NCBI GenBank assembly: GCA_019694595.1
Contig: JAIBBQ010000042.1
Span: forward strand, 1 to 37,466
Origin: Myxococcaceae bacterium
GTDB lineage: Bacteria > Myxococcota > Myxococcia > Myxococcales > Myxococcaceae
DNA length: 37,466 nt
Direction of reading: 5' to 3'
Shown: piece after piece, positions 1 to 37,466 of the stretch
Layout: each line of letters opens with the position of its first letter
Numbering within the stretch: position 1 is the first letter of the stretch
Notes under the pieces: model-generated
Databases searched by the model: none
Told to the model about the DNA's origin: nothing
Seen by the model: only the letters and a program-made list of their open reading frames with translations
Translations under genes and position numbers: made by a program

Positions 1-707
1 ACGCGAAGCTCGCGTCGCGGAAGCGCTTGTCGGCCATCAGCTTGTCGCCTTCGGCGATCTTCTTGGCCGCCAGGCCCGCGTACGCGGCGTCGGGCGGAGG
101 CGCGGCCGCGGGCGCGGCCGCCGGGGAAGGCGTGGCCGCCGCGGGCGGCGCGGCCGCGGTGGCCTGCTTGTCCTCGAGCTGCTTGATCGACTCCTTGGCC
201 TTGTCGATCCACTTCTGCTCCGACGGCTTGGTCTCGAGCGTGAGGTACTGCTTGTACGCGGCGATGGCCTTGGGGCCTTCGTTGAGCGCCTTGTACGTCT
301 CGCCCATGCCGTAGAACCCTTCGGGGTCCTTCGGCTCGAGCTTGGTGTACTTCTCGTACGCGTCGGCCGCGGTGGTGAAGTCCGACAGCTTGCGCGACGC
401 GAAGCCCAGGTTGAACCAGCCGAGCTTGAGCTGGGGGTCGGCCTCGACCGCCGCCTTGAACCGGGCCACCGCTTCTTCGCGGCGGTTCAGCTTGAAGAGC
501 GCGCTCCCCATGCCGTTGAGCGCCAGCGACCAGCCGGGGGTCGCCTTCAGCGCCTCGTCGTAGGCCGCCAGGGCCTGGTCGTACTGCCCACCCTCGAGCG
601 CCTTCTCGGCGCGGTCGAAGGCAGCCTTCGCCGGGGGAGACGGGTTGACCTGGGCCGCCAGGGCGGGCGCGGCGGCAACGAGGAACGCGAGGACGATTGG
701 GCGCATG
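1..707 (-). CDS. Exported TPR-repeat protein, C-terminus cut by window edge
   Basis: The gene reads leftward from an ATG at 707-705 and stays open to base 1, so only the first ~235 residues are visible. An AAGGAG-type ribosome site lies just upstream of the ATG. The first ~18 residues form a signal peptide (MRPIVLAFLVAAAPALAA), so the protein is probably periplasmic. Four tetratricopeptide repeats follow at about residues 25-155, with the usual A-Y-x-x-A-L and A-x-x-x-Y-x-x-x-L-x-P spacing. An Ala/Pro-rich linker (about 180-210) comes next, then the start of another helical repeat. TPRs mediate protein-protein contacts; no partner is evident. The function is unknown. Confidence 0.85.
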
Positions 708-822
708 GGAGGCTCCTTCGACGGCCTTCGAAACGCCCGGTTGCTAGCAGAATTCACGCCGCCGGTCGCCACGAGGTGTCGGGGGGAACGCGCGGCGCAC
801 CCACGAAATTTCGAGGGTTGAA

Positions 823-844
823 GGGGCGGTCGAGTCACCGCCCC
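823..844 (-). terminator. Hairpin downstream of the thiolase gene
   Basis: GGGGCGGT (823-830) and ACCGCCCC (837-844) form a perfect 8-bp stem with a 6-base loop. It begins 13 bp past the thiolase stop codon. On the minus strand the stem is followed by TTCAACCC, a weak T-containing tail, so it fits a GC-rich intrinsic terminator, possibly an inefficient one. Confidence 0.55.
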
Positions 845-856
845 ATCAGTAGCCGG

Positions 857-2029
857 TCAGTCCAGCTTTCGATCAATGATCGTGGTCACGCCCATGCCGT
901 AACCGATGCACAGGGTGATGGCCGCCCGGCGCAGGTCGCGGCGCTCGAGCTCGGCCAGCACGGTGCCCAGGAGGATGGCGCCGGTCGCGCCCAGGGGGTG
1001 GCCCAGGGCGATCGCACCGCCGTTGACGTTGATGCGGTCGAGCGGGATGCCGAGCTCCTGGCCGACCACGATGGGCACCGGGGCGAAGGCCTCGTTGATC
1101 TCCCAGAGGTCGATGTCGCTCACCTTGAGGCCGGCGCGGGCGAGCGCCTTGCGGGTCGACGGGATCGGGCCGGTGAGCATGAGGACCGGGTCGGAGCCGG
1201 CGACCGCGGCGGTGACGATGCGCGCGCGCGGGGTGAGGCCGAGCTCCTTGGCCTTCTTGTAGCTCGACAGCGTCACCGCGGCGGCGCCGTCGACGATGCC
1301 CGAGCTGTTGCCGGCGTGGATGACGCCGTCGGCCTTGAAGACCGGCTTGAGCGCGGCGAGCGATTCCACCGTGGTCGACGGGCGGCAGTGCTCGTCGGTG
1401 TCGAACTGCTTCTCGACGCCGTCCGGGCCCTTCACCGTGATGGGAGCGATCTCCTTCTTGAAGTACCCGGCGGCGATCGCCTTGCCGGCCTTCACCTGCG
1501 AGGCGGCCGAGAACTCGTCGAGCTGGCCGCGCGAGAGCTTCCACTTCTCGGCGATGAGCTCGGCCGACATGCCCTGCGGCACCAGGTTGGGGAAGCGCTG
1601 CAGCAGCCAGGGCGACGACGGGCCGTCGCCGCCGTTCATGTCGCTGCCCATCGGCACCCGGTTCATCGACTCGATGCCGCCGCCGATGGCGATGTCCGCC
1701 TGGCCGGACATGATCTGGTTCGCCGCGTAGTTCACCGCCTGCAGGCCCGAGCCGCAGAAGCGGTTGATGGTGTTGCCGGGAATGTCGATGGGCAGCCCCG
1801 CCGCCAGCACCGCGCCGCGCGCCGGGTTGAAGGCCTGCTCGCCGACCTGGGTGACACAGCCCATGATGACGTCTTCGATCAGCATCGGGTCGAGCTTGGT
1901 GCGGGCCAGCGACGCCTTGAGCGTGTGGGCGAGCAGGTCCACCGGGTGCCAGCCGACGAGCGAGCCCTTCTTCTTGCCGCGCGCGGTGCGCACGGTGTCG
2001 AGGATCACGGGAGTCAGGGCGTCAGGCAT
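857..2029 (-). CDS. Acetyl-CoA acetyltransferase / 3-ketoacyl-CoA thiolase family
   Basis: A 390-residue thiolase, the usual family length. The acyl-accepting cysteine is C92 in NRFCGSG. The catalytic His is H344 in [15 protein letters not shown], and the second Cys is C374 in CIGYGMG. The motif [13 protein letters not shown] (about 117-128) is also typical. It should condense two acyl-CoAs or cleave 3-ketoacyl-CoA with CoA in the cytoplasm. No hydratase/dehydrogenase partner is nearby, so a degradative or a biosynthetic role cannot be chosen. The ATG at 2029 has an AAGGTG ribosome site. A TTGACT element (minus strand, 2094-2089) and a palindrome lie upstream. Confidence 0.93.
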
Positions 2030-2106
2030 GGGTCACCTTGCAGAGCTGCGGGTTGAACGGCGCGGATCCAGCACGGGATTGATTTCAGAGTCAATGGCAG
2101 ACGTTA

Positions 2107-2118
2107 ACGACCGGTCGT
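2107..2118. promoter_or_regulatory. 12-bp perfect palindrome, candidate operator
   Basis: ACGACCGGTCGT is its own reverse complement. It lies in the 224-bp divergent space between the thiolase start (2029) and the first Cys-rich gene (2254), directly upstream of a TTGACT -35-like element (minus strand 2094-2089) serving the thiolase. TetR-type regulators of fatty-acid genes often bind sites of this kind, but no regulator gene is in the window. A second palindrome, GGCGGCGCCGCC, sits at 2153-2164. Nothing else is recognisable in this gap. Confidence 0.35.
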
Positions 2119-2253
2119 GCTGATTTCAAGCCACCCGGGACACCGGGGCCGGGGCGGCGCCGCCAGGGGTGGTGAAAAACCGTGTCGCAGCGGCGCAGGG
2201 CACGGCCATTGCTCGGGACGGAAGACCCACCCGCACCACCACGGAGAACCACC

Positions 2254-2595
2254 ATGAAGCTCGCCCTCCCCCTGCTGCTGGCCGCGACCGCGGCGCTCGC
2301 CGACGTCCCCTCGCCCGACCGGCGCGGGTGCCTGGTGCCGGCGAGCTGCACGACGTGCTCCGACACCCCGGGCGACCGGGACGCCGGCGCCCAGTGCGCG
2401 CTCCAGGCGCTCGACGCGGGTTTGCGGCTGGCGAGCTGCACCGAGACCAGCGCCTCGGTGTCCCGCTCGTACTACTGCCCGCCCGGCGTGCAGGTGACCA
2501 GCACCGGCGGCGGTGGCTGCAGCGCGGCCCCGGCCGGCGCGGCGCTGTTCGCGCTCGCCGCGGGGGTGACCGCCCGGCGCCGCGGCCGCGCGTGA
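2254..2595 (+). CDS. Cys-rich secreted protein with MYXO-CTERM-type tail (array member 1)
   Basis: A 113-residue protein. The ATG at 2254 is preceded by GGAG at a good distance; the longer in-frame start at 2182 would put 24 residues before the signal peptide. Signal peptide residues 1 to about 16 end in ALA, just before DVPS. The core has six cysteines in the pattern C-x2-P-x2-C-x-T-C ... C ... GL-x4-C ... YYCPPG. The C-terminus is Gly-rich, then GC, a hydrophobic span and ARRRGRA, the layout of a MYXO-CTERM sorting signal (invariant Cys, membrane helix, Arg cluster), which myxosortases are thought to process for surface anchoring. It is the first of four homologous genes. Function is unknown. 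Confidence 0.82.
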   Translation: MKLALPLLLAATAALADVPSPDRRGCLVPASCTTCSDTPGDRDAGAQCALQALDAGLRLASCTETSASVSRSYYCPPGVQVTSTGGGGCSAAPAGAALFALAAGVTARRRGRA

Positions 2596-2685
2596 GGTGG
2601 GAGGCCGAGACGGGAGCGCCTGGCCATGCCGATGTCGTGCCGATTCCGTGCCGGAGCGGACCGCGCGGGCGCCCCGCACCTTGCG

Positions 2686-2691
2686 TATCGT
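2686..2691 (+). promoter_or_regulatory. TATCGT -10-like element, possible leaderless promoter
   Basis: TATCGT ends exactly 6 nt before the ATG at 2698 and no Shine-Dalgarno sequence is present, the layout expected if transcription starts at the start codon. There is no convincing -35. Confidence 0.35.
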
Positions 2692-2697
2692 GCCCCC

Positions 2698-3042
2698 ATG
2701 CGCTCGAGCCTGCTCCTGGCCCTGCTCCCCGCCGTGGCGTTGGCCGACGTGGGCCCGCGGCCTTCGAGGTGCGACGTTCCCGCGACCTGCGCCACGTGCG
2801 CCATGCACTTGGGGGCCGTCGATGCCGGCAGCGACTGTGCGGCCGCGGCCGAGGGCAAGGGGCTCATCAAGGTCGAGTGCCAGGATCGCAGCGGGGCCGT
2901 GCTCGCGACCTACTACTGCCCTCCCGGAACCGAGGTCGGTCGGAAGACCTGCTCCGTCGGAGGCGGCGGCGCCCTCGCACTCTTCGCCGCCGTGGTCCTG
3001 CGGCGCCTGCGCCCGAGGCGCCACAGCCTCGCGGCCCCCTGA
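2698..3042 (+). CDS. Cys-rich secreted protein with MYXO-CTERM-type tail (array member 2)
   Basis: A 114-residue homologue of the preceding gene, starting 102 bp after its stop. The signal peptide (MRSSLLLALLPAVALA) is followed by DVGPRPSRC. The same six-Cys core is present, with CDVPATCATC and YYCPPG. The tail has a Cys, a Gly/Ala/Leu/Val hydrophobic stretch and RRLRPRR, so it is again MYXO-CTERM-like. The first ~80 bases are very similar to those of member 3 at nucleotide level, which suggests a fairly recent tandem duplication. The ATG at 2698 is chosen because the signal peptide starts there; the longer frame from 2626 adds a non-signal-like N-terminus. Function is unknown. Confidence 0.82.
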   Translation: MRSSLLLALLPAVALADVGPRPSRCDVPATCATCAMHLGAVDAGSDCAAAAEGKGLIKVECQDRSGAVLATYYCPPGTEVGRKTCSVGGGGALALFAAVVLRRLRPRRHSLAAP

Positions 3043-3098
3043 CCCAGGCGCTCGAGCTCCGCGGAGGCGGCGCGGCCCGCACGCCCATCGACGTGCGA

Positions 3099-3104
3099 TA
3101 CCCT
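3099..3104 (+). promoter_or_regulatory. TACCCT -10-like element, possible leaderless promoter
   Basis: TACCCT ends 6 nt before the ATG at 3111, the same geometry as at array member 2, and no ribosome site is seen. Confidence 0.3.
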
Positions 3105-3110
3105 CACGGC

Positions 3111-3443
3111 ATGCGCGTGAGCCTCCTGCTGGCCCTGCTCCCCGGCGTGGCACTTGCCGACGTCGGCCCCAAGCCTCCGCCGTGCAACGTGCCGGCGGCC
3201 TGCACCACCTGCTGGACGCTCTTCGGAGACCCCGACGCCGGCGTGCAGTGCGGCCTCGCCGCGCGCGACGCCGGGCTGGTGCTGTCGGACTGCGCCGACC
3301 GCGTGGGGGCCTCGGAGAAGACGTACTACTGCCCGCCGGGCATGCCGGCCACCCAGCGCCCGTGCGGTTGCGACGCCGGGGCAGGCGCGACCGCGCTCGG
3401 CGCCGTGCTCGTGCTGCTGTGGCGGCGCGCGAGGTCTCGGTGA
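3111..3443 (+). CDS. Cys-rich secreted protein with MYXO-CTERM-type tail (array member 3)
   Basis: A 110-residue family member 68 bp after member 2. The signal peptide MRVSLLLALLPGVALA is followed by DVGPKPPPC. The six-Cys core includes CNVPAACTTC, a DAG-x2-C segment, DAGLVLSDC and YYCPPG. The C-terminus is CGCDAGAGA, then a hydrophobic stretch and WRRARSR, matching the Cys/helix/Arg-cluster layout of MYXO-CTERM. Its TGA overlaps the GTG start of member 4 (GTGA), so the two are probably translationally coupled. The DAG-x2-C and DAGL segments look like internal spacing elements shared by the family. Function is unknown. Confidence 0.82.
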   Translation: MRVSLLLALLPGVALADVGPKPPPCNVPAACTTCWTLFGDPDAGVQCGLAARDAGLVLSDCADRVGASEKTYYCPPGMPATQRPCGCDAGAGATALGAVLVLLWRRARSR

Positions 3444-3758
3444 GGCTCGCCTGGGTGGCCGGGCTCGCGCTGGTCCTGGGGGCGCTCCCAGCCTTGGCCG
3501 ACGTCTTCCCGGGGTCGTGCTTCCGCGGCCAGCGCTTCCCGAAGTGCGTGGTGCCGTCCGACTGCGTCACCTGCACGGGCGGGCCCGAGGCACCGTGCAC
3601 CCAGGACGCGCTGGACGCGGGCCTGATCGAGTGGCGCTGCTTCGACGGCACCAGCAACGCCTACCTCTGTCCGGCCGCCAGCGCCGGTGTCAGGCCCGAG
3701 CAGGGCTGCACCATGCTCGGGGGCCTGGGCCCTGCGGTGCTGCTCACCGCCTGGGCGC

Positions 3759-5747
<1,989 letters not shown>

Positions 5748-5790
5748 GCGCGCGGTGTACTTCAAACCGCGCCAAAAAGACGCAACCGCG

Positions 5791-6348
5791 TCAGCCCGAG
5801 GTGGGCACGTCGCCGTCGCTCGCGAGGTAGCTCAAGATGACCTCGTCGAGGCTCTTCTCGCTGATCAGGTCTTCCCCGAAGAGCGTCTCCACGCCGACCT
5901 CGTTCACCTGCGGCTGCTCGGCGAGCTCGCGCGCCGCCACCACTTCCGGCGGCAGCTGCTCGCCGGCCGCCGGCTTCACGCCCAGCGCCGCCGACACGCT
6001 CTGCTGCAGCTTCACCGCCGCCGCTTCCTGCTCGGTGGCGAGCTGGCCGGGCTGGTAGTGCTTCGAGGCGGAGTCGATGTTGTCGTACACGCCGTTGATG
6101 AGGTTGCGCAGCATCTCCTTGTGCTGCTCTTCCATCATCTCGCGCACCAGCGTCGGCAGGTCGGCCGCCTTCACCAGGTCCGCGTACGAGGTCTTCTTCG
6201 ACGCGAGGATGTTCCCGCCCACGAACAGGTGCGTGATGATGTGGGGGTTGGCCGCGCCCGAGTCCTCGGTCTGGACGTGGTAGACCTTCCCCTTGTGCTT
6301 GATGTTGTGGTTGAAGCCAGTGACGGCTTTTTCGAAGGTCTTCGCCAT
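5791..6348 (-). CDS. Conserved hypothetical protein, cytoplasmic
   Basis: A 185-residue protein with no signal peptide or membrane segment, not assignable to a named family by eye. The N-terminal ~60 residues contain [18 protein letters not shown] and [18 protein letters not shown], which look like a small beta domain. A charged helix rich in Met and Glu follows (about 65-90). After a Gln/Ala-rich linker, the last 30 residues contain [20 protein letters not shown], a compact acidic amphipathic segment. The ATG at 6348 gives the motif-bearing N-terminus; the longer frame upstream overlaps mobA and is not credible. It lies between mobA (41 bp) and tkt (43 bp). A TACGGT -10-like hexamer lies 18 nt before the ATG. 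Confidence 0.8.
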
Positions 6349-6389
6349 GGCTGTCGCGCTGTCAGAACCGTAACAGACGGACCTTCGCG

Positions 6390-6962
6390 TCAGCCATTTT
6401 TCAAGAGCGCCTGAAGCGCGTCCGGGGTGTTGACGCTGCGCAGGACTTGAGCCATCGCGGGCGGCGCGTCGAGCGCGCTCACCGCCGCCGTGCGGATCAG
6501 CGCCTGCACCGACGGGTTCTCGCCGAGCCGGGCCTGCCAGGGAGGCCCCAGCGCCGCGCGGTAGACGCCGAGCAGGCCTTCGAGCCGCCCGTCCCACCGG
6601 TAGCACGCGCCGTCGCCCTGCACCGCGGCGCCGACCAGCGGCGAGACGTGGTCCCACTGCACGGTGGGCAGGTCGACCGCCACCACCAGCACCCACCGCG
6701 TGCGCGCGGCGAGGAGCGCGGTGACCAGCGCGCCCGGAGCACCGTGCCCGGGCTCGACGTCGGCGGCGACGTCCCACCCTGGCCAGACCTGGGGCCGGGG
6801 GCTCACCACCACCGTGCGCGCGCAGTGGACGCCGAGCGCGCCGTGAAGCGTCTGCGCGAACGACTGCCCGCGGAACTGCAGGTGACCCTTCTCGACGCCG
6901 CCGAGGCGAGCACCGGCGCCGCCGGCGAGCAGCGCCAACGTGAGCTCTTCTTTCGCCGTCAT
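6390..6962 (-). CDS. mobA: MobA-type molybdenum cofactor guanylyltransferase
   Basis: A 190-residue nucleotidyltransferase with the family's N-terminal nucleotide loop, LAGGAGARLGGVEKGHLQF (about residues 11-29), and VVAVDLPTVQWDH as the Asp-containing metal/nucleotide segment. MobA attaches GMP to molybdopterin to make the bis-MGD cofactor used by formate dehydrogenase-like enzymes. The ATG at 6962 directly precedes the nucleotide loop. It is divergent from moeA with 31 bp between starts, supporting a molybdenum-cofactor function over related IspD/GlmU-type enzymes. Sequence similarity alone would leave some room for another small nucleotidyltransferase. Confidence 0.85.
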   Translation of the reverse strand: MTAKEELTLALLAGGAGARLGGVEKGHLQFRGQSFAQTLHGALGVHCARTVVVSPRPQVWPGWDVAADVEPGHGAPGALVTALLAARTRWVLVVAVDLPTVQWDHVSPLVGAAVQGDGACYRWDGRLEGLLGVYRAALGPPWQARLGENPSVQALIRTAAVSALDAPPAMAQVLRSVNTPDALQALLKNG

Positions 6963-6979
6963 CGCCGTGAACGCTGCCT

Positions 6980-6985
6980 TACCAT
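6980..6985 (+). promoter_or_regulatory. TACCAT -10-like element upstream of moeA
   Basis: TACCAT ends 8 nt before the GTG at 6994 within the 31-bp divergent space between mobA and moeA. No Shine-Dalgarno sequence precedes the GTG, so a leaderless or near-leaderless transcript is plausible. Confidence 0.35.
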
Positions 6986-6993
6986 GCGCCGCC

Positions 6994-8259
6994 GTGGCGC
7001 TGATTTCTCTCAAGGAAGCGAAGACCCTGGCGCTCGCCTCGGTGCGGGTGCAGCCGCTGAGGCGGGTGCCCCTGCACGAGGCGTTCGGCCGTTTCCTCGC
7101 CGAGCCCGCGCTCGCCAGCCGCCCGTCGCCGGCCTTCGACAACGCCGCGATGGACGGGTTCGCCGTCTCGAGCCCTGACACCAAGGGCGCGAGCGCGGCG
7201 GCCCCCGCGAAGCTCAAGCTCCAGGGAGAGCTGCACGCCGGCGCCCCGCTGCCGGACACCGACCTGCGCAGCGGCCACGCGATGCGCGTCTTCACCGGCG
7301 CCCCGCTGCCGTTCGGCGCCGACGCGGTGGTGCACCTCGAGGACGCGGCGGAAGTGTCCGGCGTCATCCACGTCCCCGCGGAGGTGCCCCCGGGCCACAG
7401 CGTGCGGCGCCGCGGCGAGGAGTACCTGGCCAACGAGCTGCTCGTCTCCGCCGGCCGCCGGCTCGACGCGGCGGCGCTCGGCATCCTCGCGGCCGCGGGC
7501 CAGGGTCAGGTGCCGGTGTACCTGCAGCCGCGGGTCGCCATCGTCACCTGCGGCGACGAGCTGGTGGAGCCTGGCCAGGTCCCCGCGCCGCACCAGGTGC
7601 ACGACGCCAACGGGGCGCTCCTGAGCGGGCTGGTGCGCGAGGCCGGCGGCGTGGTGCACGCGGTGGTGCGCGTGGCCGATCGCGACGCCGAGCTGCGGGC
7701 TGCGCTGGAGCAGCTCGCTGCCGAAGCCGACGTCATCGTCACCGCCGGCGGCGCGTCGGTCGGCGGCCGCGATCGGCTCAAGGCGGTGGCGCAGGCACTC
7801 GGCGGCACGCTGGGCTTCGACGGGGTGGCCATCAAACCCGGGCGGCCGGTGGGGCTGGCGCTGATCCGCCAGGTGCCGGTGGCGCTCCTGCCCGGCAACC
7901 CCGGCGCCGCGATGGTGGCCTTCGACCAGCTGGTGCGGCCGATGCTGCTCAAGGCCCAGGGCGTCTTCGAGCACCGCCACGTCGAGCGGGCGGCGCTGCA
8001 GGTGGCGCAGCGCAAGCAACCGGGACTCACCGTCTTTCTCCCTGCGCAGCTCGACCGCACCCAGGCCGGCGGGCCGGTGGTGCGACCGCGCAAGGTGGCC
8101 CCCGGGCAGCTGCTGGGGCTCCTGGGCATCGACGGGTGGCTGGTGCTGCCGTCGGGGCAGAGCGACTTTCCGGCCGGGGCCCAGGTGGAGCTCGAGACCT
8201 TCGGCCAGGCGACCCACACGCCCCTGTCCCTGGGGCTGGGCGACGAGATCACCCGCTGA
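6994..8259 (+). CDS. moeA: Molybdopterin molybdenumtransferase MoeA
   Basis: A 421-residue MoeA, close to usual length, which inserts molybdate into adenylylated molybdopterin. The N-terminal domain has DNAAMDGFAV (about 49-58). The MoCF-type binding domain shows AIVTCGDELVEPG, TAGGASVGGRDRL, KPGRPVGLAL and LPGNPGAAMV. The C-terminal beta domain ends in LPSGQSDFPAGAQVE. The GTG at 6994 is chosen because VALISLKEAK matches the usual N-terminus; a start at 6940 would overlap mobA on the other strand. It pairs with mobA as a cofactor-maturation unit and lies 5 kb from the FdhF/YdeP-type enzyme that may need the cofactor. Confidence 0.94.
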   Translation: MALISLKEAKTLALASVRVQPLRRVPLHEAFGRFLAEPALASRPSPAFDNAAMDGFAVSSPDTKGASAAAPAKLKLQGELHAGAPLPDTDLRSGHAMRVFTGAPLPFGADAVVHLEDAAEVSGVIHVPAEVPPGHSVRRRGEEYLANELLVSAGRRLDAAALGILAAAGQGQVPVYLQPRVAIVTCGDELVEPGQVPAPHQVHDANGALLSGLVREAGGVVHAVVRVADRDAELRAALEQLAAEADVIVTAGGASVGGRDRLKAVAQALGGTLGFDGVAIKPGRPVGLALIRQVPVALLPGNPGAAMVAFDQLVRPMLLKAQGVFEHRHVERAALQVAQRKQPGLTVFLPAQLDRTQAGGPVVRPRKVAPGQLLGLLGIDGWLVLPSGQSDFPAGAQVELETFGQATHTPLSLGLGDEITR

Positions 8260-8304
8260 TCTTGCACAGTTGGAAGGACCGGCGTGTCTCAGCCTGGGGC
8301 AGGT

Positions 8305-8342
8305 TTGACTTGGCCCACGCGGCCGCCGCATATAGCGGCCGC
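8305..8342 (+). promoter_or_regulatory. Candidate promoter with inverted repeat around the -10
   Basis: TTGACT (8305-8310) resembles a -35 and TATAGC (8331-8336) a -10, 20 bp apart, which is longer than ideal. Two copies of the self-complementary octamer GCGGCCGC (8319-8326 and 8335-8342) flank the A/T-rich core, and GCCGC/GCGGC can pair across ATATA. A repressor or activator site over the -10 is possible. The downstream gene starts at 8363 after an AGAAAGG ribosome site. Confidence 0.4.
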
Positions 8343-8362
8343 GGTCTTCAAGAAAGGCACTC

Positions 8363-9427
8363 GTGCCCGACTCCGTTCCGCCTCGCAACGCCCGCCCCCG
8401 GGTGGCTGTCCCACTGGCGCCGCCGGTGCTGACGCCGTCGTTGATTCCGTACGACGTGCTGCAGGCGTACCAGAAGGAGCAGGCGTCGCAGGTCGGCACC
8501 ACCGGGCCCATCGCGCGCCCGGTCGAGCTGCGCGAGGAATGGACCACCAACGAGGTGCAGTTCATCGCCGAGTCGACGCCGGAGACGGCGGTCGCGGTCG
8601 AGATGCTCACCCAGGTGGCCGAGCTCTCGAAGGTCGCCCCGGCCACGCTCGAGCAGCTGGTGACCGACGCGCGGCAGCTCGAGGTCCCCGACGGCGAGGC
8701 GCTCTTCATCGAAGGTGAGCCGGCGGAGTCCTTCTACGTGGTGATGGAAGGGACGCTGGAGATCCTCCGTCGCCGCGACGGGCGCGAGGTCGCGCTGCGG
8801 CACCTGGCGCGCGGCGAGGCCATCGGCCTGTTCGGGCTCTTCTCGGGCGCGCTGCGCGGCGCCGACGCCCGCGCCATCGGCGAGGTGAGGGTGCTGGAGA
8901 TCCCCGCCAGCTCGCTGCAGCGCGCGGTGGATCAGGACGGCGACCTCAACGAGCGGCTGCTGCGCTTCTACCGGGAACGCACCCTGGAGCGCTTCCTCGG
9001 CAGCTCCAAGGTCTTCGCGGAGATCGACTCCATCGCCCGCGCGCGGCTGATCGGCTGCTTCAAGGAGCAGTACTGCCAGGGCGGCGAGGTGCTCAACCAG
9101 CCGGGCGAGGTGACCAACCTCCTCGCGGTGGTGACGCACGGCACGCTGATGCTGGAAGACCGCGGCCGGCTGGGCCAGGCGGCGCGGCAGTTCGTGGTGC
9201 AGCCGGGGCAGTTCCTGGCCATCACCAGCGCGCTGTCGGGGCTGCCGTCGCGCATGAAGGTGACCGCGGGCCCGCAGACCTCGCTCGCGGTGCTGACGCA
9301 GAAGGAGCTGGTCGAGCTCCTGCGCGACTACCCGGCGCTGCGCCGCCTCTCGACGCGGCTCGCGCAGTACGCCCGGGCGCTCGACCGCGACGTCTTCTGC
9401 GGCGACTCCGGCACGCCCGGCGTCTGA
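8363..9427 (+). CDS. Protein with two cyclic-nucleotide-binding (CAP-type) domains
   Basis: A 354-residue soluble protein. The first ~80 residues are a Pro-rich, probably flexible segment. Two cNMP-binding beta-roll domains follow, at about 85-190 (with LFIEGEPAESFYVVMEGTLE and GEAIGLFGLFSG) and 215-320 (with VLNQPGEVTNLLAVVTHGTL). The first retains a GE and an Arg-Ala-Asp-Ala-Arg segment where cAMP/cGMP would sit, but the canonical Arg-Ala pair is not clean. The second lacks an obvious phosphate-binding cassette and may be structural. There is no DNA-binding helix-turn-helix or enzymatic domain, so it is probably a sensor or scaffold. The GTG at 8363 has an AGAAAGG ribosome site. The role is unknown. 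Confidence 0.85.
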   Translation: MPDSVPPRNARPRVAVPLAPPVLTPSLIPYDVLQAYQKEQASQVGTTGPIARPVELREEWTTNEVQFIAESTPETAVAVEMLTQVAELSKVAPATLEQLVTDARQLEVPDGEALFIEGEPAESFYVVMEGTLEILRRRDGREVALRHLARGEAIGLFGLFSGALRGADARAIGEVRVLEIPASSLQRAVDQDGDLNERLLRFYRERTLERFLGSSKVFAEIDSIARARLIGCFKEQYCQGGEVLNQPGEVTNLLAVVTHGTLMLEDRGRLGQAARQFVVQPGQFLAITSALSGLPSRMKVTAGPQTSLAVLTQKELVELLRDYPALRRLSTRLAQYARALDRDVFCGDSGTPGV

Positions 9428-9440
9428 CGGCGCCGGCGCC

Positions 9441-10229
9441 GTGCGGCGAGGAACCGACTCCAGTTCCGGGGCGTCACCCTCGTCGGTGAACGAGCGCAGC
9501 GAGCGCGCGAGCGCGGTGTGGGTGCCCCTGACGCTGCTGGCGTGCCTGGGTCTCGCCTTCTTCGCGTGGGACGCCGCGGTGCTCCTGCCCTTCAAGCTGC
9601 TGGCGGTGATGGCGCACGAGACGGGGCACGCGCTGGCGTCGCTCCTGGTGGGCGGCTCGGTGAACCAGGTCACCTTGCGGCCCAACGAGAGCGGCAGCTG
9701 CCTCTCGCAGATCCCCGTGGGCTTCTTCGGGAAGGTGGCGGTCTCCAGCGGCGGCTACGTGGGCAACGCGCTCATCTCCGCGGTGCTGCTGGTGCTGGCG
9801 ATCCGCTTCCGGGTGGGGCGGCCGCTGGCGATCGCCGCGGCGGCCTGGCTGGGGTTGGTCGCCCTGCTCTACGCGCGCGACCTCTTCACCCTGGGCTTCG
9901 CGGTGGGCTTCGCGGTGGTCTTCGCGCTCGCGGCGCGGCTGCTGCCGCAGCCCGGGCTCCAGGTGCTGAACCTCTTCCTGGCCACGTTCAACTCCGTCTA
10001 CGCGGCGAGGGATCTCTTCGACGACCTGTGGAACGGGCAGGTGCGCGCGCAGAGCGACGCGCAGATCCTCGCCGACGGCACCGGCATTCCGGCGCTGGTG
10101 TGGGCCGCCGCGTGGACCGCGCTCGCCCTGCTGGTGCTGGCGCTGGGGGCGCGCGCGGCGTTCGGCGGGAAGGCGAAGGTCAGCCCCGAGGCCGCATCCG
10201 GTGGGCCACGAAGTCCGGCAGTGCCTTGA
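9441..10229 (+). CDS. M50B-like integral membrane metalloprotease
   Basis: A 262-residue protein with about six hydrophobic segments. The HExxH zinc motif appears as AHETGHALAS (about residues 57-66) at the end of the first membrane helix, with GGYVGNAL following, as in the M50B-like family. Such enzymes are site-2-protease relatives, but their substrates are mostly unknown. It starts 13 bp after the cyclic-nucleotide-binding gene and is probably co-transcribed. GTG at 9441 is the furthest start; GTG at 9486 also keeps all membrane segments and would remove a polar N-terminus. The last ~16 residues overlap the end of the metallo-beta-lactamase gene by 50 bp and look like a low-complexity run-on. 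Confidence 0.8.
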   Translation: MRRGTDSSSGASPSSVNERSERASAVWVPLTLLACLGLAFFAWDAAVLLPFKLLAVMAHETGHALASLLVGGSVNQVTLRPNESGSCLSQIPVGFFGKVAVSSGGYVGNALISAVLLVLAIRFRVGRPLAIAAAAWLGLVALLYARDLFTLGFAVGFAVVFALAARLLPQPGLQVLNLFLATFNSVYAARDLFDDLWNGQVRAQSDAQILADGTGIPALVWAAAWTALALLVLALGARAAFGGKAKVSPEAASGGPRSPAVP

Positions 10230-10848
10230 GCTGGAAGTACGGGTTCTGCGCGCGCTCGCGCCCCAGTGACGAGACCTGCACGTCGCCGTAGTCGTGGCCG
10301 GGGTACAGCCGCGTCTGGTCGTCGAGCGCGCCCAGCACGCGGTGCAGGCTGTGGTGCATCGCTTCCGCGTCGCCGCCCTTGAAGTCGCAGCGGCCGCAGG
10401 CGTTGACGAACACGGTGTCACCCGAGAAGAGCGCGCCGCGGGCGTGCACGCACTGCGAGCCCGGCGTGTGCCCCGGCGTATGAATGAGCTCGAGCTCGAG
10501 GCCCCCGACGCGGATCACCTCGCCCGGCTTCACCTGCCGCACGGCGTCGCCGAAGCGCACCGCCTCGCTGAAGGCGTGCTCGCTCTGCTGCACGTAGACG
10601 GGCAGGTCGAGCTCGGCGAGGAGCGGCTCCACGCCGTTGACGTGGTCGCCGTGGTGGTGGCTCACGATGATGGCGCTCAGGCGCTTGCCGTCGGCTGCGG
10701 CGGCCTCGCGGATGGCGGCGGCGTCCCAGGCGGGGTCGACCACCGCCACCTCGTCGGAGGCCGGATCTCCCAGCAGATAGACGAAGTTCTTCATCGGCCC
10801 CAGCGCCAGCTGGCGCACATGGAGCGGTTCTGATTTCAATCGAGTCAT
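10180..10848 (-). CDS. Metallo-beta-lactamase-fold enzyme, glyoxalase II / ETHE1-like
   Basis: A 222-residue cytoplasmic MBL-fold protein. The metal ligands are visible: SHHHGDH (H64, H66, D68, H69), TPGHTPGS (H127), FSGD (D144) and PGHDY (H185). The segment NACGRCDFKGGD and the final NPYF resemble persulfide dioxygenases (ETHE1 type), which have a Cys-Gly-Arg-Thr-Asp-Phe motif here. Type II glyoxalase is the alternative, and neither assignment is certain. The ATG at 10848 is used; upstream in-frame codons would lie inside the divergent gene. Its start codon overlaps the divergent gene's start in the same CATG, so promoters must lie within each other's coding sequence if both starts are right. 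Confidence 0.85.
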   Translation of the reverse strand: MTRLKSEPLHVRQLALGPMKNFVYLLGDPASDEVAVVDPAWDAAAIREAAAADGKRLSAIIVSHHHGDHVNGVEPLLAELDLPVYVQQSEHAFSEAVRFGDAVRQVKPGEVIRVGGLELELIHTPGHTPGSQCVHARGALFSGDTVFVNACGRCDFKGGDAEAMHHSLHRVLGALDDQTRLYPGHDYGDVQVSSLGRERAQNPYFQLKALPDFVAHRMRPRG

Positions 10849-11518
10849 GGTGCGCCGCCTCGCCTTCCTCGCAGTCTGCCTGGCCGTGAGTGTGGCCGCT
10901 GCGGAGAAGCCATGCATCACCTTCAAGGCGCCTCCCGCGGCCGAAGGCGATCGACCGGTGGCGGTGGCGATCATCGTGGGCGCGCAGGGCAGCGACTACG
11001 GCTTCCAGGTGGACTTCAACCGCCCGCCGTGGGGCGACGAGTGCGGCACCCGCTGCGCGAACGCCACCATCTTCCTCGACACCGACAACAACAAGGCGAC
11101 CGGGCTCAAGCTCAAGGACCCCAAGGCGGTGGAGACGGGCGCCGACCTCGCGGTCACCATCCAGGGCATGCGCACGTACACCGAGGGCGCGGCGCACCCC
11201 GGACTCAAGGTGAAGGTGACCCAGTACACCGAGGAATCGACGAGCGTGGACACCGGCAAGGCGCTCGAGGAGCTCGACGCCCAGCAAGACGGCGAGCGGG
11301 TGAACGCGACCGGCACCACGGTGTACCTCCTGGTCGACGCCAACACCGGCGACCTGCCGTCGGGGCAGAAGGTGCGCGTCATCTACCACCCGCCCGACGC
11401 GCGCCCGCTGGTGGGCATGGCGAAGGGGCTGTCGGCGCCGGGCGCCAACCGGGTGGAGATCTTCAAGGACGGGCGCCTCACCAACCCCAAGAAGAAGAAG
11501 TCGCAGTGGGACTACTGA
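10847..11518 (+). CDS. Exported hypothetical protein
   Basis: A 223-residue protein with a clear signal peptide (MVRRLAFLAVCLAVSVAAA) followed by EKPCITF. The mature part alternates beta-like segments with Asp/Gly-rich turns, including an Asp-rich stretch FLDTDNNKATG (about residues 77-87) that could bind a divalent metal. It has three cysteines, at C24 and in GDECGTRCANA. The C-terminus is strongly basic, ending in NPKKKKSQWDY. No family is recognised; the composition suggests an extracellular or periplasmic beta-sandwich. The ATG at 10847 could be replaced by the GTG at 10850 without loss. fdhD starts 2 bp after its stop, so they probably share a transcript. Confidence 0.75.
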   Translation: MVRRLAFLAVCLAVSVAAAEKPCITFKAPPAAEGDRPVAVAIIVGAQGSDYGFQVDFNRPPWGDECGTRCANATIFLDTDNNKATGLKLKDPKAVETGADLAVTIQGMRTYTEGAAHPGLKVKVTQYTEESTSVDTGKALEELDAQQDGERVNATGTTVYLLVDANTGDLPSGQKVRVIYHPPDARPLVGMAKGLSAPGANRVEIFKDGRLTNPKKKKSQWDY

Positions 11519-11519
11519 G

Positions 11520-12380
11520 GTGAGCGAGCGGCACCCCGGCACGGGCGCGCCCCGCGGCGTGGAGCGGCGCGCGGTGCTCAAGGTGCCCGCGGGCGCCGGC
11601 GACGACGCGGTGGCGATGGAAGAGCCGCTCGAGCTGCGCGTGCAAGGTGAGGTGCTGGCGGTCACCATGCGCACGCCCGGGCGCGACGAGTGGCTGGCGC
11701 TCGGGTTCCTGCTGTCGGAAGGGCTCATTCGCAGCGCGGCCGACGTGGGGGCGCTGGCGCACTGCGGGCGGCCGGGCGACGAAGGCTTCGGCAACGCGCT
11801 CGAGGTGACGCCGGCGCCGGGCTACCGCTTCCCCTTCGACCGGCTGGAAAGCTCCCGCCGCGGCACCATCGCCAGCGCGTGCGGCGTCTGCGGCCGGCAG
11901 CGGGTCGACGACCTGATGGCGCGGGTGGTGAAGGTTCCTGCCGGCGCGCCGGTGCCGCTCCCCGTGGTGCAGCGGGGGCCCGAGGTGCTGCGCCACACCC
12001 AGGCGATCTTCGAGCAGACCGGCGGCACGCACGCGGCGGCGCTGCTCGACGTGGGAGGCGAGGTGCTCGTCGCCGCGGAAGACGTGGGCCGGCACAACGC
12101 GGTGGACAAGGTGGTCGGCGGCGCGCTGCAGAAGGGCTTGCTGTCGCGCGCGGCGGTGCTGATGGTGAGCGGCCGCGCCAGCTTCGAGATGGTGCAGAAG
12201 GCGGCGATGGCGCGGGTGGGCGTGCTCGCCAGCGTCTCGGCCCCGACGACGCTGGCGGTGGATCTCGCGGAGCGCGCTGGCCTCGCGCTGGTGGCCTTCG
12301 TGCGTGGCAGCAGCGCGGCCATCTACGGCACGAGAGACCGGCTCGCGCTCCACGCGGGCCAGCCCCGCGAGGGCGGCTGA
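11520..12380 (+). CDS. fdhD: Formate dehydrogenase accessory sulfurtransferase FdhD
   Basis: A 286-residue FdhD, which transfers sulfur from IscS to the bis-MGD molybdenum cofactor and so activates formate dehydrogenases. The catalytic Cys pair is C121 and C124 in SACGVCG. The family motif EDVGRHNAVDKVVGG is present, as is SGRASFEMVQKA. Length matches E. coli FdhD. GTG at 11520 lies 2 bp after the preceding stop; the next obvious start would still leave all motifs intact. It lies 0.9 kb from the FdhF/YdeP-type oxidoreductase, its expected client, although an opposite-strand lipoprotein gene separates them. Convergent with that lipoprotein, with 14 bp between stops. Confidence 0.94.
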   Translation: MSERHPGTGAPRGVERRAVLKVPAGAGDDAVAMEEPLELRVQGEVLAVTMRTPGRDEWLALGFLLSEGLIRSAADVGALAHCGRPGDEGFGNALEVTPAPGYRFPFDRLESSRRGTIASACGVCGRQRVDDLMARVVKVPAGAPVPLPVVQRGPEVLRHTQAIFEQTGGTHAAALLDVGGEVLVAAEDVGRHNAVDKVVGGALQKGLLSRAAVLMVSGRASFEMVQKAAMARVGVLASVSAPTTLAVDLAERAGLALVAFVRGSSAAIYGTRDRLALHAGQPREGG

Positions 12381-12394
12381 CCCTCGAGCGACGA

Positions 12395-13087
12395 TCAGGG
12401 CGCGGGGGCTTCGTTCTTGTTCCAGGTGAACTGCTGCACGCCCGGCTCCAGCGGCAGCTCCCCGTAGAACCAGTACGGCGGTGAGCCCTTCTCGCTGATG
12501 GCGGTCAGAGAGATGTCGTGGTTCAGGCCATCCATGACGCCGACGCGCACCGTGCGCCCGCCGGTGCCGGCTTCGCACGGGAAGGTCTGGGCGCCTTCCC
12601 AGGGGTTCCTGGGGTTGCTGTCCACCCGCACCTCCACCCGGTCGATTCCCGCCTCGGCGCAGGTCATGACATGGCCGCTGGAATCGGCGGGCACCGCCCA
12701 CCCGATCGACACCACGTGATCGGGCGCTCCATGGCGAGGGAGGTTCAGGTCCAGGTTGGACCTCCCGACGAAGAGATCGACCTTGAACGTCTCGGCGTAC
12801 CTGACGCCCCGGACCGAGCTGGCCTCCACGATCACCGTCTCGACGCCATCGGGGAGGTCGGTGAGCACGGTCCCTGGTGTCCGGTCCGCAAAGGTGCCGC
12901 TGCACGGGAAGCTCAGGACGGTGGGAATCGAGTCTTTGACGAGCGTCACCTGCACCGAGGTGATCTCCGGGTGCAGGTCACAGGTCCGCCCCTCCAGCCT
13001 CCAGGTCAGCCCCAGCGTGTTCCGCTGCGGCCCGCAGCCGAGCCCCGCCACCACCAACATCGCCCACAGCATCGAATGAGTTTTCAT
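12395..13087 (-). CDS. Lipoprotein with two Trp/Cys repeat modules
   Basis: A 230-residue protein from the ATG at 13087. A hydrophobic segment ends in AGLGC (C18), a lipobox-like site, so it is probably a lipoprotein. Two homologous modules about 100 residues apart follow. Each has a Trp (W29, W130), a Cys shortly after (C36, C143), a V-x-V-x-V/L strand, a second Cys (C62, C171) and a terminal L-x-x-G ... I/V-x-L/E-A strand. The same module occurs three times in the lipoprotein at 17337. The fold is probably an Ig-like sandwich with one disulfide per module. Function is unknown. A GTG at 13102 is an alternative start, but the signal begins at the ATG. Confidence 0.75.
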   Translation of the reverse strand: MKTHSMLWAMLVVAGLGCGPQRNTLGLTWRLEGRTCDLHPEITSVQVTLVKDSIPTVLSFPCSGTFADRTPGTVLTDLPDGVETVIVEASSVRGVRYAETFKVDLFVGRSNLDLNLPRHGAPDHVVSIGWAVPADSSGHVMTCAEAGIDRVEVRVDSNPRNPWEGAQTFPCEAGTGGRTVRVGVMDGLNHDISLTAISEKGSPPYWFYGELPLEPGVQQFTWNKNEAPAP

Positions 13088-13290
13088 GCGCTCGGTATGC
13101 ACGTCGCTTCTCCCGGTTTCCGACCCGCTGCTGGTGCGGCGTGAGACGCGCCGAGGACCGAAAAATTCGGCGTTCTCAGAGGGAAAACGGGCAAGAACAT
13201 TTCCGGAAAAAGCCGTGCGACGGTTTCCGCCGGGCCCCGTCGTGCCCGCGGCACTCCCCTCGCTGGCGAAATTCGGCTAGGCGACCCGAC
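13088..13290. promoter_or_regulatory. Divergent intergenic region with A/T-rich core and palindromes
   Basis: This 203-bp gap between a lipoprotein gene (minus) and the molybdopterin oxidoreductase (plus) has an A-rich stretch near 13160-13215 that stands out in this GC-rich window. It contains CCGAA-AAA-TTCGG (13158-13170) and the perfect palindrome TTTCCGGAAA (13200-13209). These are plausible regulator sites for one or both genes. No small gene is seen. Confidence 0.4.
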
Positions 13291-15546
13291 GTGTCCGCTC
13301 TCCGCCGCTTCTGGGCCTGGTTCCGCGTCCGCTTCCCGTTCGGCGTGCTCGTCGCCACCAAGCCGCGCCACTTCCGCGAGATGCTCAAGGTGCTGTGGGA
13401 GAACCGCGGCCGCTGGGGCTACGCGTGGCGCATCTTGCGACATGGCGTCTGCGACGGCTGCTCGCTGGGGCCGCGCGGGCTGAAGGACGACGTCATCCCC
13501 GGCGTGCACCTGTGCCTCACCCGCCTCAAGCTGCTGCGGCTCAACACCATGGGCGCGATGCCCGACGCGGCGTGGAGCGACCTGAAGGCCCTGCGCGCGC
13601 TCACCAACGAGCAGCTGCACCACCTGGGGCGCATCCCGTACCCGCTGCTGCACACCAAGGGCGAGCCGGGCTTCCGCCGCATCTCGTGGGACGAGGCCAT
13701 CGCGCTCACCGCGGGCGCGATGAAGGCGGCCGACCCGGAGCGCCTCGGCGTCTTCGCCTCCAGCCGCGGCATCACCAACGAGACCTATTACACGCTGCAG
13801 AAGCTGGCGCGCATCGCGGGCACGCCGCACGTCGATTCCTGCGCGCGGCTGTGCCACGCGGCGTCGACCAAGGGGCTGGGCGAGACGCTGGGCTTCGGCG
13901 CGCCGACCTGCTCGCTGAAAGATCTCATCGGCACCGACCTGGTGGTGCTCTTCGGCACCGACCTGCCCAACAACCAGCCGGTGTCCACCAAGTACCTGCA
14001 CTTCGCCAAGAAGGCGGGCACCCGCATCGTGGTGGTGAACCCGTTCAAGGAGCCGGCGCTCGAGCGGTACTGGGTGCCTTCGGTGCCGTCGAGCGCGCTC
14101 TTCGGCACCGCGCTGATGGACGACTTCTTCCCCGTGGCGCCGGGTGGCGACATCCCCTTCATCCTCGGCGTGCTCAAGGTGCTGCTCGAGCGCGGGCAGG
14201 TCGACCGGGCGTTCATCGCCGAGCGCACGGTGGGCTTCGACGCGCTGGAAGCGCACGTCGCGGCGCAGCCGTTCGCCGAGCTCGAGCGCGCGAGCGGCCT
14301 CACCCGCGCCGACTTCGAGCGCTTCGCCGACCAGTACGCGGCGGCGCGCCATGCGGTGTTCGTCTACTCGATGGGGCTCACCCAGCACCGCTTCGGCGTG
14401 GACAACGTGAAGGCCATCGTCGACCTCGCGCTCGCGCGGGGGAACGTCGGGCGGCCCAAGAGCGGCGTGGTGCCGATCCGCGGCCATTCCGGGGTGCAGG
14501 GCACCGCGGAGTGCGGCTGCGACGCCGACAAGCTCCCCGGCGCCAAGGACATCACCCCCGAGAACGTGGCGGCGCTCGAGGCGCACTGGAAGCACCCGGT
14601 GCCCGGCCGCGAGGGCCTCGAGGCGGCGCACCTGCTCGACCGCGCCGGCGAGGGCGGCGTCGACGTGCTGTACCTCTGCGGCGGCAACTACCTCGACACC
14701 ATGCCGGACCCGCTGGCGGCGGCGAAGGGCCTGGGCAGCGTGAAGCTCCGCGTGCACCAGGACATCGTCATCAACACCTCGGCGCTGGTGGAGCCGCTGA
14801 ACGACGGCGGCCAGGTGCTGCTGTTGCCGGCACAGACCCGCTACGAGCAGACGGGCGGCGGCACCTCGACCAACACCGAGCGCCGCATTCGCTTCAGCCC
14901 GGAGATCGAAGGGCCGCGCATCGGCGAGGCGAAGGCGGAATGGGAAATTCCCGCGCTCGTCGGCCGCGCGCTCCGGCCCGATCGGCCGGACCTCTTCGCC
15001 TTCCCCACCTCGCAGTCGGTGCGCGAGGAGATGGGCCGGGTGATGCCGCTGTACGCGGGCATCGAGACGCTCAAGGCCGAAGGCGAGTGGGTGCAGTGGG
15101 GCGGCGAGCGGCTGGGCACCGACGGCTTCCCCAACCTGCCCGGCGGCAAGGCGCGCTTCGCGGTGGTCGAGGTGCCCAGGGTGGAGATCCCGCCCGGCCA
15201 CTTCTTCCTCACCTCGCGGCGCGGCAAGCAGTTCAACTCCATCACCTGGGGCGTGAAGGACGGCATCACCGGCGTCGCCACGCGCAAGGCCGTCTTCTTC
15301 GCGCCAGAAGACCTCGCCCGGCTGTCGCTCGTCGAAGGCCAGGGCGTCACCCTCACCTCGACGCTGGGCCAGATGCAGGGCGTCGCCACCAGCGGGCCGT
15401 GCCGGCCCGGCCACCTCCAGGCCTTCTGGCCGGAGTGCAACGTGCTCGTGGGTCGCACCTACGATCCGGTCTCGGGAGAGCCTGATTACAACGCCTTCGT
15501 GCGGGTGCAGCCAGCCAGTGCATCCGAAGGGTTGCGCGCGCCGTAA
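13291..15546 (+). CDS. Molybdopterin oxidoreductase, FdhF/YdeP family
   Basis: A 751-residue molybdopterin enzyme related to formate dehydrogenase H and to E. coli YdeP. Starting from the GTG at 13291, an N-terminal iron-sulfur segment shows C54-x2-C57 and C75; the fourth ligand is not in the usual place, as in the YdeP-like branch. The residue corresponding to the selenocysteine of FdhF is C188 in ARLCHAASTKGLG, followed by His as in formate dehydrogenases. VVPIRGHSGVQGTAECG and the C-terminal GVATSGPCRPGHLQAFWPECN match the cofactor-binding domains. There is no twin-Arg signal, so it is probably cytoplasmic. The substrate is unknown. fdhD, mobA and moeA nearby fit an FdhD-dependent enzyme. 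Confidence 0.88.
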   Translation: MSALRRFWAWFRVRFPFGVLVATKPRHFREMLKVLWENRGRWGYAWRILRHGVCDGCSLGPRGLKDDVIPGVHLCLTRLKLLRLNTMGAMPDAAWSDLKALRALTNEQLHHLGRIPYPLLHTKGEPGFRRISWDEAIALTAGAMKAADPERLGVFASSRGITNETYYTLQKLARIAGTPHVDSCARLCHAASTKGLGETLGFGAPTCSLKDLIGTDLVVLFGTDLPNNQPVSTKYLHFAKKAGTRIVVVNPFKEPALERYWVPSVPSSALFGTALMDDFFPVAPGGDIPFILGVLKVLLERGQVDRAFIAERTVGFDALEAHVAAQPFAELERASGLTRADFERFADQYAAARHAVFVYSMGLTQHRFGVDNVKAIVDLALARGNVGRPKSGVVPIRGHSGVQGTAECGCDADKLPGAKDITPENVAALEAHWKHPVPGREGLEAAHLLDRAGEGGVDVLYLCGGNYLDTMPDPLAAAKGLGSVKLRVHQDIVINTSALVEPLNDGGQVLLLPAQTRYEQTGGGTSTNTERRIRFSPEIEGPRIGEAKAEWEIPALVGRALRPDRPDLFAFPTSQSVREEMGRVMPLYAGIETLKAEGEWVQWGGERLGTDGFPNLPGGKARFAVVEVPRVEIPPGHFFLTSRRGKQFNSITWGVKDGITGVATRKAVFFAPEDLARLSLVEGQGVTLTSTLGQMQGVATSGPCRPGHLQAFWPECNVLVGRTYDPVSGEPDYNAFVRVQPASASEGLRAP

Positions 15547-15560
15547 GACTGACGCGGCGA

Positions 15561-15592
15561 TGACACGCGCGTCAGGCGAGTTGAGGTATACC
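15561..15592 (+). promoter_or_regulatory. Candidate carF promoter with inverted repeat
   Basis: TGACACGCGCGTCA (15561-15574) is an inverted repeat with one mismatched pair. TATACC (15587-15592) lies 13 bp downstream, inside the palindrome GGTATACC (15585-15592), and is a good -10 candidate; ATGACA (15560-15565) could be a -35 at about 21 bp. The arrangement lies in the 65-bp gap before carF and may be regulated. Confidence 0.4.
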
Positions 15593-15611
15593 GGTTGCCG
15601 AGAACGGACCC

Positions 15612-16403
15612 ATGGCTGACCACAAGATCTCCATTCACCAGCAGGACGCCAAGAAGCTGGCCGCGGGCTATTCGCGCAGCTTCCGGCTGGTCGAGATCCT
15701 GTCCATCGTCTCGTTCTTCAGCATGACCGCGGTGCTGTTCTACCGGGTCAGCCACCAGCTGAACGACAAGCCCTGGCTCATTCTCGAGGCCTTCATCGTC
15801 GGCTACCTGCTGGCCGACTTCACCTCGGGCTTCGTGCACTGGATGGGCGACACCTGGGGCTCGACGGAGATGCCGATCCTCGGCAAGGCGCTCATTCGCC
15901 CCTTCCGCGAGCACCACGTCGACCAGAAGGCGATGACCCGCCACGACTACATCGAGACCAACGGCTCCAACTGCCTCATCTCGGTGCCGTGGGCCTTCGG
16001 CGCGCTCTTCATTCCCTTGGACAGCTCGGTGGGCCTCTTCGCGGCCGTCTCCATCGGCTCGATGATCTTCTGGGTGATGATGACCAACCAGTTTCACAAG
16101 TGGTCACACCTGGAAGAGTCGGAGCGGCCCGCGCTGGTCTCGTTCCTCCAGCGCTGGCACCTCATCCTCCCGCCGGAGCACCACCAGATTCACCACGCGG
16201 CGCCGTACGCCAAGTACTACTGCATCACCACCGGCTGGCTGAACTGGCCGCTCCACAAGCTGCGCTTCTTCCGCATCGCCGAGCGAATCGTCACCGGCCT
16301 CACCGGGCTCATCCCGCGCAAGGACGACATCGGCCTGTACGCGGCGCTGGCGACCGCGCCGACCCAGAGCGCGCCGCTCGAGCAGCAGACGCAGCGCCAC
16401 TGA
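15612..16403 (+). CDS. carF: CarF / TMEM189-type plasmanylethanolamine desaturase
   Basis: A 263-residue membrane protein of the CarF/TMEM189 (PEDS1) family. In Myxococcus xanthus, CarF introduces the vinyl-ether double bond of plasmalogens and is needed for the singlet-oxygen/light response that induces carotenoids. Histidines expected to hold a di-iron centre are visible: H76 in GFVHWMGDTWG, H101-H102 and H111 in REHHVDQKAMTRHDY, H162 and H166 in FHKWSH, and H190, H191, H194 and H195 in PPEHHQIHHAAPYAKYYC. About four hydrophobic segments are present. No CarQ/CarR-type genes are adjacent. It is preceded by its own promoter-like sequence and is convergent with murI, 10 bp between stops. Confidence 0.93.
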   Translation: MADHKISIHQQDAKKLAAGYSRSFRLVEILSIVSFFSMTAVLFYRVSHQLNDKPWLILEAFIVGYLLADFTSGFVHWMGDTWGSTEMPILGKALIRPFREHHVDQKAMTRHDYIETNGSNCLISVPWAFGALFIPLDSSVGLFAAVSIGSMIFWVMMTNQFHKWSHLEESERPALVSFLQRWHLILPPEHHQIHHAAPYAKYYCITTGWLNWPLHKLRFFRIAERIVTGLTGLIPRKDDIGLYAALATAPTQSAPLEQQTQRH

Positions 16404-16413
16404 GCCGAGCCTC

Positions 16414-17247
16414 TCAGGCGAGCTTCAGGTCGACCTGCTGGGCGCCCGCGATGGGCTGCCCGAGGAAGCGTCCGGCGATCTCGACGAAGCGCGCGGGCGT
16501 GTCGGTCACCAGGAAGTGGCGCTCCGGCGCGTTGCCAACCGGCGCGAGGAGACCGCGCTTCTCGAGCAGCCCCGCCACGTGCTCGGCGGTGGCGTGAGCG
16601 GAGTCGACCAGCGTCACCTTGGGCCCCACCGCCTCGGCGATGATGTCGCGCAGCAGCGGGTAGTGGGTGCAGCCCAGCACCAGGGTGTCGGCTCCGTCGA
16701 CGAAGCCCTGCCCCAGGTACTCGCGGGCGACCAGCCGCGGCACGTCTCCCTGCGTCCACCCTTCCTCGGCGAGCGGCACGAAGAGCGGGCACGCCTTGGC
16801 GCGCACCTCGAGGTCGGCGCGCGCCTCGTGCAGCGCCCGCTGGTAGGCCCCGGAGGCGATGGTGGCCGGGGTGGCGATGACCGCCACCCGTCGGGACTTG
16901 GTGGCGGCAGCCGCGGCCGCGGCACCGGGCGCGATGACGCCCACCACGGGCACCGGCAGCTGGGCCTCGAGCGCGTCGAGGGCCAGCGCCGACGCGGTGT
17001 TGCAGGCCACCACCAGCGCCTTGAGCTCGTGCTGCAAGAGCTCGCGCGCGCAGCCCAGCGAGTAGCGGGTCACCACCTCGGGCGACTTGGTGCCGTACGG
17101 CACGCGGGCGGTGTCGCCCAGGTACACCATGCGCTCGTGCGGCAGGCGCTCGGCGAGGGCCTTGAAGACGGTGAGGCCACCGACTCCCGAGTCGAACACT
17201 CCGATGGCGGCGCGGCTGTTGGGACTCACTCCAGCCGGAGTTAGCAC
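16414..17247 (-). CDS. murI: Glutamate racemase
   Basis: A 277-residue glutamate racemase, which makes D-glutamate for peptidoglycan in the cytoplasm. Both catalytic cysteines are present: C82 in VVACNTAS and C193 in VLGCTHYPLL. The N-terminal IGVFDSGVGGLTV and GDTARVPYG motifs match the family. Two GTG codons are possible starts, at 17247 and 17229; the second yields SPNSRAAIGVFDSG, closer to typical N-termini, but neither has a convincing ribosome site. A perfect 12-bp palindrome lies just upstream. The gene follows a lipoprotein gene on the same strand, separated by a terminator-like hairpin. Confidence 0.94.
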   Translation of the reverse strand: MLTPAGVSPNSRAAIGVFDSGVGGLTVFKALAERLPHERMVYLGDTARVPYGTKSPEVVTRYSLGCARELLQHELKALVVACNTASALALDALEAQLPVPVVGVIAPGAAAAAAATKSRRVAVIATPATIASGAYQRALHEARADLEVRAKACPLFVPLAEEGWTQGDVPRLVAREYLGQGFVDGADTLVLGCTHYPLLRDIIAEAVGPKVTLVDSAHATAEHVAGLLEKRGLLAPVGNAPERHFLVTDTPARFVEIAGRFLGQPIAGAQQVDLKLA

Positions 17248-17264
17248 GAAGCACGCCAGGGCCT

Positions 17265-17276
17265 TTCAACGTTGAA
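17265..17276. promoter_or_regulatory. 12-bp perfect palindrome upstream of murI
   Basis: TTCAACGTTGAA is its own reverse complement and lies 17 bp upstream of the furthest murI start, directly after the terminator-like hairpin. It could be an operator or an extension of the terminator structure, since flanking CC and GG can also pair. Confidence 0.35.
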
Positions 17277-17303
17277 GGGGACCGGGCCGTTCGCCCGATC
17301 CCC
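17277..17303 (-). terminator. Hairpin after the three-module lipoprotein gene
   Basis: GGGGA-C-CGGGC (17277-17287) pairs with GCCCG-A-TCCCC (17293-17303), with one mismatch and a 5-base loop. It lies 33 bp past the lipoprotein stop. On the minus strand the stem is followed by TTCAACGTT, a weak T tail. Confidence 0.55.
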
Positions 17304-17336
17304 TCCCGGTACCGCGTCGGCCTTTCGGCGGCGGCC

Positions 17337-18389
17337 TTACTGGGTGCGAAAGAGCTGCACGTTCACCGCGCTCGTGCCGTCGACGAAGACGCCGGCCTGC
17401 ACGGAGATCATCGGGCCCGCGCTGCTCGACTGGTACACGGTGCCGCCCGCGCCGCGCGCGCCGATGGCCACGCGGTAGGTGCCGGGGCGCAGGTAGCTGT
17501 AGATGACGCCCGAGCTGTTGCAGTCCTGCACGTCGCCGGTCGAGCCGTAGACCAGGTTGCCCTGCGCATCGATGAAGTTCACCGACACCTGGCTCACCCC
17601 CGCCTGGCCGCAGGTCTGCGCGAGCTGCCCGTTGGTGAGCGACCAGCGCACCGCGGTGCCGCCGACCGCCCAGTTGAGCGCGTAGCCCGAGGCGATGGGG
17701 CTGCCGGCGTAGGTGGTGAGGCTCGCGCGGGTGGCGTACAGCACGTAGCCGCTCGAGGTCGCCGCCTGCAGGTCGATGGTGTGGGTGCCCGCGCTCACGT
17801 ACGGCGTCTGCACGCCGGCGCCGCTCTGGCCGCTCGCACAGTCGAAGGCGGTGGGCTGCGCGCCGTCGATGCTCAGGTACACCGCGCTCACGCCGGCCTG
17901 GGCGCAGGTCGGGCTCTGGCTGCCGCCGCTGGCGGGAAACGACCAGCCCACGTACGCGAAGCTGTTGGGGCCGCCCGCGGGGGTGAGGTCGAGCGTGACG
18001 CGCACGTCGCCGTTGACGGTGAAGCTCGAGCTGACGCCGTAGAGCAGCGCGCCGCCGCGGCTGAACGCTTCCAGCGTCACGTCGTAGGTGCCGGGCGCGA
18101 AGTCGTGCAGCACGATGCCCGGGTAGCCGTTGGTCGAGCAGGCGTAGAGGCCCTGGTCCTGCAGCACCTGGCCGGGAATGGTGATGCGCACCGTGGCCAC
18201 GTCGGGCAGCTCGGCGCAGCTGCGCCCGCCGAAGCTCCAGGTGAAGGTGGCGTCGCCCGACACCGGCTGCTGGGTGTACCCGCCCCCGCCGCCGTAGCCG
18301 CCGCCATAGCCTCCCGAGCCATCGACGATGATGCAGCCGGACCCCAGCGCCATCACCGCCACCAGCACCGACGTCAGCTTTGCGCTCAT
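17337..18389 (-). CDS. Lipoprotein with three Trp/Cys repeat modules
   Basis: A 350-residue protein with a hydrophobic start ending in LGSGC (C19), a lipobox-like site, then a Gly/Tyr-rich linker (residues 24-40). Three modules with a ~100-residue period follow. Each has Trp (W51, W149, W249), a Cys (C58, C162, C260), a V-x-V/I/L strand, a second Cys (C84, C184, C290) and a closing G-x-Y/H strand ending in Ala. The same module occurs twice in the lipoprotein at 12395. It probably sits in the outer membrane or periplasm as a chain of disulfide-bonded beta domains. Function is unknown. The ATG at 18389 has a GAAAGG ribosome site. The 154-bp gap to tolQ holds no other gene. Confidence 0.8.
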   Translation of the reverse strand: MSAKLTSVLVAVMALGSGCIIVDGSGGYGGGYGGGGGYTQQPVSGDATFTWSFGGRSCAELPDVATVRITIPGQVLQDQGLYACSTNGYPGIVLHDFAPGTYDVTLEAFSRGGALLYGVSSSFTVNGDVRVTLDLTPAGGPNSFAYVGWSFPASGGSQSPTCAQAGVSAVYLSIDGAQPTAFDCASGQSGAGVQTPYVSAGTHTIDLQAATSSGYVLYATRASLTTYAGSPIASGYALNWAVGGTAVRWSLTNGQLAQTCGQAGVSQVSVNFIDAQGNLVYGSTGDVQDCNSSGVIYSYLRPGTYRVAIGARGAGGTVYQSSSAGPMISVQAGVFVDGTSAVNVQLFRTQ

Positions 18390-18529
18390 GACCTTTCGTC
18401 CTTGGTTGCCCCGGGAGTCGTTCCCGCGGTCGAGGTGATGGACGGGGCGGGCGTCGGCCTATTCAGGTGTGTGCGTGTAACCCTTTGATTTCGAGGGGAA
18501 TACTGGTGCCCTTCGGTTCCTTTCGGTGG

Positions 18530-18535
18530 TATCGA
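18530..18535 (+). promoter_or_regulatory. TATCGA -10-like element upstream of tolQ
   Basis: TATCGA ends 8 nt before the ATG at 18544. No Shine-Dalgarno sequence is seen, so a near-leaderless start of the tol operon is possible. Confidence 0.3.
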
Positions 18536-18543
18536 ACGCCCCC

Positions 18544-19230
18544 ATGCTCGCGGCCATCAACTACCTCGAGGTGCTCAAGAGCGCCTCGGTCATCGAGCTC
18601 GCCGTGCTGGCGCTCCTGGTCGCTGCCTCGGCCTGGAGCTGGGCGCTCATCGCGCTCAAGCTGCGGCAGCTCAACAAGGCGCGCAGCGAGTCGGTGGGCT
18701 TCCTGGACACGTTCTGGAAGTCGTCCCGGCTCGACGCCATCTACCAGGCGGCGCAGTCGCTCGAAGGCTCGCCGCTCTCCAAGGTCTTCCGCGCCGGGTA
18801 CGAGGAACTGTCCAAGCTCGCCCAGCACAAGGGCCAGGGCGAGAGCGCGATGAGCGACAAGCTGGGCGGCATCGAGAACGTGGAGCGCGCGCTCCACCGC
18901 GCCTCGACGCAGGAGCTCACCCAGCTCGAGTCGCGCATCAGCTTCCTGGGCACCATCGGCTCGGCGGCGCCCTTCGTGGGCCTCTTCGGCACGGTGATGG
19001 GCATCCTCGGGGCGTTCAACGAGATCGCCGAGAAGGGCAACGCGACCATCGCCACCGTGGCGGCGCCCATCGGCAACGCGCTGCTGGCGACCGCGGCGGG
19101 CCTGTTCGCGGCGATCCCCGCGGTGGTGGCCTACAACTCCTTCGTGTCGAGAATTCGCGTCTTCGACACCGAGATGGCCAACTTCTCGGCGGACTTCCTC
19201 AACATCGTGAAGCGGCACTTCTTCAAGTAA
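18544..19230 (+). CDS. tolQ: TolQ-type proton-channel protein
   Basis: A 228-residue MotA/TolQ/ExbB family protein. The N-terminal membrane helix is at about 12-35. The paired helices in the C-terminal half carry GSAAPFVGLFGTVMGI and APIGNALLATAAGLFAAIPAV, characteristic of the family. With TolR it forms the inner-membrane motor of the Tol system that links proton flow to outer-membrane constriction at division. The ATG at 18544 is preferred to a GTG at 18526. It leads a four-gene operon with tolR, a TolA/TonB-like gene and tolB. ExbB of a TonB system is the alternative, but tolB settles it in context. Confidence 0.9.
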   Translation: MLAAINYLEVLKSASVIELAVLALLVAASAWSWALIALKLRQLNKARSESVGFLDTFWKSSRLDAIYQAAQSLEGSPLSKVFRAGYEELSKLAQHKGQGESAMSDKLGGIENVERALHRASTQELTQLESRISFLGTIGSAAPFVGLFGTVMGILGAFNEIAEKGNATIATVAAPIGNALLATAAGLFAAIPAVVAYNSFVSRIRVFDTEMANFSADFLNIVKRHFFK

Positions 19231-19232
19231 CC

Positions 19233-19685
19233 ATGGGCGTCTCTTCCGGCGGCGGTGCGCCTGGCCGCACCACGATGAGCGAGATCAACGTCACGCCCAT
19301 GGTGGACGTGATGCTGGTGCTGCTCATCATCTTCATGGTGACCGCACCGCTCATCCAGCAGGGCGTGAAGGTGAACCTCCCCGACGCCAAGGCGCAGCCG
19401 GTGGAAGCGACGGACAAGAAGCTGGTGCTCACCGTCGACGCCAGCCAGCGCGTCTACATCGGCGAGGCCGAGGTGAAGCTCGAGGAGCTGGAAGAGAAGC
19501 TCAAGACCAACGCCAAGGCCCAGGCGGACAAGGAGCTCTACCTCCACGCCGACCGCACCCTGCCGTACGGCGTCATCGTGGAAGTGATGGCCGCCGCCCA
19601 GCGCGCGGGCGTCAACAACGTGGGCATGATCACGGACCCTGCGGGGTCGCCCAAGGTGTCGAAGCCGAAGAAGAAGGACCCCTGA
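19233..19685 (+). CDS. tolR: TolR/ExbD-type motor protein
   Basis: A 150-residue single-span protein. MSEINVTPMVDVMLVLLIIF (about residues 15-34) holds the conserved Asp of the proton path. The periplasmic domain ends in VIVEVMAAAQRAGVNNVGMIT, typical of ExbD/TolR. The ATG at 19233 lies 2 bp after the tolQ stop. The C-terminal tail is Lys-rich (KPKKKD). It works with TolQ as the stator/rotor pair of the motor in the inner membrane. Confidence 0.9.
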   Translation: MGVSSGGGAPGRTTMSEINVTPMVDVMLVLLIIFMVTAPLIQQGVKVNLPDAKAQPVEATDKKLVLTVDASQRVYIGEAEVKLEELEEKLKTNAKAQADKELYLHADRTLPYGVIVEVMAAAQRAGVNNVGMITDPAGSPKVSKPKKKDP

Positions 19686-19697
19686 GCAGGAGTCCCC

Positions 19698-20447
19698 ATG
19701 GCCTCGTCGACCACCCACCGCAGCCTCCTCGCCGGCAGCTCCAGCCAGATGAACACGCTGCTGGTGCTGTTCGTGATGTTCCTGGTGGCGCACGTGGCGC
19801 TCATCGGCGCGGCGATGGCGCTCCGCTGGCTGCTGGGGCCGAGCCTCATCGACCTGGACCCCAAGCCCATCACCGCGTCGCTGGTGCGGCTGGGCAAGGA
19901 GCGCGACGAGAAGCTCCTGCCGCGCAAGGAAGAGGCGCCCGCCCCGCCGCCCGAGGTGAAGGCCGAGCCCGCGCCCCCGGCGCCCGCGGCCGCCCCCACC
20001 CCGGCCCCCGCGCCCGCGGCCAAGGCGTCGCCGTCGGCCGGCGAGAAGAAGGCCGAGAAGCGCTCGCTCGCCGACATCTTCAACAAGACGGGCAAGGCGA
20101 CCAAGGCCGAGGCCCCCGAAGGCTCCGCCACCGGCGACCCCCACGGCGACTCCGCCAAGGCCGAAGGCGAGCAGTACTTCGCGCTCCTGAGCGCGGCGGT
20201 GCGGCGCAACTACAACGTGGCGAACACCATTCCCGAGTCGGAACGCCTCGCGCTCAAGGCGCTGGTGACGCTGCGGCTGGGCCCCAACGGCGAGGTGCTC
20301 GACCTGAGCGTGAAGAGCTCGGGCAACGCGCTCTTCGATTCCGCGGTCGAAGGCGCGGTGAAGGCCGCCGCCCCCTTCGGCCCCCCGCCCGACCACCTGC
20401 GCGATTCCCTGAAGCGAACCGGCGTGACGCTCAAGTTCACGCCCTGA
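19698..20447 (+). CDS. TolA/TonB-like periplasm-spanning protein
   Basis: A 249-residue protein with one membrane helix at about 20-45. A Pro/Ala/Glu/Lys-rich extended linker covers about 75-140, and a C-terminal TonB/TolA-type domain covers about 155-249, with YFALLSAAVRRNYNV and LRLGPNGEVLDLSVKSSG. It should transmit the TolQ-TolR motor force across the periplasm to TolB or the outer membrane. Its C-terminal domain resembles TonB more than long-helix TolA, which is common outside gammaproteobacteria. It starts 12 bp after tolR and is followed by tolB 16 bp later, so it is part of the operon. Confidence 0.85.
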   Translation: MASSTTHRSLLAGSSSQMNTLLVLFVMFLVAHVALIGAAMALRWLLGPSLIDLDPKPITASLVRLGKERDEKLLPRKEEAPAPPPEVKAEPAPPAPAAAPTPAPAPAAKASPSAGEKKAEKRSLADIFNKTGKATKAEAPEGSATGDPHGDSAKAEGEQYFALLSAAVRRNYNVANTIPESERLALKALVTLRLGPNGEVLDLSVKSSGNALFDSAVEGAVKAAAPFGPPPDHLRDSLKRTGVTLKFTP

Positions 20448-20463
20448 CGAGATGAGGTGCCCG

Positions 20464-21732
<1,269 letters not shown>

Positions 21733-21733
21733 C

Positions 21734-22804
21734 TCACTCCCGCATCAACGCGGCGCCCCAGTGGAAGCCGGCGCCCAGGCCCACGAAGCACACCAGGTCG
21801 CCCTGCTTCACGCGGCCTGACTTCTTGCACTCGTCGTAGGCGATGGGAATCGTCGCCGCGGTGGTGTTCCCGTACTTCTGGATGTTGTTGTACACGCGGT
21901 CGTCGGGGAGCTTGAGCGCCTTCTGCACGGCCTCGCTGATGCGCAGGTTCGCCTGGTGGGGAATGAGCAGGTCGATGTCGTCGAGCGTGACGCCCGCCTT
22001 GGCGCACACCTCGTGCACCGCCTCGGGCATCTTGGTGACCGCCATCTTGAAGACCGTCTTCCCGTCCATCACCGGGACGAAGCGGCCTTCCTTCACGTGG
22101 GCCTCGCTGAAGTACGGGCGGTACTTGAAGCCGGCCGACGGCACGTAGAGGCTTTCCACCGGGCCGCCTTCGGCGTGCAGCGCGAAGCCCAGGAGCCCGC
22201 GGTCCTTCGACTCCGACGGCCCCATCACCACCGCGCCCGCGGCGTCGCCGAAGAGCACCAGCAGGTGGCGGAACTTCGAGTTCCAGTCCTTCTCGCTCTG
22301 GGGAATCGGCCCTTCGGAACGGCCCATGACCACGTCCCACCCCTGGGGTGAGAAGGGCATGAAGCCCGAGTGAATCTCGCAGCCGATGAAGAGCAGCCGC
22401 TTCGCCGCCCCGGCGCGGATGAGCGCGTCGGCCACCTGCAGGCCGTAGACGAAGCCCGAGCACTGCTGGCGAATGTCGAGCGCCGGCACGTTGGTCATGC
22501 CCAGCTTGGTCTGGATGAGGCTGCCGACGCCCGGGAAGTAGTAGTCCGGGGTCATGGTGGCGACCACGATGTAGTCGATGTCGTTGGCGGTGAGCCCCGC
22601 GTCGGCGAGCGCCTTCTGCGCGGCGCCCACGCCGAGGTCGCTGGTCGCGGTGCCCTCGGTGACGAAGTAGCGCTGCTCGATGCCCGAGCGCTCCTTGATC
22701 CACTCGTTGGTCGTGTCCACCACCTTGGCCATGCGCTCGTTGGTGACCAGCGTGTCACCGACGACGAAGCCAGAGCCCAGGATGCGCGAGTGCCCCATCG
22801 ACAT
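21734..22804 (-). CDS. 3-oxoacyl-ACP synthase III family protein (FabH-like)
   Basis: A 356-residue FabH-type ketosynthase with the full Cys-His-Asn triad: C115 in IRQQCSGF, H283 in IPHQAN and N313 in YGNTTAA. Fatty-acid FabH enzymes are about 317-330 residues. This protein is longer because of an insertion at about 147-182, between the GCEIHSG and FGDAAGAVV motifs, which lies near the substrate tunnel in the family fold. It may start fatty-acid synthesis or act in a secondary pathway. ATG at 22804 has an AGAGGA ribosome site. It is divergent from the aminotransferase (73 bp), with no acyl-carrier protein or FabD nearby. Confidence 0.85.
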   Translation of the reverse strand: MSMGHSRILGSGFVVGDTLVTNERMAKVVDTTNEWIKERSGIEQRYFVTEGTATSDLGVGAAQKALADAGLTANDIDYIVVATMTPDYYFPGVGSLIQTKLGMTNVPALDIRQQCSGFVYGLQVADALIRAGAAKRLLFIGCEIHSGFMPFSPQGWDVVMGRSEGPIPQSEKDWNSKFRHLLVLFGDAAGAVVMGPSESKDRGLLGFALHAEGGPVESLYVPSAGFKYRPYFSEAHVKEGRFVPVMDGKTVFKMAVTKMPEAVHEVCAKAGVTLDDIDLLIPHQANLRISEAVQKALKLPDDRVYNNIQKYGNTTAATIPIAYDECKKSGRVKQGDLVCFVGLGAGFHWGAALMRE

Positions 22805-22877
22805 GAAAGTCCTCTTGGAAAAGGGGCGCCGGGTGTAGGCCTCGGGCCCCTGCGGTTTCAAGCCGCACCACGCCAAG

Positions 22878-24053
22878 ATGTGGACCCTCGACCCCACCAT
22901 CGCCTTCCTGAACCACGGGAGCTTCGGGGCCTGCCCGAGGCCCGTTCAGGACGCGCAGGCCCGCTGGCGGGAGCGCATGGAAGCCGAGCCGGTGCGCTTC
23001 TTCGTGCGCGAGCTGGACGCGGCGCTCGACGCGGTGCGGGAACGGCTGGGCGCCTTCCTGGGGGCGCGCGGCGACGACCTCGCCTTCGTGCCCAACGCCA
23101 CCACCGGGGTGAACGCGGTGGTGCAGCGCTGGGCCCTGAAGGCCGGCGACGAGGTGGTGGTCACCACCCACGGCTACAACGCCTGCACCAACGCGGTGCG
23201 CTTCGTCTGCGACCGCGCCGGCGCCACGGTGCGCTTCGCCGAGCGCCGCTTCGCCATCGCCGCGCCGGACGAGGTGGTGGACGCGGCCCGGGCGGTGCTC
23301 ACCGAGCGCACCCGGTACGCGCTCATCGACCACGTCACCAGCCCCACCGGGCTCGTCTTTCCCGTGGCCGAGCTCATCGCGCTCTTTCAGGGGCGCGGCG
23401 TCGAGGTGCTGGTCGACGGCGCTCACGCCCCGGGCATGCTGCCCCTGCAGCTCGAGGCGCTGGGGGCGAGCTGGTACGCCGGCAACCTGCACAAGTGGGT
23501 GTGCGCGCCCAAGGGCTCGGCGTTCCTCTGGGTACGCAAGGACCGCCAGGCGGCGCTGCGGCCGCTGGTCATCTCCCACGGCGCCAACTCGCCGCGCACC
23601 GACCGCTCGCGCTTCCGCCTGGAGCACGACTGGGTGGGCACCGACGACCCGAGCCCGTTCCTCTGCGTGAGCGACGCGCTGGACACGCTGGAGCGGCTCC
23701 TGCCCGGGGGCCTGCCGGCGCTGCAGGCGCGCAACCACGCCCTGGCGCTCGACGCGCAGCGGCTGCTCTGCCGGGCCCTGGGCATCGCGCCCCCCGCTCC
23801 GCCCTCGATGCTGGGGAGCATGGCGAGCCTGCCGCTGCCCCGTCGCACCGGGGGGCCGACCGCGGGCTTCAGCGACGTGGGCGACCCGGTGCAGGAAGCG
23901 CTCTTCCACCGGCACCGCATCGAGGTGCCCATCTTCCCGTTCGCGGGAGGCCGGCTGATGCGGGTGTGCGCCCAGCACTACAACCGCCTCGAGGAGTACG
24001 AGCGGCTGGCGGGCCTGCTGCCCGGGCTGCTCGCCACCGCGCCCACGTTCTGA
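22878..24053 (+). CDS. Class V aminotransferase (PLP enzyme)
   Basis: A 391-residue PLP fold-type I protein of the class V/isopenicillin-N-epimerase-like branch. The PLP lysine is K206 in GNLHKWVCAPKG. D180 and H183 in VLVDGAHAPG bind the cofactor ring, and NATTGVNAV (73-81) is the phosphate-side segment. The N-terminus FLNHGSFGACPRPV is typical. Substrate is unknown: desulfurase, epimerase and aminotransferase activities all occur in this branch, and no partner settles it. ATG at 22878 has no convincing ribosome site. The next gene starts 19 bp after its stop. Confidence 0.87.
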   Translation: MWTLDPTIAFLNHGSFGACPRPVQDAQARWRERMEAEPVRFFVRELDAALDAVRERLGAFLGARGDDLAFVPNATTGVNAVVQRWALKAGDEVVVTTHGYNACTNAVRFVCDRAGATVRFAERRFAIAAPDEVVDAARAVLTERTRYALIDHVTSPTGLVFPVAELIALFQGRGVEVLVDGAHAPGMLPLQLEALGASWYAGNLHKWVCAPKGSAFLWVRKDRQAALRPLVISHGANSPRTDRSRFRLEHDWVGTDDPSPFLCVSDALDTLERLLPGGLPALQARNHALALDAQRLLCRALGIAPPAPPSMLGSMASLPLPRRTGGPTAGFSDVGDPVQEALFHRHRIEVPIFPFAGGRLMRVCAQHYNRLEEYERLAGLLPGLLATAPTF

Positions 24054-24072
24054 GTTACCTTCGGCGGCTCGC

Positions 24073-24984
24073 ATGCGTTTCGCCGCCATCGACGTGGGGA
24101 CCAACTCGGTGCTGCTCCTGGTGGCGGAGCGCGACGCGCAGGGCCGCTTCCACGCCGTGACCGAGCGCGCGGAGATCACCCGCCTGGGCAAGGGCGTCGA
24201 CCAGTCCCGCATGCTCTCGCCGGAAGGCCTCGAGGCCACGGTGAAGGTGCTCGCGGCCTACGCCGACGAGGCGCGGGCGCTCGGGGCCACCACCATCGTC
24301 GCCTCGGCGACCAGCGCCGCGCGTGACGCCCGCAACGGCGGCGAGCTGCTCGCGCAGGCCAAGGCGCGGGCGGGCGTGGACATCGAGGTCATCTCCGGCG
24401 AGGAAGAAGCGCGGCTGTCCTTCGCGTCTGCCGCGGCGGACTTCGGCGGCGGCGGCCCCCTGCTGGCGGTGGACATCGGCGGCGGCTCGACGGAGATCAT
24501 CGTGGGCACCGCGCGCGGCGAGGTCTCCTTCCGCCACAGCTTCGACGTGGGCTCGGTGCGCCTCACCGAGCGCTTCATCCGCTCCGACCCGCCGAGCGAC
24601 GCCGAGCGGGCCGCGGTGCGCGCGCACCTCAAGAGCGTGCTCGCCCAGGTGCCGAAGGCCACCGGCACCCTGGTGGGCATCGCGGGCACCGTGACCACGG
24701 TGTGCGCCATCGCCCGCGAGGTCGAGCCGTACGACGCAGCGAAGGTGCACGGCGCGCGGCTCACGCTGACCGAGGTGCAGCGGGTCTGCGACCGGCTGTG
24801 GGCGCTGGCGCTCGCCGAGCGCCGCACCCTGCCCGGGCTGCAGCCCAAGCGGGCCGACGTGATTCCCTGCGGCGCGGAGATCCTCCTCGCGGTGATGCAG
24901 GCGCTGGGCGTCGACGGCACCACGGTGAGCGACCGCGGGCTGCGCTGGGGGCTCCTGGTCGACCGCTGCGGGACGCGCGCGTGA
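24073..24984 (+). CDS. Ppx/GppA phosphatase family protein
   Basis: A 303-residue actin-fold phosphatase. AIDVGTNSVLLLV (about 5-17), SGEEEARLSF, AVDIGGGSTEII (about 136-147) and GIAGTVTTV (about 202-210) are the nucleotide/phosphate motifs of exopolyphosphatase and pppGpp phosphatase. It lacks the extra C-terminal HD domain of long Ppx, so it is the short form. Members hydrolyse polyphosphate or (p)ppGpp; sequence alone does not decide. A TACCTT hexamer ends 11 nt before the ATG. The MFS gene overlaps its stop (GTGA), so they are translationally coupled. Confidence 0.9.
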   Translation: MRFAAIDVGTNSVLLLVAERDAQGRFHAVTERAEITRLGKGVDQSRMLSPEGLEATVKVLAAYADEARALGATTIVASATSAARDARNGGELLAQAKARAGVDIEVISGEEEARLSFASAAADFGGGGPLLAVDIGGGSTEIIVGTARGEVSFRHSFDVGSVRLTERFIRSDPPSDAERAAVRAHLKSVLAQVPKATGTLVGIAGTVTTVCAIAREVEPYDAAKVHGARLTLTEVQRVCDRLWALALAERRTLPGLQPKRADVIPCGAEILLAVMQALGVDGTTVSDRGLRWGLLVDRCGTRA

Positions 24985-26216
24985 AGAGCCAGCGCACCGC
25001 AGCCTTCGTCGGCCTGGGCGTGCTGAGCCTCATCAACCTCGTCAACTACCTCGACCGCTACATCCTCGCGGGAGTGATGCGGAAGGTGCAGGCGGAGTTC
25101 ACGCTCACCGACGCCGAAGGGGGCTCGCTCGCGACCACCTTCATGCTCGTCTACATGTTCGCCTCGCCCGTCGGCGGGTACCTGGGCGACCGGCTGCCGC
25201 GCCGCTTCCTCATCGGGGCCGCGGTGGCGGTGTGGAGCGTGGCCACCATCGGCTCCGGCCTGGCCACCACCTTCGTCATGCTGCTGGTGGCCCGGGCGCT
25301 GACCGGCGTGGGCGAGGCCGGCTACGGCACCGTGGCGCCGTCGTTCATCAGCGACCTCTTCGACCCGCGGGAGCGCTCGCGCTGGCTGTCGGTCTTCTAC
25401 ACCGCGATGCCGCTCGGGGCGGCGCTGGGCTTCATCCTCGGCGGGCTGATGGCCGACCGGGCCACCTGGCACCACGCCTTCTACGCCGGCGGCGTGCCCG
25501 GGCTGGTGCTGGCGGTCGCCGTGCTGTTCCTCAAGGAGCCGCGGCGCGGCGCGATGGACGGGCCCGACACGCCCAGGCCGGTGGCGTTCTTCGACGGGCT
25601 CGGCCAGGTGGGCCTCAACCCCCGCTTCTGGTTCACCACCGCGGGGCTCACCCTGATGACCTTCTCGGTGGGGGGGCTGTCGTTCTGGATGCCCAAGTAC
25701 CTCGCCGAGCACCGCGGGCTGTCGGACACCGACGCCGGCCTCTACCTGGGCGCGACCACGGTCATCGGCGGGCTGGTGGGCACGCTCGCCGGCGGCTTCC
25801 TGGGCGACTGGCTCGACGCGCGACGGCCCGGCGGCGGCGTGCTGCTGTCGGCGCTGGGCCTGCTGGCCGCGGCGCCGCTGATGGTGGCTTCCGCAGTGGT
25901 GGAGCAGCCCAACGTGCTCTTCGTCTGCCTGTTGCTGGCGCAGTTCTTCATCTTCCTGCAGGGCGGCCCGCTCAACGCGTCGATCCTCGCGGCGGTGCCC
26001 CCCACCCTGCGCGCCTTCGCCTTCGGACTGAGCACGCTGACGCTCCACTTCCTCGGCGACGCCATCTCGCCCACCGTCATCGGCGTCATCAGCGACGCCG
26101 CGGGCCTGGGGCTGGCCATCAAGCTGAACGCCCTGCCGCTGGCGCTGGGCGGCGTGGTGCTGCTCCTGGGGCTCAGGCACTTCCGGGCGGCGGTTCCGCC
26201 ACCACGCGCGGCCTGA
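24981..26216 (+). CDS. MFS transporter, Spinster-like
   Basis: A 411-residue major facilitator with about 12 hydrophobic segments. LINLVNYLDRYILAGV in the first helix, GGYLGDRLPRRFLIG between helices 2 and 3, and GVGEAGYGTVAPSFISDLF are typical of the Spinster branch. Some animal Spinster proteins carry lysophospholipids or sphingosine phosphate; bacterial substrates are not known to me. The GTG at 24981 overlaps the Ppx/GppA stop and gives a normal N-terminus; the long upstream frame is not coding. Its last 44 bp overlap the end of the PlsC-type acyltransferase on the other strand, and the final residues are a Pro/Ala tail. Confidence 0.88.
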   Translation: MKSQRTAAFVGLGVLSLINLVNYLDRYILAGVMRKVQAEFTLTDAEGGSLATTFMLVYMFASPVGGYLGDRLPRRFLIGAAVAVWSVATIGSGLATTFVMLLVARALTGVGEAGYGTVAPSFISDLFDPRERSRWLSVFYTAMPLGAALGFILGGLMADRATWHHAFYAGGVPGLVLAVAVLFLKEPRRGAMDGPDTPRPVAFFDGLGQVGLNPRFWFTTAGLTLMTFSVGGLSFWMPKYLAEHRGLSDTDAGLYLGATTVIGGLVGTLAGGFLGDWLDARRPGGGVLLSALGLLAAAPLMVASAVVEQPNVLFVCLLLAQFFIFLQGGPLNASILAAVPPTLRAFAFGLSTLTLHFLGDAISPTVIGVISDAAGLGLAIKLNALPLALGGVVLLLGLRHFRAAVPPPRAA

Positions 26217-27504
26217 GCTCGCTGGCCACCCGGTCGATCTCTTCCGCGAGCCGCTCGCCTTCCACCAGCAGCAGCGCCTTCAGCCGGCCCCGGTTGCCCA
26301 GGGTGAAGAAGGTGCGGATGTCGCCCAGCGCGCCGCGCCACCGCTCGATGAAGTACCGGGTGAACATCGCCAGCGGCAGCATCAGCGCGGAAACGAGCAG
26401 CCCCGCGGTGCCCCACAGCCGCAAGCCCACGTACGACAGCAGCGCCTGCCACAGCGGCGTCATCACCAGCGCGCCCACGAACTTGAGCGTCGCCACCCGG
26501 TCGGGAGCGAGCGGCACCACCCGGCTCGCGATGCGCACCGTGTAGAAGGGAATGGCGAAGAGCACCAGCCCGAGCGCGAACAAGGGCAGCCCCAGCAGCA
26601 GCGAGGCGAGGCTGCGGCCGACGAAGCGCGCCACTTCCGGGCGGCGGTACTGGAGGTCGAGGTCGTCGGGGCTGGCGTTCACCAGCTGGAGCCTCGAACG
26701 GAAGGACATCACCTCGTCGCGAATGGCCTCGAACGCCTCGGGGTGCTCGGCGCGGTAGAGCTCGACGCCGCGCGCGAAGCGGCGCACCCGCTCGGGGTCG
26801 CGGGTCTGCTCACCGAGGCGCAGCGAGTAGAGCTGCTCGGCGGTCTCGATGAGCTCGAGGTCGGCCCACTGCTCGAGGTTGAGCGTCACCGTGCGCAGCG
26901 CCTCCGACACCCGGGCGGTGACGGTCTGCACCCAGGCCACCTCGTCGTCTCCACCCGCGGCCGGGGGCGCGGGGAGCTCGAGCGGGGTGCCCACCTCGAG
27001 GTGCACCCGGCTGCGAAAGCGCTGCTTCTGCGCGTAGGTGAGGCCCACCGGCACGATGCGCACCGTGGCGCCGCCGCGGGCGGCCTTGAGCGCGATGCGG
27101 GCGCACCCGGTCTTGATCTCCGCCAGCTGCGGCTCGGAGTGCGACTTCCCTTCCGGGAAGATGGTGATGGCGCGCCCCTCGACCAGCGCCTTGGCCGCCG
27201 TCTCGAGCGTGCCTTCGTTCTTCTCCATCAGGCCCGGGTGGTCCTGCTTGCGGTACACCGGCAGCGCCCCCAGCGCGCGCAGCAGCCAGCCGAAGACCGG
27301 GGTGCGGAAGAGCGGCTCCTTGGCGAGGAACGTCACCTGCCTGCGGGTGACCACGAAGACGAGCGCGGGGTCGATGAGGCTGTTCGGGTGGTTGCCCACC
27401 AGCATCACCGGGCCGTCGAGGTCACCGGCGCGCGAGACCGTCTCGAGCCGGTAGAAGAGCCCGAGCGCGAAACGCACCAGAACGCGCACCACCCCGTAGA
27501 GCAC
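26173..27504 (-). CDS. PlsC-type 1-acylglycerol-phosphate/glycerol-3-phosphate acyltransferase
   Basis: A 443-residue membrane-associated acyltransferase. Catalytic motif I is GNHPNSLIDPAL: His39 to Asp45 with five residues between, not the four of classical PlsC; fungal Gpt2/Sct1-type enzymes share this spacing. FPEGKSHSEPQLAEIKTG (motif III) also follows the Gpt2/Sct1 pattern. The C-terminal third (about 300-400) has two or more hydrophobic segments. It probably acylates lysophosphatidate or glycerol-3-phosphate. The GTG at 27504 lies 18 bp after the Omp85 stop, so it is probably the last gene of that operon. TACGTT also ends 7 nt before the GTG and may be an internal promoter. Confidence 0.85.
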   Translation of the reverse strand: MLYGVVRVLVRFALGLFYRLETVSRAGDLDGPVMLVGNHPNSLIDPALVFVVTRRQVTFLAKEPLFRTPVFGWLLRALGALPVYRKQDHPGLMEKNEGTLETAAKALVEGRAITIFPEGKSHSEPQLAEIKTGCARIALKAARGGATVRIVPVGLTYAQKQRFRSRVHLEVGTPLELPAPPAAGGDDEVAWVQTVTARVSEALRTVTLNLEQWADLELIETAEQLYSLRLGEQTRDPERVRRFARGVELYRAEHPEAFEAIRDEVMSFRSRLQLVNASPDDLDLQYRRPEVARFVGRSLASLLLGLPLFALGLVLFAIPFYTVRIASRVVPLAPDRVATLKFVGALVMTPLWQALLSYVGLRLWGTAGLLVSALMLPLAMFTRYFIERWRGALGDIRTFFTLGNRGRLKALLLVEGERLAEEIDRVASELRPRVVAEPPPGSA

Positions 27505-27511
27505 GGCGCCG

Positions 27512-27517
27512 AACGTA
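27512..27517 (-). promoter_or_regulatory. TACGTT -10-like element upstream of the PlsC-type gene
   Basis: On the minus strand TACGTT ends 7 nt before the GTG at 27504, in the 18-bp gap after the Omp85 gene. No ribosome site is visible. It may allow the acyltransferase to be transcribed separately as a leaderless message. Confidence 0.3.
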
Positions 27518-27522
27518 CCGCG

Positions 27523-30522
27523 TCAGAACAGCCCGATGTTGAAGTGCAGGTTGAAGGCCGGCTCGTTCACCAGCGCGTCGGGGGCCAGGTTGACGCCCAC
27601 GTCGAGCGCCAGCGGCCCCACCGGCGTCACGTAGCGCAGGCCGGAGCCCGCCACCGTGCGCAGCCGGAAGCCGTCGGTGGGCAACGCCAGCCACAGGTTC
27701 CCCGCCTCGAGGAAGATGCCCAGGTCGAGCGCGCCGAAGGCGGGGAAGCGCAGCTCCGCCTTGCCCAGGGTGAAGAGCTCACCGCCCTGGGAGGCGATCT
27801 CCCGCCCCTGGAGCAGCGTGCGCGCGGCCGGGGTGCAGCCCACCGACGAGGCGAGCGCGCGGCAGTTGGCCACCTGCGCGTCGTAGTCGCGGCGCTGGTC
27901 GTCGGCGAGCAGGCCGTCTTCGCGGAAGCCGCGCATCGACGACGAGCCGCCCAGGTAGAAGCGCTTCACCGGCGGCGTCACCGAGCCGTTGGCGAGCGGG
28001 GCGATGCGCCCGCCGCGCAGCGACAGCGCCAGGGTGAAGCGGTTGCCCAGCGGCACGTAGCCGGACACGGTGCCCGACACCTTCAGGAACTGCACCGGCA
28101 CCTGGGCGTCGTTCTGGTCGCGGGTGAAGAGGTCGAAGGTGGTCTCCGCGGCCGCCTGCACCAGCACGCCCTTGCGCGGCACCACCGCGTCGTCGCGCAG
28201 GTCGAGCGTGGGAGCGAAGCGCACGGTGTGGAGCGCGAAGGTGCCGAAGAGGAAGCGCAGCCGTTCCTGGTCGAGCAGCGTCAGCGGGAAGGTGGCTCCG
28301 GAGGCGTTGCTCACCTGGAAGACGCGCGTCCATTCCAGCTCGTACTGCAGCTGCAGCGTCAGCTTGGGCCGCGCCCACTCGGGGTGCGGCAGCGGCAGCG
28401 GGGTCGACCAGTCGAGCCCGGGAATCGCCGCCAGCCGGGTGAAGCGGTACGACTGGCGGAAGACGCGCTCACCGACCAGGTCGAGCCGGGTGCCGATGCC
28501 GAACGGCAGCAGGCCCCGGTTGAAGACCGAGAGGTTCCCCCGGCCACCGAAGAGCTCGAAGCCCTGGAGGTCGCTGACGTCGATCTGCCTCGCCAGCGCC
28601 GGGGCGCTCGCGGCGAAGAAGTTGAGCCGGCCGCGCGCGGCGACGTGCACCGCGCGGCCCGCGAGGTTGGGGTACTCCGCGTCGACCGCCACCCGGGGCC
28701 CCTCGGCGAGGAAGTAGCCGAGGCCGAACTCGCCCGACAGCCGCGGCCGTTCCTTCAGGTCCACCACCACGTCCTTCACGCTCTCGGCGAGCTCCGGCGC
28801 CAGCAGGCGAATGTCGGCGGAACGGAAGATGCCCAGCTCGGCGAGCGCCCGCTGCGACTCGAAGAGCGCGTCGGCGTCGAGCGGCTCGCCTTCGTGCACC
28901 TGGAGCGCCCGCCGCACCACCGATTCCTCGGTGCGCTGCAGGCCCTTCACCAGCACCTTGCCCACCGTCACCTTGGGGCCGCTCTGGCCGCGCAGCAGCA
29001 GGTCCACCGACGTGCCGCCCTGGGACACGGTCCACTCGGCGGTCACGGTGTTGAAGAGGTACCCCTTGCGGCCCAGCGCCTGCCGCAGCGCCCCGCGGGC
29101 GCGCTCCGCCACGCTCTCCGAGAACACCTCGCCCGCCGTCGGCAGCACGCCGTCGAGCTCGACGTCGGCCGGCACCTGCAGCGCCTTGGCAGCGTGGAGC
29201 CGCGCCTGCGCCCCTTCCACCACCGTGATGTGGGCCCGGGCGACGTCGCCGTCGCGCTCCAGCGAGGTCAGGCTCACCTGCGCGCCCAGGTACCCCTTGT
29301 CCCGGTAGCGCTGGGCCATGGTGCGCAGCGCGTCGCGCCACACCGGTTCCACGAAGATGGTCTCCGCGGCCGGCTCGGGTGGGAAAGCCCACCGCGGCTC
29401 TTTCATCTTCCCTTCCAGCGCCAGCGGGTCGGACAGCGGGTGCACCTCGGGGCCGGTGTCGGGCACCGCCGCGCGCGTCACCTGCGCCAGCACGGCGATC
29501 AGCTCGGAGTCGCCGATGACGCGGTTGCCGCTGAAGGTGAGCTCCTGCACCAGCACCTGCGGCCCTTCGTCGACCAGGAAGGTGATGACCCCTTCGCGCC
29601 CGTCGCGCGACAGCCGCTCCACCGCGGTCACCCGCACGTCGCTGTACCCGCGGAAGCGGTAGAGCCCCTCGAGGCGCTCCGCCAGCCGCTCGCGGGCCGC
29701 GTCGTCGAGCAGCTCCTGGCTCACGTCGCCCAGCGCCGAGCGCAGCGCGGAATCGGCGAACGCGGTCGCGCCGTCGAACTCCAGCCGGAAGCGCGGCCCC
29801 GCCTCGATGGGCAGCCACAGCCGCCCGTCGCGGTCGACGCGCGGAGCGCCCACCTTCGCCCGCCAGCGTCGCCCCGCCACCAGCGCCTCGCGCACCCGGC
29901 CGAGTCCCACGGTGATGGCCTCGAGGTCCGCCACCTGGTCGCGTTCCAGCCCCATCGTCTCCAGCAGCACCGGCAGCGGCAGCCCCGGGTCGCCTTCCAC
30001 CACCACCGACTTCACCCGCACCGGCAGGCCTTCCTTCACCCGCACCACCACGTTGACGCCGCCCTCGGCGTCCTCGGCGTCGACGGTCACCTCCGCGTCG
30101 TAGTAGCCGCGCCGCCGGTAGAAGGCCTGCACCGCCTCGGTGGCCTCGTCGGTGCGGGCGAGGTCGACCTCGTCGCCCACCTCGAGCCGCGTGGCCTTGA
30201 GCACCTCGGCTTCGCGCAGCGCCTGCTGGCCTTCGGCGAAGAGCTCCAGCACCAGCTGCTTGGGGGTGAGCTCGAAGACGACGGTGACGCCGTCGGCCGA
30301 CTCGTCGGCGAAGGCGCGGGCGTCGGAGAACCGGCCCGTCTCCATCAGCCGCTCGAGCGAGCGGCGGACCGCGCGCAGCGACAGCGTCTGGCCCTTGCGC
30401 ACCGCGATGAGGCCGGGCACGCCTTCGAGCAGCTCGGGCCGCGAGCCGCTCGGCAGGCGCGCTTCCACCCCGTCCACCACGGGCGCGGCCGCGAGCGCTG
30501 CCAGCAGCACCGCCCCCAGCAT
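27523..30522 (-). CDS. Omp85 family outer-membrane protein with seven POTRA-like repeats
   Basis: A 999-residue outer-membrane protein: signal peptide (1 to about 13), POTRA-like repeats at about 17-86, 90-166, 168-244, 244-320, 322-438, 438-514 and 516-592, then a 16-strand-type barrel (about 600-999) ending in F. Repeats share R/K-G-Y or G-x-F followed by A/V-x-V. The fifth carries a ~45-residue insertion (353-398). GGSSSMRGF (858-866) is the lid motif that closes the barrel. Loop cysteines C887 and C896 may form a disulfide. BamA has five POTRAs and TamA three, so this is neither. Its ATG overlaps the TamB stop (TGATG), which suggests a TamA-like partner of TamB. Confidence 0.9.
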   Translation of the reverse strand: MLGAVLLAALAAAPVVDGVEARLPSGSRPELLEGVPGLIAVRKGQTLSLRAVRRSLERLMETGRFSDARAFADESADGVTVVFELTPKQLVLELFAEGQQALREAEVLKATRLEVGDEVDLARTDEATEAVQAFYRRRGYYDAEVTVDAEDAEGGVNVVVRVKEGLPVRVKSVVVEGDPGLPLPVLLETMGLERDQVADLEAITVGLGRVREALVAGRRWRAKVGAPRVDRDGRLWLPIEAGPRFRLEFDGATAFADSALRSALGDVSQELLDDAARERLAERLEGLYRFRGYSDVRVTAVERLSRDGREGVITFLVDEGPQVLVQELTFSGNRVIGDSELIAVLAQVTRAAVPDTGPEVHPLSDPLALEGKMKEPRWAFPPEPAAETIFVEPVWRDALRTMAQRYRDKGYLGAQVSLTSLERDGDVARAHITVVEGAQARLHAAKALQVPADVELDGVLPTAGEVFSESVAERARGALRQALGRKGYLFNTVTAEWTVSQGGTSVDLLLRGQSGPKVTVGKVLVKGLQRTEESVVRRALQVHEGEPLDADALFESQRALAELGIFRSADIRLLAPELAESVKDVVVDLKERPRLSGEFGLGYFLAEGPRVAVDAEYPNLAGRAVHVAARGRLNFFAASAPALARQIDVSDLQGFELFGGRGNLSVFNRGLLPFGIGTRLDLVGERVFRQSYRFTRLAAIPGLDWSTPLPLPHPEWARPKLTLQLQYELEWTRVFQVSNASGATFPLTLLDQERLRFLFGTFALHTVRFAPTLDLRDDAVVPRKGVLVQAAAETTFDLFTRDQNDAQVPVQFLKVSGTVSGYVPLGNRFTLALSLRGGRIAPLANGSVTPPVKRFYLGGSSSMRGFREDGLLADDQRRDYDAQVANCRALASSVGCTPAARTLLQGREIASQGGELFTLGKAELRFPAFGALDLGIFLEAGNLWLALPTDGFRLRTVAGSGLRYVTPVGPLALDVGVNLAPDALVNEPAFNLHFNIGLF

Positions 30523-33500
30523 CACTCCCACTCGAAGCGGAACTTCAGGTCCACCCCGGGGTTGCCCACCGAGGAGTCCTGGCTCTGGTTGTCCCACTGC
30601 GCGCGGGCCGACACGCGGGGGTTGAAGCGGTACTCCGCCTGCGCCTTGGTGCCGCGGCCGGTCACCGGCTGGGTGACGCCCACGGTGAGCTTGTCGGTGC
30701 CCACCTTGGCTTCCCAGCTCACCGACGGCTCCGCCTGGCCGGTCGCCTCGTTGAACGACGTCGACAGCTGCACCTTCTGGTCCTTCAGGCCCACGTTGTT
30801 GCGCAGGAAGCGCTGCACCTCGCGCTCGAGGCCGGTGGCAGACAGCAGCGCCTCGGCGGCCAGACCCGCGCCTGCCTGGCTGGCGAGCTTCTCCTTCGAC
30901 GTCACGCCCAGGGTGATGAGCGCCAGCACGTCGGACTCGGGCAGCGACGGCTCGGAGGTGAGCTGCACCTTGAGCTCGGACAGCGGGCCGAACGCCTTCA
31001 CCCCCACCAGGTACTCGCGCACCTGCGTCTGCGCCGACAGCTCCACCGACGGCTGCCCGCCGGGGAAGGTCACCACCCCGCGCGTCACCTGGAAGGTGTG
31101 GTCGCGGAAGAAGCCCTGCGCGCCTTCGGCCGTCTCCAGGCTGCCCAGGAGCACCGGCTCGGCGTTGGTGCCCTGCACCTTGAGCTTGCCGGTGAGCCGT
31201 GCGCGGGCGAGCGCGTTGTCCACGCGCACGTCGCCGCGGGAAGCGTCGAGTTCCAGGTCCAGCGCCAGCCAGGGCGCGGCCTTCTCGGTGGGGGCGAGCA
31301 GCCGTGGCGCCGCCACTTCCTGGAGCAGCGACTCCAGGGTGAAGCCGCGGGTGTACTTGAGGCGAGTCACGTCGAGCGTGCCCGAGAGCTGCCAGTGGCC
31401 CGGGGTCCCGTAGAACAGGAGCGGCCCCGTCAGCGTCGCCGGCAGCTCGGGCCGCGGCGCGTAGCTCACCTCTTCGAGGTCCAGCCCCAGCTCCGCGCGC
31501 TCGACGTGGAACTGCTTGAGCATCAGGTCGCCGCGGCCGGTGGCCTTGCCGTCGTTCAAGAAGCCCTGCACGTCGTGCACCAGCACGCGGTCCTGGGAGA
31601 ACTCGGCCTTCGCCTGCAGCGCCTTGCCCCACAACCCGGCTTCCTTGAGCTGGAAGCGCCCGTCGGTGAGCGACGCCGTGCCCACCACCGACGGCGCGTC
31701 GACCGCGCCGCTCACCGAGGCCTGCAGCGCGACCCGCCCGCCCGCCCGCTCGAGCCCGGGCACGAAGGCTTCCAGGAGCCGCAGGTCCACGTTGGCCTCG
31801 GTCTGCAGGTCGGCGGTCGCCGGCCCGAAGGTGCCCTGCGCGCGGATGCGGGAGTCCGCGCCTGCGAGCGCGAACGAGCCCAGGGTCAGCTTGCCTTGCT
31901 GCCACGCCACCGCCACCGGCCCGTCGTTGGCCAGCGAGAGGTCGCCGCGCTGCAGCTGCAGTTTCGAGAGCTCGGCCTGCACGTCGGTGGCGGCCACCGC
32001 GGGGAGATTGCCCGCGAGCTGCACCACGCCCTTGAGCGAGCCCGACAGGCCTCGCTGGGTGAGGCTCGCCGGCAAGAACGGCTTGAGCTCGTCGATGGCG
32101 ACGTCGTACCGCCCGGTCCAGGGGAACGGCTCGCGCGCCAGCACCTTGAGCTGCCCGCGCGCGCCCGTGAAGGGCGTGCCGAAGACCTCGAGGTCGCGGC
32201 CCTGCATGCGCAGCTCGAGCTGCATCGGGCCCACCGGGTGCTGCGCCCACGTCACCTGGCTCGAGGTGAGGTAGCCCTGCAGCTGCGGCAGCGCGGGGGT
32301 GCCTTCGACCTTGAGCTTGGCGGACGCGGGCCCGGTGACGCCGCTCGGCTCCGCCCACTCGCGGCCCAGGAGCTCGGTCAGGTCGCCCTGGTCCAGCGAC
32401 ATCGCGAAGGCCATGCCGCCTTCGAAGGCCCAGCGCCCCGAGGCCGAGAAGGTGCCCAGCGGCCCCTTGAAGTGGAGCGGGTCGAGCACCAGCGCCTGGC
32501 TCTGGTCGAGCCGCAGCGACAGCGCCGCATCGCCCAGCCGCCGGCCGTAGAAGGTGGCGCCCTTCATCGCCAGGGTCACGTGGCCGTCGTTGGCCTTCGC
32601 CGGGCCGTGGAACTCGACGTGCCCCACCCCGTCGCCCACGAGCGAGCCCTGCAGCGTCTGCAGCGTCGGGTGGAGCGGCCCCACCAGCGCCAGCACGTCT
32701 TCCAGCCGCGCCCTGGGCAGGTCGGCCTGCGCGTCGACGAAGAGGCCTTCGTCGCGGAAGTCGAGCGCCGCGGTGCCGCTGAAGCCGGTGCGCCCCTTCT
32801 GCCCCACGAGCGACGGGAAGCGCAGCAGCCCCCGCCGGAAGGCGATGGGCGACTGCACCACGCCAGGGGCGTAGCCCGCGAAGACCAGGTCGCGCACCGA
32901 GAGGCGGCCGGTGATGTCCACGTCGGCGTTGGGCCCCACGATGTCCACCGACGCGGTGCCCTGCCCGCTCATCGGCAGCCCGGCGATGGCCCCGAAGTCC
33001 GACAGCTGGAGCGACTCGGCGTCGACGTGAATCGAGAGCCCGCGGTCGAGCGCGTAGTGCAGCACCACCTCGCCCGCGACCTTGGTGCCGCCCTGCAGGC
33101 CGGCCTGCACCCGCACGTTGTGGAACTCCACCCGGTCGCTCAGCACGGCGAGCCGGAAGGACGCGTGCGCCTGCGGGAAGGTGAGAATGGTGGGCCCCGC
33201 CGACTCCGGCCCGTCCCACGGGCGCGCCGCGAGGGTGAAGTGACCCACGCGGGCGTCGATGTCCCCGGTGAGCGCGGGCTTGGGCAACAGGGCGCCGGTC
33301 ACCACCCCGCTCACCGAGGCCGGGAAGTCGACCCACACGCCCTTCTGCCCCGCCCGGTCCATCACGTGCGCGAAGGACGCGTTCTCCGTCTCCACCTTGA
33401 CCTTCACCGGCCAGGCGCCGCCCACCTTCATCTCTCCCGACAGCTTCACCTGCCCCGCGCCCGCCTTGCTGACGAAGGACTCCAGCCGCAGCTCGTCGGT

Positions 33501-34400
33501 GGTGGCCGCCAGCACCGCGCTGAAGTCGCCGGGCCGGGCCGGCCCCAGGGTGACGCCACTCGCCTGCACCTCGGCGCGCGCGCGCGGCGAGCTGGTGCGG
33601 CCCGACACCGACACCCGGGCCGAGATCTGCCCTTGCGCGTCGACGCCCAGCAGCGGGGCGGCCGACGCCAGCGGCACGTAGAGCTGGCCCTGCAGCGCGA
33701 GCAGCGGCGCCGGGTCGCACAGCTGCTCCACGGTGCCGGTGAGCGCTGCCGTGGCCCCCGCGACCCCGGTCTCCGCGCGGCTCAGGCTCACGCTCGCCGA
33801 GTCCACGTCGAGGTCGGCCTCCAGGAGCGTGCGCCCGAGCGCGAGGTCGCGCTCGCCGTCGGCGAACCGCCCGCCCTTCACCGCGAGCTGCACGTTGACC
33901 TGCGAGCGGCGCGCCGCCCACTTGAGCTCCACCCCGTCGAGCGCCAGCTGCCGGGCGCCCTGCCGCAGCTCCACGGTGCCGTCTTCGATGAGCAGCGCCT
34001 CGACCTTGACCCGGCGCAGCGCGTCCAGCGGGCAGCGCTTCGGGCCGTCGTCGGCGCCCCCTTCGGGGATCGCGAGCGTCAGGTGCGGCCGCACCAGCTT
34101 GAGCTCGTCGAGCGTCACGTGCGACCAGAGCACCGACCGCAGCGACACCGGCGCGAGCTCGGCGGTGGCCAGCACCGTCCCGTGCTCCTTCACCGCCACG
34201 TCCTCGAGCTGCACCGAGAACTCCAGCGGCTCCACGTGGCAGCGCGCGGCGTCGACTTCCACCCCGAGGTGCCTGGGGAGGTCGTCGCGCAGCGCCCCGC
34301 AGATGGCCACGCCGGCCCGCTCGCTGCGCAGGGCGAGCACCAGCGCGGTCGCCGCCAGTGCGACCACCACCAGCGCCCTGCGACCGCGACGAAGTGCCAC
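30522..34400 (-). CDS. tamB: TamB / AsmA-like translocation and lipid-transport protein
   Basis: A 1292-residue protein with one N-terminal membrane helix (about 8-25) and then almost entirely beta-strand sequence. The C-terminal ~350 residues match the TamB (DUF490) domain, including LESLLQEVAAP, VTFPGGQPSVELSAQ, LPESDVLALITLGVTSK and a terminal strand RFEWE. TamB proteins span the periplasm and are thought to pass phospholipids or help insert outer-membrane proteins with an Omp85 partner. Here the partner follows directly with overlapping stop and start. The GTG at 34400 has an AGAGGAG ribosome site. It is 13 bp after the ATPase gene. Confidence 0.93.
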   Translation of the reverse strand: MALRRGRRALVVVALAATALVLALRSERAGVAICGALRDDLPRHLGVEVDAARCHVEPLEFSVQLEDVAVKEHGTVLATAELAPVSLRSVLWSHVTLDELKLVRPHLTLAIPEGGADDGPKRCPLDALRRVKVEALLIEDGTVELRQGARQLALDGVELKWAARRSQVNVQLAVKGGRFADGERDLALGRTLLEADLDVDSASVSLSRAETGVAGATAALTGTVEQLCDPAPLLALQGQLYVPLASAAPLLGVDAQGQISARVSVSGRTSSPRARAEVQASGVTLGPARPGDFSAVLAATTDELRLESFVSKAGAGQVKLSGEMKVGGAWPVKVKVETENASFAHVMDRAGQKGVWVDFPASVSGVVTGALLPKPALTGDIDARVGHFTLAARPWDGPESAGPTILTFPQAHASFRLAVLSDRVEFHNVRVQAGLQGGTKVAGEVVLHYALDRGLSIHVDAESLQLSDFGAIAGLPMSGQGTASVDIVGPNADVDITGRLSVRDLVFAGYAPGVVQSPIAFRRGLLRFPSLVGQKGRTGFSGTAALDFRDEGLFVDAQADLPRARLEDVLALVGPLHPTLQTLQGSLVGDGVGHVEFHGPAKANDGHVTLAMKGATFYGRRLGDAALSLRLDQSQALVLDPLHFKGPLGTFSASGRWAFEGGMAFAMSLDQGDLTELLGREWAEPSGVTGPASAKLKVEGTPALPQLQGYLTSSQVTWAQHPVGPMQLELRMQGRDLEVFGTPFTGARGQLKVLAREPFPWTGRYDVAIDELKPFLPASLTQRGLSGSLKGVVQLAGNLPAVAATDVQAELSKLQLQRGDLSLANDGPVAVAWQQGKLTLGSFALAGADSRIRAQGTFGPATADLQTEANVDLRLLEAFVPGLERAGGRVALQASVSGAVDAPSVVGTASLTDGRFQLKEAGLWGKALQAKAEFSQDRVLVHDVQGFLNDGKATGRGDLMLKQFHVERAELGLDLEEVSYAPRPELPATLTGPLLFYGTPGHWQLSGTLDVTRLKYTRGFTLESLLQEVAAPRLLAPTEKAAPWLALDLELDASRGDVRVDNALARARLTGKLKVQGTNAEPVLLGSLETAEGAQGFFRDHTFQVTRGVVTFPGGQPSVELSAQTQVREYLVGVKAFGPLSELKVQLTSEPSLPESDVLALITLGVTSKEKLASQAGAGLAAEALLSATGLEREVQRFLRNNVGLKDQKVQLSTSFNEATGQAEPSVSWEAKVGTDKLTVGVTQPVTGRGTKAQAEYRFNPRVSARAQWDNQSQDSSVGNPGVDLKFRFEWE

Positions 34401-34413
34401 CGCGTGGACTCCT

Positions 34414-35610
34414 CTAGAGCTTGCCCAGGCCCTCGAGATAGCGGTCGATCTCCGCGAGATCGACCCCCGACTTGGACGCAGGCGAACCCTCGAGATTCAC
34501 TGGGCGCGGCGCCGGTCCCTTGAGCACCTGCACGCCGGGGCCCGCCGAGGGGCGAGGCGCTGGAGGCGCCGGCGCCGGGCCAGGCCCGCTCACCGTCACG
34601 CCCTGGGGCACGATGCGCAGCTCCTGGGTCACGTCCTCGTCGTCGGGCGACTGCACCATCGGCGCGACCGGCGCGGGCGCGACCCGGACCGACGGCGCCT
34701 GCGGCGGCGGCTGCTGGTAGCGTGGCGTGGGCGCGGCGGGAGGCGGCACGAAGGCCGGCGGCGGAGGCAGCGCGGTGGCCTGCGGCTGCACCGGCCCGAC
34801 CTCGAGCCCCAGGTTGTCGGCGATCTGCTCGAGCAGCGGCCCGCGGATCTCCGGCGTGCGCGCGAGGAAGGCCTCGAAGAGCGCGTTGTCGCACAGGGTG
34901 TTGATGACCCGCGGCGTGCCGGCGCTCCGGCGGTGCAGCACCTGCAGCGCATCGGCGGTGAACGGCATGCGCGGGCAGCCGGCGAGCCGCAGCCGGTGCT
35001 TCACGTACGCCTCGGTGGACTCGGCGGTGAACGGCTCCAGGCGGTAGCGCATCGCCACCCGCTGCGCGAGCGGCGGATCGAGCTTCAGGTTCTTCTCGAT
35101 CTCCGGCAGCCCGAAGAAGACGAAGGAGATGAGCTTCCGCTCGGGGACCTCGAGGTTGAGCAGCCCGCGGAACTCTTCCATCAGCTCGCGGGTCTCGAGC
35201 ATCTGCGCTTCGTCGATCAGCACCACCGCCTTGCGGCCCTGCTCGTAGATCTGCAGCAGCCGCTGGTAGAGCTGCGAGAGCAGCGCGAGCTTCTCGTGCG
35301 CCGGGTTCTCCACCCCGAGCTGCAGCGCGATGCGCTTGAGCAGCCAGCTCGCGGTCACCCCGGAATGGATGATGACCAGCAGCGCCGCCTCGTATTCTTC
35401 CTCGGGCAGCGAATCGAGCATGCGCCGCGCGAGCGTCGTCTTGCCCGCGCCGATGTCGCCCACCAGCACCGACAGGCCCTTCATGTAGCTCACCGCGTGG
35501 AGCAGCCGGGTGAGCGCCTGCGAGTGCTGCGTGGAGTTGTAATAGAAGCGGCTCACCGGCGCGTTCGAGAACGGCTCCTGGCTGAGCTCGAAGAAGTCGA
35601 GGTAGGTCAC
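34414..35610 (-). CDS. ExeA/GspA-type AAA ATPase with Pro-rich tail
   Basis: A 398-residue ATPase. MTYLDFFELSQEPFSNAP at the N-terminus is the ExeA-family start, followed by Walker A GDIGAGKTT (51-59, K57) and Walker B VVLIDEAQ (129-136). SAGTPRVINTLCDNAL (about 235) is the sensor region of the family. ExeA-type ATPases help assemble secretion or pilus secretins. Residues ~275-380 are Pro/Ala/Gln-rich and probably disordered, followed by a short amphipathic end (VDLAEIDRYLEGLGKL). No peptidoglycan-binding domain is present. GTG at 35610 has an AAGG ribosome site. It starts 10 bp after the TPR gene stop, and TamB follows 13 bp downstream. Confidence 0.87.
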   Translation of the reverse strand: MTYLDFFELSQEPFSNAPVSRFYYNSTQHSQALTRLLHAVSYMKGLSVLVGDIGAGKTTLARRMLDSLPEEEYEAALLVIIHSGVTASWLLKRIALQLGVENPAHEKLALLSQLYQRLLQIYEQGRKAVVLIDEAQMLETRELMEEFRGLLNLEVPERKLISFVFFGLPEIEKNLKLDPPLAQRVAMRYRLEPFTAESTEAYVKHRLRLAGCPRMPFTADALQVLHRRSAGTPRVINTLCDNALFEAFLARTPEIRGPLLEQIADNLGLEVGPVQPQATALPPPPAFVPPPAAPTPRYQQPPPQAPSVRVAPAPVAPMVQSPDDEDVTQELRIVPQGVTVSGPGPAPAPPAPRPSAGPGVQVLKGPAPRPVNLEGSPASKSGVDLAEIDRYLEGLGKL

Positions 35611-35620
35611 GACCGCGCCT

Positions 35621-37466
35621 TCACAGGTAGCCCACCTTGCGCGCCCCCGGGCCGCGACCAGGTGCGCTCGCCTTGGGCAACAGGCCCGGGTCCGGCTCGG
35701 TCACCGCCGACAGCCGGGCCACGCTGGCCTTCACGTCGCGGTACGCCGGGTCGAGCTGCTCGACCTTGAGGAAGTGCGCCAGCGCCTTGCCCAGCTCCTG
35801 CGCCTGCTCCAGCGCGGCGGCGAGCTCGTAGCGAATGGCCTTCTCCACGTCACCGGTGGCGTGCGGGCTCTGCAGCGCGGCCTCGTAGGCTTCGACCGCC
35901 GAGGCCGGGTCGCCGCGCATCAGGTGCAGCGCGCCGCTCATCGCCAGGCAGTCGACTTCCTTCTTCTGGCCCACGCAGCCCTGCCGCGCGACGGTGAACT
36001 CGCCCACCGCGTCGTCGAGCAGGCCCATCTCCTTGTAGGCGATGCCCAGGTCGTAGTGGGTGTCGACGTCGCCCGGCTTCACGACCTTCTCGAGGCCCTT
36101 CTTGAACTCGGAGAAGACCTCTTCCACCGAGTACTGGAAGTCCTCGTCGGCCGCGGCCGGCGCAGGCTCCGCGGCGCCTTCGGTCTCGCCCAGCTCGCTC
36201 GCCAGCTCGGCGGCGAGGTCGAAGGCGTCCTTCCCTTCCGACTCGCCGTTGGGCGCCACCAGCGGCGGTGCCTCGGTGGGCGCGGTGGTCGCTTCCGTCG
36301 GCTGCTCGCCGGTCGCGTTGGCGCTGGCCGACCCCGCCTCGACCTTCGCCAGCATCTCCTGGGCGCGCACGTGCCCGGGGTAGGCGATGGTCACCGTCTC
36401 CAGGATCTCGCGGGCCTCGTCCCACAGGCCCTGCTCGATGAAGAAGCTCGCTTCCTCGAGCTCCTCGCCCGCGGGGTCCTCTTCCGCCGGCGCCTCCACC
36501 GCTTCCTCGGCGGGCGCCTCGTAGGCTTCCTCGGCCGGCGCCTCGACCAGCTCCTCTTCGGCGCCCGCGACGACCTGCACCTCGTCTTCGGGAGGCGGGT
36601 CGGACATCGCCAGGTTGCGGTCGGTCACCTCGACCGGCGCCTCGCCCAGCGCCAGGCGCGCCGCGCCCATGTCGGTGGGCACCTCGCGGGTGTCGAGGTC
36701 GTCGATGCCCGGCACGCCCGCGGTCTGGGTGACCGGGTCGTCCGGGGTGATGGTGTCGAACTCGCCGGTGTGGACCTCGGAGACCACCTCGTCGTCGACG
36801 CTCGCGGCCGCCGCCGAGAGCAACGGCTCGTCGGCCGCCGGGTCTTCCGCCAGCGGCTCGTCGCCGACCACCGCCTCGGGCTCGGAGATGGGCGGCGGCC
36901 CCAGGTCGTACCCGGGCGTCGACGACTCCCCGTCGATGGCCAGCGCCTCGTCGGCCACCATGTCGGGGTTGACCGCGCCCTCGTCGACGCCGCGCAGGCC
37001 CATGTCGCCGGCCAGGGCGTCCTCGGGGGCCTCCGCCACCACCAGCTCCTCGTCGCTGGTGTCGACGAGAATCGCCTCTTCCGCGGAGATGGCGTCTTCC
37101 GACTGCTGACCGTCGGGGCGCAGCACCGCGAGGAACGCCGGCACCTCGGGGTGGCCGGGGTTCTGCGCCAGCATCTGGGTGAGGAACGGCTGCGAGCGCT
37201 CGACGAGGCTGCGCCGGGTGTGCAGGCGCAGCACGTTGAGCAGCTGCTCGGCGGCCTGCGCCTGGTTGTTCGACGCCACGTAGATGTGGAACGCCTTCTC
37301 GTGGGCGTCGATGTTCTCGGGGTCGACCGCGAAGACCTTGCGCAGGTGGTCGAGCGCTTTGTCGTGCAGCCCGTACTTCACGTAGACGTCGGTCTCGGTG
37401 AGCAGCTTGCCGAGGTTCTCCTTCGGCGCTGCGGCGGCCGGCGCGGGCCCGGGCGGCGGAGGCGGG
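35621..37466 (-). CDS. TPR-repeat protein with acidic linker, N-terminus cut by window edge
   Basis: The frame is open to the right edge; at least 615 residues are visible and the start lies outside. It begins with a Pro/Ala-rich segment and then LLTETDVYVKYGLHDKALDH, the first of several TPRs (about the first 80 residues). A long acidic Glu/Ala/Pro linker follows with APAEEAYEAPAEEAVEAPAE-type repeats. More TPRs follow in the C-terminal half (HYDLGIAYKEMGLLDDAVGE, ALHLMRGDPASAVEAYEAAL). A TPR scaffold next to an ExeA-type ATPase suggests assembly of an envelope machine, but no machine gene is in view. The C-terminus (GARKVGYL) is 10 bp from the next start. Confidence 0.85.
   Translation of the reverse strand, partial: PPPPPGPAPAAAAPKENLGKLLTETDVYVKYGLHDKALDHLRKVFAVDPENIDAHEKAFHIYVASNNQAQAAEQLLNVLRLHTRRSLVERSQPFLTQMLAQNPGHPEVPAFLAVLRPDGQQSEDAISAEEAILVDTSDEELVVAEAPEDALAGDMGLRGVDEGAVNPDMVADEALAIDGESSTPGYDLGPPPISEPEAVVGDEPLAEDPAADEPLLSAAAASVDDEVVSEVHTGEFDTITPDDPVTQTAGVPGIDDLDTREVPTDMGAARLALGEAPVEVTDRNLAMSDPPPEDEVQVVAGAEEELVEAPAEEAYEAPAEEAVEAPAEEDPAGEELEEASFFIEQGLWDEAREILETVTIAYPGHVRAQEMLAKVEAGSASANATGEQPTEATTAPTEAPPLVAPNGESEGKDAFDLAAELASELGETEGAAEPAPAAADEDFQYSVEEVFSEFKKGLEKVVKPGDVDTHYDLGIAYKEMGLLDDAVGEFTVARQGCVGQKKEVDCLAMSGALHLMRGDPASAVEAYEAALQSPHATGDVEKAIRYELAAALEQAQELGKALAHFLKVEQLDPAYRDVKASVARLSAVTEPDPGLLPKASAPGRGPGARKVGYL

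Follow-up and report, generated by a model that had tools for sequence, protein, structure and literature searches.

The locus at the end of the analyzed DNA consists of two separable modules, SgmX–ATPase and TamB–long Omp85, which are joined only in some families of Myxococcota. The stretch of DNA that was analyzed (hereafter the window) is 37466 b in length and coincides exactly with contig C108. Judging by sequence comparison, the locus is the orthologue of MXAN_5766–MXAN_5763 of Myxococcus xanthus with one family-specific downstream gene. Since its first four genes represent this known locus and resemble bd2492–bd2495 of Bdellovibrio, the finding is largely known; the two-module structure, the separate Omp85 clade, the pairing of the acyltransferase with a transporter, and the joint loss of the SgmX tail and the ATPase are new here. 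Probably, SgmX acts with the cytosolic ATPase via its C-terminal tail, TamB and Omp85 form a separate bridge, and the acyltransferase belongs with the transporter. The link between the tail and the ATPase is the part of the locus that is worth testing: the tail and its joint loss with the ATPase offer a concrete and cheap test of a partner that would escape motility screens.

Layout of the locus and distribution of its modules

All five genes, encoding the SgmX fragment, ATPase, TamB, Omp85, and acyltransferase in this order, are read from the minus strand and are spaced by 10, 13, −1, and 18 bp; the ATG codon of the Omp85 gene and the TGA codon of the TamB gene have one base in common (Table 1). 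The coordinates agree with the arrangement described in the first-pass annotation, including the overlap of the TamB stop with the Omp85 start, and its gene naming concurs with the Pfam and NCBIfam searches, which identified TPR and SgmX, AAA_22, TamB, POTRA and Omp85, and Acyltransferase families in the five genes. A promoter and terminator scan found none, a result that carries little information at 72% G+C. Elsewhere in the window, a 3-oxoacyl-ACP synthase III-like protein is encoded on the minus strand (21734–22900) beside a TolB-like beta-propeller protein (20452–21732, plus strand).

Table 1. Coordinates of the sgmX locus and the convergent transporter gene in the window.
Feature	Position	Strand	Basis
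SgmX, C-terminal ~614 aa (stop at 35621; start on contig C100)	35621..37466	-	NF052243
Cytosolic AAA+ ATPase, ExeA/XrtA-ATPase type core, predicted MXAN_5765 orthologue	34414..35610	-	AAA_22, TIGR03015 below cut-off
ATPase linker (residues ~281-380, predicted disordered) and C-terminal helix 385-396 (VDLAEIDRYLEGLGKL)	34417..34770	-	AF2, motif conservation
TamB-like protein, 1292 aa, N-terminal membrane anchor	30522..34400	-	PF04357, hydropathy
Omp85 protein, 999 aa, 7 POTRA domains and 16-strand barrel	27523..30522	-	PF07244, PF01103, AF2, tree
PlsC-type acyltransferase, membrane segments in the C-terminal part; neighbour that is only loosely attached	26173..27504	-	PF01553, variable distance
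MFS transporter of the Spinster type, gene convergent with that of the acyltransferase	24981..26216	+	PF07690, SPNS1/SPNS2 structure matches

The first gene had been annotated as a TPR gene. TPR matches are indeed present, but the gene is incomplete in the window, because contig C108 ends inside it, and its identity as sgmX had been missed. The best family for its C-terminal part is NF052243 (569 bits), and the N-terminal 305 aa were found at the end of contig C100 (581 bits with the same model). Each half scores below the 1800-bit cut-off for the full-length family because the gene is split. As the N-terminal part is present on C100, the split is one of the assembly, and a broken sgmX gene was rejected. 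On C100, the accC, accB, and efp genes precede the start of SgmX on the same strand, with pilP and pilO further upstream; these five labels come from sequences read by eye, not from a family search.

The modules were traced in 58 genomes across the phylum, 40 of which encode a close relative of the ATPase (E at most 1e-80). The SgmX gene lies directly upstream of the ATPase gene in 30 of these 40 genomes, and the first four genes follow the window order in 20 of them, while the contig ends too soon in four others. In a second collection, SgmX and ATPase are adjacent in 73 of the best 80 loci, and an Omp85 gene follows the ATPase in 52. With the four-gene order kept in 20/40 genomes and Omp85 following the ATPase in 52/80 loci, the arrangement in the window is not due to chance. 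The SgmX–ATPase and TamB–Omp85 pairs are nevertheless apart in many relatives, and even sister species can differ in this respect (L073 versus L027). A single system made up of all five genes is not supported. A Myxococcus-like sgmX locus, with an ATPase that is 83% identical, is present under the title Comamonas sp. KCTC 72670 (L116:10001-10936); this record is probably a mislabelled or contaminated assembly.

SgmX tail and ATPase

SgmX is known in M. xanthus as a polar effector of MglA-GTP, which it binds, and as an activator of type IVa pilus formation (PMC7519303). The SgmX of the window ends in a conserved tail, ARKVGYL. The tail pattern, K-x-[IV]-x-[YF]-hydrophobic, is preceded by a variable stretch; 72 of 73 loci in the second collection have it, and it persists where SgmX is encoded far from the ATPase (L079 to L084). 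Among genomes with a readable SgmX end, 37 have both the tail and the ATPase, 10 have neither, three have the ATPase without the tail, and one has the tail without the ATPase (Fisher p 2.3e-7, uncorrected for kinship). In this count, G002 was scored by eye, and KINYI of G012 was accepted as a tail, although the pattern had missed it. The discordant cases are the ATPases without a tail in families f9 and f20 and the tail without an ATPase in G012. On the SgmX tree, joint absence requires eight changes, at least six of which are forced by supported branches, and even congeneric species, G055 and G040, differ in it. These repeated joint losses suggest, at the level of sequence, that the SgmX tail works with the ATPase.

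In many genomes, the 3′ end of the SgmX gene adjoins the ATPase gene, so a single deletion can remove both, and G043 appears to have lost the tail and the ATPase in this way. In G043 (L078:3866-13246), a tailless SgmX is followed immediately by TamB–Omp85 with no ATPase, an arrangement similar to that of Bdellovibrio.

The ATPase has an AAA_22 core (84 bits) in which the Walker A and B residues (G51, G54, G56, K57, T58, D133, and E134) are intact and invariant in 35 sequences. Its score with TIGR03015, the model of the XrtA/PEP-CTERM-associated ATPase, is 192.5 bits and is below the curated cut-off of 324.5. The name "ExeA-type" given to it earlier fits the AAA domain, but not the rest of the protein: the membrane segment of ExeA/GspA is absent (the highest 19-residue hydropathy is 1.39), and no periplasmic peptidoglycan-binding domain was matched by Pfam. 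The protein is 49–82% identical to 33 of its 34 relatives and 44% identical to the remaining one; for comparison, the identity of Omp85 to its relatives is 30–46%. A search of solved structures with the single sequence returned no relatives, a profile search returned only the transposition ATPases TnsC and MuB, and a fold search returned the MuB, TnsC, ORC, and RuvB types, which is uninformative as to function.

In the AlphaFold2 model of the ATPase, the pLDDT is 90–98 in the core, about 40 in the linker, and about 76 in helix 385–396. The protein would therefore be built of a folded core, a flexible linker, and a C-terminal amphipathic docking helix. The EIDxxL helix was found in 39 aligned ATPase tails, where D and the last L are invariant, I is present in 35, and E in 32. 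A strict C-terminal core pattern, confined to the last 30 residues, occurs in 25 coding-like ATPase ORFs and in 0 of 393 other coding-like ORFs of the same loci; in the second collection, which overlaps the first set in part, a somewhat relaxed version of the pattern matched 71 of 77.

According to the explanation that we favor, the ATPase would act at the pole, together with SgmX or upon it, SgmX being either its recruiter or its target; the conserved SgmX tail would couple the two proteins, and the tail helix of the ATPase may dock a further partner. In M. xanthus, social motility was unaffected when MXAN_5765 or MXAN_5764 was inactivated (PMC7668184), and deletion of MXAN_5763–5765 is reported, with a thesis as the source, to leave T4P motility unaffected (PMC11580455). 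Intact motility of these mutants implies that twitching, as assayed there, does not depend on any ATPase–SgmX coupling.

The joint occurrence may also be explained in another way, against which we lean: the SgmX tail and the ATPase helix would be independent pole-targeting or partner-binding peptides, and the lineages they share would reflect reduction of the polarity network. Several genomes without both features do carry divergent, fast-evolving SgmX proteins on long branches. Moreover, the SgmX proteins of families f13, f16, and f21 have an ELDxLL motif shortly ahead of the tail, 22–26 residues from the end (L079:3373-6486, also L080, L081, L084, and L097), which resembles the tail motif of the ATPase, so SgmX and the ATPase may bind one shared partner. 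Against this reading stand the repeated joint losses, among them the one within the single genus of G055 and G040, and the small number of discordant cases.

The form of the helix allows a more specific, though unlikely, reading, namely that it mimics the EIDALL motif by which FliM binds CheY (PMC9126983) and that it binds a CheY-like receiver domain such as that of FrzS or RomR. The ATPases of L041, L042, and L044 have EIDALL exactly, the window protein has EIDRYL, and SgmX is an interaction partner of the FrzS pseudo-receiver (PMC11580455). The motif, however, also resembles other amphipathic docking helices. A search of PDB sequences with the motif peptides returned only paxillin LD motifs, which were not significant (E 1.2), and did not recover FliM; the FliM reading of the helix thus stays a guess. 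A broader form of the favored explanation seems rather doubtful at present: a phylum-wide polarity module in which the ATPase would be coupled to SgmX via the SgmX tail, and a FliM-like (EIDxLL) docking helix of the ATPase would connect the control of pili at the pole with a receiver or another hub protein and, in certain lineages, also with a third Omp85–TamB bridge.

TamB, long Omp85, and the acyltransferase

TamB contains the PF04357 domain (residues 949–1291, 189.5 bits) and an N-terminal signal anchor, with a hydrophobic segment at residues 5–27 and a hydropathy peak at residue 9. In the AlphaFold2 model of Omp85, seven POTRA units and 16 barrel strands were counted from the secondary structure, and the nearest folds are those of BamA. 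On the maximum-likelihood tree, the Omp85 of the window falls into a clade with 98/96 support, whereas BamA and TamA make up two other clades (100/100 each). It scores 80 bits against the TamA cut-off of 625 and 268 bits against the BamA cut-off of 297; with its seven POTRAs and its position on the tree, it belongs to neither TamA nor BamA. A role as the sole BamA of the cell was also rejected, as a five-POTRA BamA candidate is encoded on contig C361. The long-Omp85 clade mixes members linked and unlinked to sgmX; of the sister pair L027 and L073, for example, only L027 is linked. Five more TamB-linked Omp85 proteins are more divergent and fall outside this clade.

TamB followed by Omp85 on the same strand was found in 43 of the 58 genomes, in 19 families. 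The two proteins had been taken for partners in the first-pass annotation, and they do appear as an old pair; the gene order that it described as opposite to the usual one is also borne out. The canonical order, Omp85 followed by a longer TamB, occurs for the most part in families f1 to f3; the genome of the window is one of these cases, as its contig C310 (L007:2660-9181) carries a second TamB with a short Omp85 upstream. One cell can therefore carry three Omp85 types, namely BamA, a TamA-like protein, and the seven-POTRA TamB-linked form, which matters for naming. A review gives M. xanthus BamA seven POTRAs (PMC6604945), whereas here the seven-POTRA form is the TamB-linked Omp85. We propose that TamB and the seven-POTRA Omp85 would form a bridge from the inner to the outer membrane that differs both from BamA and from the cell's canonical TamA/TamB, and by analogy may help to build the outer membrane or its proteins. 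Only in some families would the genes of this bridge share a transcript with the polarity genes. The earlier suggestion that the ATPase and the TPR protein assemble or position the bridge finds nothing in the analysis that speaks for it.

The acyltransferase matches PF01553 (76.9 bits, gathering score 23) and has the NHPNSLID and FPEG motifs; Aas-type models match it weakly. Close relatives of this protein, ACYLTRANSFERASE (E below 1e-100), occur only in the family of the window. Even there, the distance of the gene from the Omp85 gene varies: it is 19–70 bp in seven loci of a wider set, about 550–580 bp in Myxococcus, and 5–8 kb, on the same strand, in some family members, and the gene was not found within about 2.9 kb of Omp85 in Corallococcus, Archangium, and Hyalangium loci. 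Given this variable distance and the absence of close relatives in other families, the acyltransferase was rejected as part of a conserved operon. A paralogue (52% identical) without a Spinster-type neighbour is encoded elsewhere in the same genome (contig C187; L183:3527-4885).

The neighbour that stays with the acyltransferase is the convergent MFS gene, the end of which overlaps that of the acyltransferase gene by 44 bp. It was found beside the acyltransferase in most loci that reach far enough, with the exception of L184, and the pairing is kept where the acyltransferase has left the operon (L180, L181, and L182). The best structure matches of the transporter are SPNS1 and SPNS2 (E about 1e-46 to 3e-57). 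As a family-level neighbour that travels with a Spinster-type transporter, the acyltransferase gives little support to the idea that it makes lipids for delivery by TamB–Omp85. By analogy with LplT–Aas, import and re-acylation of lysophospholipids is a more plausible role for the two proteins than supplying TamB with lipids, and they may perhaps form such a salvage pair.

That all five proteins form one machine, in which the TPR protein and the ATPase position or energize a TamB–Omp85 bridge delivering lipids made by the acyltransferase, is very improbable: the tight spacing in the window, the four-gene order in half of the ATPase-bearing genomes, and the co-transcription of bd2492, bd2494, and bd2495 in Bdellovibrio (PMC3983030) agree with it, but the modules are apart in many families and sister species, the acyltransferase keeps the transporter rather than the operon, and SgmX acts on T4P in M. 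xanthus, where deletion of the next three genes is reported to have no effect on this (PMC11580455).

Comparison with known systems

In M. xanthus, SgmX (MXAN_5766), the ATPase (MXAN_5765), the TamB-like protein (MXAN_5764), and Omp85 (MXAN_5763) are encoded in the same order (PMC3983030), and MXAN_5766–5763 have been called a putative four-gene operon (PMC7668184). The M. xanthus locus L112 shares the gene order, the SgmX tail, and the ATPase motif with the window; however, its acyltransferase gene lies about 556 bp beyond Omp85, compared with 18 bp here. In Bdellovibrio, the TPR gene bd2492, the TamB gene bd2494, and the gene of the seven-POTRA Omp85 bd2495 likewise occur together, as one transcript, but no ATPase gene lies between them; the seven POTRAs of the window model correspond to those reported for Bd2495 (PMC3983030). 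This Omp85 is reported to be essential in Bdellovibrio, whereas for M. xanthus a deletion of MXAN_5763–5765 has been reported (PMC11580455).

The TamA–TamB system likewise pairs a PF04357 TamB protein with an Omp85 protein. It differs from the window in the reversed gene order, in having three POTRAs instead of seven, and in its separate clade, and a canonical pair is present elsewhere in the genome of the window. In the TamB–BamA operons of Spirochaetes and other phyla, the TamB gene also precedes a BamA-like gene (PMC4494059); the partner there is the only BamA of the cell, whereas the genome of the window has a separate BamA candidate.

MshM–MshN of the V. cholerae MSHA system resembles the SgmX–ATPase pair in that an ExeA-like ATPase gene lies beside a TPR-protein gene in a T4P context, a parallel drawn from the description and not from sequence comparison; deletion of MshM or MshN leaves piliation at the wild-type level (PMC4624765). 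LplT–Aas also places an MFS transporter gene beside an acyltransferase gene (PMC11416262). In the window, however, the transporter is of the Spinster type, the genes are convergent and do not form one operon, and the acyltransferase has membrane segments of its own.
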